Shown: positions 1 through 64,000 of the stretch, piece by piece
How positions within the stretch are numbered: position 1 is the first letter of the stretch
Layout: every line of letters starts with the position of its first letter
Assembly: GCF_016756615.1 (NCBI RefSeq)
Contig: NZ_AP023262.1
Span: forward strand, 7,627,501-7,691,500
DNA: 64,000 nucleotides
From: Mesorhizobium sp. L-8-3
Lineage (GTDB): Bacteria; Pseudomonadota; Alphaproteobacteria; Rhizobiales; Rhizobiaceae
Direction of reading: 5' to 3'
The notes under the pieces: model-generated
The model's input: only the letters and a program-made list of their open reading frames with translations
Databases searched by the model: none
What the model was told of the DNA's origin: nothing
Program-made: the position numbers and the translations under genes

Positions 1-37
1 CGATATGAAGTCGTGTGTCCGGATAGGCAATCGTCAT
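1..37 (-). CDS. Possible 5' end of a gene leaving the window
   Basis: On the minus strand an ATG at 37 follows an AGGAAG-like ribosome site and opens a frame reading MTIAYPDTRLHI before the window edge. It lies 50 bases downstream of the IclR gene on the same strand, so it could belong to the same transcript. The opening residues faintly resemble the start of NAD-dependent aldehyde dehydrogenases, but twelve residues are too few to assign a family. Confidence 0.35.
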   Translation of the reverse strand, partial: MTIAYPDTRLHI

Positions 38-87
38 CTCGGTCTTCCTGGTGGGTGGAGCGTTACGGAGGAAATCCGCCGGGAGCG

Positions 88-843
88 TCAATCGCGCCTG
101 GTGTAGCCGAGGGCCATGGCAATAGTCCTGGCGGCTTCCATCACATGCACGGAATATTCCTTGATCTGCTTGCGCTTGATGCGCGAATCCGGTCCCGACA
201 TGCCGATCGCGCCGGCCAGTTCGCCGGACCTGCCGAGTATGGCGCAGGCGCAGGCGGCGATGCCTTCGCGCCACTCGCCGTGGAGCACCGAGGCGTAGCC
301 CTGCCCGCGCGCCTGCTCGATGTCCTCCCGCAACTCCTCGATCGTGGTGCGCGTGGTGTCGGTGTAGCGCTCCAGAAGGGGGCGGAACCTTTCGAGATAG
401 GTGTCGGGCAGTTGCGCCAGCATGGCCTTGCCCGTGGCGACCGTGTAGGCCGGGGCGCGGGCTCCGACGCTGGTATGGGCGCGGATGTGATGCGCGCCCT
501 CGATCTTGTCGACATAGATGACGTCGGTGTCGTCCAGCACAGACAGATGGATGGTCTCGCCGGTGATTTCGGCAAGCTTCGTCATGGCCGGACGCGCCAC
601 GTTGATGAGATCGACCCGGCGCATCACATGGCTGCCGAGTTCCCACATCCTGGTGGTCAGCTCATAGGTGCTGTTCTGCGGGAGCTGCCGCACATAGCCT
701 TGGGATTGGAGCGTCGTCAGCAACCGGTGCACGTTGCTCTTGGTGAATTTCAGCTCGGCGGCGAGGTCGGTGATCCCGCGCGGCTGTTCGCTCAGTGCGA
801 GCGTCTCGATGAGACGAAGTCCTTTGATGAAAGCCTTGTCCAT
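88..843 (-). CDS. IclR family transcriptional regulator
   Basis: A 251-residue protein with the IclR layout: an N-terminal winged helix-turn-helix (about residues 5-65, including ITDLAAELKFTKSNVHRLL) and a C-terminal effector-binding GAF-like domain (about 75-245, with VGARAPAYTVATGKAMLA and ending in the GMSGP region). The frame stays open to an ATG at 894, but ATG 843 (MDKAFIKGLRL) matches the usual family N-terminus and is preferred. It lies downstream of and parallel to the ABC transporter genes. It probably controls them and the divergent enzyme operon through the two palindromes at 5048 and 5232. Effector unknown. Family assignment is firm; target assignment is inference from position. 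Confidence 0.93.
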   Translation of the reverse strand: MDKAFIKGLRLIETLALSEQPRGITDLAAELKFTKSNVHRLLTTLQSQGYVRQLPQNSTYELTTRMWELGSHVMRRVDLINVARPAMTKLAEITGETIHLSVLDDTDVIYVDKIEGAHHIRAHTSVGARAPAYTVATGKAMLAQLPDTYLERFRPLLERYTDTTRTTIEELREDIEQARGQGYASVLHGEWREGIAACACAILGRSGELAGAIGMSGPDSRIKRKQIKEYSVHVMEAARTIAMALGYTRRD

Positions 844-966
844 TGCACCATCTGACTGAAAATCGCCCCTTAGCATGACAGCCGGGAAAGCCATAGTCCG
901 CGAAGGCCGGGAAGAGAGACGGCCGCGAGCCCCTCGGAGACGCGGCCGCCGGACTGACGGATCCGG

Positions 967-2058
967 CTACTGCGCCAGCAGCGCGTTCAGCTTCTCCTGG
1001 CCGAATTCCTCGTTCGTCGAGTTGCCGGCGGGCGACGGCCCGCCCCAATAGTCCGGGCTCCATTCGATGGCGCGCGACACGTTCTTGGGATTGTTGGCCC
1101 AGTAGATGCTGATCTCCGGATCGGCCGCCTCGAACACGACCGGCGACGGCAAGGCGACAGGGAAGGTCGAGGTGAGCTCGGCGGCGCGCTGCGGATCAAG
1201 CCGCCAGGAAAGCAGCTTCAGCGCGTTGTCGTAATGCGGCGCGCCTTTCGGGACCGAGAAGAAATCATAGTAGACGAAGCCCTGGTTCCACTCCAGCTCG
1301 ACCGGCGCTCCTTCGAGCGCCAGCTTGCTCATGGAGCCGGTGTAGGCCATGCACATGTCAGCCTCGCCATCGAGCATGAGCTGCGGCGGCTGGGCCGAGG
1401 TCGTCCACCACTTGGCGACGTGCGGCTTGATTTCCGCGACCTTCTTCAGCGCTCTTTCCATGTCGATCGGATAGAGCTTGTCCTTCTCCACCCCGTCGGC
1501 CATCAGGGCCGCCTCGAAGACGAAGCGCGGCCAGGCAGGGAGGCAGCGGCGGCCGGGGAACTTCTCCACGTTCCAGAAGTCCGCCCAGCTCTTCGGCACG
1601 TTCTCGCCGGTGAATTTCTCCTTGTTGTAGACAAGGCCCACGCCGATCACCTGCAGGGCGACGCCCTTCTTGCGCTTGAGGTTGTCCGGCATCGCGGCCA
1701 GCGTCTTCTGCGCCGGCTCCGAAAGCTTCGAATAGTCGATGTCCTCGAGGCAGCAATCTCCCAGCAGCTTCGTTTCCTGGTCGAAGATGAAGGTCAGGTC
1801 CCACTCCGCCTTGCCGGCCTCCGCCTGGACCTTGATCTTGGGGCCGCTGCGGGCCTCCTGAACGGTGACGACCTTGATGCCGGTCTCCTTCTCGAACGGG
1901 TCGTACATGACCTTGCGCAGCGCCTCGCCATAGCCGCCGCCCGGATCCTGCATGATGACGACGTCCTCCTGCGCGGCCGCGACGCCGACGCCGGCCGCCA
2001 CAACGATGGCCGAGACCAGAAGGGATGCGGAATTTCGAAGTCTTGTCATGCCCAGCAT
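967..2058 (-). CDS. PotD-like ABC transporter substrate-binding protein
   Basis: A 363-residue periplasmic binding protein. Residues 1-30 form a signal peptide: a basic start, a hydrophobic core rich in Val/Ala, and a probable cut after AAA near Gln30. The mature part has the spermidine/putrescine-type (PotD) fold pattern, with QDPGGGYGEAL near its start and Trp-rich, ligand-pocket-like segments near the middle. ATG 2058 is chosen because GGAGGAGA lies just upstream; the longer open frame towards 3627 runs antiparallel-shifted through the permease gene and is not real. It is the first component of a one-cassette importer (permease 2091, ATPase 3878). The ligand is unknown; PotD relatives bind polyamines, but also other small organic ions. 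Confidence 0.93.
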   Translation of the reverse strand: MLGMTRLRNSASLLVSAIVVAAGVGVAAAQEDVVIMQDPGGGYGEALRKVMYDPFEKETGIKVVTVQEARSGPKIKVQAEAGKAEWDLTFIFDQETKLLGDCCLEDIDYSKLSEPAQKTLAAMPDNLKRKKGVALQVIGVGLVYNKEKFTGENVPKSWADFWNVEKFPGRRCLPAWPRFVFEAALMADGVEKDKLYPIDMERALKKVAEIKPHVAKWWTTSAQPPQLMLDGEADMCMAYTGSMSKLALEGAPVELEWNQGFVYYDFFSVPKGAPHYDNALKLLSWRLDPQRAAELTSTFPVALPSPVVFEAADPEISIYWANNPKNVSRAIEWSPDYWGGPSPAGNSTNEEFGQEKLNALLAQ

Positions 2059-2090
2059 GTCATTCTCCTCCACTTGGGTTGACCTAAATC

Positions 2091-3881
2091 TCAGACACCC
2101 GCGCGCGATCGGGCCAACACCGGCCGCGCAAGGGCTATTCCTCCCACCACCAGCAGCACCTCGAGCGTCGAGACCACCGCCAGCACCGGATTGAGCTGAT
2201 AGTTGATGTCCGCCCACAGCATGAGCGGGAGGGTCTTCAGTTGCGCACTCGACAGGAAGAGCGAAAGAACCAGTTCGTCGAAGGAGTGCAGGAAGGCGAA
2301 GAAACTCGCGGCCGCCAGGCCCGGGACGATCGCCGGCAGCGTTACCGTGCGGAACACCGTCAAGGGCGACGCGCCGTGCACCCCCGCCGCCTGCTCGAGC
2401 TTCGGATCGACGGCTTGCAGGGCCGCGGACAGGATCACCACGACGATCGGCAGACCGCCGATCGCGTGCGCGGCCGCAAGTCCCGCCACGGTGCCGGTCA
2501 GGTCGAAGCGCAGGAACAGGCTGTAGAGCGACAGGCCGAGCACGACCGGCGGCACGATGACGGGGCTGACGACAAGCAGCATGATCGCGGACTTGCCGCG
2601 GATGCTGCTGCGCACGATTCCCATCGCGGCGGAGGTGCCGAGCGCGACGGCGATGCAGGCCGACAGCGCGGCGACCTGGAGCGAGTTCCAGAACGCAGCC
2701 ATCCAGTTGGAGTCGGAGAAGAACTTCTCGTACCAGCGCAGCGAAATGCCGGGGGGAGGAAAGGTCAGATAGCTCGCGCTGCTGAACGAGATGACCATGA
2801 CGACGACGAGCGGCAGGATGAGGACGGCGATCACGAGGCCGCCCATGAGCCACACCGTCCAGGTGCCGAAGCCGGCCGGCAGCCGGCCGAACAGTCTCAG
2901 CAGCGGCCAGCCGATCGCATCCGCGAGCAGCGTGGCGAGCGTACGCCCGCGGCCATCGGCGCCGCCGGCCCGCGACACGGTTTTGGCGGAAGCCTTGTTG
3001 GCCAGCTTGCCTCCGCCCCAGATGAACTCGAAACCCAGGAAATGTCCCGCGACGCCGACCACGACCAGCGTGATCACCAGCAGCACGACGCCGAGCGCCT
3101 GGAGAAAGCCTTCCGACGTGACGGAATCGGCCTGCTGCGAGATGTGCATGGCGAACATCTGGTCGCCGGGTCCGCCGAGCAGGGTCGGCGTGATGAAGAA
3201 GCCGAGCGCGGCGACGAAGACCAGCAGGAACCCGGCGCCGATGCCGGGGAGCGTGAGCGGCAGGAGCACGCGCCAGAACACGGCGATCGGTCCTGCGCCG
3301 CTCGCGAGTGCGGCGCGGGTCAGGCTCTGGTCGAGGCGGGCGACGCTGGAATAGATGGTGAGCACCATCAGCGGCAGAAGCACGGCCGTCATGCCGAGGA
3401 ACACCGTGCCGCGGCTGAAGAGAAGTTGCGCCGGCTCGCTCAGGATGCCGAGCCCGACGAGCAGCTTGTTGACCGGGCCGTTGCGCCCGAGCAGCACCAT
3501 CCATGCATAAGTGCGGATGAGAATGGCGATGAAATAGGGCAATACGACCGCGGTCGCGATGAGGAGCTGCGCAATGCCGCGGGTCCGGTGGATGAGCAGC
3601 GCAGTCGGGTAGCCGAACAGCAGGCACAGGCAGGCGACGGTGACCGAGATCTGCATCGTGCGCAAGAGGGAGTCCCAGTAGAGCGGCACGGCGAAGACCC
3701 GCTCGAAGAAAGCGGACCAGGTCGGGCCGCTGACGCTGATGCGGGTGAGATCGATGAGCGGAAGCACATAGAAGAAGGCGAGGAAGGCCGCCGCTGGAAT
3801 GAGCAGTATCGCCGGGTCTCTCAGCCGCCCTGCAAGCGCGCCGCCGCGCGCCGGTTCCATGCCGATCGAAGCGGCTGTCAT
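2091..3881 (-). CDS. Fused PotB-PotC-like ABC transporter permease
   Basis: A 596-residue inner-membrane protein that contains both permease halves of a PotB/PotC-type importer in one chain. The first half (about residues 20-290) and the second (about 335-590) each have several hydrophobic helices and an EAA-type coupling loop (RAALASGAGPIAVFWRVLLP and QAAGVHGASPLTVFRTVTLP). A hydrophilic linker rich in Gly/Arg lies around residues 295-325. Most polyamine-type systems use two separate permease genes; fused permeases are known in iron and thiamine importers. Its ATG overlaps the stop of the ATPase gene (ATGA, 3878-3881), so the two are translationally coupled. Confidence 0.92.
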   Translation of the reverse strand: MTAASIGMEPARGGALAGRLRDPAILLIPAAAFLAFFYVLPLIDLTRISVSGPTWSAFFERVFAVPLYWDSLLRTMQISVTVACLCLLFGYPTALLIHRTRGIAQLLIATAVVLPYFIAILIRTYAWMVLLGRNGPVNKLLVGLGILSEPAQLLFSRGTVFLGMTAVLLPLMVLTIYSSVARLDQSLTRAALASGAGPIAVFWRVLLPLTLPGIGAGFLLVFVAALGFFITPTLLGGPGDQMFAMHISQQADSVTSEGFLQALGVVLLVITLVVVGVAGHFLGFEFIWGGGKLANKASAKTVSRAGGADGRGRTLATLLADAIGWPLLRLFGRLPAGFGTWTVWLMGGLVIAVLILPLVVVMVISFSSASYLTFPPPGISLRWYEKFFSDSNWMAAFWNSLQVAALSACIAVALGTSAAMGIVRSSIRGKSAIMLLVVSPVIVPPVVLGLSLYSLFLRFDLTGTVAGLAAAHAIGGLPIVVVILSAALQAVDPKLEQAAGVHGASPLTVFRTVTLPAIVPGLAAASFFAFLHSFDELVLSLFLSSAQLKTLPLMLWADINYQLNPVLAVVSTLEVLLVVGGIALARPVLARSRAGV

Positions 3882-5032
3882 GACAGCACCCAGCAGTCGT
3901 CGGCGCCCCAGCTCACATGGAGCGTGTCGCCGACGGCCGGCAGTGACCGCTGGGCGGTGTCGGAGCAGCGGATCAACAACGTTTCCCCGCCCTCCATCCG
4001 CGCCTCGATGCGCAGGACTTCGCCGAGGAACAGGGCCGACGTGACGGTCACCGGGGCAGAGCCGGCATTGGCTTCGTCCGAGATCGCGATGCGTTCCGGC
4101 CGCACCAGCACCGTCGCGCGCCCCACGTCGATCGCGTCGCGGCTCTCCGCGTTGAAGACGTAACCCGCCCGGTTCCTGAGCGTCATCGTCGTGCCGCGCT
4201 TCTGCACGATGTCGGCTTCGATCAGGTTGCTCTCGCCGACGAAGGAGGCCACGAAGCGGTTCACCGGATGGCGGTAGATCTCCGCCGGGCGGCCGATCTG
4301 CACGATCTTGCCCGCGTCCAGCACGGCGATGCGGTCGCTCATGGTGAGCGCCTCGCCCTGGTCGTGCGTGACGAAGAGGATCGTGCTGCCGATCGTCTGA
4401 TGCAGGTCGCGGATCTCGATCTGGATCGATTCGCGCAGCCGTCTGTCGAGAGCGCTGAGCGGCTCGTCCATCAGGACCACTCGCGGCCGCATGACGATGG
4501 CGCGGGCGATCGCGACCCGCTGCTGCTGGCCGCCCGACATCTGCGAAGGCATCTTCCGGGCATGGTCGGACAGACGCATGATCTCCAGCGTCTCGGCAAC
4601 GCGGCGCTCGGTCGTGGCGCGGTCGACGCCGGCCATGCGCAGCGGGAAGGCGACGTTCTGTGTCACCGTCATGTTGGGGAACAAGGCGTAGCTCTGGAAC
4701 ACCATGCCGAAGCCGCGCCTGTGGGTGGGCACGTTGTGGATCGGCCGGTCGTCGACCAGGATCTCGCCGCTATCCAGCGCCTGAAATCCCGCGAGCAGGT
4801 TGAGCAGCGTGGTCTTTCCGCTTCCCGACGGCCCGAGCAAGGTGATGAACTCACCCGGCTCGATGTCGAGGCTGATGCGATCGACGGCGTGAAAACCACC
4901 GAAGCTCTTCGCGGCCTCGCGTATCGCGATCCTCGACCCGATCACGCTGCGGGCGGAAGCGTCCGCGACCTGGGATGACCGTGCAGACGCGCCTGCGCTC
5001 CGACCGGCGCGGATGGCCACCGTTTCACCCAT
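3878..5032 (-). CDS. PotA-like ABC transporter ATP-binding protein
   Basis: A 384-residue ATPase. Walker A GPSGSGKT lies at about residues 67-74, the signature SGGQQQR near 165, Walker B with DEPLSALD near 190 and the switch His in VTHDQGEALT. The last 110 residues form the TOBE regulatory domain typical of PotA/MalK-type proteins. The N-terminus has about 30 residues before the ABC core, but ATG 5032 has a clear GGGAGG ribosome site. It is the first gene of the leftward importer operon, and its promoter region holds a palindrome at 5048-5066, only 16 bases from the start codon, where a bound regulator would block expression. Confidence 0.94.
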   Translation of the reverse strand: MGETVAIRAGRSAGASARSSQVADASARSVIGSRIAIREAAKSFGGFHAVDRISLDIEPGEFITLLGPSGSGKTTLLNLLAGFQALDSGEILVDDRPIHNVPTHRRGFGMVFQSYALFPNMTVTQNVAFPLRMAGVDRATTERRVAETLEIMRLSDHARKMPSQMSGGQQQRVAIARAIVMRPRVVLMDEPLSALDRRLRESIQIEIRDLHQTIGSTILFVTHDQGEALTMSDRIAVLDAGKIVQIGRPAEIYRHPVNRFVASFVGESNLIEADIVQKRGTTMTLRNRAGYVFNAESRDAIDVGRATVLVRPERIAISDEANAGSAPVTVTSALFLGEVLRIEARMEGGETLLIRCSDTAQRSLPAVGDTLHVSWGADDCWVLS

Positions 5033-5047
5033 CTGTTTCCTCCCTTG

Positions 5048-5066
5048 TGTTCTACAATATAGAACA
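5048..5066. promoter_or_regulatory. Probable IclR-family operator, importer side
   Basis: A 19-base palindrome TGTTCTACAATATAGAACA: eight of nine base pairs match around the central base. It shares its outer six bases on each side (TGTTCT and AGAACA) with the site at 5232. It sits just upstream of the ATPase gene start. AT-rich palindromes of this shape are typical IclR-family targets; the link to the IclR gene at 88 is inferred. Confidence 0.65.
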
Positions 5067-5231
5067 GCATTCCATAATCCTTGAACCGATGCGCCGACTT
5101 GTCAAGTGCCTGGCTGCGCCGAACGTCGATCCCTTTCGTGGTCCAATCCATTCGGACCGCCGTCAGCACAGCACGAGCGAAATCGCATTGACAGGATCGC
5201 CATGCTCCGACTACCCTGATTTTCAGAAAGC

Positions 5232-5250
5232 TGTTCTGTATTATAGAACA
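5232..5250. promoter_or_regulatory. Probable IclR-family operator, enzyme-operon side
   Basis: Second 19-base palindrome TGTTCTGTATTATAGAACA with the same outer arms as the site at 5048; only one pair (G/T) fails. It lies 57 bases before the GTG start of the first enzyme gene. The centres of the two sites are 184 bases apart, so looping or independent control of the divergent operons is possible. Confidence 0.65.
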
Positions 5251-5306
5251 CGCGGGGCGCGCCGGGAAACTCTTATGTGCCGGCGGCGTGACACGGGAGG
5301 AGCAGG

Positions 5307-6116
5307 GTGTCGAGCGACCTTCGCAAACTGGCGAAGCACATCGAGCCGGGCATGCGCATTGCGCTGCCGGTCGACTATGCCGGCGTTTCCATGGCGATGA
5401 CGCAGCCCATCATCGAGCATGGCGCGGGCGACCTGGATCTCGTCTGCGTGCCGACCGGCGGGCTGCAGGTCGACCAGCTCGTCGGCGCGGGCCTCGTCAG
5501 GTCGGTCGAGACCAGCGCGGTGTCGCTTGGCGAGGCCGGCGGCGCTCCCCGCTTCAACCAGGCGGTGAAAGACGGCGCCATCCGGCTCAGGGACGCGACG
5601 TGCCCGGCGATCCATGCCGGCCTGATGGCGGCGCAGAAGGGCAGTCCCTTCGTCCCGCTCCGGGGCCTGATCGGCACCGACGTGCTGCGCTACAGGGACG
5701 ACTGGCGCGTGATCGACAACCCCTTCGCCGGAGCCCCGGACCCGATCGTGCTGATCCCCGCGATCACGCCTGATGTCGCGGTGTTCCATGCGCCGATGGC
5801 CGACCGCCACGGCAATGTCTGGATCGGACGGCGGCGCGAGCTCGCGGCAATGGCCTACGCCTCGCGGACAACCCTCGTCACAGTCGAACGCCTGGTCGAG
5901 GGCAGCCTTCTCGGCAACGAGACGACCGCCGCCGGCACCCTGCCCGCCCTCTATGTGACGGAGGTCGCGGTCGCGCAGAAGGGCGCATGGCCGTATGGTT
6001 TGTGGGGCGAATACCAGACCGACACCGGCGAGATCCTGCGCTACGCGAAGGCGGCCAGAACGGCGGAAGGTTTCGCCGACTATATGGCGCGGGCACAGAC
6101 GGAGCCCGCGAAATGA
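5307..6116 (+). CDS. Class I CoA-transferase, alpha subunit (GctA/IpdA-like)
   Basis: A 269-residue protein of the class I CoA-transferase alpha type (glutaconate CoA-transferase subunit A and IpdA relatives). Visible features are an N-terminal Rossmann-like start, the segment RGLIGTDVLRYRDDWRVIDN, and the GNVWIGRRRELAAMAYASR region followed by VTVERLVEG. These enzymes move CoA between acids; the IpdAB branch instead hydrolyses a cyclic diketone CoA ester. GTG 5307 is used as the start because GGGAGG lies six bases upstream. Its stop overlaps the start of the beta-subunit gene (ATGA). It is the first gene of the rightward ten-gene operon. The substrate cannot be read from sequence. Confidence 0.88.
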   Translation: MSSDLRKLAKHIEPGMRIALPVDYAGVSMAMTQPIIEHGAGDLDLVCVPTGGLQVDQLVGAGLVRSVETSAVSLGEAGGAPRFNQAVKDGAIRLRDATCPAIHAGLMAAQKGSPFVPLRGLIGTDVLRYRDDWRVIDNPFAGAPDPIVLIPAITPDVAVFHAPMADRHGNVWIGRRRELAAMAYASRTTLVTVERLVEGSLLGNETTAAGTLPALYVTEVAVAQKGAWPYGLWGEYQTDTGEILRYAKAARTAEGFADYMARAQTEPAK

Positions 6117-6874
6117 AGGAAGTTCTCCCCCGCGAGGTGCTGATCTGCACCATCGCGCGACTGCTCGACGGAGTCCGCCATGTTGCGGTCGGCGCATCCT
6201 CCCCCATGCCGGCCGCGGGCGCGATGCTTCTTCGCGCCCTGAAGGAAAAGATGGGCGCCCCCGCGGTGCGTATCTCCGTCCTCGGCTCCGTCGAGCACAA
6301 CTTCTTCACCAACGGCTCGACAGAGCTGTTCGATTGCGCCGGCCAGGGGCGAATCGACGCCTTCTTTCTCGGCGGCGGTCAGATCGACGGCCGCGGCAAC
6401 GTCAATCTCGTAGGCGCCGGCGACTATCCCCGCTCGAGCGTGCGCTGGCCGGGTTCCTTCGGCGCGGCCTATCTCTACTTCGTGGTTCAGCGCGTCATCC
6501 TGTTCCGCGAGGAGCACACGCCTCGGGTCTTCGTCGACAAGGTCGATTTCGTCAGCGCGCCGGGCGTGAGCGACGATGGCGTCTATCGTACCGGCGGTCC
6601 CTACGCGCTCTTGACCGGAAAGGCGCTGTTCCGATTCGACCGGACGCGGCCGGGCTTCGCCCTGGAAAGCGTTCACCCCGGGCACGACTTCGCCGAAGTG
6701 AGGCAGGCGACCGGCTTCGAGTTCGCGCATGGCGAACGGCCGCCGCAGACGGAGCTGCCCGACGCGTCGACGCTTGCCCTGCTGCGCGGCCGCGTGCTGG
6801 ACGAACTGTCCGAGACCTATCCGGAATTCGCCGCACAGATGCGCCAGGATCTGGGCCGCGCGCGTCCCGCATAA
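6113..6874 (+). CDS. Class I CoA-transferase, beta subunit (GctB/IpdB-like)
   Basis: A 253-residue partner of the preceding protein. The recognisable block is FFLGGGQIDGRGNVN, the beta-subunit motif that in GctB reads with the same spacing FLG..Q.D..GN.N. Upstream, SVEHNFFTNG occupies the area where class I transferases carry the catalytic Glu. The distance from this Glu to the FLGG motif looks shorter than in classical GctB, so it could be an IpdAB-like C-C hydrolase rather than a transferase. The start ATG 6113 overlaps the stop of the alpha gene, which indicates coupled translation of a hetero-oligomer. Confidence 0.86.
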   Translation: MKEVLPREVLICTIARLLDGVRHVAVGASSPMPAAGAMLLRALKEKMGAPAVRISVLGSVEHNFFTNGSTELFDCAGQGRIDAFFLGGGQIDGRGNVNLVGAGDYPRSSVRWPGSFGAAYLYFVVQRVILFREEHTPRVFVDKVDFVSAPGVSDDGVYRTGGPYALLTGKALFRFDRTRPGFALESVHPGHDFAEVRQATGFEFAHGERPPQTELPDASTLALLRGRVLDELSETYPEFAAQMRQDLGRARPA

Positions 6875-6901
6875 GCAACCCGATCAGCTCGAGACGATTT
6901 G

Positions 6902-8101
6902 ATGACTTCCAATGCAGGTTCCCTTGCCAGCCTCAAGGTGATCGACGCCAGCCGCGTGCTGGGCGGCCCCTATGCCGGGCAGGTTCTCGCCGACCATGGC
7001 GCTGACGTGATCAAGATCGAGCCGCCGGCCGGCGACGAGACGCGCGGCTGGGGACCGCCTTTCCTCAACGGAACAGCGAGCTACTTCCTCGGCCTCAACC
7101 GCAACAAGCGCGGCATGGCGCTCGACCTGGCTCGGCCGGCCGGCCAGGAACTGCTGCTCGCCCTGCTGGAGACCGCGGACGTCTTCATCGAGAATTTCAA
7201 GACCGGGACGCTCGAGCGCTGGGGACTGACGCGCGAGGAACTGACCCGGCGCTTCCCCCGGCTGGTTCATTGCCGCGTCTCGGGTTTCGGCGCCGACGGT
7301 CCGCTGGGCGGCCTGCCCGGCTACGACGCGGCGATCCAGGCGTCGGCCGGCATCATGAGCGTCAATGGCGAGCTCGGCGGGCAACCCTTGCGTGTCGGTC
7401 TTCCGGTCGTCGACATGGTGACCGGGCTCAACGCCGTGGTCGGCATCCTGATGGCACTCAACGAGCGGGCGAGCAGCGGCAAGGGGCAGTTCGTCGAGAC
7501 GACGCTCTATGATTGCGGCGTTTCGCTGCTGCATCCGCATCTTCCGAACTATTACCTCTCCGGCAAGGTCGCGCAGCCGTCGGGCAACGCGCATCCGAAC
7601 ATCTGTCCCTACGACACGTTCGAGACCGGCACCGACCCGATCTTCCTCGCCGTCGGCAACAACCGCCAGTTCGCGACGCTCTGCGAGATCATCGGGCGCC
7701 CGGATCTGCCCAAGGATCCGCGCTTCGCCTCGAATGGCGAGCGCAATCTCAGCCGGGACGTCCTGAAGAGCGAATTGGAGTCGGCGTTGCGCGCATTCGA
7801 ATGCGGGCCGCTCGCGGACAGGCTCATCAAGTCGGGCGTACCATGCGGGGCCGTGCGCACCATCGACCAGGTCGTGGCCGAACCGCATACGCGGCATCGC
7901 GAGATGGTGGTCGACATCGGCGCCTATCGCGGCACCGGAAGCCCGATCAAGATGTCCCGAACGCCGGCTTCCTACAGGCTGGCCCCTCCGGGCTTCGCCG
8001 AGCATACGGACGAGATCCTCGAAGAGCTGGCGATTGACGGCGAGCGTTACCGCGAGGTCCTGCCGGGCCTCGATCCGGAAACGAAAACGAAGAGGGCGTG
8101 A
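6902..8101 (+). CDS. Class III (CaiB/BaiF) CoA-transferase
   Basis: A 399-residue family III CoA-transferase. The N-terminal block DASRVLGGPYAGQVLADHGADVIKIE, GYDAAIQASAGIMSVNG, and the C-terminal half with GNNRQFATLCEIIG follow the CaiB/FRC/BaiF pattern. The family forms interlocked dimers and moves CoA between carboxylates, often succinyl- or acetyl-CoA to a hydroxy or unsaturated acid. A TTG lies directly before ATG 6902; the ATG is preferred. It stands 27 bases after the beta subunit of an unrelated class I transferase, so the operon encodes two CoA-transfer chemistries, which suggests at least two acid intermediates are activated. Confidence 0.92.
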   Translation: MTSNAGSLASLKVIDASRVLGGPYAGQVLADHGADVIKIEPPAGDETRGWGPPFLNGTASYFLGLNRNKRGMALDLARPAGQELLLALLETADVFIENFKTGTLERWGLTREELTRRFPRLVHCRVSGFGADGPLGGLPGYDAAIQASAGIMSVNGELGGQPLRVGLPVVDMVTGLNAVVGILMALNERASSGKGQFVETTLYDCGVSLLHPHLPNYYLSGKVAQPSGNAHPNICPYDTFETGTDPIFLAVGNNRQFATLCEIIGRPDLPKDPRFASNGERNLSRDVLKSELESALRAFECGPLADRLIKSGVPCGAVRTIDQVVAEPHTRHREMVVDIGAYRGTGSPIKMSRTPASYRLAPPGFAEHTDEILEELAIDGERYREVLPGLDPETKTKRA

Positions 8102-8108
8102 GACGACC

Positions 8109-9170
8109 ATGAACGCGATCACCCATGCCGGCACACTGACGATCGGCATCATCGGCGACGGCTTCATGCAACCGGCCTTCTTCGAGCAGGCCCTGTGCAA
8201 GGGGCTGGCCGGCCGCGCGGTCCGATACAAGCACATGCAACTCGACTGGCCGCTCAAGGTCCAGTCGACGAAATTCGATCCGTCGCTGCCGGTGGCGGAA
8301 TTCGTCGGCCGGCCGGAGCATTATTTCGACTTCATCGCCGACCTCGACATCCTGGTCACCCATCTCGCGCCGATCACGGCGGAGAGCCTGAAACGCGCAC
8401 CCAAGCTGAAGATCATCGCCGTGTCGCGCGGCGGGCCCGTCAACGTCGAAATGGCGGCGGCCCGCGACCGCGGCATCACCGTGGTCAACACGCCGGGACG
8501 CAACGCCTCGGCGGTGGCGGAGTTCACCGTCGCCTCGTTGCTGGCGGAAACGCGCAACATCATCCGCGGGCACCTGACCGTCGCGGCCGGCGAATTCCGC
8601 CGCGAGTTCTATCATTTCGACCACGCCGGACCGGAACTGTGCGAGCTGACCGTGGGAATCGTCGGCTACGGCGACATCGGCACGCGCGTCGCGCGGCTGC
8701 TGAGGCCCTTCGGCTGCCGGATCGTCGTCGCCGATCCCTTCAAGCAGCTCACGGCGGAAGATCTGGCCGCGGGGATACGGAAGGTCGAACTCGACGAACT
8801 CCTGCGCCAGGCCGACGTCGTGACCCTGCACCCGCGCGTGACGCCACAGACAAAAGGCATGATCGGGCGCGCACAGATCGAATCCATGAAGCCCGGCGCC
8901 TATATCGTCAACACGACCAGGGGCCAGGTTCTCGACTATGCTGCGCTCTACGACGCGCTCGCCTCGGGCCATCTCAAAGGCGCGGCGCTCGACACTTTCG
9001 ATCCAGAGCCGCCGCCGGCGAACTGGCCGCTGCTCAGGCTGCCCAACGTCACGCTGTCGCCGCACATCGCCGGCGCCTCCCGCTATTCGGTGACGAAGGC
9101 GGCAGACATGATCGCGACGGATATCGGCTTGATCCTGAACGGCAGGCCGCCTCTCTACCCGACGAAATGA
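8109..9170 (+). CDS. D-isomer-specific 2-hydroxyacid dehydrogenase
   Basis: A 353-residue NAD(P)-dependent dehydrogenase of the phosphoglycerate dehydrogenase-like group. The nucleotide fold is marked by VGIVGYGDIGTRVARLL in the middle. The catalytic triad of the family is visible: Arg in VNTTRGQVLD, Glu in DTFDPEPPP, and His in LSPHIAGAS. ATG 8109 starts seven bases after the CoA-transferase stop; the open frame extends further upstream only as a shadow of that gene. It would interconvert a D-2-hydroxyacid and a 2-oxoacid in the pathway. Confidence 0.93.
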   Translation: MNAITHAGTLTIGIIGDGFMQPAFFEQALCKGLAGRAVRYKHMQLDWPLKVQSTKFDPSLPVAEFVGRPEHYFDFIADLDILVTHLAPITAESLKRAPKLKIIAVSRGGPVNVEMAAARDRGITVVNTPGRNASAVAEFTVASLLAETRNIIRGHLTVAAGEFRREFYHFDHAGPELCELTVGIVGYGDIGTRVARLLRPFGCRIVVADPFKQLTAEDLAAGIRKVELDELLRQADVVTLHPRVTPQTKGMIGRAQIESMKPGAYIVNTTRGQVLDYAALYDALASGHLKGAALDTFDPEPPPANWPLLRLPNVTLSPHIAGASRYSVTKAADMIATDIGLILNGRPPLYPTK

Positions 9171-9188
9171 ACAAGGACCGGACCCGCC

Positions 9189-9866
9189 ATGACGAGCGAA
9201 GAACTGGCTCTCCGCACGGAACTGATCGAAGCCTGCCGCAGCATGAACCGGCTGGGGATCAACAGGGGCACCGCCGGCAACATCAGCGCCCGTTACGGCG
9301 ACGGATTCCTGATCTCGCCTACCGGCATTCCCTATGAGAAGCTCGAGCCAGAGCATGTGGTGGCGATGAACTGGGACGCGACCTTTTCGGGCGACGTCCT
9401 GCCGTCGAGCGAATGGCGCTTCCACCGCGACATCCTCAGGGCGAGGCCGGACCTCAACGCCGTGGTTCACACCCATTCGACGCACGCGACCGCGGTGTCG
9501 ATCCTGCAGAAGGACATCCCCGCCATTCACTATTCGATCGCCGCGGCCGGCGGCCCGACCATCCGATGCGCGCCCTACGAGATCTTCGGATCGCAGGCGC
9601 TCGCGGACAGGGTCGTCAAGGCGCTGGAAGGAAGACGTGCCTGCCTGATGGCGCATCACGGCGTCATCGCCGCTCACGTGTCGATCGCGCGCGCCCTGGC
9701 GCTTGCGGTGACCGTGGAGCAGCTTGCGCAGCAATATATGCTGTGCCTTCCCCTCGGCGAGCCTCCGATCCTTTCGGACAGCGAGATCGCCGACGTGCTG
9801 GAGAAGTTCAAGACCTACGGGCAGCAGGGCACCGCCGCGCTCGAGGGATTGCGCCAGGCCTCCTGA
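9189..9866 (+). CDS. Class II aldolase/adducin family protein
   Basis: A 225-residue class II aldolase of the fuculose-phosphate aldolase group. The zinc ligands are visible as HTHSTHAT and the later HHGVIAAHVS, and the catalytic acid as Glu in SSEWRFHRDIL. INRGTAGNISAR near the N-terminus is the phosphate-binding Gly/Asn segment of the family. Such enzymes cleave keto-sugar phosphates or decarboxylate related 3-oxo acid phosphates (OtnC type). The next gene is a sugar kinase, so a phosphorylated substrate made by that kinase is the natural guess. Confidence 0.92.
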   Translation: MTSEELALRTELIEACRSMNRLGINRGTAGNISARYGDGFLISPTGIPYEKLEPEHVVAMNWDATFSGDVLPSSEWRFHRDILRARPDLNAVVHTHSTHATAVSILQKDIPAIHYSIAAAGGPTIRCAPYEIFGSQALADRVVKALEGRRACLMAHHGVIAAHVSIARALALAVTVEQLAQQYMLCLPLGEPPILSDSEIADVLEKFKTYGQQGTAALEGLRQAS

Positions 9867-9875
9867 TCCGCCGCC

Positions 9876-11390
9876 ATGGACTCCATCCTGCTCTGCCTCG
9901 ACTCAGGCACCACTGCCGTGAAGGCCGCAGCCTTCGACCGGCATGGGCGGTTGCTGGGCACGGTCGAACGTGAGAACCGGGCCCTTCGCCGGGACGGGCC
10001 GAATGTCGAACAGGACATGGAGATCACGCGCGACGACGCGCTTGCGGTCCTGCGCGCATGCGCCGTTCAAGCCGGCGGAACGGTCGGCGGCATTGTGGTG
10101 GCGGGCCAGGGCGACGGGCTCTGGCCGGTCGACGTCGCAGGACAGCCGGTCGGCCGCGCCTTCACCTGGCTCGACGGACGCTCGCGCCCGATCATCGCGG
10201 AACTGGACGGCGCGGGCGCGCTCGAGCGCATCCGCGCCATCACGGGCTCGCGTCCCACCGCCGCCTCGCAGAGCGTTCAGCTTCTCTGGCTGGCCCGAAA
10301 CGACCCGAGCCGGCTGGATCGGATCGCCCACGCGCTGCGTCTCAAGGAGTGGCTGTTCCTGTCGCTGACCGGAAGCCTCCTTGGCGAACCGGGCGCGGCG
10401 CTGCCGGTCTGGGGCGACTGGCGGACCGGAACCGTGCGCGACGACGTCGCAGGGCTCCTGAACCTGCCGCGCGGCTCGGAACTCCTGCCAGATTTTCTCC
10501 CCGTGGGAGAATGCCGGGCCGCGCTTTCCGGGCGCGCGGCCGAGGCCACCGGACTCTTGTCCGGGACGCCGGTCCTGCTCGGGCCCGGCGACGTGCAGGC
10601 GACGCTCATCGGCCTGGGATTGGGCATTCGCGCGAGCGTGACGCGCGCGTCGATCTTCGGCACCAGCGCCATCCATGCGTGCCATACGCGCGACCCATCC
10701 GCCCTGCCGGAACAGCCAGGCGGCGCCATGATCCAGCAGTTCGTGCTCGGAGATGGCTATCTCTGTTTTCATCCGAGCTTCAACGGCGCTTCGTTTCTCC
10801 AGCATGTCAGACGCATGTTCGCCGGCGTGCCGGAAACGGTCGAGCCGAGCTATTCGTCGCTGTTGTTCCACCCCTTCTTCGAAGCGGGCGGCGAGCGGGC
10901 GCCGTTCACGGATCCCGACGCGGCCGGCGCCGCGGTCGGGCTGACCGCCGTGACCAGACCCGAACAGATCGCATGGGCCGCGCGCGAGGCGCTGGCGTTC
11001 GTCGCGCGCAAGAGCCACGACATGATGAACGCGCCCGCCGGCGCGCTTTCGATGGGCGGCGGACTGGCGGCCGACACGAACTTCGCGCGCTTCCTCGCCA
11101 CCGTGACCCGATCGCCGGTGAAGCGCCCGCCGAGCGGGCACGCCGGGCTGCGCGGACTGGCCGCGATCGGCGCGAAATTCTTTTACGGGGAAAGCGACGC
11201 GGCCCTCGCCGAACGCTGGATCGGCGCTGCCGCCGAGGTGGTTCAACCGCAGAGCGGAGAGGTGGCGGATTATGCCGACGGCAAGTTCGCCCTGTTTTCG
11301 CAACTCGCCGATTCGGTATCGCCTGCCTGGGCGGACATGTCGCGCATCCGCGACAGCGCGGAAGGATTGATGGGAAGTCGAGGAACATGA
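9876..11390 (+). CDS. FGGY family carbohydrate kinase
   Basis: A 504-residue kinase of the FGGY family. The ATPase fold begins with DSGTTAVKAAAFD, contains VAGQGDGLWPVD, and in the second domain has GPGDVQATLIGLGLG and GTSAIHAC. Length and domain order match xylulokinase/glycerol kinase relatives, but the specificity region is not close to a named enzyme that I recognise. It starts nine bases after the aldolase stop, and its own stop overlaps the next start (ATGA). Expected role: ATP-dependent phosphorylation of a polyol, ketose or sugar acid before aldolase cleavage. Confidence 0.92.
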   Translation: MDSILLCLDSGTTAVKAAAFDRHGRLLGTVERENRALRRDGPNVEQDMEITRDDALAVLRACAVQAGGTVGGIVVAGQGDGLWPVDVAGQPVGRAFTWLDGRSRPIIAELDGAGALERIRAITGSRPTAASQSVQLLWLARNDPSRLDRIAHALRLKEWLFLSLTGSLLGEPGAALPVWGDWRTGTVRDDVAGLLNLPRGSELLPDFLPVGECRAALSGRAAEATGLLSGTPVLLGPGDVQATLIGLGLGIRASVTRASIFGTSAIHACHTRDPSALPEQPGGAMIQQFVLGDGYLCFHPSFNGASFLQHVRRMFAGVPETVEPSYSSLLFHPFFEAGGERAPFTDPDAAGAAVGLTAVTRPEQIAWAAREALAFVARKSHDMMNAPAGALSMGGGLAADTNFARFLATVTRSPVKRPPSGHAGLRGLAAIGAKFFYGESDAALAERWIGAAAEVVQPQSGEVADYADGKFALFSQLADSVSPAWADMSRIRDSAEGLMGSRGT

Positions 11391-12937
11391 ACGGCGCGGA
11401 CCTGCTGTGCGAGACGCTTCTCGCCAACGACATCGACATATGCTTCGCCAATCCAGGCACGTCGGAAATGCACTTCGTCGCCGCGCTCGATCGCCAGCCG
11501 AGGATGCGTTGCGTGCTGGGCCTGTTCGAAGGCGTCGTGACGGGCGCCGCCGACGGCTATGCGCGGATGGCGGACAAGCCCGCCGCGACGCTGTTGCATC
11601 TGGGCCCCGGCCTCGCCAACGGTCTGGCCAATCTCCACAATGCGCGCCGGGCGCACTCGCCGATGGTGAACATCGTCGGCGAGCACGCGCTCGACCACCT
11701 CCGATACGACGCGCCCCTCACGACCGACATCGACGCCCTGGCCTGGCCGATGTCGAACTGGGTGGGCCGGGTGGAGACCGCCGAAACCGTCGGCGCGAGA
11801 ACCGAGGATGCGATCCGTGCCGCCCGGACCGCGCCGGGCGGGATCGCGACGCTGATCCTCCACGCCGACGCAGCCTGGAACCCGACATCGGCCGCCCCAC
11901 CCGCCAGGGTCACCCTCCCGGCGCCCGTCGCCCCGGACGACCGGCGTGTGAGGGCGGCCGCGGACGCCCTGCGCAACGGACGCCGCACGACGCTCATCGC
12001 GACCGGCCTGGCCTTGCGCGCGCCGCAGCTCGAACTGCTCGACCGTATCGCAGCCAGGACCGGTGCGCGCCTTCTCGCCCAGCAATCCAACAGCCGCATG
12101 CAGCGCGGCGCGGGACGCGTCGCGGTCGACCGGGTGCCGTATGTCGTCGACAAGGCGGTCGCCGCCCTTGCCGATACGGAGCAGGCGGTGCTGGTCGGCG
12201 CGAAGGCGCCGGTCGGCTTCTTCGCCTATCCGGGCAAGCCGGGCAGCATGCTGCCCGAGGAATGCCGCATCCTCGAACTCGTCGAACCGGGCGAAGACAT
12301 CGTCGCGGCGGTCGAGCTCCTGGCGGATATGTCGGGCGCGACGGCCGGCCCGGCGCCGAGGCTCGCGCCGCGCATGCGACCGGAACCCGTGACGGGCCGG
12401 CTCACGCCCGACGCGATCGCGATCGCGCTGGCGCACCATATGCCGGCCGATGCGATCATCTGCGACGAATCGGTCTCCTCGGGCCGCGACTTCTTCGGCA
12501 AGACCTATGGCGCGGAGCCGCATGATTTCCTGCAGCTCACCGGCGGCGCGATCGGCATCGGCATGCCGCTGGCGGCCGGCGCCGCGATCGCTTGCCCCGA
12601 CCGGAAAGTCATCACGCTGCAAGCGGACGGCAGCGGCATGTACACGCTGCAGGCGCTGTGGACGCACGCCCGCGAAGCGCTCGACGTCGTGACCATCATT
12701 TTCGCCAACAGACGCTACCAGATCCTGCATGGCGAGTTGAAGAATGTCGGGGCGGGCGAACCCGGACGAAACGCGCGCCGCATGCTCGACCTCGACAATC
12801 CAGAGCTCGATTGGGTACGGCTCGCGGCAGGCATGGGCGTCGAGGGCGCATCGACGGACACGGCGGAAGGATTTGCCGAGCTTCTCAGGACCGCCTGCAC
12901 GCGCAAGGGGCCATTTCTGATCGAGGCGCGCATCTGA
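11387..12937 (+). CDS. Thiamine-diphosphate enzyme, acetolactate synthase-like
   Basis: A 516-residue ThDP-dependent protein of the acetolactate synthase/benzoylformate decarboxylase superfamily. The N-terminal pyrimidine domain has the cofactor Glu in LGLFEGVVTGAADGYARM. A short central domain follows, and the C-terminal pyrophosphate domain has QADGSGMYTLQALW in place of the GDGS motif. ATG 11387 overlaps the kinase stop. The frame stays open far upstream, to 10058, only as a shadow of the kinase gene. At 516 residues it is shorter than true biosynthetic AHAS, and no small regulatory subunit is adjacent, so a catabolic decarboxylase or carboligase role is more likely. Confidence 0.9.
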   Translation: MNGADLLCETLLANDIDICFANPGTSEMHFVAALDRQPRMRCVLGLFEGVVTGAADGYARMADKPAATLLHLGPGLANGLANLHNARRAHSPMVNIVGEHALDHLRYDAPLTTDIDALAWPMSNWVGRVETAETVGARTEDAIRAARTAPGGIATLILHADAAWNPTSAAPPARVTLPAPVAPDDRRVRAAADALRNGRRTTLIATGLALRAPQLELLDRIAARTGARLLAQQSNSRMQRGAGRVAVDRVPYVVDKAVAALADTEQAVLVGAKAPVGFFAYPGKPGSMLPEECRILELVEPGEDIVAAVELLADMSGATAGPAPRLAPRMRPEPVTGRLTPDAIAIALAHHMPADAIICDESVSSGRDFFGKTYGAEPHDFLQLTGGAIGIGMPLAAGAAIACPDRKVITLQADGSGMYTLQALWTHAREALDVVTIIFANRRYQILHGELKNVGAGEPGRNARRMLDLDNPELDWVRLAAGMGVEGASTDTAEGFAELLRTACTRKGPFLIEARI

Positions 12938-12956
12938 AGGCGGACGGAGACGGAGC

Positions 12957-15269
12957 ATGGGCACGATCAGACGAGTACCGCATTGCAGCCATTGGGGCGC
13001 CTACACGATCCTCGTCGACGGCGGTGAGATCGTCGGCGTCGAGCCGTTCGAGCACGATCCCGCTCCCTCGCCGATCATCGGGTCGATCCGTGAATGGGCG
13101 AAACCGGAGCGTCGCGTGCTTCGGCCGATGGTTCGTTCCGGCTGGCTGGAGAAGCGAGGGCGAAGCGACCGCCGCGGGCGCGGGCGCGAGAAGTTCGTCC
13201 CGGTGGGATGGGACGAAGCGACCACTCTGGTCGCCGACGAGATCCGGCGCGTGTCGGGCACGTTCGGCAACGAGTCTATTTTCGCGGGATCGTATGGCTG
13301 GACGAGTTGCGGCCGGTTTCATCACGCCTCGTCGCTCCTGAAGCGCATGCTCAATCTGGCGGGCGGCTACACCGGACATGTCGACACCTATTCGATCGCG
13401 GCCGGGCCGGTGATCCTGCGCCACACACTCGGCGACGACAGGGCCTGCGGCGGGCAGGCCAACACGCTGGACACGATCGCCGAACATACCGACACGCTGG
13501 TGGTGTTCGGCGCCCTGTCGCCGCGCACGGCGCAGACCGAGGCCGGCGGCATCGGAAGCCATTCGCTCGAAACCCACCTGAAGCGGATCGCGGCGCGGGG
13601 CACCAAAGTGGTCCTGGTCTCGCCGCTCAGGGACGACGTACCGGACTGGGTCGACGCGGAATGGTGGCCGATCCGCCCCAACACGGACACCGCGCTGATG
13701 CTCGGCCTGGCCGGCGAGATCGTCAAGGCCGGCCGGCATGACAAGGCATTCCTCGAACGGTGCACCAGCGGCTCCGACCGTTTCCTGCGCTACCTCGACG
13801 GCAGCAAGGACGGTCAACAAAAGGATGCGGCCTGGGCGGCCGACATCACCGGGCTCGACCGCGACGCCATCGTGGACCTTGCCCGGAGTCTCATCGACAC
13901 CCGCAGCATGCTGACGGTGAGTTGGAGCCTGCAACGCGCCCACCACGGCGAGCAGCCTTTCTGGGCAGCACTCGGCCTTGCTTCCATCGTCGGCCAGATC
14001 GGGCTGCCGGGCGGCGGCGTCGGCTACGGATACGCCTCGCTCGGCGGCGTCGGCGCGCCGATCAATCTCGGCAGGTCGCCCGCGATCTCGCAGCTTGCAA
14101 AGCCGATCAACAGCTTCATCCCGGTCGCACGCATCAGCGACATGCTTCTCAATCCCGGCGGCCGGTACACCTATGAGGGCGAGGCCAGGACCTATCCCGA
14201 CATCCGCCTCGTCTACTGGGCCGGCGGCAATCCATATCATCACCACCAGGATCTCAATCGCCTGGAAGACGCCTGGACGAAGCCCGAGACGATTATCGTC
14301 CAGGACCCGATGTTCACCGCGACGGCGCAACGCGCCGACATCGTCCTGCCGGCGACGACCTCCATCGAGCGCAACGACCTCGCGGGCAACAAGCGCTCGG
14401 ACTTCATCCTCGCGATGCGCAATGCGATAGAACCGGTCGGGCAATCACGCAGCGACTTCGACATCTTCAATGCGATCGCCATGAAGCTCGGAGTGGGCGA
14501 GCGCTTCAGCGAGGGACGCGACGAGATGGGCTGGCTGCGCCATCTGTACGAGGTGAGCCGCAGCGACGCGGCGAACCGGCTCGGCTTCGATATGCCCGAT
14601 TTCGACGCCTTCTGGGAAGCCGGCTACGCGCGCTGCCCGACCAAGGCCGAACACACCTACCTGGCCGAGTTTCGTGAACATCCCGAGGAATTCGCGCTCG
14701 ACACCGAAAGCGGCAGGATCGTGCTCGGCAGCGAGTTGCTGGCCAGGCTGGACTATGCCGACTGCCGGCCGCACCCGGCATGGATCGAGCCGGCGGAATG
14801 GCTGGGCAACGCCGGCGATCCGCACCGGCTCCATCTGATCTCGCACCAGCCCGCCGGACGGCTGCACAGCCAGCTCGAGACCGGCGAATCGAGCGTCGCC
14901 ATGAAGCGCAACGGCCGCGAACAGGCGCGCATCAATCCGCGGGACGCCGCCGTTCTGGATATCGAGGACGGCGCGACGATCCGCGTCTGGAACGACCGCG
15001 GCGCGAGCCTCGCGACGGCCTGGGTTACGGACACCGTGCGCCCGGGCGTCCTCGTCCTGCCGACCGGGGCCTGGTTCACGCCGTCCGGCAACAGCGGGCT
15101 GGAGATGGCCGGCAACCCCAACGTGCTCACGCTCGATGTCGGCACGTCGCAGTTCGGCCAGGGCTGCTCGGCCCATACCTGCCTCGTCCATGTCGAGCCC
15201 TATGCGGGCGACGCCAGCGACGCGTTCGAGACATATCACGAGAAACTGGTCGCGCTTGCGGCCGTCTGA
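12957..15269 (+). CDS. Molybdopterin S/N-oxide reductase (BisC/DMSO reductase type)
   Basis: A 770-residue molybdopterin-guanine-dinucleotide enzyme. It begins without the Cys cluster that binds Fe-S in formate dehydrogenases and lacks a Tat signal. This matches cytoplasmic biotin sulfoxide reductase rather than exported TorA/DorA. The motif GSYGWTSCGRFHH places Ser117 where the Mo ligand Ser sits in DMSO reductase. The C-terminal dinucleotide-binding part contains LHLISHQPAGRLHSQLE and GMD-type segments such as VLVLPTGAWF. ATG 12957 has GGAG upstream. Expected chemistry is reduction of a sulfoxide or N-oxide; its place in a sugar-acid operon with a rhodanese is unusual. Confidence 0.92.
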   Translation: MGTIRRVPHCSHWGAYTILVDGGEIVGVEPFEHDPAPSPIIGSIREWAKPERRVLRPMVRSGWLEKRGRSDRRGRGREKFVPVGWDEATTLVADEIRRVSGTFGNESIFAGSYGWTSCGRFHHASSLLKRMLNLAGGYTGHVDTYSIAAGPVILRHTLGDDRACGGQANTLDTIAEHTDTLVVFGALSPRTAQTEAGGIGSHSLETHLKRIAARGTKVVLVSPLRDDVPDWVDAEWWPIRPNTDTALMLGLAGEIVKAGRHDKAFLERCTSGSDRFLRYLDGSKDGQQKDAAWAADITGLDRDAIVDLARSLIDTRSMLTVSWSLQRAHHGEQPFWAALGLASIVGQIGLPGGGVGYGYASLGGVGAPINLGRSPAISQLAKPINSFIPVARISDMLLNPGGRYTYEGEARTYPDIRLVYWAGGNPYHHHQDLNRLEDAWTKPETIIVQDPMFTATAQRADIVLPATTSIERNDLAGNKRSDFILAMRNAIEPVGQSRSDFDIFNAIAMKLGVGERFSEGRDEMGWLRHLYEVSRSDAANRLGFDMPDFDAFWEAGYARCPTKAEHTYLAEFREHPEEFALDTESGRIVLGSELLARLDYADCRPHPAWIEPAEWLGNAGDPHRLHLISHQPAGRLHSQLETGESSVAMKRNGREQARINPRDAAVLDIEDGATIRVWNDRGASLATAWVTDTVRPGVLVLPTGAWFTPSGNSGLEMAGNPNVLTLDVGTSQFGQGCSAHTCLVHVEPYAGDASDAFETYHEKLVALAAV

Positions 15270-15282
15270 CAGGAGGAATGAG

Positions 15283-15852
15283 ATGACCCTGCCCGCAATC
15301 AGCCGCTTCCCGGTTCCCGAGATCAAGGATCTTCCCGAGGACATCCGTACACGCATACTCGCAGTCCAGGAGAAATCCGGCTTCGTGCCCAACGTCTTCC
15401 TGACGCTTGCCTATCGCCCCGACGAGTTCCGCGCCTTCTTCGCCTATCACGACGCGCTGATGGACAAGCCCGGACCGATCACCAAGGCCGAACGGGAAAT
15501 GATCGTGGTGGCGACGAGCAACGCCAACCAGTGCCAGTACTGCGTCGTCGCCCACGGCGCGATCCTGCGCATCCGCGCCAAGAACCCGCTTGTCGCCGAC
15601 CAGGTCGCGATCAACTACAGGAAGGCCGACATCACGCCGCGCCAGAAGGCAATGCTCGACTTCGCCATGAAGGTTTCGGCGCGCGCGCAGGAGGTCGGCG
15701 ACGACGACATGGACACGCTGCGGTCGCACGGCTTCACCGACGACGACATCTGGGACATCGCGGCGATCGCCGCCTTTTTCGGCATGTCCAATCGGCTGGC
15801 CAACGTCACCAGCATGCGCCCGAACGACGAATTCTATGCGATGGGGCGCTGA
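15283..15852 (+). CDS. AhpD-like peroxidase-related protein
   Basis: A 189-residue carboxymuconolactone decarboxylase/AhpD-fold protein of the peroxidase-related type. The redox pair C84-x-x-C87 lies in NQCQYCVVAHGA, followed by the conserved His; AFFGMSNRLANVT closes the helical bundle. ATG 15283 has AGGAGG just upstream, and the longer open frame is a shadow of the oxidoreductase. Family members reduce peroxides or act as thiol-dependent reductases. In this operon it could supply electrons to, or protect, the Mo enzyme; that is inference. Confidence 0.9.
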   Translation: MTLPAISRFPVPEIKDLPEDIRTRILAVQEKSGFVPNVFLTLAYRPDEFRAFFAYHDALMDKPGPITKAEREMIVVATSNANQCQYCVVAHGAILRIRAKNPLVADQVAINYRKADITPRQKAMLDFAMKVSARAQEVGDDDMDTLRSHGFTDDDIWDIAAIAAFFGMSNRLANVTSMRPNDEFYAMGR

Positions 15853-15855
15853 GCG

Positions 15856-16251
15856 ATGGCCAAGGGCTACAAGGACATGCTGGCCGAAGCCGACGCGGTC
15901 GTCCGCTCGGTCAGCGTCGACGATATCGCCGCGGACGCCGGCAATGCCGACATCGTCATGGTCGACATCCGAGATCCGCGCGAACTGGAGCGGGACGGCA
16001 TGATCCCCGGCGCGTTCCACGCGCCGCGCGGCATGCTGGAGTTCTGGATCGACCCGGAAAGCCCCTACCACAAGCCGAAATTCGCGGAAGCCAAGACATT
16101 CGTCTTCTATTGCGCGTCCGGCTGGCGCTCGCTGCTTGCGGCCAAGGTCGCGCAGGAGATGGGGCTGGAGGCACGCAGCATGCGGGGCGGCTTCTCGGAG
16201 TGGCGCAAGACCGGCCATCCGGTCGCCGAGAAGGCGAAGCACGGTCATTGA
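15856..16251 (+). CDS. Rhodanese-like sulfurtransferase
   Basis: A 131-residue single rhodanese domain. The catalytic Cys86 sits in the loop YCASGWRSLLAA, and MVDIRDPRELERDGMIPGA is the standard substrate-side motif. It follows the AhpD-like gene by three bases and is the last gene of the operon; a convergent gene begins its 3' end 25 bases later. Rhodaneses pass sulfane sulfur to thiophilic acceptors. Alongside a sulfoxide-type Mo reductase it hints that the pathway handles a sulfur-containing compound or needs sulfuration of the Mo cofactor. Confidence 0.92.
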   Translation: MAKGYKDMLAEADAVVRSVSVDDIAADAGNADIVMVDIRDPRELERDGMIPGAFHAPRGMLEFWIDPESPYHKPKFAEAKTFVFYCASGWRSLLAAKVAQEMGLEARSMRGGFSEWRKTGHPVAEKAKHGH

Positions 16252-16276
16252 GGCGCCGGTTACCTGCTGACAGCGC

Positions 16277-16984
16277 TCAACCCGGCCTGAGCATCGAGCC
16301 GGCAATGGCATAGATGCGGACCGTGCCGAGCATGTAAGCCATCAGCGTCTCGCGCAGGAACAGGCCGGCATAGGCCCGGTCGAGCACATTGAGAGAGCCG
16401 GTGAACGAACCGAAGGCCGGCATGATCATGCGCCTGCCGTCGCTGGCGAAACAGCGGCGGCGCACCGAACGGCCGCGCTGGACGATGCGCGCGCAGGGAT
16501 GGAGGTGACCGGCCACCTCGCCCTCGACCGTCGAAGCGGAGGGTTCGTGGCGGAAGACGAGCCCGCCAATGGCTACCTCGTCCACCGTTTCGCCGGGCAG
16601 GCCGCGCGGCGCCACCGGATCGTGATTGCCCGTGATCCAGAACCAGTCGCGCCCCGCCGCCATCGCGGCAAGCCGGTCGCGAAACGGGTCGGGCAACCGG
16701 CCGGAGCCCTCCGGGTCATGGAAGCTGTCGCCCAGGCTGATGACGATGCGCGGCGCATAAGCCTCGACGACCGCTCCGAGGCGTTCGAGCGTCGCGGCGG
16801 TGTCGTAGGGTGGCAGCAGCACGCCGCGGCGGGCGAAGGAAGACCCCTTCTCCAGATGCAGGTCGGAAACGGCGAGCAATTCGAGCGCAGGAAAATAAAG
16901 CACTCCGCGCGGATCGCAGATCGCGCGTTCGCCAGCGATCTCGATGCAGCCGGCCACCATCTCGCCTTTCGACCGTCCCTTCAT
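16277..16984 (-). CDS. pdeM: Ligase-associated metallophosphoesterase PdeM
   Basis: A 235-residue calcineurin-like phosphoesterase. All metal motifs are visible: SDLHLEKG, GDSFHD, GNHD and GHLHP. It overlaps the helicase gene by four bases (16981-16984), the arrangement known for the ligase-associated repair cluster in which this protein is called PdeM. It is thought to act as a DNA end-processing phosphoesterase with the helicase, exonuclease and ligase encoded nearby. The C-terminal 60 residues include a hydrophobic stretch but no clear membrane helix. Confidence 0.93.
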   Translation of the reverse strand: MKGRSKGEMVAGCIEIAGERAICDPRGVLYFPALELLAVSDLHLEKGSSFARRGVLLPPYDTAATLERLGAVVEAYAPRIVISLGDSFHDPEGSGRLPDPFRDRLAAMAAGRDWFWITGNHDPVAPRGLPGETVDEVAIGGLVFRHEPSASTVEGEVAGHLHPCARIVQRGRSVRRRCFASDGRRMIMPAFGSFTGSLNVLDRAYAGLFLRETLMAYMLGTVRIYAIAGSMLRPG

Positions 16985-19503
16985 CCTCTTCCCAGCGCTT
17001 CCTCGACCAGGTCGGCCGCTTCCATGAGCAGCGTCTCGTTGGCCTCGCCCCGCACGGATTCCTTGCCGATCTCCAGCATGATCGGCACGGCCAGCGGCGA
17101 GATGTGTTCGAGATCCTTATGCACGATTCGCCCCTGTGTGCGGGAGAGCATGTCGGCCACTCTCCTGACATCGAGCAGCCCGCTGGCGGCGTCGGCACGC
17201 GTGGCCTGGAGCAGGATGTGGTCGGGCTCGTGCGTCCTCAGGACGTCGTAGATCAGGTCGGCCGAGACCGTGATCTGCCGGCCGGTCTTTTCCCTGCCGG
17301 GATGACGCTGCTCGATGAGGCCGGAGATGACCGCACAGGTGCGGAAGGTGCGCTTCAGGAGGTAGCTGTCGGCCAGCCAGGCATCGAGGTCGTCGCCCAG
17401 CATGTCCTCGTCGAAGAGCCGGGCAAGCGAGGGAGCCTTGCGCCGGAACATCGCACCCATGTCGTCCAGGCCCCAGACCGCGATCGAATAGTCGGTGGCG
17501 ACGAAGCCCAGCGGCCGGCCGCCGGCGCGATCGAGCCGCCGCGTCAAGAGCATGCCGAGCGTCTGATGCGCCAGCCGGCCCTCGAAGGGATAGGCGACCA
17601 GATAGAAGCGGTTGCCGCGCGGAAAGGTCTCGACCAGGAGATCGCCGCGCTTCGGCAGGACGGATTTCTCCTTCTGGATGCGCAGCCAGTCGGACACCTG
17701 CTCCGGCAGGCGCTGCCAGCGGTCGGGATCGGCCAGCATGGCGCGGACCTGATCGGCCAGATAGGTCGAGAGCGGGAACTTGCCGCCGGCATAGACGGGA
17801 ACCTTGGGATCGCCGCCGGCGGCGTTGGAAACGAAACAGTCGCTCTCCCGCATTCCCTCGAAACGCAGCACCTTGCCGGCGAAGAGGAAGGTATCGCCCG
17901 GCGAAAGCGTCTCGATGAAGTACTCCTCGATCTTGCCGAGCACCGGCCCGCCGCGTGCGGCCATGCCGCGTCCGCCGCGCACATAGCGGATGTTCAGCAT
18001 CGGCGATTCCACGATGGTGCCGATGTTCAGCCGGTACTGCTGGGCGACCTGAGGGTTGGACACCCGCCAGCGGCCGTCCTTGGTCGGCCTTATGCGGGCG
18101 TAACGCTCATAGCCGCGCAGGGCATAGCCGCCGGTGGCGACGAAATCGACGACCCGGTCGAACTGCTCGCGCGGCAGGGCGGCGTAGGGCGCTGCCCCGA
18201 CGATCTCGGCATAGAGTTCATCCGGCGAGAAAGGCGCTCCGCAGGCGCTGCCCAGCACGTGCTGGGCGAGCACGTCGAGCGCGCCCGCCACCAGCGGCGG
18301 CGTGTCCTGCGCGCCGAGATAGTTGGCGTCGAGCGCTGCCTGGCATTCCAGCACCTCGAAGCGGTTGGCCGGTATCAGGATCGCCTTGGACGGCTCGTCC
18401 ATACGGTGATTGGCGCGGCCGATGCGCTGGGCGAGACGGCTCGCCCCTTTCGGCGCGCCGACATGGACGACGAGATCGACATCGCCCCAGTCGATGCCGA
18501 GATCGAGCGTCGAGGTGGCAACGATGGCGCGCAGGCTGTTCGTCTCCATCGCCTTTTCGACGCGGCGGCGCTGCCCGACATCCAGCGAACCGTGGTGCAG
18601 CGCGATCGGCAGGTTGTCGTCATTGGCACGCCAGAGCTCCTGGAACAGCAACTCGGCCTGGCTCCGCGTATTGACGAAGAGCAGCGTCGTCCGGTGCCTG
18701 CGGATCGCCTCGTAGATCTCGGGGATGGCGTAGCGGGCCGAATGGCCGGCCCAGGGCACGCGTTCCTCCGAATCCAGGATCGAGATCTCCGGCCTGGCGC
18801 CGCCGGCCACGGTGATCACCTCGGCCATGGCGCCTGATGGCTTCTGGCCGACCAGCCAGCGCCGCAACGCGTCCGGCTCCGCGACCGTCGCGGAAAGGCC
18901 GATCGCCTGCAGGCGCGGCACGAAGCGCCGCAGCCTGGCGAGGCCCAGCGACAGGAGATGGCCGCGCTTGGAGGTGACGAGCGAGTGGAGTTCGTCGAGC
19001 ACCACATAGCGGAGGCCGGCGAAGAAGCGCTCCGCATCGGCCGAGGCGATGAGAAGCGCGAGCTGCTCCGGCGTCGTCAGCAATATGTCCGGCGGCACCA
19101 GCTTCTGGCGCTGCCGCTTGTGGGCCGGCGTGTCGCCGGTGCGGGTCTCGATCGTGATCGGCAGCGCCATCTCGCCGACCGGCTTGCCGAGATTGCGCTC
19201 GATATCGACGGCCAGCGCCTTGAGCGGCGAAATGTAGAGCGTGTGGATGCCGCGCCGCGCTTCGCCTGGCCGGCGCTTGGGCCGCGTGGCGAGATCGGTG
19301 AGCGCCGGCAGGAAACCGGCGAGCGTCTTGCCCGCGCCGGTCGGCGCGATCAGCAGCACGGAGCGCCCCGCCTGCGCCGCAGCCAGCAGGTCGATCTGAT
19401 GGGCGCGCGGCGACCAGCCGCGCTTCCCGAACCATTTGACAAAGGGTTCGGGAAGAAGGCCTGCCGCGCCTTGAGGTTCGAGGTCGTGGGCCGATCGGTT
19501 CAC
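16981..19503 (-). CDS. Ligase-associated Lhr-like DExH box helicase
   Basis: An 840-residue superfamily 2 helicase of the Lhr type. Walker A is APTGAGKTLAGF, the DExH box reads DELH, motif III is SATV, and motif VI is QRIGRANHRM. The C-terminal half holds the winged-helix and Lhr-specific domains. The frame is open to ATG 19596 and 19656, but those upstream codons lie in a palindromic repeat (19566-19609). I therefore prefer GTG 19503 (VNRSAHDL), just before the conserved core; the start remains uncertain. It unwinds damaged DNA together with PdeM, the exonuclease and the ligase. Confidence 0.93.
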   Translation of the reverse strand: MNRSAHDLEPQGAAGLLPEPFVKWFGKRGWSPRAHQIDLLAAAQAGRSVLLIAPTGAGKTLAGFLPALTDLATRPKRRPGEARRGIHTLYISPLKALAVDIERNLGKPVGEMALPITIETRTGDTPAHKRQRQKLVPPDILLTTPEQLALLIASADAERFFAGLRYVVLDELHSLVTSKRGHLLSLGLARLRRFVPRLQAIGLSATVAEPDALRRWLVGQKPSGAMAEVITVAGGARPEISILDSEERVPWAGHSARYAIPEIYEAIRRHRTTLLFVNTRSQAELLFQELWRANDDNLPIALHHGSLDVGQRRRVEKAMETNSLRAIVATSTLDLGIDWGDVDLVVHVGAPKGASRLAQRIGRANHRMDEPSKAILIPANRFEVLECQAALDANYLGAQDTPPLVAGALDVLAQHVLGSACGAPFSPDELYAEIVGAAPYAALPREQFDRVVDFVATGGYALRGYERYARIRPTKDGRWRVSNPQVAQQYRLNIGTIVESPMLNIRYVRGGRGMAARGGPVLGKIEEYFIETLSPGDTFLFAGKVLRFEGMRESDCFVSNAAGGDPKVPVYAGGKFPLSTYLADQVRAMLADPDRWQRLPEQVSDWLRIQKEKSVLPKRGDLLVETFPRGNRFYLVAYPFEGRLAHQTLGMLLTRRLDRAGGRPLGFVATDYSIAVWGLDDMGAMFRRKAPSLARLFDEDMLGDDLDAWLADSYLLKRTFRTCAVISGLIEQRHPGREKTGRQITVSADLIYDVLRTHEPDHILLQATRADAASGLLDVRRVADMLSRTQGRIVHKDLEHISPLAVPIMLEIGKESVRGEANETLLMEAADLVEEALGRG

Positions 19504-19565
19504 GGACGCCGGTGCGCTTCCGCTTTCCTCCGGATCGCGGAAGCGCTCTAGCTCTTTGTCTTTAC

Positions 19566-19609
19566 GCAATTCCGGACGCACAACCGCTGTCCACATTTGC
19601 TGGAATTGC
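19566..19609. repeat. Short palindromic intergenic repeat (type A)
   Basis: Arms GCAATTCC (19566-19573) and GGAATTGC (19602-19609) flank a 28-base GC-rich loop. The preceding AGCGCTCTAGCTC stretch at 19540-19553 probably belongs to the same unit. It resembles the mosaic palindromes spread through rhizobial genomes. It overlaps the longest open frame of the helicase, which argues for the downstream start. Confidence 0.6.
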
Positions 19610-19671
19610 TTCAGAACTAAAACAGAACATGCGCGCCGGGAAGGCCGGCCGCGCAAAAAGAGGTACGACGC

Positions 19672-20580
19672 TCAGCGCGCCTCGGCCAGCACGAGCAGCC
19701 CGGCGATGGGCTCGCCGCGATCCATGCGGATCGGCTGGGCGTCGAGCCAAAGGACGGTGAGGCCGGATTGATCCAGCAGCCGCTGCAGATACGCCTGCGA
19801 ATGCGCATAGCGGCGCGAGGGTCGCAGCACCAAATCCTCGGGTCCGTCATGCTTCTCCACCGAAAAGGCGAAGAGGCCGCCTGGCCGCAGGGCCGCGGCG
19901 GTGCGGGAGACCACGCCGTCGATCATCCCGACATAGATGAAGACGTCGGCGGCCACGACGAGATCGGCGCTCGCCGCGGGCAAGGCCAGCGACTGCAGAT
20001 CGGACTTGGCCAGACGATCATAGATCTTCCTGGCCTCAGCCTTCTTCAGCATCGCGGCGGAGATGTCGTGGCCTTCGAGGAAACCGGCCATCGGTCGCAA
20101 CTTTTCGCCCATCAGCCCCGTGCCGCAACCGAGATCGACGACCGTCTCGAAGCGGCGCTCACCCGCCGCGCGGATCGCCTCGATCAGGAGTTCCGGCACG
20201 CGATAGCCGAGTTTTCCTACAAGCGATTGATCGAATGAGGCGGCATATTGGTCGAACAATGCTTCGACGAACGCGCCCGGCGGCGCAGATGAGACAGGGG
20301 CGGCGCCCACCAGCTCCAGCTTCAGCGCCGCACCGGGGCGGTCGTCGGGATCGAGCTTCAGGGCCATGCGCCAGGCTTGCGCCGCCTCGCCGAGCGCGCC
20401 GGCCGCCTCCCGCATCTCGCCCAGCCGGAACCAGCCCATCGCCCAGCCGGGCGCGAGTTCGAGCGCGCCCAGCATCAGCTCCGCCGCTGCGGCATGATCG
20501 GCCGCCGCAAACAGCATTTCGGCATAGTCGGCACGGCGGTCGGCCAGAAGGTCGCCGGAAGAACGCGGCAGCGATTTCAT
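19672..20580 (-). CDS. TPR-containing SAM-dependent methyltransferase
   Basis: A 302-residue protein. An N-terminal helical part (about residues 15-95), with repeating WFRLGEMREAAGALGEAAQA-type helices, looks like two or three TPR units. A class I methyltransferase domain follows, with motif I VVDLGCGTGLMG and the post-I acidic residue in LEGHDISAAML. The family is widespread in rhizobia without a settled substrate. ATG 20580 is preferred over the upstream in-frame codon at 20655. The gene sits between the helicase and the divergent exonuclease gene, inside an otherwise standard repair cluster; whether it takes part in repair is unknown. Confidence 0.88.
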   Translation of the reverse strand: MKSLPRSSGDLLADRRADYAEMLFAAADHAAAAELMLGALELAPGWAMGWFRLGEMREAAGALGEAAQAWRMALKLDPDDRPGAALKLELVGAAPVSSAPPGAFVEALFDQYAASFDQSLVGKLGYRVPELLIEAIRAAGERRFETVVDLGCGTGLMGEKLRPMAGFLEGHDISAAMLKKAEARKIYDRLAKSDLQSLALPAASADLVVAADVFIYVGMIDGVVSRTAAALRPGGLFAFSVEKHDGPEDLVLRPSRRYAHSQAYLQRLLDQSGLTVLWLDAQPIRMDRGEPIAGLLVLAEAR

Positions 20581-20671
20581 GTTTTGCTGAGGACCTGGAA
20601 GGGTTGGACGCGGCGCTATAGCGCGTGTCAGGAGCCGAATGCAACCGGCTTCCACATCCCGCGCAAATGCC

Positions 20672-20713
20672 TACAGCGCTTCGCGTGAAGAAGGCTTCAC
20701 GCGAAGCGCTGTA
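20672..20713. repeat. Perfect 19-bp hairpin in repeat unit (type B, left part)
   Basis: Nineteen bases ending ACAGCGCTTCGCGTGAAG (20672-20690) pair perfectly with 20695-20713 across a four-base AAGG loop. It is followed at once by the second palindrome at 20729. Together they have the mosaic layout of rhizobial intergenic elements. It lies in the divergent promoter region of the methyltransferase and exonuclease genes. Confidence 0.75.
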
Positions 20714-20728
20714 TGTTCTTGATTTGAC

Positions 20729-20773
20729 GCATGTCTTTTTCCCGAAACCGCTGCACACTTTCGGGAGACATGC
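20729..20773. repeat. Interrupted palindrome in repeat unit (type B, right part)
   Basis: Outer arms GCATGTCT (20729-20736) and AGACATGC (20766-20773), with inner arms CCCGAAA (20741-20747) and TTTCGGG (20759-20765), enclose an 11-base loop. Upstream start candidates of the exonuclease (20731 and 20770) fall inside it, which favours the start at 20788. Confidence 0.7.
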
Positions 20774-20787
20774 TTTATGTTTGCACC

Positions 20788-21798
20788 ATGCGCGCCAGCG
20801 AGCTTCTCCACCCGAGGCCGGAAGGGCTCTATTGCCCGCCTGGCGACTTCTTCATCGATCCGGTCCGTCCGGTCGGGCGCGCCCTGGTCACGCACGGCCA
20901 TTCCGATCATGCCCGATCGGGCCACGGCGCTGTGCTCGCCACGCGAGAGACGCTCGACATCATGCGGCTGCGCTACGGCGACCCCTTCGCCGGAGGCACG
21001 CAGGCTGCAGCGTTGCGCGAAACCATCGAGGTCAACGGGGTCAAGGTGACGTTCCATCCGGCCGGCCACGTGCTCGGCTCCGCCCAGATCGCGGTCGAGC
21101 ATGGAGGGCTCAGGATCGTCGCATCGGGCGACTACAAGCGCCAGGCGGATGCGACCTGCGTCCCCTTCGAGCCGGTTCCTTGCGACGTCTTCATCACCGA
21201 GGCGACTTTCGGGCTGCCGGTCTTCCGCCACCCTCCCGACCGGGAGGAGACGGCGCGCCTGCTGCGCTCGGTGGCCCAGTTCCCTGAGCGCGCCCATGTC
21301 GTCGGCGCCTATGCGCTCGGCAAGGCGCAGCGCGTGATCCGCCTCTTGCGCGACTGCGGTTACGAAAAGCCGATCTACATCCACGGCGCGCTGGAGACGC
21401 TCAGCGCCTATTATCAGAGCCAGGGCATCGATCTGGGCGAACTGCGGCCGGCGACGGTCGACAAGGCCGACCGGGACGAGTTCGCCGGTGCGATCATCGT
21501 CGGCCCGCCGACCGCGTTTGCCGATCGCTGGGCGCGGCGTTTTCCCGACCCGATCTCCTGCTTCGCCTCCGGCTGGATGCGCATCCGCCAGCGCGCCAGG
21601 CAGGGCGGTGTGGAACTGCCGCTGATCCTGTCCGACCATGCCGACTGGGACGAGCTGACCGGCACGATCCGGGAGACGGGCGCGGGCGAGATCTGGGTCA
21701 CGCATGGCCGCGAGGAGGCGCTTGTGCGCTGGTGCGAGCTGGCGGGGATCGCGGCGCGGCCGCTGCATCTGGTCGGCTACGAGGACGAGGGCGACTGA
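20788..21798 (+). CDS. Ligase-associated DNA exonuclease (MBL fold)
   Basis: A 336-residue metallo-beta-lactamase-fold nuclease of the SNM1/CPSF-like group found next to bacterial ATP-dependent ligases. The metal motif reads THGHSDHARSGHG. Later metal ligands are seen as HPAGHVLGSAQI, GDYKR and SDHADW. The start ATG 20788 (MRASELLHPRPEGLY) agrees with family N-termini and lies just after a palindromic repeat. The last base of its stop overlaps the ligase start (21796-21800), so the two are coupled. It is expected to trim DNA ends in the same pathway as PdeM, the helicase and the ligase. Confidence 0.93.
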   Translation: MRASELLHPRPEGLYCPPGDFFIDPVRPVGRALVTHGHSDHARSGHGAVLATRETLDIMRLRYGDPFAGGTQAAALRETIEVNGVKVTFHPAGHVLGSAQIAVEHGGLRIVASGDYKRQADATCVPFEPVPCDVFITEATFGLPVFRHPPDREETARLLRSVAQFPERAHVVGAYALGKAQRVIRLLRDCGYEKPIYIHGALETLSAYYQSQGIDLGELRPATVDKADRDEFAGAIIVGPPTAFADRWARRFPDPISCFASGWMRIRQRARQGGVELPLILSDHADWDELTGTIRETGAGEIWVTHGREEALVRWCELAGIAARPLHLVGYEDEGD

Positions 21799-23399
21799 TG
21801 GACCGCTTCGCCGAGCTGCTCGACCGCCTGGTGCTGACCCCGTCGCGCAATGGCAAGCTGACCCTGCTCGTCGACTATTTCCGGGCCGTACCCGATCCCG
21901 ACCGGGGGCTGGCGCTCGCGGCCATGACCGGCGACCTGTCGATCGCGGCGGTGAAACCTGCAATGCTCAGGACACTGGTGACCGAGCGCATGGACCCGGT
22001 CCTGTTCGGCTACTCCTACGATTATGTCGGCGACCTCGCCGAAACCGTGTCGCTGGTCTGGCCGGATCCGCAAGACGGGCCCACCATCGACCATTCGCCG
22101 ACGCTTGGCGAGGTCGTGGCCAGGCTGCAGGCCGCGAGCCGCTCTGACGGCCCGCGCGTGCTCGCGACCCTGCTCGACTGCGTCGGCATCGCGGCGCGCT
22201 TCGCCATAATCAAGCTGGTCACCGGCGGACTGCGGATCGGCGTTTCGGCCCGGCTGGCCAAACAGGCGCTGGCGGATTTCGGCGGCGTCGACGTCGCCGA
22301 GATCGAGGAGTTGTGGCACGGCCTGTCGCCTCCCTACGAAGCGCTGTTCGCCTGGTTGGAGGGCAAGGCCCCCAAGCCGGAGAAGGCGGCCAAGGCCCTG
22401 TTCCGGCCGGTGATGCTGTCGAATGCCGTCGACGACGGCGACCTCGAGAAACTCGATCCGGCGGATTACGCAGCGGAATGGAAATGGGACGGCATCCGCG
22501 TCCAGGTCGTGTGCGAAGGCGGGCTGCGCCGGCTCTATTCGCGCACCGGCGACGATATCTCGGGCGCCTTTCCCGACCTGGTGGAGGCCATGACGTTCGA
22601 CGGCGCGCTCGACGGCGAATTGCTTGTCGGCCGGCCGCCGGAGTGGACCGGCACCTTCTCCGACCTGCAGCAGCGTCTCAACCGCAAGAGCGTGTCGCAG
22701 AAGATGCGCGATAGCTACCCGGCCTTCGTGCGCTGCTACGACCTCATGCAGGCGGGGGCCGAGGACATCCGCCCCCTGCCCTTCACCGAGCGGCGCGCAC
22801 GGCTCGAAGCCTTCGTGGCCGGCATCGATCCGCAGCGTTTCGACCTGTCGCCGATGATCGACTTCGACGACTGGCCGACGCTGGAGGCGCTGCGCAAGGC
22901 GCCGCCCCACCCCATCATCGAGGGTGTGATGCTCAAGCAGCGCGTCTCTGTCTATGTCGCCGGACGCCCCAAGGGTCCCTGGTTCAAGTGGAAGCGCGAC
23001 CCCCATACGATCGACGCCGTTCTGATGTATGCCCAGCGCGGCCACGGCAAGCGGTCGAGCTTCTTTTCCGACTACACTTTCGGCGTCTGGTCGGGGCCCG
23101 AGGACCGGCCGGAGCTCGTGCCGGTCGGCAAGGCCTATTTCGGCTTCACCGACGAGGAGCTCAGGCAGATCGACAAATATGTGCGCGACAACACCGTCGA
23201 GCGCTTCGGCCCGGTACGCTCGGTGCGCGCCGACCGCGAGAGCGGCCTGGTGCTGGAGGTGGCCTTCGAAGGCCTCAACCGTTCGCAGCGCCACCGATCG
23301 GGTGTGGCCATGCGCTTTCCCCGCATATCGCGCCTGCGCTGGGACAAGCCCGCAAGCGAGGCCGACCGGATCGAGACGCTGCAGGCGCTGCTGGATTGA
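21798..23399 (+). CDS. ATP-dependent DNA ligase, damage-response type
   Basis: A 533-residue ATP-dependent ligase. It has a helical DNA-binding domain (about residues 1-200), then the nucleotidyl-transfer domain with Lys229 in EWKWDGIR as the adenylated residue, and DGELLVG. Further along, EGVMLK and FKWKRD are motifs IV-V, and an OB-fold C-terminus ends the protein. It is the family annotated as cisplatin damage-response ligase in alphaproteobacteria. It is translated with the exonuclease and completes the repair cluster begun at 16277. Confidence 0.94.
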   Translation: MDRFAELLDRLVLTPSRNGKLTLLVDYFRAVPDPDRGLALAAMTGDLSIAAVKPAMLRTLVTERMDPVLFGYSYDYVGDLAETVSLVWPDPQDGPTIDHSPTLGEVVARLQAASRSDGPRVLATLLDCVGIAARFAIIKLVTGGLRIGVSARLAKQALADFGGVDVAEIEELWHGLSPPYEALFAWLEGKAPKPEKAAKALFRPVMLSNAVDDGDLEKLDPADYAAEWKWDGIRVQVVCEGGLRRLYSRTGDDISGAFPDLVEAMTFDGALDGELLVGRPPEWTGTFSDLQQRLNRKSVSQKMRDSYPAFVRCYDLMQAGAEDIRPLPFTERRARLEAFVAGIDPQRFDLSPMIDFDDWPTLEALRKAPPHPIIEGVMLKQRVSVYVAGRPKGPWFKWKRDPHTIDAVLMYAQRGHGKRSSFFSDYTFGVWSGPEDRPELVPVGKAYFGFTDEELRQIDKYVRDNTVERFGPVRSVRADRESGLVLEVAFEGLNRSQRHRSGVAMRFPRISRLRWDKPASEADRIETLQALLD

Positions 23400-23484
23400 C
23401 TGACCCGTTTTGCGCGCCCCTCCCCGCCATCCGGGCTGGACTTCGGGCAGCAGCGGCGTGCGGGCCTCGGAGAGCCCTTGACGT

Positions 23485-24669
23485 CTACTGCGCCACCGAG
23501 GCCTTGATCTCGTACACGTCGATCGCCTTGCCGCCATTGGCGATGTCGGAATTGATGGCGATGGTGCCTTCGGCGCCCGGGCTCTTGTCCGGCAACTCGA
23601 TCTCGAACAGGAACTCGCCCTTCTCGTAGCCGACGGCGTAGCGCTTGCGGCCGCAATCGCCGAGCTCGCCGAAATTGCAGTCGACCGAGATCTGGGTCTC
23701 CTTGCCCTCCTCGGCGCGCGCCACGATGTCGAAGACGGCGCGCCTGCCGGCGAGTTGCTCGAGTACGCCCTGGCCGACGTCGAAGGTGATGGCCGAACCC
23801 GAAGCACCGGAACGGATCCGGATGAAATCGCCCGTGTCGTCCTCCATCACCTCGGCCCTGGTGTCGCCCGGCGCATTGACCAGCGACGGATCCGACGGCG
23901 TAAAGACCGTGATCCAGCTGCGCTGCGTATCTGTCTGGCCGGGCTTGGCCGGAGCGCCGATCGGCTCTTCGTCGGGATCGAAGTCCTCCGAGCCCGTGAC
24001 GGCCGGCGGCTTGGGAACGCTCGTGTCGATTTCTTCCGGCGTCTTGAAGAGGCCGGTCTGAAAGCCCCACCAGGCGCCGATCGCGCCGAGCGACAGGAGC
24101 GTCACGATGAAGAAGATCGCGGCATAGGGGCGGCGGCGCTCGGCATCGACCACCCGCTCGGTCTGGGCAGGCACTTCGGCCTCGGCGATGGTGTCCGTCG
24201 CACGCCCCGGCGCATCGCCCGCCGCGTCGAGCCGCGGCTCCACCCGGCCGCTCCCGGCGGGCGCGGCCTTGCGCGCCGTCGCGGCGCGCACTGGCTCGAT
24301 GGCCGGCGCGGGGGCCCGCCGCGGCGCGTCCGCGGCAGGCTCCTGTCGCCCAAGGTTGACTTCGGGAACCGGCGCCGCCCCACGGGGAGACCCGGCGCCG
24401 ATTTCGAGCCTGTCCAGCACCCGCTCGGCGCTCCCCACATCAGGTGCCACGGTCGGAACCGCGGCAATGAACTCAGACTCGATCTCGGCGATCTTCGCCT
24501 GCAGGCTCTTCCTGCGATTGATCGCCGCCTCGACCGTGATGTTGGGATTGGCCTTCAGCGCCCGATCCAGCGCAGCGAACACCGAACGATAGACCTTCTC
24601 GCGGAACGCGCGGTCGCTGGCGTCTCCCTTCCCGAAGGCATTGCGGATCGCGGTTTCGATCACGTCCAA
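23485..24669 (-). CDS. Single-pass membrane protein of unknown function
   Basis: A 394-residue protein that I do not recognise by function. Residues 1-70 are helical and charged (AINRRKSLQAKIAEIESEF looks like a short coiled coil). A Pro/Ala/Arg-rich linker spans about 75-180, one membrane helix follows (AAIFFIVTLLSLGAIGAWW, near 190-208), and the C-terminal 180 residues would be periplasmic. The last part resembles a beta-sandwich, with two Cys near CNFGELGDCG. The layout (cytoplasmic helix, disordered linker, TM, beta domain) is common in rhizobial envelope proteins. It is convergent with the ligase gene, 85 bases away, so it is not part of that operon. Confidence 0.8.
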   Translation of the reverse strand: MDVIETAIRNAFGKGDASDRAFREKVYRSVFAALDRALKANPNITVEAAINRRKSLQAKIAEIESEFIAAVPTVAPDVGSAERVLDRLEIGAGSPRGAAPVPEVNLGRQEPAADAPRRAPAPAIEPVRAATARKAAPAGSGRVEPRLDAAGDAPGRATDTIAEAEVPAQTERVVDAERRRPYAAIFFIVTLLSLGAIGAWWGFQTGLFKTPEEIDTSVPKPPAVTGSEDFDPDEEPIGAPAKPGQTDTQRSWITVFTPSDPSLVNAPGDTRAEVMEDDTGDFIRIRSGASGSAITFDVGQGVLEQLAGRRAVFDIVARAEEGKETQISVDCNFGELGDCGRKRYAVGYEKGEFLFEIELPDKSPGAEGTIAINSDIANGGKAIDVYEIKASVAQ

Positions 24670-25070
24670 GCAGTGTTCCCCACGTTCTTCCGGATCACCT
24701 CGTCCGGATCGCTCCGAAACCTTTCGAAAACCCGCTGGTCAGGCCGGCTCAGGCCACGCCGGCGCGAATTCACAAAAGGTCTCTAACGCCTGCGGCGGGT
24801 CCGATCAACGGATTCGCCGCTTCCACTATGCCTTCGCCCGCTTGAAAGGTCGATTCCCGCCGTTCGGGGCGGCGATGCCCATGCCGGCAGGCCCGGACAA
24901 CGCCCATCCGGGCGCCGCCCGGCCTTCGCGTCAACGGCCGCGACGCGCCGTCGCGCGCTCCAGCGGGCAGTCCCGTCGGGGCGTTGGAGCCGCCGGATTC
25001 CCCGTTGCGGCATCGTACCGATCTGCTAGAAGCAGTGACGTTTACGCAAACGTCAATTGATGGAGGCCCC
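24670..25070. other. Intergenic region with a palindromic operator
   Basis: Divergent region between the membrane-protein gene and the flavin oxidoreductase gene. The only clear signal is the palindrome at 25036-25055. The frames on both strands are shadows of GC bias, with no ribosome site or recognisable domain. Confidence 0.6.
25036..25055. promoter_or_regulatory. Perfect palindrome upstream of the flavin oxidoreductase
   Basis: TGACGTTTACGCAAACGTCA: two perfect 8-base arms around ACGC, 16 bases before ATG 25071. The core TTTACG..CAAACGTCA resembles the sites of MerR-type LiuR regulators that control branched-chain and fatty-acid breakdown in proteobacteria. No such regulator gene is in the window. 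Confidence 0.7.
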
Positions 25071-26021
25071 ATGGCCCTGCCCGACATTCTCAAGAAGAAT
25101 CTGCGTCTGCCGGTCGTGGGCTCGCCGCTGTTCATCATCTCGCATCCGCCGCTTGTTCTGGCGCAATGTAAGGCCGGCATCGTCGGCTCTTTCCCGGCGC
25201 TCAATGCCCGCCCCGAGGCACAACTCGACGAATGGCTGGCCGAGATCACCGAGGACCTCGCCAGCCACGACGCCGCCAATCCGAACAGGCCGGCAGCGCC
25301 CTTCGCGGTCAACCAGATCGTTCACAAGTCCAATCCGCGGCTGGAGCACGATCTTTCCCTGTGCGTGAAATACAAGGTTCCGGTCGTCATCTCCTCGCTC
25401 GGCGCGGTCGAGGAAGTGAACCAGGCCGTCCATTCCTATGGCGGCATCGTGCTGCACGACATCATCCATGACCGCCATGCACGCAAGGCGATCGAGAAGG
25501 GCGCCGACGGGCTGATCGCGGTGGCGGCCGGGGCCGGCGGCCATGCAGGAACGCTGTCGCCCTTCGCGCTCATCCAGGAGATCCGCCAGTGGTTCGGCGG
25601 GCCGCTGCTGCTGTCGGGCGCCATCGCCAATGGCGGGGCGGTGCTCGCCGCCCGGGCCATGGGCGCCGACATGGCCTATGTCGGCTCGCCCTTCATCGCC
25701 ACGGCGGAAGCCCGCGCCGACGCCGACTACAAGCAGATGATCGTCGATTCCAAGGCCGCCGACATCGTCTATTCCAATCTCTTCACCGGAGTGCACGGAA
25801 ACTACCTCAAGGGCTCGATCCGCGCCCAGGGCATGGACCCGGACAATCTGCCGGTATCGGATCCGTCCAAGATGAACTTCGGCGCGGCCAAGGCCTGGAA
25901 GAACATCTGGGGCTGCGGCCAGGGCATCGGAGCCGTGACGGAAGTGGTGCCGGCGGCGGTGCTGATCGACCGCCTCGCAGCCGAATACGAGGCGGCGCGC
26001 GCCGCCGTTGCCGCTGCGTGA
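25071..26021 (+). CDS. Nitronate monooxygenase-like flavin oxidoreductase
   Basis: A 316-residue FMN-binding TIM-barrel protein of the nitronate monooxygenase/2-nitropropane dioxygenase family. Visible features are PVVGSPLFIISHPPL at the N-terminus, the phosphate-binding GLIAVAAGAGGHAGT with the catalytic-type His, and LLLSGAIANGGAVLAA and GADMAYVGSPFIAT near the C-terminal strands. ATG 25071 is chosen over the longer frame because the operator at 25036 would otherwise lie inside the coding region. The LiuR-like site suggests a role linked to acyl-CoA or amino-acid breakdown; the substrate is unknown. Confidence 0.92.
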   Translation: MALPDILKKNLRLPVVGSPLFIISHPPLVLAQCKAGIVGSFPALNARPEAQLDEWLAEITEDLASHDAANPNRPAAPFAVNQIVHKSNPRLEHDLSLCVKYKVPVVISSLGAVEEVNQAVHSYGGIVLHDIIHDRHARKAIEKGADGLIAVAAGAGGHAGTLSPFALIQEIRQWFGGPLLLSGAIANGGAVLAARAMGADMAYVGSPFIATAEARADADYKQMIVDSKAADIVYSNLFTGVHGNYLKGSIRAQGMDPDNLPVSDPSKMNFGAAKAWKNIWGCGQGIGAVTEVVPAAVLIDRLAAEYEAARAAVAAA

Positions 26022-26144
26022 GACGGGACGGCGCGGCTATTTTCAGGAAGCCCGGCAATTCCCGCCACGGGCGGCTTGAAATCCCCGCGCAATGAAGCTA
26101 TCACCCGCTCCACATCCGCACCGGGCTCCGCCCGGCATCGGAAT

Positions 26145-26220
26145 GCCGCTTTAGCTCAGTTGGTAGAGCACATCATTCGTAATGATGGGGTCGCGTGTTC
26201 GAGTCACGCAAGCGGCACCA
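26145..26220 (+). tRNA. tRNA-Thr (anticodon CGT)
   Basis: A 76-base cloverleaf: acceptor GCCGCTT pairs with AAGCGGC. The D-arm contains TAGCTCAGTTGGTAGAGCA, and the anticodon stem CATCA/TGATG carries the loop TTCGTAA with anticodon CGT. The T-arm contains GTTCGAGTC, and CCA is encoded at 26218-26220. It stands alone between the oxidoreductase and a small membrane-protein gene. Confidence 0.97.
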
Positions 26221-26429
26221 CTTCCGTTCATTCTCATCAGAATTTTCGGCAACCGGATGCTGGGAATACACGGCGGCCGAAGCCCGGGTCGATGCCGGGT
26301 TGCTCCGGCTGGCGCTACCGACTTGCAGTTCTCATCGCGGACCTCATTCAGTCGCGGCAATCTGTTCGAATTGACCGGGCGGTGATAGGGGTTGGGGCAA
26401 CTTTGAGACGGCGGTCAAAGTAGGGAGCA

Positions 26430-26954
26430 ATGCCCGAAGCCAATCCTCCGACGCCCAATTCAAAAGCGCCAGTCAGGGAAGCCCTGAAATCAAGGGAGCC
26501 CCGCTACGTCGACGGTGCCAGGGCATCCGGATGGATTGCGAAGCTGATCGCCTCCGTGCTGGGGCTCGCTACCCTGGTCGGGGCTGTCTTTACGATATTC
26601 GGCATGGGAGACCCCGAACTGAAGATCGAGGGGCTGGACGTATTGCCTTGGGTGCAGACCGATCACGCGACCGGCCGCAGCAACTGGAACCTGCGCACTT
26701 CACTCACCGTGCAGAAGAAATGGGGCGTATCCCTGACAAATTGCCGCGTTCTCGTGAACGGCCACGAGCTTCTTGTTGTGCCCAGCCTGCCAAGGTTCAG
26801 CGCTGGCCAGACAGTCGGCTTTGATATCTTGCCATCATACTATTCGCCGCGAGGTCGCAACACTGCCGAAATGCGCTGCGAAAGCGACGTTTCAAATCTG
26901 ATCGAGTTTCGGATCAACGATGTCAGCCCCACGGTCGAACGACAGGAATTCTGA
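26430..26954 (+). CDS. Small single-pass membrane protein, unknown function
   Basis: A 174-residue protein with no family I recognise. After a polar N-terminus (residues 1-35), one hydrophobic helix (about 36-56, LIASVLGLATLVGAVFTIF) precedes a 110-residue domain with predicted strands and two Cys (TNCRVLVNG, MRCESDVS). That domain would lie on the periplasmic side. It stands 210 bases after the tRNA gene on the same strand, with a GGAGCAATG start. Position downstream of a tRNA is typical of small accessory genes brought in by integration, but no integrase is present here. Confidence 0.7.
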   Translation: MPEANPPTPNSKAPVREALKSREPRYVDGARASGWIAKLIASVLGLATLVGAVFTIFGMGDPELKIEGLDVLPWVQTDHATGRSNWNLRTSLTVQKKWGVSLTNCRVLVNGHELLVVPSLPRFSAGQTVGFDILPSYYSPRGRNTAEMRCESDVSNLIEFRINDVSPTVERQEF

Positions 26955-27145
26955 CCCCGATCGGGATGCGGAGGTCACAACAGAGCGGGTTCCGCCGACA
27001 TCGCGATTGTGAGCCGCGCGCTTCCACCCGGTCGGGCTATCCCGCCAACAGGCGGCGGATGCGAAAGGTCGGCGGATGGCATCCGGAAAACCTGACCACG
27101 TGGCAGTTTCCCGAAACCTGCTCGGCGCACCGACCCTGGATCGGG

Positions 27146-28630
27146 TCAGTGGCCAAACGCACGCTCCAATGCATGCTGATCGTTGTGAACGGCAAGCTTG
27201 TCCATGATCGTGGCGCTTGCCTCGTTCATGCCGACCACCTCGACGTCGACACCTTCCTTCCGGAATTTCAGAACCGCCCGGTCGATCGCACCGACCCCCG
27301 TCAGATCCCAGATGTGGGCGTGGGAGACGTCGATGCGGACGCGCTCCAGCTTTTCACGAAAGTCGAAGGAATCGAGGAAGTCGTCGGCCGTCGCAAAGAA
27401 GAGCTGACCCAGGACGGTGTAAATCCGAGTCCCGCCGTCCGCCGAGAGCTCCGAGCCGACGCGGAAGATCTGGGCGACTTTCCACGCGAAGAAGATGCCG
27501 GAGAGCAGCACGCCGACACCGACCCCAAGCGCGAGATTGTGCGTGCCGACCACGGTGAACACGGTTGCCAGCATCACGATGCTGGAGCGGCGCGGATGCT
27601 TGCGCAGATCATTGAGGGAGGACCATGAGAACGTGCCGATCGACACCATGATCATGATGGCCACGAGGGCGGGCATGGGAATGATGCGCACCCAATCGTC
27701 GAGCAGCAGGAGCAGCACCAGGAGGAAGGCGCCCGCGACGAAGGCGGAAAGCCTTCCGCGTCCCCCTGACTTCACATTGATCACCGACTGGCCGATCATG
27801 GCGCAGCCTGCCATTCCGCCCAGAAAACCGGTGCAGAAATTGGCGATGCCCTGGCCCACGCATTCGCGGTTCTTGTCGCTCCTGGTGTCGGTCATCTGAT
27901 CCACGATGGATGCCGTGAGCAGGCTTTCCAGCAACCCGACGGCTGCGACGCCGACCGAATAGGGAAATATGATCCGGAGCGTCTCGAGTGTGTACGGCAC
28001 GTCCGGGATAAGGAAGGTGGGCAGGCTCGACGGCAATTCGCCGAGATCGCCGACGGTGCGCACGTCGATGCCCAGCGCCAGGGAAGCGGCGGTCAGTGCC
28101 ACGATGCAGATCAGCGGGGAAGGCACGACGGTGGTGAGCCGCGGGAAAAGGTAGATGATCGCCAGGCCCGCCGCGATCATGGCGTAGGTCTGCCAGGACA
28201 CCCCGATCAGCTCGGGGAGCTGGGCCATGAAGATCAGGACGGCGAGCGCATTGACGAAACCCGTCAGCACCGAGCGCGAAACGAACCGCATCACATATCC
28301 CAACCGGGCAAAGCCGGCGAGGACCTGCAGCACGCCGGCAAGGATCGTGGCGGCCAGCAGGTATTGCAGGCCATGATCGCGCACGAGCGAAACCATCAGC
28401 ACGGCAGTCGCCGCCGTGGCCGCGGAGATCATGCCCGGACGACCGCCTGTAATCGAAATGATCACGGCGATGGAAAAGGAGGCGTAGAGACCCACTTTGG
28501 GGTCGACGCCGGCGATGACGGAAAAGCCGATCGCCTCGGGGATCAGCGCCAAAGCGACAACGATACCGGCCAGTATGTCGCCACGTATGTTGGAAAGCCA
28601 TTCACGGCGGAAAGCGTCAAATGAAAACAT
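27146..28630 (-). CDS. SulP family anion transporter with STAS domain
   Basis: A 494-residue inner-membrane transporter of the SulP (SLC26) family. It has many hydrophobic helices from about residue 15 to 385, with [20 protein letters not shown] being the typical helix-1 motif, and [20 protein letters not shown] in the transport core. A cytoplasmic STAS domain follows (about 395-480, with [16 protein letters not shown]). ATG 28630 ([11 protein letters not shown]) is preferred over 28678. Substrate could be sulfate, bicarbonate or another anion; the sequence does not decide. A structured leader lies upstream. Confidence 0.93.
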
Positions 28631-28750
28631 GAGGGTCCGAAATGCACGGCAAAACCCCGTCGCGAAACAGGCGAGCAAATGTCAGGGCTTGGTAGATTGT
28701 CCGGCGGATTGGCGGCCGGAAGAGCCACCCGGGATTGCACCGGGTCCGAT
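28631..28750 (-). promoter_or_regulatory. Structured 5' leader of the SulP gene
   Basis: Two adjacent GC-rich hairpins precede the SulP start. One has arms TCCGGC/GCCGGA (28700-28705 with 28715-28720); the other has arms ACCCGG/CCGGGT (28727-28732 with 28740-28745). No U-run follows, so they are not a simple terminator. SulP leaders in alphaproteobacteria can carry the conserved sul1 RNA motif; whether this is one cannot be told by eye. Confidence 0.4.
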
Positions 28751-28789
28751 CGACTGATGCTTCTATAGCAGAGGATTGCTGCGATGCAA

Positions 28790-28891
28790 CATGAGCGGTG
28801 TCCGCAATCGTGGGGGACGCGGCAGGCGGGGCGCCGCACCACGGCTTCCTCCAATCTCGCGCTTACCAAAACCGATTTCATGGTAATCTGA
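28790..28891 (+). pseudogene. Decayed RTX C-terminal tail (upstream relic)
   Basis: The last eleven codons, 28859-28891, read ALTKTDFMVI-stop, a clear copy of the tails ALTNVDFQVI (ends 31408) and ALTNADFVVI (ends 33289). In another frame the bases before it read DAAGGAPHH, matching the DPDGTGAAGR stretch of the intact genes, so a frameshift separates the two parts. No start or longer coding frame remains. Confidence 0.65.
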
Positions 28892-29038
28892 CGATCCTTT
28901 GCCGGACGATCACGTCGGCAGGCCGACATGGCGGCCGCTCGTCTTCTTGCCGGCCCGGGTCGGCGGAGCACCACCCTGGCGACAATCCGTGCTAAGGTTG
29001 CCCCGTCGAAAGCAACCGCGACAGCGGATGGCCCTGAC

Positions 29039-31408
29039 ATGGCAAACCGGACGGGAACGAACGCGACCGAAACGCTCGGCGGAACGGGCGATGCCGATAC
29101 GATCAACGGCCTGGGCGGCAGCGATCGTATCAGCGGCGGCGGCGGCACGGACACGATCTCGGGCGGCGACGGCGCAGACCAGGTCTGGGGCGGCGAAGGC
29201 AACGATATCCTTTACGGTCACAGCACCGCCGACCTCGATCCGAACGCGGGCAACATCTCGGCAACCCTGCTGGCCGATGTCGGCTCGGGCGCGGTGTTCG
29301 CCACGGGGGCTCCCGGGGACGAGGGCTTTCTCTACGCGCTGAGAAAGGATGTCGGCGACATCGTGCGGATCAACACCACGACAGGCGCGCGGTCCGTCTT
29401 CCTGGACATTCCCAACGGGCAGTTTTCCAGCGACGGCGAACGTGGCGTTCTCGGCCTCGCCTTTCATCCCGACTACGGGACGAACGGCAGGTTCTTCGTG
29501 TTTCTCACCAACCCTGCCGGCAACATCGAAGTGCGGGAGTATGCGCGTTCGGCCGGCAATCCCGCGAGCGCCGCCCCTGCGGCGGTGGCGACGATCATCA
29601 CCATTCCTCACCCGACCTTCGCCAACCACAATGGCGGCTCCATGGCGTTCGGTCCCGACGGATACCTCTACATCGCGACAGGGGACGGCGGAGGCGCCAA
29701 CGATCCGGCCGGCAATGCCCAGAACACCAATGTGCTGCTCGGCAAGATCCTTCGGATCGATATCGACGACGACGATTTTCCGGCAGACGCGTCCCGAAAC
29801 TATGCCATTCCCAACGGCAATCCGTTCGCCGGGGCTGTGGCCGGCGCCGACGAGATATGGGCCTACGGCCTCCGCAACCCCTGGCGCTTCAGCTTCGATT
29901 CCCTCACCGGCGACCTCTACATCGCCGATGTCGGCCAGGGCGCGCGCGAAGAGGTCGATTTTCAGGCGGCGGGCGATCCGGGCGGACGGAACTACGGCTG
30001 GGATTATCGCGAGGGGACCCTGCCCGGCCCGAGCCCGGCGCCCAATCCGCCCATCGTCTTCACCTCGCCGGTCTTCGAGTATGGTCGCGATGTCGGCCAA
30101 AGCATTACCGGAGGCTATGTGTATCACGGGCCGGCAGCGGGTCTGCAGGGCGCCTACTTCTTCGGCGATTTCGTCACCGGACGTTTGTTCACGCTGCGCA
30201 TGGTAAACGGTGTCGCCGAAGATGCGCTGGACAGGACCGCGCAGATCGTCGGCGCCAGCCTCGAACAGATCTCGTCCTTCGGCACCGACAACAGCGGCAA
30301 TCTCTATGTTGTGAGCCTGACGGGCAGCATCCATCGGCTCAATCCAGGCATCGCGGCAGGCGACGGCGCCGACAGGATCGACGGCGGCCCCGGCAATGAC
30401 CGGCTCTTCGGCGGCGTCGGAAACGACACGCTCATCGGCGGCACCGGCTTCGACCAAATGACGGGCGGTCGCGGCAACGACAGATTCTTCGTCGACAACG
30501 CCGGCGACAAGGTCTTCGAGGCCGCCGGCCAGGGCAAAGACACGGTCTACGCCTCGACCAGTTTCGTGCTCGCAGCCGGCCAGCACATCGAGACGCTGGC
30601 CACGACGTCGGTTGCCGGCACCACAACCATCAACCTGACAGGCAACGCCCTCTCACAGCGCATCAACGCCAACAACGGAGCGAACAGCCTCAACGGCGGC
30701 GGCGGCAACGACACGCTCGTCGGCAACGGCGGGAACGACGTCGTCAGCGGCGGCGGCGGCTCCGACCTGATGCACGGCGGCTCGGGGAACGATACCTATA
30801 TCGTGAGTTCGACAGGCGATGTCGTCGACGAAGTCACCAACGGTTTCGGCGGTGTAGACACGGTACAGTCCACGTTAAGCTTCAGCCTGGCGAACACCGG
30901 GGTCAAGGTGAGGGGCGCGATCGAGAACCTGACGCTGATCGGCACCGGGGCGACCAATGGCACCGGCAACAGTCTGAACAACGTTATTGTCGGGAACGGT
31001 GCTGCAAATGCGCTCAATGGAAGCACTGGAAACGACGTCCTCGATGGAAAACTCGGCAACGACACGCTGACGGGGAACGCCGGAGCCGACATCTTTGTCT
31101 TCGATGCCGCCCTGAACGCCACGACAAATTTCGACATCATTACCGATTTCTATGTCCCATCGGACACGATCCGGCTGGACAACGCGGTGATGGCCGGACT
31201 TGGCACTACCCTGGGCACGCTGCACGTCTCCCGATTCTGGATGAGCACGAGCGGACTTGCCCATGACGCTACCGACCGGATCATCTACGAAACCGACACG
31301 GGCAAGCTCTACTACGATCCGGATGGCACTGGTGCAGCCGGGCGTGTCCAGTTTGCGGGCCTCGCACCCAACCTGGCGCTGACCAACGTCGATTTCCAGG
31401 TGATCTGA
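29039..31408 (+). CDS. Secreted RTX protein with PQQ-type sugar dehydrogenase domain
   Basis: A 789-residue protein with an unusual sandwich. RTX calcium-binding nonapeptides occupy residues about 10-65 (GGTGDADTINGLGGSD and similar). A glucose/sorbosone dehydrogenase-type six-bladed propeller spans about 75-435, and more RTX repeats about 440-700. A C-terminal tail shared with the gene at 31907 completes it. In the propeller, ANHNGGSMAFGPDG holds the His that acts as base in soluble PQQ glucose dehydrogenase, and YGLRNPWRFSFD is the second family motif. No N-terminal signal peptide is present, as expected for type I secretion through an uncleaved C-terminal signal; no secretion genes are adjacent. 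ATG 29039 (MANRTGTNATE) is the likely start. Confidence 0.9.
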   Translation: MANRTGTNATETLGGTGDADTINGLGGSDRISGGGGTDTISGGDGADQVWGGEGNDILYGHSTADLDPNAGNISATLLADVGSGAVFATGAPGDEGFLYALRKDVGDIVRINTTTGARSVFLDIPNGQFSSDGERGVLGLAFHPDYGTNGRFFVFLTNPAGNIEVREYARSAGNPASAAPAAVATIITIPHPTFANHNGGSMAFGPDGYLYIATGDGGGANDPAGNAQNTNVLLGKILRIDIDDDDFPADASRNYAIPNGNPFAGAVAGADEIWAYGLRNPWRFSFDSLTGDLYIADVGQGAREEVDFQAAGDPGGRNYGWDYREGTLPGPSPAPNPPIVFTSPVFEYGRDVGQSITGGYVYHGPAAGLQGAYFFGDFVTGRLFTLRMVNGVAEDALDRTAQIVGASLEQISSFGTDNSGNLYVVSLTGSIHRLNPGIAAGDGADRIDGGPGNDRLFGGVGNDTLIGGTGFDQMTGGRGNDRFFVDNAGDKVFEAAGQGKDTVYASTSFVLAAGQHIETLATTSVAGTTTINLTGNALSQRINANNGANSLNGGGGNDTLVGNGGNDVVSGGGGSDLMHGGSGNDTYIVSSTGDVVDEVTNGFGGVDTVQSTLSFSLANTGVKVRGAIENLTLIGTGATNGTGNSLNNVIVGNGAANALNGSTGNDVLDGKLGNDTLTGNAGADIFVFDAALNATTNFDIITDFYVPSDTIRLDNAVMAGLGTTLGTLHVSRFWMSTSGLAHDATDRIIYETDTGKLYYDPDGTGAAGRVQFAGLAPNLALTNVDFQVI

Positions 31409-31463
31409 GGCCGGCAAGAAAAAGCTTGCGGTACTTTCGATCATCGGTCGAGATGGAACAGCG

Positions 31464-31683
31464 CACAAAGCGATGATGGCCTGGCTGGTGCCCCCCGGCA
31501 CGCTGTCGAACGGGAAATTCTGGAAGAGCACTGTCGGCATGGCTCATGACACCGACGCTCGCACCATCTACGACATAGGCTCTTCCATGATGCCGACCGT
31601 AGCGGCTCGAATGAGTGCAGTCCATTTCGCCTCGCTGCCGCCGAACCTTGCGCGCTCACCAACTCGGATTTCGTGGTGATCTG
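31464..31683 (+). pseudogene. Decayed RTX C-terminal tail (second relic)
   Basis: Starting near 31470 the frame reads MMAWLVPPGTL then FWKSTVGMAHDTDARTIYD, which aligns with VMAGLGTTLGTL and FWMSTSGLAHDATDRIIYE of the gene just upstream. Further on, VHFASLPPNLA matches VQFAGLAPNLA; a frameshift then gives ALTNSDFVVI-stop at 31651-31683. It is a worn partial duplicate of the last 75 residues of the RTX proteins on either side. Confidence 0.8.
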
Positions 31684-31906
31684 ACCCTTCCGCAAGCAAG
31701 AGCGCACGCATCCCGAGCAAGGACTTCGACCGAGCTTCGAATAGGCTGGAACTGTGTCCGCCCCAGTTTCGGAAGATGGCAAATCGAAACAATACCGCAC
31801 TTGAGTTCCACTCCTGCGATATCCAGTTCCGTCTCGTCCACACGCCGAAGGGATATCTCTGCTAGCTGTGCGCGCCCTCAAGCACCAATCAAGAGGAGAA
31901 GGCGCA

Positions 31907-33289
31907 ATGCCGACGAATGTGGGAACTCTCAACGACGACAACATCAACGATGCCGTCTCGAATATCATCTACGGCCTCGATGGAAATGACACAATATTCT
32001 CTTCGTCTTCCGGGCTTGTCTACATCTATGGAGGACAAGGCATCGACACGATCGACTACAGCGATCTGGCAGGCGGGAATGCGGAAATCTATGGAGGCGC
32101 GGGCGCTGACACCATCGACGGTGGCAGCAACGCCGACGCAATCTACGGCGGTGACGATCAAGACGTGATCACCGGCTGGCACGGCAATGACTATATCGAA
32201 GGCGGACGGGGAAATGACCAGCTGTACGGTGACGCCGGCTCCGACACAATCTACGGCGGCGATGGGGCGGATCTTCTCTTCGGGGGCGAGGGTGCCGACA
32301 AGCTCGATGGCGGCAGCTGGGACGACGTTCTCGACGGCGGAACCGGGGCGGACACCATGATCGGTGGCTTGGGTAACGACATTTTCGAAGTCGACGACGT
32401 CGGGGATTTTGTCGAGGACAGCAACATGCCGGGGGGCGGCATCGACACCGTGCGATCGACGATCAGTTTCAGTCTGGCCAACCTTGCGCATGTGTCGGGT
32501 GCAATCGAACGCCTCGTCTTGAAAGGCGACGGCAACATCGCCGGCACAGGCAACGCGCTCGACAACATCATAGACGGCAATTCCGGCAACAATGTCCTGA
32601 GCGGCCTAGGCGGTAACGACACATTGGACGGAGGGGATGGCGCAGACACCATGTATGGCGGCGCCAACAACGACACATATGAGGTGGACAATGTCGGCGA
32701 CAAGGTCGATGAGAGCATCGCCGGTTCAGGCGGCATCGACACCGTGCTATCGAAAATCGGATTCAGCCTCGCGAACACCGGTGCCAGGGTGTCGGGCGCA
32801 TTCGAAAACCTGACGCTGATCGGTGGAAGCGCCGTTAATGGCGTGGGCAACAGCCTCGACAACATCATCACCGGCAATAGTGCATCCAATTCGCTCAACG
32901 GCTCGACAGGTCACGACACGCTGAACGGAAAACTTGGCAACGACACGCTGAACGGCAGTGCCGGCCTCGACATTTTCGTGTTCGATACCACGCTCAACGC
33001 CGCAACCAATGTCGATACGATCGTCGGGTACTTTGTCGACTCGGACACGATACAGCTTGACAATGACGTCATGGCCGGATTGGGAGCGACACTCGGCACG
33101 CTTGGAGCGGAGAAGCTCTGGAGGACCTATACCGGGGTGGCCCACGACGCGGATGACCGCATCATCTATCAGATCCATACCGGCAAGCTGTTCTACGACG
33201 CCGACGGAAACGGGGCCGGCGGTTCGATTCATTTCGCTACGCTTGATGCGGATCTCGCTCTCACCAATGCGGATTTCGTTGTGATCTAG
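31907..33289 (+). CDS. RTX calcium-binding repeat protein
   Basis: A 460-residue protein made almost wholly of RTX nonapeptides (GGxGxDxUx). There is one block at about residues 20-150 (IYGGAGADTIDGGSNAD, LFGGEGADKLDGG) and others near 205-255 and 325-345. Longer linkers containing FSLANTGARVSGAFENLTL lie between the blocks. Its last 150 residues are plainly homologous to those of the PQQ-RTX protein. ATG 31907 follows an AGGAGAAG ribosome site. There is no catalytic domain. Likely a type I-secreted surface or matrix protein that folds on binding calcium outside the cell. The neighbouring relics show that this tail has been duplicated repeatedly here. Confidence 0.9.
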   Translation: MPTNVGTLNDDNINDAVSNIIYGLDGNDTIFSSSSGLVYIYGGQGIDTIDYSDLAGGNAEIYGGAGADTIDGGSNADAIYGGDDQDVITGWHGNDYIEGGRGNDQLYGDAGSDTIYGGDGADLLFGGEGADKLDGGSWDDVLDGGTGADTMIGGLGNDIFEVDDVGDFVEDSNMPGGGIDTVRSTISFSLANLAHVSGAIERLVLKGDGNIAGTGNALDNIIDGNSGNNVLSGLGGNDTLDGGDGADTMYGGANNDTYEVDNVGDKVDESIAGSGGIDTVLSKIGFSLANTGARVSGAFENLTLIGGSAVNGVGNSLDNIITGNSASNSLNGSTGHDTLNGKLGNDTLNGSAGLDIFVFDTTLNAATNVDTIVGYFVDSDTIQLDNDVMAGLGATLGTLGAEKLWRTYTGVAHDADDRIIYQIHTGKLFYDADGNGAGGSIHFATLDADLALTNADFVVI

Positions 33290-33667
33290 GCTGTGCCGCA
33301 ACGCGAAAATCCCGCCGGCCGGTGAAAGACGGGATCGATCAAAAACAAGAGCCCGGATACGGGACTGCCGAACCGGATGTTGGCGCCCATCGCGACATTG
33401 CGTCGGGCTCAAAGGGGGCATGAGCAGGCGCCAACAGACGTATATGGATCTGCATTCGTCCCATCAATAACGCTGAAACATCTCTGCCTTTGGACCATAA
33501 CCATACCTTCGCTACCGCCTATTATCCTTGGATACGAACACAATAATGCAGTCTTCTTGACCGCAACGATTTTCGATCTCATTCTCGATCGATGGCCGAG
33601 ACAGAGACGATCTGGTCACCCAGAAGATATCGTCAGCGCAGGTTCGCATCATGAGGAGGCCTGTCGA
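33290..33667. other. Intergenic region, AT-richer than its surroundings
   Basis: No gene is supported. An imperfect hairpin ATCCCG...CGGGAT at 33309-33335, just past the RTX stop, may end that transcript. The stretch 33430-33640 is visibly richer in A and T than the flanking genes and probably holds the promoter of the methyltransferase gene. Confidence 0.5.
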
Positions 33668-34408
33668 ATGAGCGTACAATCGCAGGCACGCGCCGGCGCC
33701 CAGACGATTTATGGTCGTTCCGGTGAGGTTCTTATCCTGGGCCAGTGGGACCCCAAGCCACTGTCCCAGGCGGTGTCAGGAAATGACGACTCATACTGGC
33801 GCGGCAAACGTGTTCTCGACATTGGCGCCAACACCTTTGGGCTGAGCATCGAACTCGCTCGCGCAGGTGCCTCAGTCGTGGGGATCGAGCCGGACCCATT
33901 CGACTGGTACTTCAACCTCGTCCGCGAGACCGTCGAGAGCGTCATCGCCGAAGAGAAGCTGTCGTTGTCGATCCACAAAGACGGCCTTTTCGAGGCACGC
34001 AAATACGGCTCGTTCGACTGCATCCTGCTTCTTGGCGTGATCTATCACTTCCGCGATCCGCAGTACCTGCTCGACTTCCTGTCGACGCTCGACACCAAGG
34101 ATATCGTAATCTCCACACAGACCGCGACCGGCGATTCCCTTCACCTCGTAAACAGGCGCGATGAAGGCATGATGCCGAAGGGGTTCTGGTCGGATGACAT
34201 CGTTCTGAGCGGGTGGCATCCAACCCGACCGCTGCTCGAGCGGATGATCCGGTGGTCCGGGTTCGACAACGTGACCGCGCTTACGGACCCGTCAGTAAAC
34301 TTCCCGAACAAACCTCTGAAAGGCCTGACCAATTCCGCCTACTACCGAGCTACCAAGGTCAAGACCGTAGACCCAGAGGCAAGCCGCAAGGTGTATTATC
34401 CCCGATAG
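33668..34408 (+). CDS. Class I SAM-dependent methyltransferase
   Basis: A 246-residue methyltransferase. Motif I is KRVLDIGANTFGLSIEL, the acidic post-I residue is in VVGIEPDPFDW, and motif IV is SFDCILLLGVIYHFRDP. The arrangement resembles the tRNA mo5U34 methyltransferase/DUF1698-like group as well as small-molecule and glycan methyltransferases; the substrate is undecided. ATG 33668 follows AGGAGG by eight bases, which settles the start against the longer frame from 33377. Its neighbours, an acyltransferase and a glycosyltransferase, make a surface-polysaccharide role plausible. Confidence 0.87.
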   Translation: MSVQSQARAGAQTIYGRSGEVLILGQWDPKPLSQAVSGNDDSYWRGKRVLDIGANTFGLSIELARAGASVVGIEPDPFDWYFNLVRETVESVIAEEKLSLSIHKDGLFEARKYGSFDCILLLGVIYHFRDPQYLLDFLSTLDTKDIVISTQTATGDSLHLVNRRDEGMMPKGFWSDDIVLSGWHPTRPLLERMIRWSGFDNVTALTDPSVNFPNKPLKGLTNSAYYRATKVKTVDPEASRKVYYPR

Positions 34409-34518
34409 CACAAGCCAAGGTCCTGCGTCAGGGTCGCGCGGCCTCAGGCGTCTGCCGGCCATACTGGCGTCCGCTGCGTATCGGGGACTGCACGAGACCA
34501 CCAAGCCCGTGAGATTCG

Positions 34519-35652
34519 TCACGAGCTATGGCGGGAGACCGCTCGTCTCTTCAGCCGCGTCGCTTTCTCGGAAGACTCGTCGAGGGGAACGGGCTTCTCG
34601 GATGGCTGCCATGCCCGCCTGAGCGGCGATGTCAGGAACTTTGTCATCGGCGCTTCAATGTATCGGTAGATTGTCAGACTGGCGCCGAGACTGAGCAAAG
34701 CGACAAGCACGAAATAAACCCATCCATTGAGCTCGCCGGCGCCGATGCCGTAGTCGAGAAGCACTCGCGTCGAACCCTGGATCACGAAGTTGTGGATGAG
34801 GTACAGGGCAAAGGAAACACGCCCGAGTAGGTCGACGACCCGATTGGTCCGCTCGCCGAGGTCAAGGTCGATGTTGATCGCCGCAAAGACGATGAACGCG
34901 GCGGGGATACCGGCGCCAATCAGGCCCTCCTGGTTCCTGGCGATCAGCAGGTAGAAGCCGAACGCCATCAACACATAAGCGGTGATCTGCGGAATTCGGG
35001 CGCCTTTGATATAGGCGATTCCGACAAGGACGCCGACGACGAATTCGAGGATGATGGCATTTCGCCCGCCATAGGCTGCCATCAATGGGCCGACTGAGTC
35101 AAATTGACTTGATATCAGATACAAGGCGCTGACCGCCGCACAGGCGACGAAGTAAGGAGACCGCAGAAAAAACGACAACCCGAAGATCACATAGAAGACG
35201 ACTTCAAGGTTCAGCGACCAACCCGGCACCATTATCGGGAACAGGTTGCCATCACTTGGTCGGAATGCGGGGATGAAGAACGCCGACTTGATAATGTATA
35301 TTAGGTCGGTGGATCCGGAATAGTAACGTGGAGCCAAGAAAGAAAGCAGGGCTGCAACCAGCGTCACCAAGACATAGAGCGGCCACACCCGAAAGAAGCG
35401 GCGCTTGATGAAGGTCAAGGGGGCGACCGCTCCGTCCTTGGTCACCCAGACCATGATGAAGCCGGAGATGACGAAGAACAGGTCGACACCCTGGGCGCCG
35501 TGATCGAACGGCAAGAAATCGACCTGACCATCGAAGTCTGTCATCCGGGCGCGCGCGTGCTGAAACACGACGGCCATCGCCGCGAGAGCACGCAGGACCT
35601 GAACCATAAGGAGCCGTTCGCCTCGGCTGTTCGCCTCACGACTACCCATCAT
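34519..35652 (-). CDS. Acyltransferase 3 family membrane protein
   Basis: A 377-residue integral membrane acyltransferase (acyltransferase 3, OafA/ExoZ-like). LLMVQVLRALAAMAVVFQHA near the N-terminus contains the conserved Arg and the catalytic-type His. GVDLFFVISGFIMV and PGWSLNLEVVFYVIFG are family motifs, and about ten hydrophobic helices follow. Such enzymes put acetyl or succinyl groups on exopolysaccharide or LPS. Two adjacent ATG codons at 35652 and 35649 are the likely starts; the frame reaches 35784 without a ribosome site. It is convergent with the methyltransferase gene. Confidence 0.92.
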   Translation of the reverse strand: MMGSREANSRGERLLMVQVLRALAAMAVVFQHARARMTDFDGQVDFLPFDHGAQGVDLFFVISGFIMVWVTKDGAVAPLTFIKRRFFRVWPLYVLVTLVAALLSFLAPRYYSGSTDLIYIIKSAFFIPAFRPSDGNLFPIMVPGWSLNLEVVFYVIFGLSFFLRSPYFVACAAVSALYLISSQFDSVGPLMAAYGGRNAIILEFVVGVLVGIAYIKGARIPQITAYVLMAFGFYLLIARNQEGLIGAGIPAAFIVFAAINIDLDLGERTNRVVDLLGRVSFALYLIHNFVIQGSTRVLLDYGIGAGELNGWVYFVLVALLSLGASLTIYRYIEAPMTKFLTSPLRRAWQPSEKPVPLDESSEKATRLKRRAVSRHSS

Positions 35653-35866
35653 TCTGCCCGGCGAACCTCGGCTCGCCAACGCCAGGCTGGGCTTTGATCG
35701 AAGGCTGCCGCAAAATCGCCCGGGCATTTGCCTACGAGCCATCTGGCCGGAGCGAACGACACGGCCTGCAAACCGGCCGAACAATCCTTGACGACAACAT
35801 GCTCAGTTTGCCTTGGCCTGATTTGTTGACAAGAGGGCGCTGCAGCGTTGCTCTTCGCAAGTTGGG

Positions 35867-38332
35867 CTAGATCAGCCCACGGCTTCGCAAATAGCGCCTT
35901 TTCAGCGGCTGCAACGCGCGGCGCACCAACGGAAGTCTCGCAAGCAAGCGATACATCCTGCGCCTTTGCTCGAACCCTGCTGGAGGGCTCGGCGGGCTGC
36001 TCTGGGGCAAAACATCGGCGCGCCCGTCCACCTGTTTGGCGAACGTGGAAAACGCGTCGAAGAATGCGCTGTGTCTTTCGGGTTCAACTATTCTCTCGAC
36101 CGCAAGGAACTGATCGCCGATGGCGCCACGCAGTTTCTGGTGGAGCGCCTTGGATCGGAACGGCTCGAAGACGGTGCGAACGGCGGCGCGTTCGACCTCG
36201 TCGACCGTCATCTTCTTGAGTGGCCGGCGACGTGCTTTTCGATCGATGAAGCTGTAGACTTTCTCGGCCGCTGCAAAGTCGCTGCGGAAGATGCACTGCG
36301 CAAGAATGTTATACATTCTGCGCAACTCGAGTTGGTGAAACGCATCTCCCGGCAAACCAACGGCATAGTCAGGGTCTAGGAGTCCATTCTCCCAATTGTC
36401 AGCCGTCATCTGCTGCATAGCAAATGCGGTCTGCACTATGTTGTTTTCAAACTCACGTTGTGTGGCGGCGCTCGAGTGCCATCGGTATGTCGCAATCCGT
36501 TTGCCAGTCTGAACAAACTTTACGCCGGTTCTTGCGATCTCGGCAAAATAAAGCCAGTCTTCGGCATAGGCGAGCTTCGGCCTAAAAAGTGTGCCTTTGA
36601 ACAAATGGGCTCGCCCGAGCGCGGTGTTGGTCACCCCGGGCCAGTTGTCAAAACTCTCGAAGGTAAGCCCCCCGCCGCGTCCCGAAGACAGGTTCAACTC
36701 GTTGCCATTTGGATCCGTGATCACGCGTTCGCCGTACGCGATGGTGTCAGGCGGCTCCTGTTCGGCACACCGAACCATCGTCTCAAGAGCGTCGCGATAG
36801 AAGATGTCATCGGCGTCCTGGAAGCAAACGAATCGCCCTCTTGCCAATGCGAGTCCTTTGTTCCTTGCGATCGATACGCCGCCATTCTCCTGCTTGAAAA
36901 TGCGAATTCTGGCATCTCGCGCGGCGAGATATACTAACTTCTCCCACGTCGCATCGGTTGAACCATCGTCAACGCAGATGAGTTCCCAATCGCTCAACGT
37001 TTGGTCGAGAATGGAGCCGATGCACTCGTCGAGATATTTCGCAACATTGTAACAAGGCATCACAATGGAGGCGGTGGGTTGCCGCCCTTCCAGGACTTCG
37101 GCCGGAGCACCTTCAAGATAACGGCCCTTGATCGCCGGAACATGCGAATCCGTGATACTAACGACGCGAATGCCGTTTGCCTCGGCTTCATTCAAGTACT
37201 GCGCCACAACGCGCATGTGCTTGAACAGATACTCATTGTAGCTAATCTTGAAGAACGCCGGGTGCGTCAACTGAATTTCAGCCATCCTATGATTCAGCTG
37301 CGCAGTCTTGCTGTGCGACCAGAAATAGGAGGACTCGGACAGGGGCCGCCCATCGAACCCGGCCAGCACGATCTCTTTGCTCACGCTGGCGGCAATCGGC
37401 AGCAGGAAGAGGGTCATCACATTCGACTGCGAGCTGACGTGAAACGCCCGGCCGAGTTGGGTGTTCAGGTTCTCCGATTTGGCGAGCGGAACGCCGATCA
37501 GATGGTCTTGAAGATCGGCCGGAAAGTGAGCCCTGTAGACTCCGTAATCGCGCATCGGAAACACGAAGTAGCTACTATACTGCCGCATCGCGGCAATGAG
37601 CTTTTCACGGAATTCGCCTGCGTAGGACGAACAGCCGGCATGGAATATCGGATCGGATGCCACGATCACACGCGGCCTGATCGCCCGCATGAGGTCGTCA
37701 TCGACGACCATGCTGTTGGTTACGATCTTCTCCCCCGCCGGGAGGCTTCCGAAATCGACAGTGTCGAGGGAGGGGCCGGTTCCAAATACGAAGACGCGAC
37801 TGGTCTCCATTGACTGGACCATGCGTTCAAAACGCGCGCGACAGGTTTCGATGTCATCAATCGTCCCCTTGCCGTCATTGGACGACAGTTTGAGGTAGAG
37901 GCTGCTTTCATATTGCGATGCCTCAGGGTCGACGTTGACGACCCGGACGTTCGGAGAACGAGAAACCTGCTGCCGGACAGCCACCAGCTGTTCTGCCTTG
38001 TGGCACAGCACAATTACGTTCGTGTGCTCATGGGCATTCAGGATGTCGCCGATAGGAGCGCCATCCGACCTGATGTGAACGACCCGCCCTCTCAGATCCT
38101 CGAAAAGGGGCAAGATCGCCGGGTCAATGTGGCGAGGGATGTCCGACCCAGTTGGAAGCTTTACTTGTGATGGCACTAGCAGTACGGCGCCATTGCGCAA
38201 TAGATTCGCTAAGTACCAAAACGCCCGCGGGACAATGTTGGCTGCATCGGCTTCTTCAGTGAATTCCGGATAGAATGCGAATACTGTTTTGTCGGTACCG
38301 GCATAGGCCGGGGCGCTTTGGATTCTATTCAT
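35867..38332 (-). CDS. Two-domain glycosyltransferase (GT2) with N-terminal DUF115-like part
   Basis: An 821-residue protein. The first 450 residues contain FVFGTGPSLDTVDFGSLP and a following IVASDPIFHAG segment. They resemble the MptE-like/DUF115 domain of motility-associated glycosyl enzymes, and distantly GT42 sialyltransferases; this assignment is tentative. From about 465 a GT-A family 2 domain begins: ASIVMPCYNVAKYLDECIGS, VDDGSTDATW, and QDADD as the metal-binding site. A helical, basic C-terminus ends in LKRRYLRSRG. ATG 38332 is chosen because AAAGGGAC precedes it. Likely a cytoplasmic enzyme building a surface glycan or glycosylating a protein. Confidence 0.88.
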   Translation of the reverse strand: MNRIQSAPAYAGTDKTVFAFYPEFTEEADAANIVPRAFWYLANLLRNGAVLLVPSQVKLPTGSDIPRHIDPAILPLFEDLRGRVVHIRSDGAPIGDILNAHEHTNVIVLCHKAEQLVAVRQQVSRSPNVRVVNVDPEASQYESSLYLKLSSNDGKGTIDDIETCRARFERMVQSMETSRVFVFGTGPSLDTVDFGSLPAGEKIVTNSMVVDDDLMRAIRPRVIVASDPIFHAGCSSYAGEFREKLIAAMRQYSSYFVFPMRDYGVYRAHFPADLQDHLIGVPLAKSENLNTQLGRAFHVSSQSNVMTLFLLPIAASVSKEIVLAGFDGRPLSESSYFWSHSKTAQLNHRMAEIQLTHPAFFKISYNEYLFKHMRVVAQYLNEAEANGIRVVSITDSHVPAIKGRYLEGAPAEVLEGRQPTASIVMPCYNVAKYLDECIGSILDQTLSDWELICVDDGSTDATWEKLVYLAARDARIRIFKQENGGVSIARNKGLALARGRFVCFQDADDIFYRDALETMVRCAEQEPPDTIAYGERVITDPNGNELNLSSGRGGGLTFESFDNWPGVTNTALGRAHLFKGTLFRPKLAYAEDWLYFAEIARTGVKFVQTGKRIATYRWHSSAATQREFENNIVQTAFAMQQMTADNWENGLLDPDYAVGLPGDAFHQLELRRMYNILAQCIFRSDFAAAEKVYSFIDRKARRRPLKKMTVDEVERAAVRTVFEPFRSKALHQKLRGAIGDQFLAVERIVEPERHSAFFDAFSTFAKQVDGRADVLPQSSPPSPPAGFEQRRRMYRLLARLPLVRRALQPLKRRYLRSRGLI

Positions 38333-38780
38333 GATGTCCCTTTTTCCCGCCCGCTCATCCAATCCATCGCCGAATTTGTCAACCGTTAAGTCCACGGGTT
38401 GGCGCGCCTGCGCCGATGCACAGATCCAAGCCAGTTCATAAGGTAGCTCCACGCGACGAGAGCAGGCGTGCCGGGCTCAAATGAATTCAGCACACCGTCA
38501 CCACATTTGAACACATTGCATGGAGTTCCACCGCGACCGGTTCTAACCCAGGCTTGGGCCTGTTGCCGACGGCTTCGCCTCCACCTGCCCACGGCATACA
38601 CAGGTTCACCGCCGACGGCTCCGATACCTGAGCGCGTCACAATCCGCCCAAAAGGATGTCCTGCTCGGCTTGAATGGCGACTTCACGGCACGGATCCTCG
38701 GGCCAACCGCGAGGATGACGAAGGGAAAGCCATTGCGGCCAGGCGTCTGGACGCCGGCGATGGGAGCCGGCGCGTCGACG
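38333..38780. other. Intergenic region between glycosyltransferase and peptide transporter
   Basis: No gene is supported; frames on both strands lack ribosome sites and known domains. A hairpin CGCCGGC/GCCGGCG (38752-38758 with 38766-38772) lies nine bases past the stop of the last transporter gene and may end that transcript, although no U-run follows. The promoter of the glycosyltransferase must lie in 38333-38500. Confidence 0.5.
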
Positions 38781-39611
38781 CTACGCCGCCTTTTTCCGGG
38801 CCAGGCGCGCCTTGATGCTCTCGACATCGGCGCGCGGCGTCGCGGCGAAGAGCATTTTGGTGTAGTCGTGGGTCGGGTCGGAGAAGACGGCGTCGCGGCT
38901 GCCATATTCGACCGCCTGGCCGAGATACATCACCAGCACCTCGTCGGCGATGTAGCGCACCACCGAGAGGTCGTGGCTGATGAAGACGTAGGTCAGCTTG
39001 AACTCGTCCTGCAGGTCGGCCAGGAGGTTCAGGATCTGGGCTTGGACCGACAGGTCGAGCGCCGAGACCGGCTCGTCCAGCACCAGCAGGCTGGGGTTGA
39101 GCATCAGGGAGCGGGCGATCGCGATGCGCTGGCGCTGGCCGCCGGAGAACATATGCGGGTAGCGGTTGAAGTGCTTCTCCTCGAGGCCGACCTTCAGCAG
39201 CATGCGCATGGCCATGTCGCGCCGCTCCGCGGCGGAGCGGCTGGTGTTGATCAGCAGCGGCTCGGCGAGCACGTCGCCGATCTTCTGGCGCGGATTGAGC
39301 GAGCCGTAGGGGTTCTGGAAGACGATCTGCACCTTGCGGCGCATCTCCGGCGTGAGGCCGTTCCTGGCGATGTCGACTTTCTCGCCTTCGATCCTGAGCT
39401 CGCCCGATGTCGGCGCGTCGATCATGGTGATGATGCGGGCGAGCGTCGACTTGCCCGAGCCGCTCTCGCCGACGATGGCCAGCGTCTTGCCCTTCTCCAC
39501 CGACAGGCTGACGCCCTTCACCGCCTGAACCGTCCTGGCCGGGGTGAAGAGGCCGCCGCGCATGTGATAGTCGCGGACAATGCCCTTGGCTTCGAGGATG
39601 ACACCGGTCAT
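38781..39611 (-). CDS. dppF: Dipeptide-type ABC transporter ATPase DppF
   Basis: A 276-residue ATPase of the OppF/DppF type. Walker A is GESGSGKST, the signature SGGQRQR and Walker B LLVLDEPVSALD; QNPYGSLNPR is the typical Q-loop stretch of oligopeptide ATPases. It lacks most of the C-terminal extension of longer OppF proteins. The start ATG 39611 overlaps the stop of dppD (ATGA). It is the last gene of the leftward dppABCDF set and works as a heterodimer with DppD at the inner membrane. Confidence 0.93.
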   Translation of the reverse strand: MTGVILEAKGIVRDYHMRGGLFTPARTVQAVKGVSLSVEKGKTLAIVGESGSGKSTLARIITMIDAPTSGELRIEGEKVDIARNGLTPEMRRKVQIVFQNPYGSLNPRQKIGDVLAEPLLINTSRSAAERRDMAMRMLLKVGLEEKHFNRYPHMFSGGQRQRIAIARSLMLNPSLLVLDEPVSALDLSVQAQILNLLADLQDEFKLTYVFISHDLSVVRYIADEVLVMYLGQAVEYGSRDAVFSDPTHDYTKMLFAATPRADVESIKARLARKKAA

Positions 39612-40462
39612 TTGGCGGCTCCCGCGCTGCGCGCCTCTTCGGCGAAATAGTCGGAAATGGTGGGCAGCCGGTCGCCGGTGGCATTGTCGGGCAAGGCGGC
39701 GAGCAGCGCGCGCGTGTAGCTGCTCTTCGGCGCTTCGAACAGGGAAAGCACGTCCGCTTCCTCCATCTTGCGTCCCTTGTACTGGACGACGACGCGGTCG
39801 GCCGTCTCGGCCACCACGCCCATATTGTGGGTGATCATGATCAGCGCCATGCCGTGCTCGGCCTGCAGCCGCATCAAAAGATCGAGGATCTGCTTCTGGA
39901 TGGTCACGTCGAGCGCGGTGGTCGGCTCGTCGGCGATCAGGAGCTTGGGATTGCAGGCGATCGCCATGGCGATCATGACGCGCTGGTTCTGGCCGCCCGA
40001 CATCTGGTGCGGATAGGAACGCAGCCGCTCCGCCGGATCGGAAATGCCGACAGCCTTGAAGAGTTCGACGGCGCGCGCCCGGCGAGCCGCCTTGTCCATG
40101 CCCATATGGATGCGCAGGACCTCTTCGATCTGGAAGCCGACCGTGAAGCACGGATTGAGGCTGGTCATCGGCTCCTGGAAGATCATCGCCATGTCCTTGC
40201 CGACGAGCTTGCGGCGGTCGGACGGGCTGAGGGACAGGAGATCCCGGCCGTCGAAGGCCATCTTGTCGGCCGTGACCTTGGCCGTCCAGGGCAACAGCCC
40301 CATGACGGCCAGCATCGACACCGACTTGCCGGAACCGCTCTCGCCGACGATGGCCAGCACCTCGCGCTGGTCGACCGCGATGGAGACGCCGTCGACGGCC
40401 CGGAAGGGCCCGCTGGCCGTCTCGAATTCGACGACCAGGTTTTCGATCTCGAGAAGCGCCAT
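39608..40462 (-). CDS. dppD: Dipeptide-type ABC transporter ATPase DppD
   Basis: A 284-residue ATPase of the OppD/DppD type: Walker [18 protein letters not shown], signature SGGQNQR, and Walker [16 protein letters not shown] 40462 is chosen; the longer frame is a shadow of dppC. It lies two bases after dppC and overlaps dppF. The C-terminal part carries the short oligopeptide-transporter extension, but without an evident Cys cluster. Confidence 0.93.
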
Positions 40463-40464
40463 GG

Positions 40465-41373
40465 TCAGGACCTCTTCAACTTCGGGTCGAGCGCGTCGCG
40501 CAGGCCGTCGCCCATCAGGTTGATCGACAGCACGGTGATCAGGATCGCCAGGCCCGGGAAGGTGACGACCCACCAGGCCCGCAGGATGAACTCCCGCGCC
40601 TCGGCGAGCATGGTGCCCCATTCCGGCGTCGGCGGCTGCGCGCCCATGCCGAGGAAGCCGAGTGCGGCGGCGTCGAGGATGGCGTTGGAGAAGGACAGCG
40701 TCGCCTGGACGATCAGCGGCGCCAAGCAGTTGGGCAGGATCGTCCTGAACATCAGCCTGAGCGGTCCCGCACCCGCGACCTTCGCGGCCACGACATATTC
40801 GCGGCTCTTCTCGGTCATCACAGCGGCGCGCGTGAGGCGCACGAAATGCGGCTGCAGCACGAGCGCGATGGCGATCATCGCATTGGTGAGGCCGGGCCCG
40901 AGCACGGCGACCAGCACGAGGGCAAGCAGCAGCGACGGGAAGGCCAGGATGATATCCATGATGCGCATGATCACCGTGTCGATCCAGCCGCGGAAATAAC
41001 CCGCGATGACGCCGACGACGATGCCGCCGACAAGCGCGATGCCGGTGACGACCACGCCGATGAACAGCGAGTAGCGCGCGCCGTAGATGAGGCGCGTGAA
41101 GATGTCGCGTCCGACGGGGTCGGTGCCGAGCAGGAAGCCGATGCGGCCGCCTTCCTGCCAGAAAGGCGGCACCAGCACCGCGTCGCGATACTGGGCGTTG
41201 GGCGCATGAGGCGCGATCAGCGGTGCCAGCAGCGCCACGACGACGAGCAGCGCGAAGACGAAGAGCCCGATGACGGCGCCGCGGTTCTCCGAGAAATAAT
41301 ACCAGAACTCCGCGAAACGGCGGGCGCTCGCCGGCTCCTGGACGTGGACTTCTTCCGAGGTGGTGTCAGCCAT
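40465..41373 (-). CDS. dppC: Dipeptide-type ABC transporter permease DppC
   Basis: A 302-residue permease. An N-terminal cytoplasmic helix and first membrane span (GLFVFALLVVVALLAPLI) are followed by the OppC-type periplasmic segment with LLGTDPVGRDIFTRLIYGAR. Five more helices follow, and the coupling loop contains EYVVAAKVAGAGPLRLMFR. ATG 41373 has GGGAGG upstream. It forms the translocation pore with DppB. Confidence 0.94.
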   Translation of the reverse strand: MADTTSEEVHVQEPASARRFAEFWYYFSENRGAVIGLFVFALLVVVALLAPLIAPHAPNAQYRDAVLVPPFWQEGGRIGFLLGTDPVGRDIFTRLIYGARYSLFIGVVVTGIALVGGIVVGVIAGYFRGWIDTVIMRIMDIILAFPSLLLALVLVAVLGPGLTNAMIAIALVLQPHFVRLTRAAVMTEKSREYVVAAKVAGAGPLRLMFRTILPNCLAPLIVQATLSFSNAILDAAALGFLGMGAQPPTPEWGTMLAEAREFILRAWWVVTFPGLAILITVLSINLMGDGLRDALDPKLKRS

Positions 41374-41384
41374 TGTGCCCTCCC

Positions 41385-42389
41385 TCAATGCCGGATACGC
41401 GGATTGATGAGGCCGTAGAGCAGGTCCACGCCCAGATTCACCAGCATGATGATGCCGGCGATGATCAGCAGCCCGCCCTGGATCACCGGATAGTCGCGGC
41501 GGAACACCGAATCGACCATCCATTTGCCGATGCCCGGCCAGGAGAAGATGGACTCGGTGAGGATCGCGCCGGCCATCAGCACCCCAACCTGCAGGCCGAT
41601 CGTGGTGATGACGGGGATCATGGCGTTGCGGAGCGCATGCACGCTGACGACGCGGAAGGGCGACAAGCCCTTGGCGCGGGCGGTCCGCACGTAGTCCTCG
41701 CCCAACACTTCGAGCATGGCCGAGCGCGTCTGCCGCGCAATGACAGCAAGCGGGATGGTGCCGAGCACGATGGTCGGCAGGATGAGATGGCTCACGGCCG
41801 ACTTGAAGGCGCCCTCCTGCCCGGACAGCAGGGAATCGATCAGCATGAAGCCGGTGACCGACGGGAAGAAAAACATCAGCGAGATGCGGCCCGAGACCGG
41901 CGTCCACTGCAGCACGCCCGAGAACAGGATGATGAGCAGCAGGCCCCACCAGAAGATCGGCATGGAATAACCGACGAGCGCGGTGCCCATGAGCGCCTGG
42001 TCGAAGAAGGAGCCGCGCTTGATGGCGGCGAAGACGCCGGCCGGAATGCCGAGCACGACCGCGAAGATGATGGCGCAGATCGACAGTTCGAGCGTGGCCG
42101 GGAAGAGCTGGAAGAACTGCTCCAGCACCGAGCCCTTCGTCGAGATCGACGTGCCGAAGTCGCCGCGCAGCACGCCCCACAGATAGTCAAGATACTGGAT
42201 GACGATCGGCCGGTCGAAGCCGAGGGCCTTCGAAATCTCGGCGTGGCGCTCGGGAGACATCACGCGCTCACCGGAGAGCAGCGCGACCGGATCTCCCGGC
42301 AACATTCGGATGAAGGAAAAGGCGATGATTGAGACCCCGATGAATGTCGGGATCAGGACGGCTAGCCGCCCCAGAAGAAACCGGAGCAT
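41385..42389 (-). CDS. dppB: Dipeptide-type ABC transporter permease DppB
   Basis: A 334-residue permease of the OppB/DppB type with a membrane helix at the very N-terminus (LLGRLAVLIPTFIGVSIIAF) followed by RMLPGDPVALL. The coupling loop is EDYVRTARAKGLSPFRV, and six helices are visible. It is separated from the binding-protein gene by a 103-base gap that holds a strong terminator-like hairpin, so it is probably transcribed at a lower level than dppA. Confidence 0.94.
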   Translation of the reverse strand: MLRFLLGRLAVLIPTFIGVSIIAFSFIRMLPGDPVALLSGERVMSPERHAEISKALGFDRPIVIQYLDYLWGVLRGDFGTSISTKGSVLEQFFQLFPATLELSICAIIFAVVLGIPAGVFAAIKRGSFFDQALMGTALVGYSMPIFWWGLLLIILFSGVLQWTPVSGRISLMFFFPSVTGFMLIDSLLSGQEGAFKSAVSHLILPTIVLGTIPLAVIARQTRSAMLEVLGEDYVRTARAKGLSPFRVVSVHALRNAMIPVITTIGLQVGVLMAGAILTESIFSWPGIGKWMVDSVFRRDYPVIQGGLLIIAGIIMLVNLGVDLLYGLINPRIRH

Positions 42390-42430
42390 GTCAGACCTTC
42401 AGCAAGAGTTGCTTGGGGAAAAGGATAGCA

Positions 42431-42468
42431 CAAAAAGCAGGTCGGGGCGCTTGCATGACAAGCGCCCC
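42431..42468 (-). terminator. Terminator-like hairpin between dppA and dppB
   Basis: A perfect 10-bp stem GGGGCGCTTG/CAAGCGCCCC (42444-42453 with 42459-42468) with a 5-base loop. On the minus strand it is followed six bases later by CTTTTTG. It lies 24 bases after the dppA stop. Read-through at such a site is the usual way to make more binding protein than membrane subunits. Confidence 0.75.
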
Positions 42469-42492
42469 TCCGCAACTATCCTCGCGGTCGAC

Positions 42493-44088
42493 TTACTCTG
42501 TGATGTCGACGCCGTCAAACTTGAAATCGCCGAGCGGGCTCTGATGGAAGCCTTCGACCCCCTTACGCATCGGAACGATGGCGAGGGAATGATCCAGCGT
42601 CGCCCACGGCGCCTTCTTCTTGAAGACGACCTGGGCTTCCTCATAGAGCTTGGTGCGTTCAGCAAGGTCGTTCGTCTCCTTGGCCTTTGAGACCAGATCG
42701 TCGAACTCCTCGTCGCACCACTGGGCGCGGTTGTTGCCGCCGACGGCATCGCAGCCAAGCAGCGTATCGAGGAAGTTATCGGGATCGCCGTTGTCGCCGG
42801 TCCAGCCGAGGATGACGGCGCCGTCACGATCCTTCGCCTTCGACTTGTCGAGATACTCGGCCCATTCGTAGGACACCACCTCGACCTTGACGCCGACCTT
42901 CTCGAAATCCGCCTGGATCAGCTCGGCCGCGCGGCGGGCGTTCACCATGTAGGGACGCGACACCGGCATGGCCCAGACCTTCATCGAGAGGTCCTTGACG
43001 CCGGCTTCCTCGAGCATCTTCCTGGCCGCTTCCGGATCGTATTTGTCGTCCTCGATGGCGTTGTTGTAGGACCACATCGTCGGCGGGATCGGGTTCTTGG
43101 CCGGGCTGGCGAGCCCCTGGAAGACGCCGTCGACGATCGCCTGCTTGTTGATCGCCATGTTGAGCGCCTTGCGCACTTCAGGCTTGTCGAACGGCGCCTG
43201 GGTCGTGTTGTAGGCGAGATAGGCGACGTTCAGGCCTTCCTGCTCGGAGACCTTGAGATTGGGGTCGGCCTTCATCGCCTCGACGTCGGCGGGGTTCGGA
43301 TAAGGCATCAGGTGGCATTCGCCGGCCTTCAGCTTCTGGTAGCGCACCGAAGCGTCGGTGGTGATCGCAAAGACGAGGTCGTCGATCTTCTGCTTGCCTG
43401 CCCAATAGTCGGCATTGGCCTTGTAGCGGATCACCGCGTCCTGCTGGTAGCCGACGAACTGGAACGGCCCGGTGCCGAGCGGCATCTGGTTGAGCTGGTT
43501 CATCTTGCCGTCGGCCTGGAGCTTATCGGCATATTCCTTCGACATGATGTAGGCGAAAGGCATCGCGACATTGGCCAGGAACGGCGCTTCCTTGCGCTTC
43601 AGCGTGAAGCGGACGGTGAGGTCATCGACCTTCTCGATCTTGTCCAGCAGGTCACCCATGCCCATGCCGGCGAAATATTCCCAGGACGCGCCCTCGACAT
43701 ATTTGTTCCAGGGATTGTCGGCCTTCCACTGACGCTCGAAGGAGAAGATCACGTCGTCGGCGTTCAGTTCGCGGCTCGGGGTGAAGAACTCGGTGGTCTG
43801 GAACTTCACGCCGGGACGCAGCTTGAAGGTGTATTGCAGGCCGTCGTCGGAAATCTCCCAGCTTTCGGCCAGGGCGGCCACCGGTTCGGTGGTGCCGGGC
43901 TTGAACTGCAGCAGGCCGTTGTAGACGGCGTGGGCGGACGCGTCGAAGGTGTTGCCGCCAGTGTAGAGACCCGGGTCGAAGCCCTCAGGCGACGCTTCCG
44001 AGCAGTAGACGAACGTCTTGGCGCTCGCCGCGCCGCTCAGCACGGTCGCTGCCGCCAGAGCGGCGGCAAAGGTCAACTTCTTGAACAT
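42493..44088 (-). CDS. dppA: Dipeptide-type ABC transporter binding protein DppA
   Basis: A 531-residue periplasmic binding protein of family 5. The signal peptide covers residues 1-22 or so (MFKKLTFAAALAAATVLSGA, cut after ASA). The mature part starts with FVYCSEASPEGFDPGLYTGG, as in DppA proteins, and contains the paired Cys of that group (YCSEASPEG and AGECHLMPY). ATG 44088 has GGGAG upstream. It delivers dipeptides, or possibly haem or aminolevulinate as some DppA proteins do, to the DppBCDF complex. Confidence 0.94.
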   Translation of the reverse strand: MFKKLTFAAALAAATVLSGAASAKTFVYCSEASPEGFDPGLYTGGNTFDASAHAVYNGLLQFKPGTTEPVAALAESWEISDDGLQYTFKLRPGVKFQTTEFFTPSRELNADDVIFSFERQWKADNPWNKYVEGASWEYFAGMGMGDLLDKIEKVDDLTVRFTLKRKEAPFLANVAMPFAYIMSKEYADKLQADGKMNQLNQMPLGTGPFQFVGYQQDAVIRYKANADYWAGKQKIDDLVFAITTDASVRYQKLKAGECHLMPYPNPADVEAMKADPNLKVSEQEGLNVAYLAYNTTQAPFDKPEVRKALNMAINKQAIVDGVFQGLASPAKNPIPPTMWSYNNAIEDDKYDPEAARKMLEEAGVKDLSMKVWAMPVSRPYMVNARRAAELIQADFEKVGVKVEVVSYEWAEYLDKSKAKDRDGAVILGWTGDNGDPDNFLDTLLGCDAVGGNNRAQWCDEEFDDLVSKAKETNDLAERTKLYEEAQVVFKKKAPWATLDHSLAIVPMRKGVEGFHQSPLGDFKFDGVDITE

Positions 44089-44265
44089 TAAGCACTCCCG
44101 TTTTTTGTGTTCCAAGCCCCGCTAGCAGGCTCGCGAAGCGCGCATATAAGCAAAGTTCATACATCATTGGAACTGCCTGATTGCCTGCCGCATCGTCAGG
44201 CGAACAAACTTCCAAAAGCCTGCTGAAAAATGGCAAAAGATACCTTTCGAAACATGGAGAAACAG

Positions 44266-44814
44266 ATGGATCGAGTCGGCTGGGTGCGGGATGTACTCTC
44301 ATTCTGGTTCGCGGAGTTGCAGCCTGACGACTGGTTCACCCGCAAGGACGCGACGGACGAGGCGATAAGACAGCGCTTCCTTGGCCTGTGGCAGGAAATG
44401 CGCGCCGCCATCCCGGCCGAGGCCCTGCTCGAGCGCGATGCGGCGCTGGCCGCGACGATCGTCCTCGACCAGTTCCCGCGCAACATCTTCCGTGGCACGG
44501 CCGACGCCTTCGCCACCGACCCGCTGGCATTGGCGGTCGCGCGCCAGGCCCTCGATCGCGGCTTCAACCGAGACCTGCCGCAGGAGCGCAGGAACTTCCT
44601 CTACATGCCGTTCATGCATTCCGAAGCGCTCGACGACCAGGAGCGCTGCGTCGCCTTGTTCGGCCCGGACCACAAGGACGTCAAATACGCGATCGCGCAT
44701 CGCGACATCATCGCGCGTTTCGGCCGTTTTCCGCACCGCAACCGGGCGCTGAGCCGCGCGAGCACGGCGGACGAGCAGGCGTTCCTGTCAGGCCATGAGG
44801 GCTTCGGCCAGTAG
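44266..44814 (+). CDS. DUF924 family protein
   Basis: A 182-residue all-helical protein of the DUF924 family. The usual motifs are seen: VLSFWFAELQPDDWF near the start, LDQFPRNIFRGT in the middle, and YMPFMHSEALDDQERCV. No enzymatic function is established; the fold is TPR-like. The frame opens at 44230, but ATG 44266 with GGAG six bases upstream is preferred. It is divergent from dppA, with about 180 bases between the two start codons. Confidence 0.9.
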   Translation: MDRVGWVRDVLSFWFAELQPDDWFTRKDATDEAIRQRFLGLWQEMRAAIPAEALLERDAALAATIVLDQFPRNIFRGTADAFATDPLALAVARQALDRGFNRDLPQERRNFLYMPFMHSEALDDQERCVALFGPDHKDVKYAIAHRDIIARFGRFPHRNRALSRASTADEQAFLSGHEGFGQ

Positions 44815-44981
44815 CCGCGCCGGTTTGCGCCGGCGAGCGCCGCTTGCGCTCGCCACGACATAGGCAATACAAGTTCAGACAGGCGGTCCATGCTCGCGAC
44901 CATGGCGGCCGGCGATAGCCGGCTTCGGAGCGCAGGGCCGGGAAACAACGCCGCAAAAGGCGGCAATCAGGGGAGCGAGAC

Positions 44982-46721
44982 ATGGCCAAGAGGCCCGACA
45001 AGACCAACGGCGCGCAGGAGAAGGCAGCCGTCCGCGGCACCGGTGAAACGAGCGCCGCCAGGCCCTGGCTGAAAAGCTATCCCGACGGGATCCCGGCCGA
45101 GATCGGCGCGCTGCCTGCGGCCTCCATCGGCGAGCTGCTGGTCACGGCCTGCAAGCAGTTCGCGACGCGCCCGGCCTTCACCTGCATGGGCAAGGCGATG
45201 ACCTATGCCGAAGTCGAGCGGCATTCGGCGGCATTCGGCGCCTATCTCCAGTCGCAAGGCCTCGTCAAGGGTGCGCGCGTCGCCATCATGATGCCGAATG
45301 TGCTGCAATATCCCGTGGTGATGATGGGGGTGCTGCGCGCCGGCTATACGGTGGTCAATGTCAATCCGCTCTACACCCCGCGCGAGCTCGAGCACCAGCT
45401 CAAGGATTCAGGCGCCGAAGCCATCGTCATCCTGGAGAATTTCGCCACGACGCTGCAGGCGATAGTCTCGAAGACACCGGTCAAGCATGTGATCGTGGCC
45501 TCGATGGGCGACATGCTGGGCGGCCTCAAAGGCGCGATCGTCAACCTGGTCGTGCGCAGGGTGAAGAAGATGGTGCCGGCCTGGTCGCTGCCTGGCCACG
45601 TCAAGTTCCCGGCGGCGCTGAGAGCGGGCGCCTCGCAGAGCTTCAAGCAGGCCGCCGTCTCGGCCGACGACGTCGCCTTCCTGCAATATACCGGCGGCAC
45701 GACCGGCGTCTCCAAGGGCGCCACGCTGCTGCACCGCAATGTGCTCGCCAATGTCGCGCAGAATGCGGTCTGGGTCGAAACCGCCTTCATCAGGAAACCG
45801 CGGCCGGCAGAGCTCGTCTATGTGTGCCCGCTGCCGCTCTATCACATCTATGCGCTGACGGTGAACGCGCTGATGGGCATGCAGCAGGGTGCGCATAATG
45901 TGCTGATCCCCAATCCGCGCGACATTCCGGGCTTCGTGAAGGAACTGCGGAAGTTCAAGGTGAACATCTTCCCCGGCCTCAACACGCTGTTCAACGCGCT
46001 GATGAACAACGAGGATTTCCGCAAGCTCGACTTCAAGCCGCTGCTGCTGACCTTCGCCGGCGGCATGGCCGCGCAGCGCGGGGTCGCGGAACGCTGGCAG
46101 CAGCTCACGGGCTGCGTGATGTCCGAAGGCTACGGCCTGTCGGAGACCTCGCCGGTGGCGACGGCGAACCGTTTCGACGCCGACAGCTTCACCGGCACGA
46201 TCGGCGTGCCGATCCCCTCGACCGAGATCGCGATCCGCGACGAGGACGGCAAGGACCTGCCGCTCGGCGAGGTCGGCGAAATCTGTATCCGCGGGCCGCA
46301 GGTCATGGCCGGCTACTGGAACCGGCCGGACGAGACGGCCAAGGTGATGACGCCGGACGGCTTCTTCCGCACCGGCGACATGGGCGTCATGGACGAACGC
46401 GGCTACACCAGGATCGTTGACCGCAAGAAGGACATGATCCTGGTCTCGGGCTTCAACGTCTATCCGAACGAACTGGAGGAAGTGGTCGCCCAGCATCCGG
46501 GTGTGCTCGAGGTCGCCGCGATCGGCGTGCCGGACGAGCATTCCGGCGAAGTGCCGAAGCTGTTCGTGGTGAAGAAGGACCCCAACCTCACCTCCGAAGA
46601 GCTGATGGAATACTGCAAGAAGAACCTAACGGGCTACAAGCGTCCGAAACTCATCGAGTTCCGGACCGATCTGCCGAAGACCAATGTCGGCAAGATCCTG
46701 AGGCGCGAGTTGAGGGGATAG
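44982..46721 (+). CDS. fadD: Long-chain fatty acid--CoA ligase
   Basis: A 579-residue adenylate-forming enzyme. The AMP-binding motif is YTGGTTGVSKGA, followed by GYGLSETSP and RTGDMGVMDERGY, with the catalytic Lys near the C-terminus in TNVGKILRREL. Length and the PLYHIYALT region match FadD rather than shorter acyl ligases. ATG 44982 follows GGGGAG. It activates fatty acids at the inner face of the membrane for beta-oxidation. It stands alone; the downstream region is full of broken genes. Confidence 0.92.
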   Translation: MAKRPDKTNGAQEKAAVRGTGETSAARPWLKSYPDGIPAEIGALPAASIGELLVTACKQFATRPAFTCMGKAMTYAEVERHSAAFGAYLQSQGLVKGARVAIMMPNVLQYPVVMMGVLRAGYTVVNVNPLYTPRELEHQLKDSGAEAIVILENFATTLQAIVSKTPVKHVIVASMGDMLGGLKGAIVNLVVRRVKKMVPAWSLPGHVKFPAALRAGASQSFKQAAVSADDVAFLQYTGGTTGVSKGATLLHRNVLANVAQNAVWVETAFIRKPRPAELVYVCPLPLYHIYALTVNALMGMQQGAHNVLIPNPRDIPGFVKELRKFKVNIFPGLNTLFNALMNNEDFRKLDFKPLLLTFAGGMAAQRGVAERWQQLTGCVMSEGYGLSETSPVATANRFDADSFTGTIGVPIPSTEIAIRDEDGKDLPLGEVGEICIRGPQVMAGYWNRPDETAKVMTPDGFFRTGDMGVMDERGYTRIVDRKKDMILVSGFNVYPNELEEVVAQHPGVLEVAAIGVPDEHSGEVPKLFVVKKDPNLTSEELMEYCKKNLTGYKRPKLIEFRTDLPKTNVGKILRRELRG

Positions 46722-46798
46722 GCGCCGGTCCCGAGGACCCGAGGGTCCACCGCCTGGACGAGAGATCGGGCGGCCGGTCAGGGAGGATCGGGCTAGAT

Positions 46799-47336
46799 GT
46801 GACAGACAACAACGGCGTCGTCCGCCGGCTGTACGAAAATGTTGTTGGCCGGGGCGACCTATTGTCGGTCGCGTTGCTGATCACGACCGGCCAGAACGCC
46901 GCGCGTCCATTCGGACGCGCAAAGGATAAAGGACACTCTAACACTTTGAATCTGCGCATCGTGCTTTCCGAAAATAGAGGATGATTCTCTGGCCGATGCG
47001 GTGTCGGTCACAACGCCGAGCAGCCGGGCACAGGGCCAACCGTGCTTCGCACGCAAATAATGGCAGTTCGAAGCACCTTTCTCGACTTCACATTGCGATC
47101 GACATGATCGCTGAAGGCGATTTGGTCGTCACCCGCGTCTCGGCCAGGGCACGCATCCGGGAAAATGGATGAACATCGGGCCATCGGGCGGCTGCGTGAC
47201 AGTCAGGGGTATCAACATCGATCGCCTGCGCGGTGGCCAGGTGATCGAGCATTGGGATGAGACCGTCATTGTCGGAATGCTGATTCAGAGGGGCCTAGAC
47301 ATCTTCCCTTCGCTCGATCGCGAAGCTCAGTCCTGA
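46799..47336 (+). pseudogene. SnoaL-like polyketide cyclase family gene, split by a repeat
   Basis: A GTG at 46799 opens VTDNNGVVRRLYENVVGRGDL, the start of a SnoaL-like (NTF2-fold) protein. The frame then runs into the palindromic repeat at 46901-47000. After it, broken frames give IAIDMIAEGDLVVTRVSARA (stop soon after) and finally VTVRGINIDRLRGGQVIEHW up to a stop at 47336, which is the C-terminal half of the same family. At least two frame changes and the inserted repeat make the gene non-functional. The original would have been about 140 residues. Confidence 0.8.
46901..47000. repeat. Palindromic intergenic repeat (type C, copy 1)
   Basis: It begins with the hairpin GCGCGTCC-ATTC-GGACGCGC (46901-46920), runs through ACTCTAACACTTTGAATC, and ends in a second palindrome with arms CGCATCG (46955-46961) and CGATGCG (46994-47000). 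The copy at 54444-54536 has the same two palindromes and intervening bases. It interrupts the SnoaL-like gene. The layout matches rhizobial mosaic elements. Confidence 0.85.
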
Positions 47337-47666
47337 CGCAGCTCCGGCAGCGGAGACTTCACGCCCGCGTCCAATCGGCACGACATCGGCCATGGGAAGA
47401 AAAATCTCGCGCGTGCCGGACAGCCTCCAGTGCAAGTTGGGCTCGATGGCCGCGCCGATGATTTTTATTGCCGGCCACCCCGCACGATATGTTGATGACA
47501 GTGCAGCCTGTAGTATCTTCTTTGAAAAGTCGGGGCGCTTGGTACTCGAAGGTAAGCGCGGCCACATCGCGAGCGCCTCCTTCTCCTGTCGGCGCGATGT
47601 CAGACGCCAGATGGCCGCGAATGTCTTGTCTATCGATCCGTCCTCGACCGAAGAAGAATCGCATCA
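47337..47666. other. Stretch with no convincing gene
   Basis: Several frames of 90-140 codons are open on both strands, but none has a ribosome site or a sequence that I recognise. The stretch lies between two decayed or accessory genes and is probably remnant DNA. The promoter of the MBL hydrolase gene at 47667 must be here. Confidence 0.5.
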
Positions 47667-48542
47667 ATGGATGACTGGAGAATCGGGAATATCCGGGTAA
47701 CCAGAATTCTGGAGATGTGCGACCCTCTGCGGACGCCATCGGAATGGTTCCCCGACTGCACCGACGAAGCGCTCGCACAGCATCTTCATTGGCTCAAACC
47801 CCGATCGATATCGCCGGCGACCGGTCGGATTATCCTTCCCATCCAGAGTTTTCTGGTTCGTACTGGACACCACACCATCCTGGTCGACGGTTGCGTCGGC
47901 AACGACAAGACGATCGCAGACTTCCCGCATTGGCATCGCCGCAATGACGGCACCTTTTTAGAGCGGCTAGCGAGCGCAGGTGTTGCTCCCGAGCAGATCG
48001 ACTATGTGTTGTGCACCCATCTTCATGTCGACCATTGCGGCTGGAACACACGATTGGTGGACGGGCGTTGGGTACCGACGTTCCCCAACGCCCGCTACAT
48101 CATGGCGCGGCGCGAGTTAGAGGCCGCACAGACGGCTTACGCTGATGCCGACCAACCGACCTATCAGGAGAATGTTCTGCCAATCGTCGAGGCCGGTCGG
48201 GCTGTGCTTGTCGATATGGACTATGAACTGAATGACGAAGTGTGGCTGGAGCCGACGCCGGGCCACACCCCCGGGCACGTAGCCATCGGCCTGAGATCTC
48301 AAGGAATCGGGGCTGTGTTTTCCGGCGATCTCATGCATTGGCCGATGCAATGCATATACCCCGACTGGAACTTTCGGTACGACACGGACCCTGACCAGGC
48401 ACGTCGGACGCGGTGGGCATTCCTGGAGGCTTGCTCGGATAATGGGCGCATTGTCATGACGTCGCATTTTCCCTTGCCGTCGGTGGGAACTATCTCGCGA
48501 CGCCACTCATCATTCCGGTTCGTTGATCATCAGCCGCCGTAA
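47667..48542 (+). CDS. MBL fold metallo-hydrolase
   Basis: A 291-residue metallo-beta-lactamase-fold hydrolase. The zinc motif is THLHVDHCGWN; later metal ligands are His in TPGHTPGHVAIG, Asp in FSGDLMHWP and His in MTSHFPLP. It resembles lactonase-type members (AHL lactonase and quorum-quenching relatives) in length and motif spacing, but the substrate cannot be read. It appears intact although both neighbours are broken. The C-terminal residues after FPLPSVGTISR run into a different fragment, so the natural end may have been altered. Confidence 0.85.
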   Translation: MDDWRIGNIRVTRILEMCDPLRTPSEWFPDCTDEALAQHLHWLKPRSISPATGRIILPIQSFLVRTGHHTILVDGCVGNDKTIADFPHWHRRNDGTFLERLASAGVAPEQIDYVLCTHLHVDHCGWNTRLVDGRWVPTFPNARYIMARRELEAAQTAYADADQPTYQENVLPIVEAGRAVLVDMDYELNDEVWLEPTPGHTPGHVAIGLRSQGIGAVFSGDLMHWPMQCIYPDWNFRYDTDPDQARRTRWAFLEACSDNGRIVMTSHFPLPSVGTISRRHSSFRFVDHQPP

Positions 48543-48625
48543 TCGCCAAGTACGCCGACCACGCCAATCCGAACGGCGGGGCGCGATCGCGATCGGCCAC
48601 CCGCTCGGCATCTCCACGCGCGGAT
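48538..48625 (+). pseudogene. Thiolase C-terminal fragment
   Basis: In one frame the bases read IAKYADHANPNGGA; after a shift the next frame reads AIAIGHPLGIS. Together they are the conserved NPNGGAIA-GHPLG signature of acetyl-CoA acetyltransferases, including the active-site His. Nothing else of the gene remains; it is fused directly to the RraA-like remnant that follows. Confidence 0.7.
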
Positions 48626-48641
48626 CGCCAAGAGGGCGACA

Positions 48642-49336
48642 CCCGATGCAAAAATCGTCGAAGTCCTCCGCGAGGTCACCACGGCGACGATCACCACGAT
48701 CCTCTTGAAGAAGGGACTGCGCAACGTCTGGGTCCGAGGCGCGCGGCCGTTGCGACCGGGTCAGCCGCACCTTGTGGGGCGCGCCTTCACACCGCGCTTC
48801 GTCCCGGCGCGCGAAGACCTCGCGACGCCGGAGTCGTGGTCTTCTCCGAAATCGCCCCGCGCTGCCATCGAGGCGATGCCAGAGGGATGCATCGCGGTCG
48901 TCGACGCCATGGGCGTGACCGATGCGGGCATATTCGGCGACATCCTGTGCGCCCGCATGGCGAAGAGGGGTGTAGCAGCACTGATCACCGACGGCGTGGT
49001 GCGGGACGTGGCCGGCGTGCTGGCCACGAACCTGCCCGTTTGGTGCCAGGGCGTAGCCGCGCCGCCTTCGGTGGCCGGGCTCACTTTCGTCGACTGGCAG
49101 CAACCGATCGGCTGTGGTGGCATCGCCGTCTTCCCGGACGACATCATCATGGCGGACGACGACGGTGCAGTGCTGATCCCCGCCGCCCTCGTCGACGAGG
49201 TGGTCGAACTCGCGCCGGGGCAGGAGCGGCTCGAAAGATGGATCATGCGAGAGGTCCAGGCCGGGTCCCGCTGCCGGGCCTCTATCCGCCCAACGCCGAG
49301 AACAAAGCGCGCTACGAAGCGGCGAAGGGCAATTGA
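48642..49336 (+). pseudogene. RraA/HMG aldolase-like gene, frameshifted and without a start
   Basis: The frame reads PDAKIVEVLREVTTATITT and then GLRNVWVRGARPL, the N-terminus of an RraA-like (dimethylmenaquinone methyltransferase-type) protein of about 230 residues. No ATG or GTG precedes it in frame; the first possible start is TTG 48705, well inside the domain. The core includes LITDGVVRDVAG and VFPDDIIMADDDGAV. Near 49265 a single-base loss shifts the natural end (GLYPPNAENKARYEAAKG, stop at 49336) into another frame. Family members are aldolases of 4-hydroxy-4-methyl-2-oxoglutarate or RNase E regulators. Confidence 0.75.
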
Positions 49337-49407
49337 AGCCATCGCCCCGCGCCGCTCCGATCATCGCTTCCGGCAGTCAGCCGATGTGAACGTTCACGCC
49401 GGGTCGA

Positions 49408-49908
49408 CTATTGCGCGGGAGCCTCCGGGCCTGGCGTGATCGAACCGGTCGCCATTGGTGCCGGAGCCGGAGCCGGACCATAGGGCGCGGGGTCGAAAGT
49501 GGGCATGGCGTCGAGTTCGTCCCTGGTCGCCTCCACGACCAGCCAGCGGTCGCCGTCACGCTCCGCCCACTTCATCTTGCCGTATTCCATGGCAACGCTC
49601 TTCTCGCCGATGCCAAGGAAGCCGCCGACGCCGATCACCACCGACTGCACCTTGCCATCCTTGTCGAGAACCAGGTCGTTCACGTCACCTACGTTCTGCG
49701 CCTCGCTGCCCAAACCGTCATAGACGCTTTCGCCGAGGAAATTGCTGGCCAAGTGGTCCTTGCCCTCGACGATCGTCGGCGGTGCCAGCTGTTCTGCTGC
49801 GGGAGGAGCCGGCGTGGGCTGAACCGGCTGTGTGGTCGTGTCCTGGGCCCATGCTCCGGCAGCGACCAGCGTGGCCGCAGCCGTTGCGGTCATTAATCTG
49901 CGGATCAT
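49408..49908 (-). CDS. Exported PRC-barrel domain protein
   Basis: A 166-residue protein. The signal peptide is residues 1-21 (MIRRLMTATAAATLVAAGAW, cut after WAQ or nearby), a Pro/Thr-rich linker reaches about 45, and a PRC-barrel domain spans about 50-130 (LGESVYDGLGSEAQNVGDV and VLDKDGKVQSVVIGVGGFLG). A Pro/Ala-rich tail ends the protein. Such proteins are common in rhizobial periplasms; their function is not settled. Confidence 0.88.
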   Translation of the reverse strand: MIRRLMTATAAATLVAAGAWAQDTTTQPVQPTPAPPAAEQLAPPTIVEGKDHLASNFLGESVYDGLGSEAQNVGDVNDLVLDKDGKVQSVVIGVGGFLGIGEKSVAMEYGKMKWAERDGDRWLVVEATRDELDAMPTFDPAPYGPAPAPAPMATGSITPGPEAPAQ

Positions 49909-50205
49909 GACATTTCTCCTTGTTCAGGTCGTCGCCGCGTCCTGAACGACCGTCGCACAGGGCGCTGCTTCAACTCAGGAAAACGCGCATGGACGGACGA
50001 TCGTTCCATCAACGACGGTCAGCGCGCCCGACCTCGGCCCTGGTGCGCCCCATGCCAATGGGCCTCCAGGCTGTGCACACATGTCCATTTCGAAGGAGAG
50101 GCGCGCGGCCCAGGCCCCCTCGCCCCGTCCTTCACGTGGAGAAGGCAGGGCCGCAGCCGCCCATCCATTCTACCGGGATGTGTGCTTGCGCCGGCAACGG
50201 GCCCC

Positions 50206-50916
50206 TCAAGCGCGGTCCGCGAGATAGGCCGGCAGGTCGGCGATCGAATCCAGCACCACGTCGGCCATGGGAAGAAGCGTCTCGCGGGTACCGGTGCCGG
50301 AGAGCACGCCGACGGCGAGGCCGGCACCGCCTGCCCGCGCCATTTCGAGATCGTGGCGGTTATCGCCGACCATGGCGATCTCCGAAGGCCTCAGCCCGGT
50401 GAGATCGGAGAAGGCGTGGATCGTATCGGGCGCCGGCTTGGGATTGGCGACCGCGTCATAGCCATAGGCGGCCTCGAACATCTGGGCGATGCCGAGCGCC
50501 AGAAGGGTCTTCTCCGCGCCGCTGGTGGAATCGTTGGTGGCGACGCCGAGGCGGAAGCCCCTGGCGTGGAGATGGGCGACCGCCTCCCGACTGCCCGGCA
50601 GGGGGACGGATTGCGCCGCCCCCTCGGCTGCGGTGAAGGTGTCGAAGCCCGTCACGATCCGCTTGCGCTCCCCGGCCGGCAGGCCGGGATACCAGAGGGC
50701 CACGATGTCGGCATTGGTGCCGGCCGCGAAGACCGAATCCGACCTGAAGCGGCGGGCTTCGAAGTCGTAGCCGGCGGCCGCCAGCAGCGCATTGGCGCGG
50801 TCGCGGTCGCCCCCGGCGGCTTCCAGCGCCATCCTCTGGCCGATGGCGAACCACGTCGCCTGAAAATCGACCAGCGTCCCGTCCTTGTCGAACAGGATCC
50901 CCTTGATGTTCGCCAT
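50206..50916 (-). CDS. HAD family phosphatase (phosphoglycolate phosphatase-like)
   Basis: A 236-residue HAD hydrolase. The nucleophile Asp is in LFDKDGTLVDF, motif II Thr/Ser in VATNDST, Lys in NPKPAPD, and the acidic pair in MVGDNRHDLEMARAG. The helical cap follows motif I as in phosphoglycolate phosphatase. It ends three bases from the pgi stop region and is read in the same direction after pgi, so the two are probably co-transcribed. Confidence 0.9.
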   Translation of the reverse strand: MANIKGILFDKDGTLVDFQATWFAIGQRMALEAAGGDRDRANALLAAAGYDFEARRFRSDSVFAAGTNADIVALWYPGLPAGERKRIVTGFDTFTAAEGAAQSVPLPGSREAVAHLHARGFRLGVATNDSTSGAEKTLLALGIAQMFEAAYGYDAVANPKPAPDTIHAFSDLTGLRPSEIAMVGDNRHDLEMARAGGAGLAVGVLSGTGTRETLLPMADVVLDSIADLPAYLADRA

Positions 50917-50919
50917 GCC

Positions 50920-52569
50920 CTACTCCGGTTTGCGCAGCCGGTGGATATGGCGCACGAGGCCGCTTGTCGAGGGGTTCTCGGCAGCGGCACCGGCCTTGCC
51001 TTCGACGACTGGCAGCAGATCCGTCGCCAGTTCCTTGCCAAGCTCGACGCCCCACTGGTCGAAGGCGTTGATGCGGAACAGCTGCGCCTCGACGAAGACG
51101 CGGTGCTCGTAGAGCGCGATCAGGCGGCCAAGCGTCCCAGGATCCAGCTTCCGGTAGACGATGGTGACCGACGGCCTGTTGCCGGAGAAGACCCGATGCG
51201 GCGCGATCTTCCCGATCTCGGCCGGCGCCATGCCCTTGGCTTGCATCTGCGCTTCCGCCTCGGCGAGCGTGCGGCCCTTCATCAGCGCCTCCGACTGCGC
51301 CAGGCAGTTGGCAAGCAGCAGGTCGTGATGATGGCGCAGCGCCGGCTCGTGGCCTTCGGCCGCGGCCAGGAACTCGACGGGAATGACATCCGTGCCCTGA
51401 TGCAGAAGCTGGAAGAAGGCGTGCTGCCCGTTGGTGCCCGGTTCGCCCCAGACCAGCGGGCCGGTCGGCGTCGACACCGGGGCCCCGTCGATGGTGACGC
51501 TCTTGCCGTTCGATTCCATGTCGAGCTGCTGCAGATAGGCCGGCAGGCGCGACAGGCGCTGGTCGTAAGGGATGACGGCACGTGCCGGATAGCCGCAGAT
51601 CACGCGATGCCAGTAGCCGACGAGGCCCATGACGACCGGAATGTTCTCCAGCAGCGGCGCGGTCGCGAAATGCTCGTCCATCGCGTGCGCGCCAGCCAGG
51701 AAGGCGCGGAAATTCGTCGGACCGACCGCGATCATGATGGGCAGGCCGATCGCCGACCACAGCGAATAACGGCCGCCGACCCAGTCCCAGAAGCCGAAGA
51801 CACGGTCGGATTCGATCCCGAAAGCGGCGACCTTGTCGAGCGCGGTCGAGACCGCCGCGAAGTGGCTGCCCACCGCCTCCTTTCCAAGCGCTGCCTCGAT
51901 CCAGGCGCGCGCGGTGGCGGCATTGGTCATGGTCTCCACGGTGGTGAAGGTCTTCGAGGCGATTATGAACAGTGTCGTCTCGGGGTCGAGCCCTTTCAGC
52001 GTGTCGGCGATATGGGCGCCGTCGACATTGGAGACGTAGTGCGCCCGCGGGCCGTCGTGATAGGGCGCCAGCGCAAGCGTCGCCATGGCCGGACCGAGAT
52101 CCGAGCCGCCGATCCCGATATTGACGATGTCGGCGATCGGCTTGCCGGTGGCGCCGGTCGCCTTGCCCGACCGGATGGCGTCGGCAAACGCCTCCATGGC
52201 CGACAGCACGGCCTTGACCTCGGCCATCACGTCGACGCCGTCGAGCACGACGCTTTGTCCGGAAAGATTGCGCAGGGCCGTGTGGAGAACCGCGCGCCCC
52301 TCGGTGATGTTGATCTTCTCGCCCGACAGCATGGCGGCGCGGCGCTGCTCGACCCCAGCCTTGCCCGCAAGGTCGGCGAGCAGGCGCATCGTCTCGCCGG
52401 TGACCGCCGTCTTGGACCAGTCGAGCAGCATGTCGCCCGATGTCAGCGAGAAGGTCTCGAAACGCCGGGGGTCGCGTGCGAAGGCGGCACGCATGTCGAC
52501 CGTCGTGGCGGCGTGGTGCCGGCGCAGCGCCTCGATCTCCTTGGCAAGCGGGGACTGGGTCAAGGGCAT
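50920..52569 (-). CDS. pgi: Glucose-6-phosphate isomerase
   Basis: A 549-residue isomerase interconverting glucose 6-phosphate and fructose 6-phosphate. Both family signatures are present: [16 protein letters not shown] and, near the C-terminus, [16 protein letters not shown]. The catalytic Glu lies in [22 protein letters not shown] 52569 is preferred; the frame opens at 52692, but the extra residues do not match the family, and TAAGGAGT sits immediately before 52569. It is divergent from the MocR regulator gene. Confidence 0.96.
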
Positions 52570-52761
52570 ACTCCTTATCAGCAGACGTTCGGGCATCGGC
52601 ACCAGGGTGGCAGCGGCGCAAGTCCGGCGACCATAGCAGACAAAAGATGTTTTCGAGACGACGGAGCCGGACGATTTCGACAGTCCCGCCATGGCCCCAT
52701 AGACGACGGATCACTGGCATAAATGGCTAGGATCAGAAAAATTCATTGGTGCAACGCTTTG

Positions 52762-52787
52762 GTCCAGGACTAGTAGTTTGTAGTCCA
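52762..52787. promoter_or_regulatory. Probable MocR operator
   Basis: An inverted repeat GGACTA/TAGTCC (52767-52772 with 52781-52786) overlaps a direct repeat GTCCA at 52762 and 52783, which are 21 bases, about two helical turns, apart. MocR regulators often bind such direct plus inverted repeats near their own start; the gene begins 35 bases later. Confidence 0.55.
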
Positions 52788-52821
52788 GCTAAAACAAAGA
52801 TTCCGCCCCGGGAGGTGCGTG

Positions 52822-54315
52822 ATGGCTCAGCGAAACGATACCGCGATCTGGTCCGGACTGTTCCGGATTTCCGCCGAATCCGGGCAGACGCTGCAGGCCC
52901 AGATCCGGCAGGCGATCGTCGCCGCCATCCTCGACCGGCAGATCGCCGCATCGATGCCGCTGCCTTCCTGCCGCATCCTCGCCGAGAAGCTGGGCGTGGC
53001 CCGCGGAACCGTCGTCCTGGCCTTCCAGCAACTGGTCGATCAGGGCTTCCTGATCGCACGCGAGCGTCGCGGCCATTTCGTCAATCCTGAGGTGGCGACC
53101 ACACCGGCCAAGCCGACGCAGAAGGCTTCCGAATCGACCGGCCAGGTCGACTGGAAGGCGCTGCGCCAGATCAATGCGACCGACATGCAGCGGCCGGCCA
53201 AGACGGAGAACTGGATCAAGTCGTCCTACCCCTTCGTCTACGGCCAGTTCGACCCGGCGCTTTTCCCCACCGCCGAATGGCGCGAGTGCAACCGCATGGC
53301 TCTGGCGGTGCTCGAGATCCGCAACTGGGCGGCCGACATGGTCGACCGCGACGATCCGCTGCTGATCGAACAGATCCAGGCACGGCTGCTGCCGCGGCGC
53401 GGCATCTTCGCCAATCCGGACGAGATCATCGTCACGCTGGGCGCGCAGAACGCGCTTTATATGCTCGCCACGCTGCTGATGACCAAGGGCTCGAAGGTGG
53501 CCATGGAAGACCCCGGCTATCCTGATGCGCGCAGCATCTTCCGGCTGGCCGGGGCCGACACGCTGCCGGTGCCGGTCGACAGCCAAGGCATTGTGACTGA
53601 AGCCATTTCGCCCGAAGCGGGTTTCGTCTTCGTGACCCCCAGCCACCATTGTCCGACGATGGTGCCGCTGTCGAACGAGCGCCGGCACGATCTCCTGGCG
53701 CGTGCCCAGCGGAACAACCAGGTGATCATTGAGGACGGCTATGACAGCCAGCTGGTGGATGAAGCGCCGCAGCAGGCGCTGAAGAGCATCGACCGCTCGG
53801 GTCGGGTCGTCTATGTCGGCTCGATGTCGAAGACGCTCGCGCCGGGTCTCAGGCTCGGCTACATCGTCGCTTCGGCGGAACTGATCGCCGAACTGCGCGC
53901 GCTCCGCCGTTTCATGCTGCGCCACCCGCCGGCCAACAACCAGCGCGCGGTCGCGCTCTTCCTGTCGCTCGGCCATCACGAGGCCCTGGTGCGGCGCCTC
54001 TCGGCGGCCTTCGACGAACGCCGCAAGCGGCTGGTCCAGGCGATCTCCGCCTTCCTGCCGGAGTGGCGCTCGACCGACGCGGCCGGCGGCACCTCGCTCT
54101 GGCTCGAGGGGCCGCGCGGCACCGATTCCCGCGCGCTCGCCGAAGCGGCGGCCGCGCGCAGCGTGATCATCGAGCCGGGCGACCGCTTCTTCGACCGCCC
54201 GGAAAAGCCGACACGCTACATGAGACTGGGCATCTCCTCGATCGCGCTCCAGCATATCGAGCCCGGCATCCGCGAGCTCGCCACCGCGGCGGGACGGCGC
54301 CCGGCCGCGGCCTAG
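52822..54315 (+). CDS. MocR family regulator (GntR HTH fused to aminotransferase fold)
   Basis: A 497-residue protein. A GntR-type winged helix-turn-helix spans about residues 20-85 (ILAEKLGVARGTVVLAFQQL). A class I aminotransferase-like domain covers about 125-490, with the PLP Lys337 in SMSKTLAPGLRLGY and the Asp/Tyr contacts in IIEDGYDS. ATG 52822 has GGAGGT five bases upstream. It is followed in the same direction by an MttB-family gene, the arrangement seen when such regulators control methylamine- or betaine-type methyltransferases. A strong hairpin at 54342 separates the two genes. Confidence 0.92.
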   Translation: MAQRNDTAIWSGLFRISAESGQTLQAQIRQAIVAAILDRQIAASMPLPSCRILAEKLGVARGTVVLAFQQLVDQGFLIARERRGHFVNPEVATTPAKPTQKASESTGQVDWKALRQINATDMQRPAKTENWIKSSYPFVYGQFDPALFPTAEWRECNRMALAVLEIRNWAADMVDRDDPLLIEQIQARLLPRRGIFANPDEIIVTLGAQNALYMLATLLMTKGSKVAMEDPGYPDARSIFRLAGADTLPVPVDSQGIVTEAISPEAGFVFVTPSHHCPTMVPLSNERRHDLLARAQRNNQVIIEDGYDSQLVDEAPQQALKSIDRSGRVVYVGSMSKTLAPGLRLGYIVASAELIAELRALRRFMLRHPPANNQRAVALFLSLGHHEALVRRLSAAFDERRKRLVQAISAFLPEWRSTDAAGGTSLWLEGPRGTDSRALAEAAAARSVIIEPGDRFFDRPEKPTRYMRLGISSIALQHIEPGIRELATAAGRRPAAA

Positions 54316-54341
54316 GCAAAGCAAGACAAGAAATGTCGTCT

Positions 54342-54370
54342 CCAGCGGCCCGGCAACCCCGGGCCGCTGG
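54342..54370 (+). terminator. Strong hairpin after the MocR gene
   Basis: Perfect 12-bp stem CCAGCGGCCCGG/CCGGGCCGCTGG with a CAACC loop, 27 bases past the stop. No long U-run follows, so it may stop transcription weakly or protect the 3' end of the messenger. Confidence 0.6.
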
Positions 54371-54443
54371 CATATCCGGCGCAATCGGCTGGCCCATGGA
54401 GGGCGAGCCGGGACGGCGCATAGTCAGCACATGTTGCAGCGCC

Positions 54444-54536
54444 GCGCGTCCATACGGACGCGCAAGGGACGCTCCAAAACGACTGGTTTGCGCATCGTGC
54501 TTTCCGGAAATCGATGGCGATTTTCGGGCCGATGCG
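54444..54536. repeat. Palindromic intergenic repeat (type C, copy 2)
   Basis: Same layout as 46901-47000: hairpin GCGCGTCC-ATAC-GGACGCGC (54444-54463), then a palindrome with arms CGCATCG (54491-54497) and CGATGCG (54530-54536), with an extra inner pairing of CGGAAATCG and CGATTTTCG. It lies between the MocR gene and the MttB gene, and includes an ATG at 54514 that is not a real start. Confidence 0.85.
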
Positions 54537-54609
54537 GAAGGGGAACAAAGCGGCTCGACGCCGGTCCACGGCGCGGGAATGCGCTTCAGGGATCGGAGTG
54601 AAAAAAGTC

Positions 54610-56199
54610 ATGTCGATCGTGCTCGAACAGCCCGACAGCGCCACGGAACGTACCTCGCGCCGATCAGGCGGCCGCGAAGCGCGGCGCGCGCTCAGGGCCG
54701 CGCCGTTGGCTGAGGACATCCGACCTGTCCGCCCGGGTCTGGAAGGCGGCCGTTACAAGCCGCTTTCGCAGAACGATCTCGAACGCATCCACGAGGCGGT
54801 ACTGACAGTGCTCGAAACCGTCGGCTTCGCCAACGCGATACCGAGCTGCATCGAAGCCCTGACCCGCGCCGGCGCGGAACTGGGCCAGGACGGACGCATC
54901 CGTTTTCCCCGCAGGCTCGTGCTCGACACGGTCAGGACAGCGGCCCGCAACTTCACCCTGTGCGGCCAGGACCCCCGGCACGACATGAGCGTACAGGGAA
55001 CCAGGGTGCATTACGGCACGGCAGGCGCGGCCGTGCATCTGGTCGATGTCGAGAAACGCGAATACCGGGAGTCGCTGCTGCAGGACATCTACGACGCCGC
55101 GCGCATCGTGGACGGCCTGGACAATATCCACTTCTTCCAGCGGCCGATGGTGCCGCGCGACATTCCCGACCCGCTCGAGATGGATTTCAACACGCTCTAC
55201 GCCTGCGTGATGGGGACGACGAAACATGTCGGCACCTCCTTCACCATCCGCGAGAATGTCGGACCCGCGCTGGAGATGCTTTATGCCATCGCCGGCGGCG
55301 AGGAGAACTTCCGCGCGCGGCCCTTCGTGTCGAACTCGAACTGCTTCGTCGTGCCGCCGATGAAGTTCGCCGAGGACGCCTGCGGCGTGCTCGAAGCCTG
55401 CGTGGAAGGCGGCATCCCGATCCTGCTTCTGTCCGCCGGGCAGGCCGGCGCGACCGCGCCGGCGGCGATCGTCGGCGCGGTGGTGCAGGCGGTGGCGGAG
55501 GTGCTGGCGGGGCTGGTCTATGTGAACGCCCTCAAGCCCGGCCATCCCGCGATCTTCGGCACATGGCCCTTCGTCTCCGACCTGCGCACCGGCGCCATGT
55601 CGGGCGGTTCGGCCGAGCAGGCCCTGCTCACCTCCTGCTGCGCCCAGATGGCGCAGTTCTACGACCTGCCGGGCGGCTCGGCGGCCGGCATGGCCGATTC
55701 CAAACTGCCCGACATCCAGTCCGGTTACGAAAAGGGCATCACCACCGTGATGGCTGGTTTGTCGGGCCTCAACCTCATCTATGAATCGGCCGGCATGCAC
55801 GCCTCGCTGCTCGGCTTCTGCCTGGAAAGCCTGATCATCGACAACGACATGCTGGGCCACTGCCTGCGCTGCGTGCGCGGCGTAGAGGTGACGGACGCCG
55901 CGCTTTCGATCGACACGATCGCCGAGGTCTGCATGAACGGGCCCGGCCACTATCTCGGCAACGAACAGACATTGCGGCTGATGCAGACGGAGTATTTCTA
56001 TCCGGCGATCGGCGACCGCTTCTCGCCCAAGGAATGGAACGAGAAGGGCAAGCCCGACATGCTGCAGAACGCGATCGCGGAGAAGAAGCGGATCCTCGCC
56101 ACGCGGTTCCCGCGCCATGTGCCCAAGGCGGTCGATGACCAGCTCCGGGTCCGCTTCGGCAACCTCATCCATCTGCCGCGCGGGGCGATGGGGCTGTAG
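54610..56199 (+). CDS. Trimethylamine methyltransferase family (MttB-like) protein, non-pyrrolysine
   Basis: A 529-residue protein of the MttB superfamily, TIM-barrel methyltransferases that move a methyl group from a quaternary amine to a corrinoid protein. No in-frame amber codon interrupts the gene, so it belongs to the pyrrolysine-lacking group (as MtgB for glycine betaine). Recognisable segments are KHVGTSFTIRENVGPALEML, FGTWPFVSDLRTGAMSGGS and CMNGPGHYLGNEQTL. ATG 54610 is used; the frame opens at 54514 inside a repeat. No corrinoid protein or reductive activator gene is adjacent. Substrate could be a betaine. Confidence 0.9.
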   Translation: MSIVLEQPDSATERTSRRSGGREARRALRAAPLAEDIRPVRPGLEGGRYKPLSQNDLERIHEAVLTVLETVGFANAIPSCIEALTRAGAELGQDGRIRFPRRLVLDTVRTAARNFTLCGQDPRHDMSVQGTRVHYGTAGAAVHLVDVEKREYRESLLQDIYDAARIVDGLDNIHFFQRPMVPRDIPDPLEMDFNTLYACVMGTTKHVGTSFTIRENVGPALEMLYAIAGGEENFRARPFVSNSNCFVVPPMKFAEDACGVLEACVEGGIPILLLSAGQAGATAPAAIVGAVVQAVAEVLAGLVYVNALKPGHPAIFGTWPFVSDLRTGAMSGGSAEQALLTSCCAQMAQFYDLPGGSAAGMADSKLPDIQSGYEKGITTVMAGLSGLNLIYESAGMHASLLGFCLESLIIDNDMLGHCLRCVRGVEVTDAALSIDTIAEVCMNGPGHYLGNEQTLRLMQTEYFYPAIGDRFSPKEWNEKGKPDMLQNAIAEKKRILATRFPRHVPKAVDDQLRVRFGNLIHLPRGAMGL

Positions 56200-56209
56200 G
56201 CGGTTCTCG

Positions 56210-58263
<2,054 letters not shown>

Positions 58264-60069
58264 TCAATGATTGTCGCGCGGCACGCCCTTGCCCTGACGC
58301 GCGACACGCTGGTACTTCAGCGCGGGCTTCAGCACCATGCCTTCGGAGAGCTGGTCGACCATGCCGCGCTGGATCTCCTGCCACGGCGTCTGGTGCGCCG
58401 GGTAGCGATAGCCGCCCTCGTTCTGGAGATCGGCGCGACGACGGGTGAGTTCGTCGTCCGTGACGAGCATGTCGGCACGGCCTTTCCTGAGATCGATGCG
58501 CACGCGGTCTCCCGTCTTCAGGAGCGCGAGCCCGCCGCCGGCGGCCGCTTCCGGCGAGGCGTTGAGGATGGACGGGCTGCCCGAGGTGCCGGACTGGCGC
58601 CCGTCCCCGATGCAGGGCAGCGATTTGACGCCACGCTGGATGAGGGCGGCCGGCGGCTGCATGTTGACCACCTCCGCAGCCCCGGGGTGGCCGATCGGCC
58701 CGGCGCCACGCATGAACAGGATCGTGTGTTCGTCGATGCCGAGCGATGGATCCTCGATCCGGGCGTGATAGTCCTCGCGCCCGTCGAAGACCACCGCCTT
58801 GCCCTCGAAGGCTTCGGGATCGCGCGGGTCGGACAGATAGCGCTCGCGGAACTCTGTCGAGATCACGCTGGTCTTCATGATGGCGGAATCGAAGAGGTTG
58901 CCCTTCAGGTTGATGAAGCCGGCATCGACCTTGATCGGCTCGGCCGCGGGAAGGATGACCTCGGCATTGGTGCTCGCCGCATCACGGCAGTTCTCCGCGA
59001 TGGTGCGGCCATTGACCGTCCTGGCATCCGGGTGAGGCAGCAGGCCGGCCTTCAGCAGTTCGGCGACGACCGCGGGGACGCCGCCGGCGCGATAGAAATC
59101 CTCGCCGAGATAGGCGCCGGCCGGCTGCATGTTGACCAGCAGCGGAATGCGGTGGCCGACCGCCTGCCAGTCGTCATTGTCGAGCGAAACGCCGAGATGG
59201 CGGGCGACGGCGTTGAGGTGGATCGGCGCATTGGTGGAGCCGCCGATCGCCGAATTGACGACGATGGCGTTCTCGAAGGCCTCTCGCGTCATGATGTCGG
59301 ACGGCCTAATCTCCTCATGCACCATTTCGACGATGCGGCGGCCGGTGTCGTAGGCCATCTGTCCGCGTTCGCGATAGGGCGCGGGGATGGCGGCCGAACC
59401 CGGAAGCTGCATGCCGAGCGCCTCGGCCAGCGAATTCATGGTCGAGGCCGTGCCCATCGTGTTGCAATAGCCGACCGACGGCGCCGAGGCCGTGACGGCC
59501 GCCATGAAACCTTCCGCGTCGATCTCGCCGGCCGCCAAGCGCTCGCGCGACTTCCAGACGATGGTGCCGGAGCCGATGCGTTCGTTGCCCTGCCAGCCGT
59601 TGAGCATCGGGCCGACGGAAAAGGCGATGGCCGGAATGTCGACCGTCGCCGCCGCCATGAGCAATGCCGGCGTGGTCTTGTCGCAGCCGATGGTCAGCAC
59701 CACGCCGTCGAGCGGATAGCCGTATAGCACCTCGACCAGCGAAAGATAAGCGAGGTTGCGGTCGAGCGAGGCGGTCGGACGCTTGCCCGATTCCTGGATC
59801 GGGTGGCACGGAAATTCGAACGGAATGCCGCCCGCCGCCTCGATGCCGGCACGCACGCGCCTGGCGAGCTCGATATGGTGACGGTTGCAGGGGGACAGGT
59901 CCGATCCCGTCTGGGCGATGCCGATGATCGGCTTGCCGGACTGCAACTCGCCGCGCGTCAGGCCGTAGTTGAGATAGCGCTCGATATAGAGCGCGGTCAT
60001 CTCGGGATCGTCCGGATTGTCGAACCACTCCCGCGACCTGAGCTTCTTTGGCTGCTTTGAACCGGACAT
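58264..60069 (-). CDS. IlvD/Edd family sugar-acid dehydratase
   Basis: A 601-residue Fe-S dehydratase. The three cluster Cys are visible in [22 protein letters not shown] and [10 protein letters not shown]; the active-site Ser region is seen as [17 protein letters not shown]. Length and sequence match the pentonate dehydratases (L-arabonate/D-xylonate type) rather than biosynthetic IlvD. They remove water from a sugar acid to give a 2-keto-3-deoxy acid. ATG 60069 has GGAGGG five bases upstream; the longer frame upstream is an artefact of the tandem repeat. No aldolase or transporter of the same pathway lies beside it. Confidence 0.93.
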
Positions 60070-60165
60070 ATGGCCCTCCAGGAATCCGACCCGCATGGTT
60101 AGGCCAACGGCCGGTCGGCGGCAAGTGGGGCTTGCCCTATTTGTCCGACAAATAGCATGCTTCTC

Positions 60166-60418
60166 TGGTGCGTCCTTCGAGGCTCGCTGCGCTCGCACCT
60201 CAGGATGAGGGAGGCTGGCACTACACACCCAGGACAAGCGAGGCTGGCACGACACACCCAAGACAAGTGAGGCTGGCACTACACACCCAGGACAAGCGAG
60301 GCTGGCACGACACACCCAGGACAAGTGAAGCTGGCACTACGCACCTCAGAACGAGGAAGGCGGGCACTACGCCCCTCATCCTGAGGTGCGAGCGCAGCGA
60401 GCCTCGAAGGACGCACCA
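60166..60418. repeat. Composite repeat: 44-bp inverted repeats around 29-bp tandem units
   Basis: Perfect 44-base inverted repeats (60166-60209 and 60375-60418) enclose five 29-base tandem units (60211, 60240, 60269, 60298, 60327) and a partial sixth. Units 1 and 3 are identical; units 2 and 4 differ by one base from each other and share two variants that separate them from 1 and 3. This gives a 58-base higher-order period. Unit 5 is more diverged. There are no spacers, so it is not a CRISPR array. It fills the divergent region between the dehydratase and the CoxG-like gene. Confidence 0.95.
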
Positions 60419-60539
60419 TGTACCGGACGCCTTGATGCTCCCGCCGATCCAGAAGGCGAGACCGATCCAGCACTTTGGTGCGATGGACAAGGCCGACGTG
60501 TTTCGCTACGCCTCCAAGATGCTAGTGGAGGAATTCGGC

Positions 60540-60992
60540 ATGGCTCTGGTCATCGAAGGCGAGGAACGGATCGCGGCACCCGTGCAGAAAGTCTGGGAAG
60601 CTCTGAACGATCCGGACGTGCTCAAGGACTGCATCCCCGGATGCCAGAGCCTGGAGAAGAAGTCCGACACCGATCTGGCGGCGACCGTGGTGCTCAAGAT
60701 CGGGCCGATCAAGGCGACCTTCAACGGCGAGGTGACGCTGAAGAACCTCAACCCGCCGCATTCCTATACCATCGCGGGCGAAGGCAAGGGCGGTATCGCA
60801 GGCTTCGCCAAGGGCGGCGCCGACGTGACGCTGACGCCCGATGGGGAGGACACGACGGTGCTGACCTATGCCGCCAAGGCCGATGTCGGCGGCAAGATCG
60901 CCCAGCTCGGCAGCCGGCTGATCACCTCGACGTCGAAGAAGCTGGCGGGACAGTTCTTCTCGAGCTTCAACGAGCGGGTGAGTCAATCGTGA
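60540..60992 (+). CDS. CoxG-like SRPBCC domain protein
   Basis: A 150-residue protein of the carbon monoxide dehydrogenase subunit G type (SRPBCC fold): IEGEERIAAPVQKVWEALND, VLKDCIPGCQSLEK, and AGFAKGGADVTL with the conserved C-terminal FFSSFNERV. CoxG helps to mature or anchor Mo hydroxylases, but most family members stand, as here, without cox genes. ATG 60540 follows GGAGG by eight bases. The stop TGA (60990-60992) is the first three bases of a heptamer array. Confidence 0.9.
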   Translation: MALVIEGEERIAAPVQKVWEALNDPDVLKDCIPGCQSLEKKSDTDLAATVVLKIGPIKATFNGEVTLKNLNPPHSYTIAGEGKGGIAGFAKGGADVTLTPDGEDTTVLTYAAKADVGGKIAQLGSRLITSTSKKLAGQFFSSFNERVSQS

Positions 60993-61052
60993 ATGGTGAA
61001 TGGTGAATGGTGAATGGTGAATGGTGAATGGTGAATGGTGAATGGTGAATGG
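60990..61052. repeat. Heptanucleotide array with an inverted counterpart
   Basis: Nine perfect copies of TGAATGG begin with the CoxG stop codon. About 55 bases later, 61107-61135 holds three copies of the reverse complement CCATTCA and one degenerate copy. The two arrays could fold into a long hairpin between convergent genes, which would act as a two-way terminator. Copy number is likely to vary between strains. Confidence 0.95.
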
Positions 61053-61140
61053 TAGGAAAGATCAGCGGCGGCTCATCGAAAGTGCCATGCCATGAAATTT
61101 TTGTGACCATTCACCATTTTACCATTCACCATTCACCGTC

Positions 61141-62322
61141 CTATTCAAATACAATCTTCGGCGTTGCCGCCTCGGCAGCACCGCGTTCGGCGTTGACACG
61201 ATCCCAGACCCGCGTCGCGATGTCGCGATAGATACGGGCCTCGGTTCCGTCGGGCTCCGACGCCACGACCGGAGCCCCCGCATCGGAGGTCTCGCGAATC
61301 CCCATGACCAGCGGCACTTCGCCGAGGAAGGTGACGCCGAGGCGTTCGGCCTCCTTGCGCGCGCCGCCATGGCCAAAGATGTCGTAGCGCTTGCCGGTGT
61401 CGGGGGCGACGAAATAGCTCATATTCTCGACGATGCCGAGCAGCGGCACATCGACCTTTTTGAACATGTTGAGACCCTTGCGGGCATCGATGAGGGCGAG
61501 ATCCTGCGGGGTGGAGACGATGATGGCGCCGGCGAGCGGGACCTGCTGCGCCATTGTGAGCTGGGCGTCGCCCGTGCCGGGCGGCATGTCGACGACGAGC
61601 ACGTCGAGCTCGCCCCATTGGACCTCCCGCAGCATCTGGGTCAGCGCCGACATGACCATCGGCCCCCGCCAGATCATCGGCGTCTCCTCGTCGACGAGGA
61701 AGCCCATCGACATCACCTTGAGGCCGAAATTCTCCATGGGCTTCAGGGTCTTGCCGTCGACCGTCTCGGGCCGCCCGTGGATATTCAGCAGGCGGGGCAT
61801 CGATGGACCGTAGATGTCTGCGTCGAGCAGGCCGACCCTCAGCCCGTTGGCCTTCAGGCCGAGTGCGATGTTGACGGCGGTGGTCGACTTGCCGACGCCA
61901 CCCTTGCCCGACGCCACCGCGATGATCGCGTCGATGCCCGGCACGCCGCGCTTGCCCCTCGCCTCGGAGGGCGGCGCATGCGGCGCGGGCCTCGCGGCCG
62001 GAGCAGGCCGCGGCTGCGCGGGGGCTGACGGGCGCGGCGCCGGCCGGGGCTGCGCGCTCTCCATGCCCCCGCCCTTCTTCTCGGCCGTCAGCGCGACAAC
62101 GGCGCCGGCGACGCCCGGGATGGCGCGCACCACACGTTCGGCGGCGGCGCGCAGAGGCTCCATCTCCTGGGCGCGGGCTGCCGGGACGGTGATCGAGAAG
62201 AACACCTTATGGTCGGCGATGAAAATCTCCGAAACCAGCCCGAGATCGACGATGTTGCCGGTGAAGTCCGGTCCGTTGACCGTCCGGAGGCTGGCGATGA
62301 CGGTTTCCTTGGTGACGGACAT
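61141..62322 (-). CDS. mrp: Mrp/ApbC family Fe-S cluster carrier ATPase
   Basis: A 393-residue P-loop ATPase. An N-terminal MIP18/DUF59 domain (about residues 1-80) is joined by a Pro/Ala-rich linker (about 90-130) to the Mrp ATPase: deviant Walker A AVASGKGGVGKSTTAVN, DADIYGPS, VVDMPPGTGDAQLT, and ENMSYF. The usual C-x-x-C pair after the ENM motif is replaced here by FVAPDTGK, as in many alphaproteobacterial Mrp proteins. ATG 62322 is chosen; upstream residues do not match the family. It carries Fe-S clusters to target enzymes in the cytoplasm. Confidence 0.93.
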   Translation of the reverse strand: MSVTKETVIASLRTVNGPDFTGNIVDLGLVSEIFIADHKVFFSITVPAARAQEMEPLRAAAERVVRAIPGVAGAVVALTAEKKGGGMESAQPRPAPRPSAPAQPRPAPAARPAPHAPPSEARGKRGVPGIDAIIAVASGKGGVGKSTTAVNIALGLKANGLRVGLLDADIYGPSMPRLLNIHGRPETVDGKTLKPMENFGLKVMSMGFLVDEETPMIWRGPMVMSALTQMLREVQWGELDVLVVDMPPGTGDAQLTMAQQVPLAGAIIVSTPQDLALIDARKGLNMFKKVDVPLLGIVENMSYFVAPDTGKRYDIFGHGGARKEAERLGVTFLGEVPLVMGIRETSDAGAPVVASEPDGTEARIYRDIATRVWDRVNAERGAAEAATPKIVFE

Positions 62323-62536
62323 GATGCCTTGCCTGATTGCTTTTCGTGACCGTGAGATAGTGCATTCCGATCGCGGAACCAAGCATGACAGGCGACGCTC
62401 GGCGTCGCGCCTGCCGGCGCTGGATCGGTTGTCACGAAAAAATCCGAAGCTGTGTCGATTTCCCGCTTCGCCGATCGTCGTCGGTTCGGAGCGGGAGGAC
62501 GCCTGCCCGCCCGACAACCCCATCAAGGAGGACAAG

Positions 62537-62950
62537 ATGAAGTTCGTACCTTATCTCAGCTTCGACGGCCGATGCCGGGAAGCCTTCGAATTCTATGCCA
62601 AGGTGCTGAAGGGCGAGATCGTGGCCATGATCAGCCATGCCGAGACGCCTGCCGGCGAACATGTCTCGAAGGACTGGCAGGACAAGATCATCAATGCGCA
62701 TCTGATCGCGGGCGGCCAGTCGCTGATGGGCGCGGATTCGCCGCCGGAGATGGGTGACGCCACGAAGAAGGGCTTCAGCATCTCGATCGAGATCGACGAC
62801 GAGAAGGACGCCGAGCGCATCTTCAACGCATTCGCGGACGGCGGAACGGTTACGATGCCGTTCGAGCCGACCTTCTGGGCGAAGAAGTTCGGCATGGTGA
62901 CGGACAGATACGGCACGCCCTGGATGATCAATCACGGCATGATCGGCTGA
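62537..62950 (+). CDS. PhnB/VOC superfamily protein
   Basis: A 137-residue vicinal-oxygen-chelate protein of the PhnB (DemA-like) type. YLSFDGRCREAFEFYAKVLKG is the family start, and the C-terminus contains PFEPTFWAKKFGMVTDRYGTPW. Two beta-alpha-beta-beta-beta halves fit the length. ATG 62537 has AAGGAGG upstream. Function unknown; members are often annotated as glyoxalase-like or 3-demethylubiquinone methyltransferase-like without proof. It is divergent from mrp. Confidence 0.9.
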   Translation: MKFVPYLSFDGRCREAFEFYAKVLKGEIVAMISHAETPAGEHVSKDWQDKIINAHLIAGGQSLMGADSPPEMGDATKKGFSISIEIDDEKDAERIFNAFADGGTVTMPFEPTFWAKKFGMVTDRYGTPWMINHGMIG

Positions 62951-63285
62951 TCCCCTCGCAAGCGGGCCGCGCCAGCGTGTCGCATGAAAGTGGAGGCAGC
63001 GAGGCGCGGCCCGTCTATCGCCGGATTTGGGCATGGCAGCGTGAAGAAACTGCATGGAAACGCCGATTGCTGTCCTTGACGCCCTTCGAGTTGTGCAGTT
63101 TCATCAATCTGCAACCGAGGAAGGGCAGGTCGTGAAAGCGTTCCACAACCGTGACCGGTTCACGTCGGCGACGAACCTGTCGGCTGCGTTGGCCTGCCGC
63201 GGCGTTCGATGAGTGCTGCACCCCACACCGCAATCAAATTGCGCCAATCAAATCTGCGCATTGAGAGCATGCGAAAGGACCGATC
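62951..63285. other. Intergenic region without recognisable content
   Basis: Short frames exist on the minus strand, but none has a start signal or a known domain. A GAAAGGA ribosome site at the right end belongs to the gene at 63286. Confidence 0.5.
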
Positions 63286-63777
63286 ATGCTTGGCATCTTC
63301 GACGTGGATCCGCCGATTTCCGGAACACCCACCCCGGGTCTGAAAAATGCATCTGACAACCTGCTAACAGCGGCCACGGATGCAGTTCGCAGAAGGAATC
63401 TAAAAGAATCCGGCTTTCAAAGCAGATCTAAGTTTATCACGAGCGTTATCCCGACAATGACGCAAGATGACGTCAACAATGCGCGGGAACGTATTTTGGG
63501 AACAATTTCGCTGGAGCTTTTCGAGCAGAAAATCAAAGATTACCTCGCTCGACAGTATGGCCGGCTCAAGGGGCCCGTGCAGAATGCTTTTGGCGAGATC
63601 CCCCGATTCGCCAAACGAGCGTCAAGTGCAGGCTACCCTCTGGAAGATGAAGAGGTTCAGAAGGAGTTTGCCGGCTTTGTCATGTCGTATGTCACCGATG
63701 GGATGCAGGGCGAGGACACGACCGGCACACAAATCGGCAACTTTCGCGGGAAATGGCCTGGCGGGGGGTTCGGCTGA
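63286..63777 (+). CDS. Hypothetical protein, no family recognised
   Basis: A 163-residue soluble protein that I do not recognise. It has a Pro-rich start (DVDPPISGTPTPG), a mostly helical, charged middle (MTQDDVNNARERILGTISLE) and a Gly-rich end (GKWPGGGFG). No signal peptide or membrane helix. ATG 63286 has GAAAGGA seven bases before it. Base composition is AT-richer than the neighbours, which hints at transfer. The following bases up to 63902 hold no supported gene. Confidence 0.65.
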   Translation: MLGIFDVDPPISGTPTPGLKNASDNLLTAATDAVRRRNLKESGFQSRSKFITSVIPTMTQDDVNNARERILGTISLELFEQKIKDYLARQYGRLKGPVQNAFGEIPRFAKRASSAGYPLEDEEVQKEFAGFVMSYVTDGMQGEDTTGTQIGNFRGKWPGGGFG

Positions 63778-63902
63778 CAGGGAAACGCCGTGCGGCGAAA
63801 GCGAAAGATCTGCAAAGGCGGGCTGCTCCTATGCGCTATGCGCCGTCCCTCCAGCAATGACCGCATGATGCGGCGGCGCGAAAGGATTGACGAGCGAACC
63901 AA

Positions 63903-64000
63903 TCAGCTTGCGATAGGCGGAACGGCGAGCTTGGCTTCAAGCAACTGACGCATCGTCGCGTCGACATGCTCGGCGATGCATTTCGAGATCTCACCGGCTT
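63903..64000 (-). CDS. 3' end of a gene entering from the right
   Basis: On the minus strand an open frame enters at the window edge and ends at the stop 63903-63905. Its last residues are AGEISKCIAEHVDATMRQLL then EAKLAVPPIAS, an amphipathic helical end. Only 31 codons are visible, so no family can be given. Confidence 0.6.
   Translation of the reverse strand, partial: AGEISKCIAEHVDATMRQLLEAKLAVPPIAS

Follow-up and report, generated by a model that had tools for sequence, protein, structure and literature searches.

The window analyzed here is a 64,000-nucleotide stretch of DNA from Mesorhizobium sp. L-8-3 (positions 7627501-7691500 of the 8.45-Mb single-contig genome), and it carries a palindromic element with a tandem array between two divergently transcribed genes. 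The product of the gene on the right is putatively CoxG-like. The genes and the conserved upstream block are as follows (positions within the window):

58264-60069, minus strand: dihydroxy-acid dehydratase family gene, left neighbor, diverging
60471-60489, plus strand: block CACTTTGGTGCGATGGACA, promoter-like, conserved among relatives in front of the CoxG-like gene and intact despite the element
60540-60992, plus strand: gene for a small CoxG-like/SRPBCC-type protein, right neighbor, with a weak NCBIfam match only

The original prediction placed the element in a promoter region. The two flanking genes are indeed divergent, but the element is located upstream of the CACTTTGGTGCGATGGACA block, which is itself undisturbed. 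A perfect 19-nt palindrome, CTATTTGTCcGACAAATAG, occupies positions 60137-60155, 10 nt to the left of the element. In relatives, the similar sequence ATTTGTnnGACAAAT adjoins the dehydratase start; thus, CTATTTGTCcGACAAATAG looks like an operator, which is farther from its gene here. To the right of the element, a heptamer array (AATGGTG, 9.9 copies, 60985-61053) starts where the CoxG-like gene ends, and the heptamer recurs in inverted orientation at about 61106-61138, before the end of a converging ApbC/Mrp-type gene. Together these form a long hairpin between the converging CoxG-like and ApbC/Mrp-type genes.

The insertion site was compared in 80 fetched relatives, 76 of which have the divergent dehydratase/CoxG-like pair. 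The element is absent from the site in all 76 syntenic relatives, with no arm core between the two genes. The spacer between the genes is 470 nt in the window compared to a median of 151 nt in relatives, and after subtraction of the 253-nt element it is still about 65 nt longer than theirs. Because the spacer of the relatives is too diverged, no exact insertion junction or target-site duplication is readable. In three relatives (L077, L084, and L140; two labeled Mesorhizobium soli and one M. albiziae), the same spacer is about 1 kb instead of about 150 nt.

The element consists of two inverted arms with 161 nt in between, and the tandem units start inside the left arm:

60166-60211, plus strand: left arm of 46 nt, a perfect inverted match to the right arm and an imperfect palindrome in itself
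60194-60223, plus strand: unit W0, 30 nt, the left arm's inner end plus AGGCTGGCACTA, founder-like
60224-60252, plus strand: unit W1, type A, 29 nt
60253-60281, plus strand: unit W2, type B, 29 nt
60282-60310, plus strand: unit W3, type A, 29 nt, identical to W1
60311-60339, plus strand: unit W4, type B, 29 nt, 2 differences from W2
60340-60369, plus strand: unit W5, 30 nt, counterpart by position and sequence of the closing unit in copy G000:C1:152110-152332
60373-60418, minus strand: right arm, 46 nt

The arms had been claimed to be perfect inverted repeats of 44 bp; they are perfect, but slightly longer at 46 nt. Each is predicted to fold as an imperfect palindrome, and the element has terminal inverted repeats, as MITEs do. 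Identity with the CcrM-site repeats (CIR) was rejected, GANTC being absent from the element. Both the arms and the array are beyond chance expectation: the arm core has 2 matches compared to 0.03 expected, and the 20-nt unit core (up to 3 mismatches) has 5 compared to 0.01 expected.

The span 60194-60369 is fully accounted for by six contiguous units (30, 29, 29, 29, 29, and 30 nt), and Tandem Repeats Finder reports a period of 29 with 6.0 copies (score 227) at 60196-60370. The final 18 nt of the left arm also belong to unit W0; the unit therefore combines the arm's inner end (CGCACCTCAGGATGAGGG) with roughly 12 further nt (AGGCTGGCACTA). The loop is filled in tandem with 29-base units, as had been claimed, but not from a foreign source, since the units copy the inner end of the arm. 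The claimed A-B-A-B alternation describes the middle four units, but not W0 and W5, which differ. Any A/B pair has 3 differences, compared to none between the type A units and 2 between the type B units. Two of the four variable columns in W1-W4 separate W1 and W3 from W2 and W4, the other two are singletons, and no other split is backed; within the array itself, the 58-nt register rests on only these two informative columns. In a self-repetition test, the window element was the strongest of 87 long elements, and none of 60 shuffles reached its value. This test used single-base shuffles, and part of the 87-element sample was chosen because it looked tandem, so the figure of 28 tandem loops among the 87 overstates their share, and only the strongest cases are used here.

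About 25 arm sites were located elsewhere in the 8.45-Mb genome, a count obtained by BLAST alone. Besides the window element, four complete elements carry the array (genome positions):

152110-152332 (G000:C1): array element, 5 units
7816021-7816241 (G000:C1): array element, 5 units
111577-111739 (G000:C1): array element, 3 units
466265-466423: array element, 3 units

The copy at 152110-152332 has its opening and closing units in common with the window element (scores of 28 for the opening and 21 for the closing unit, out of about 30), and strong position-by-position homology between the two arrays is limited to these end units. Its central part contains a single A-type unit, with C at site 16 and G at site 28, and directly after it a single B-type unit, with T at both sites. 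Because this copy has a single adjacent A-B pair, the A-B-A-B order of the window element is best read as a 58-nt duplication of A-B, and the proposed 58-base register is backed by both the variable columns and this paralogue. Neighboring units E3_1 and E3_2 of the copy at 7816021-7816241 show a difference of only one base, and their near-identity suggests a separate 29-nt duplication. Comparison of the five elements suggests that a form already carrying the array spread to several sites, with local changes afterward. The outer flanks are alike (GARTGTCAGCCCC...) in L002, L003, and L004, which are the copies at 152110-152332, 7816021-7816241, and 111577-111739, and this flank is absent at the window copy; the element may thus reach past the arms at those three copies.

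The arms are present in 85 of 297 sampled Rhizobiaceae genomes and in 45 of 109 genera, which agrees with the claim that they match a widespread rhizobial interspersed element. Paired arms with short loops are common, and longer loops of many lengths also occur. The minimal form totals about 106 bp and is made of a 46-50-nt core plus 29-nt outer arm parts. Most long loops have no clear tandem structure and contain other sequence, which is often palindromic. Clear tandem loops in other genera were found in L229 (best lag 20), L239 (33), and L198 (57), and since the unit lengths of these arrays (about 20, 33, and 57 nt) differ from that of the window element, tandem loop growth seems to be recurrent. 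With tandem forms in this genome and in other genera, their absence elsewhere, which the original prediction had named as grounds for abandoning it, is not what was found. The loop at L198:1442-1662 (genome G016) shows another style of expansion, with an arm-like core in each of its tandem units of about 57 nt.

Several families of palindromic repeats are relevant for comparison. RIME elements are dispersed intergenic elements of Rhizobiaceae, mosaic in structure, with a minimal form of about 106-108 bp and two large palindromes. Two of these, RIME1 and RIME2, were reportedly described by Osteras et al. in 1995 as rhizobium-specific intergenic mosaic elements. Their description is not known to include tandem arrays in the loop. 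The elements reported here likewise have multiple dispersed copies in Rhizobiaceae, and their minimal unit, close to 108 bp, contains two large palindromes, each arm being an imperfect one. Size, palindromes, and host range thus fit the description of RIME elements. When S. meliloti pSymB was searched with the minimal element, the best match was only 15 bases. No arm core was found in the chvI-chvG spacers of 20 fetched genomes, none of them shown as Sinorhizobium, and one match with 3 mismatches was found elsewhere.

BOX elements of Streptococcus pneumoniae have boxA and boxC ends around a variable number of tandem boxB modules, and longer arrays vary more between strains (PMC3049150). The number of tandem modules between the ends varies across sites here as well, the five elements having 3, 3, 5, 5, and 6 units. 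However, BOX belongs to another phylum and has another sequence, while the window element has ends that are perfect inverted copies of each other and a tandem unit derived from the arm, so BOX is the closest analogue in structure only. CGTC-tagged REP repeats are palindromic and alphaproteobacterial, are mainly head-to-head dimers with variable spacers, and have no known transposase (PMC3733652). The present elements resemble them in being alphaproteobacterial palindromic repeats in head-to-head pairs with variable spacers. Membership was rejected: the definition requires an unpaired CGTC tag, an 8-9-bp stem, and a 4-5-nt loop (PMC3733652), whereas CGTCCT in the arm pairs with AGGATG, leaving no unpaired tag, and the arm is longer. 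REPINs are paired inverted REPs that form a non-autonomous mobile unit mobilized by RAYTs (PMC3116915), and paired inverted repeats as such a unit are a point of likeness. Mobilization by a RAYT was rejected here, because a search of this genome for a mobilizing enzyme found no complete Y1-type transposase, only partial Y1_Tnp matches (48, 35, and 23 of 121 positions). Brucella, a related group, has the repeated palindromic elements Bru-RS1 and Bru-RS2 of 103 and 106 bp (PMC10800456), which by description are similar in size and palindromic repeat nature.

The regular 29-nt spacing of the units might suggest a foreign insert, either a separate minisatellite or a CRISPR-like array, that landed by chance in the loop. 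Yet the first unit overlaps the arm, the arm's inner sequence is common to the units, the units are contiguous without spacers, and a search with the array only gave no good match outside the Mesorhizobium sp. L-8-3 genome. A foreign or CRISPR-like array was rejected on the basis that unit W0 is part of the arm, and we consider such an insert extremely improbable. The array could also be a functional cis-regulatory element with repeated regulator-binding sites between the dehydratase and CoxG-like genes, given its divergent intergenic location beside the perfect palindrome CTATTTGTCcGACAAATAG and the conserved promoter-like block. However, these units are also present at four further places in the genome, the element is missing in every syntenic relative even though both genes are kept, and the arm's CCTCAGGATGAGG palindrome is lost from the middle units, so the presumed regulator site is not preserved. 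A regulatory role of this kind is very unlikely.

A processed RNA or a bidirectional terminator or insulator, kept for transcript stability, is suggested by the perfect 46-bp stem and the predicted fold energy of -149 kcal/mol for the entire element, and transcriptional activity has been reported for 26 REP elements in S. meliloti (PMC2873474). Any perfect inverted repeat folds likewise, and stability alone is therefore no evidence of selection. Moreover, the element precedes both genes instead of following them, and an Rfam search of it returned no family at the cut-off, only sub-threshold models that were mostly microRNA hairpins. Retention for this purpose appears quite unlikely. Given the high stability of the predicted fold, read-through transcription may be affected; if transcribed, the hairpin could act as a terminator or insulator between the divergent pair.

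The arms, units, paralogues, empty sites, and recurrence in other genera are direct observations, and we consider it probable that the window element is a non-autonomous, dispersed rhizobial palindromic element of the RIME/REP-dimer kind with a tandem loop derived from its own arm, grown by slippage and without essential function. This kind of element is already known, and the loop built of self-copies is a variant. The element, with two inverted and imperfectly palindromic arms of about 45 nt around a variable loop, would have entered the spacer of the dehydratase/CoxG-like pair in the Mesorhizobium sp. L-8-3 lineage. Within this genome, one sublineage of the element may have undergone tandem duplication of the inner 30 nt or so of one arm inside the loop, and the array probably predates the spread of copies. 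Later changes would be specific to the site, with a 58-nt (A-B) duplication in the window and a 29-nt duplication at 7816021. The copying could have resulted from replication slippage or from template switching at a fork stalled by the hairpin, and an enzyme acting in trans may have mediated the spread. The window element most likely is neutral and would have no essential function. A broader proposal is that tandem copying of the inner ends is driven, repeatedly and independently of lineage, by the hairpin arms themselves; the family would then keep giving rise to new arrays of variable number at dispersed intergenic positions throughout the Rhizobiaceae. We regard this as rather unlikely.

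Little is learned about gene function from the window element. It clearly illustrates the origin of a minisatellite from one end of a dispersed palindromic element. Because a single genome contains paralogues at several stages and other genera contain independent cases, the order of events can be read, and the array loci are candidate loci for strain typing.
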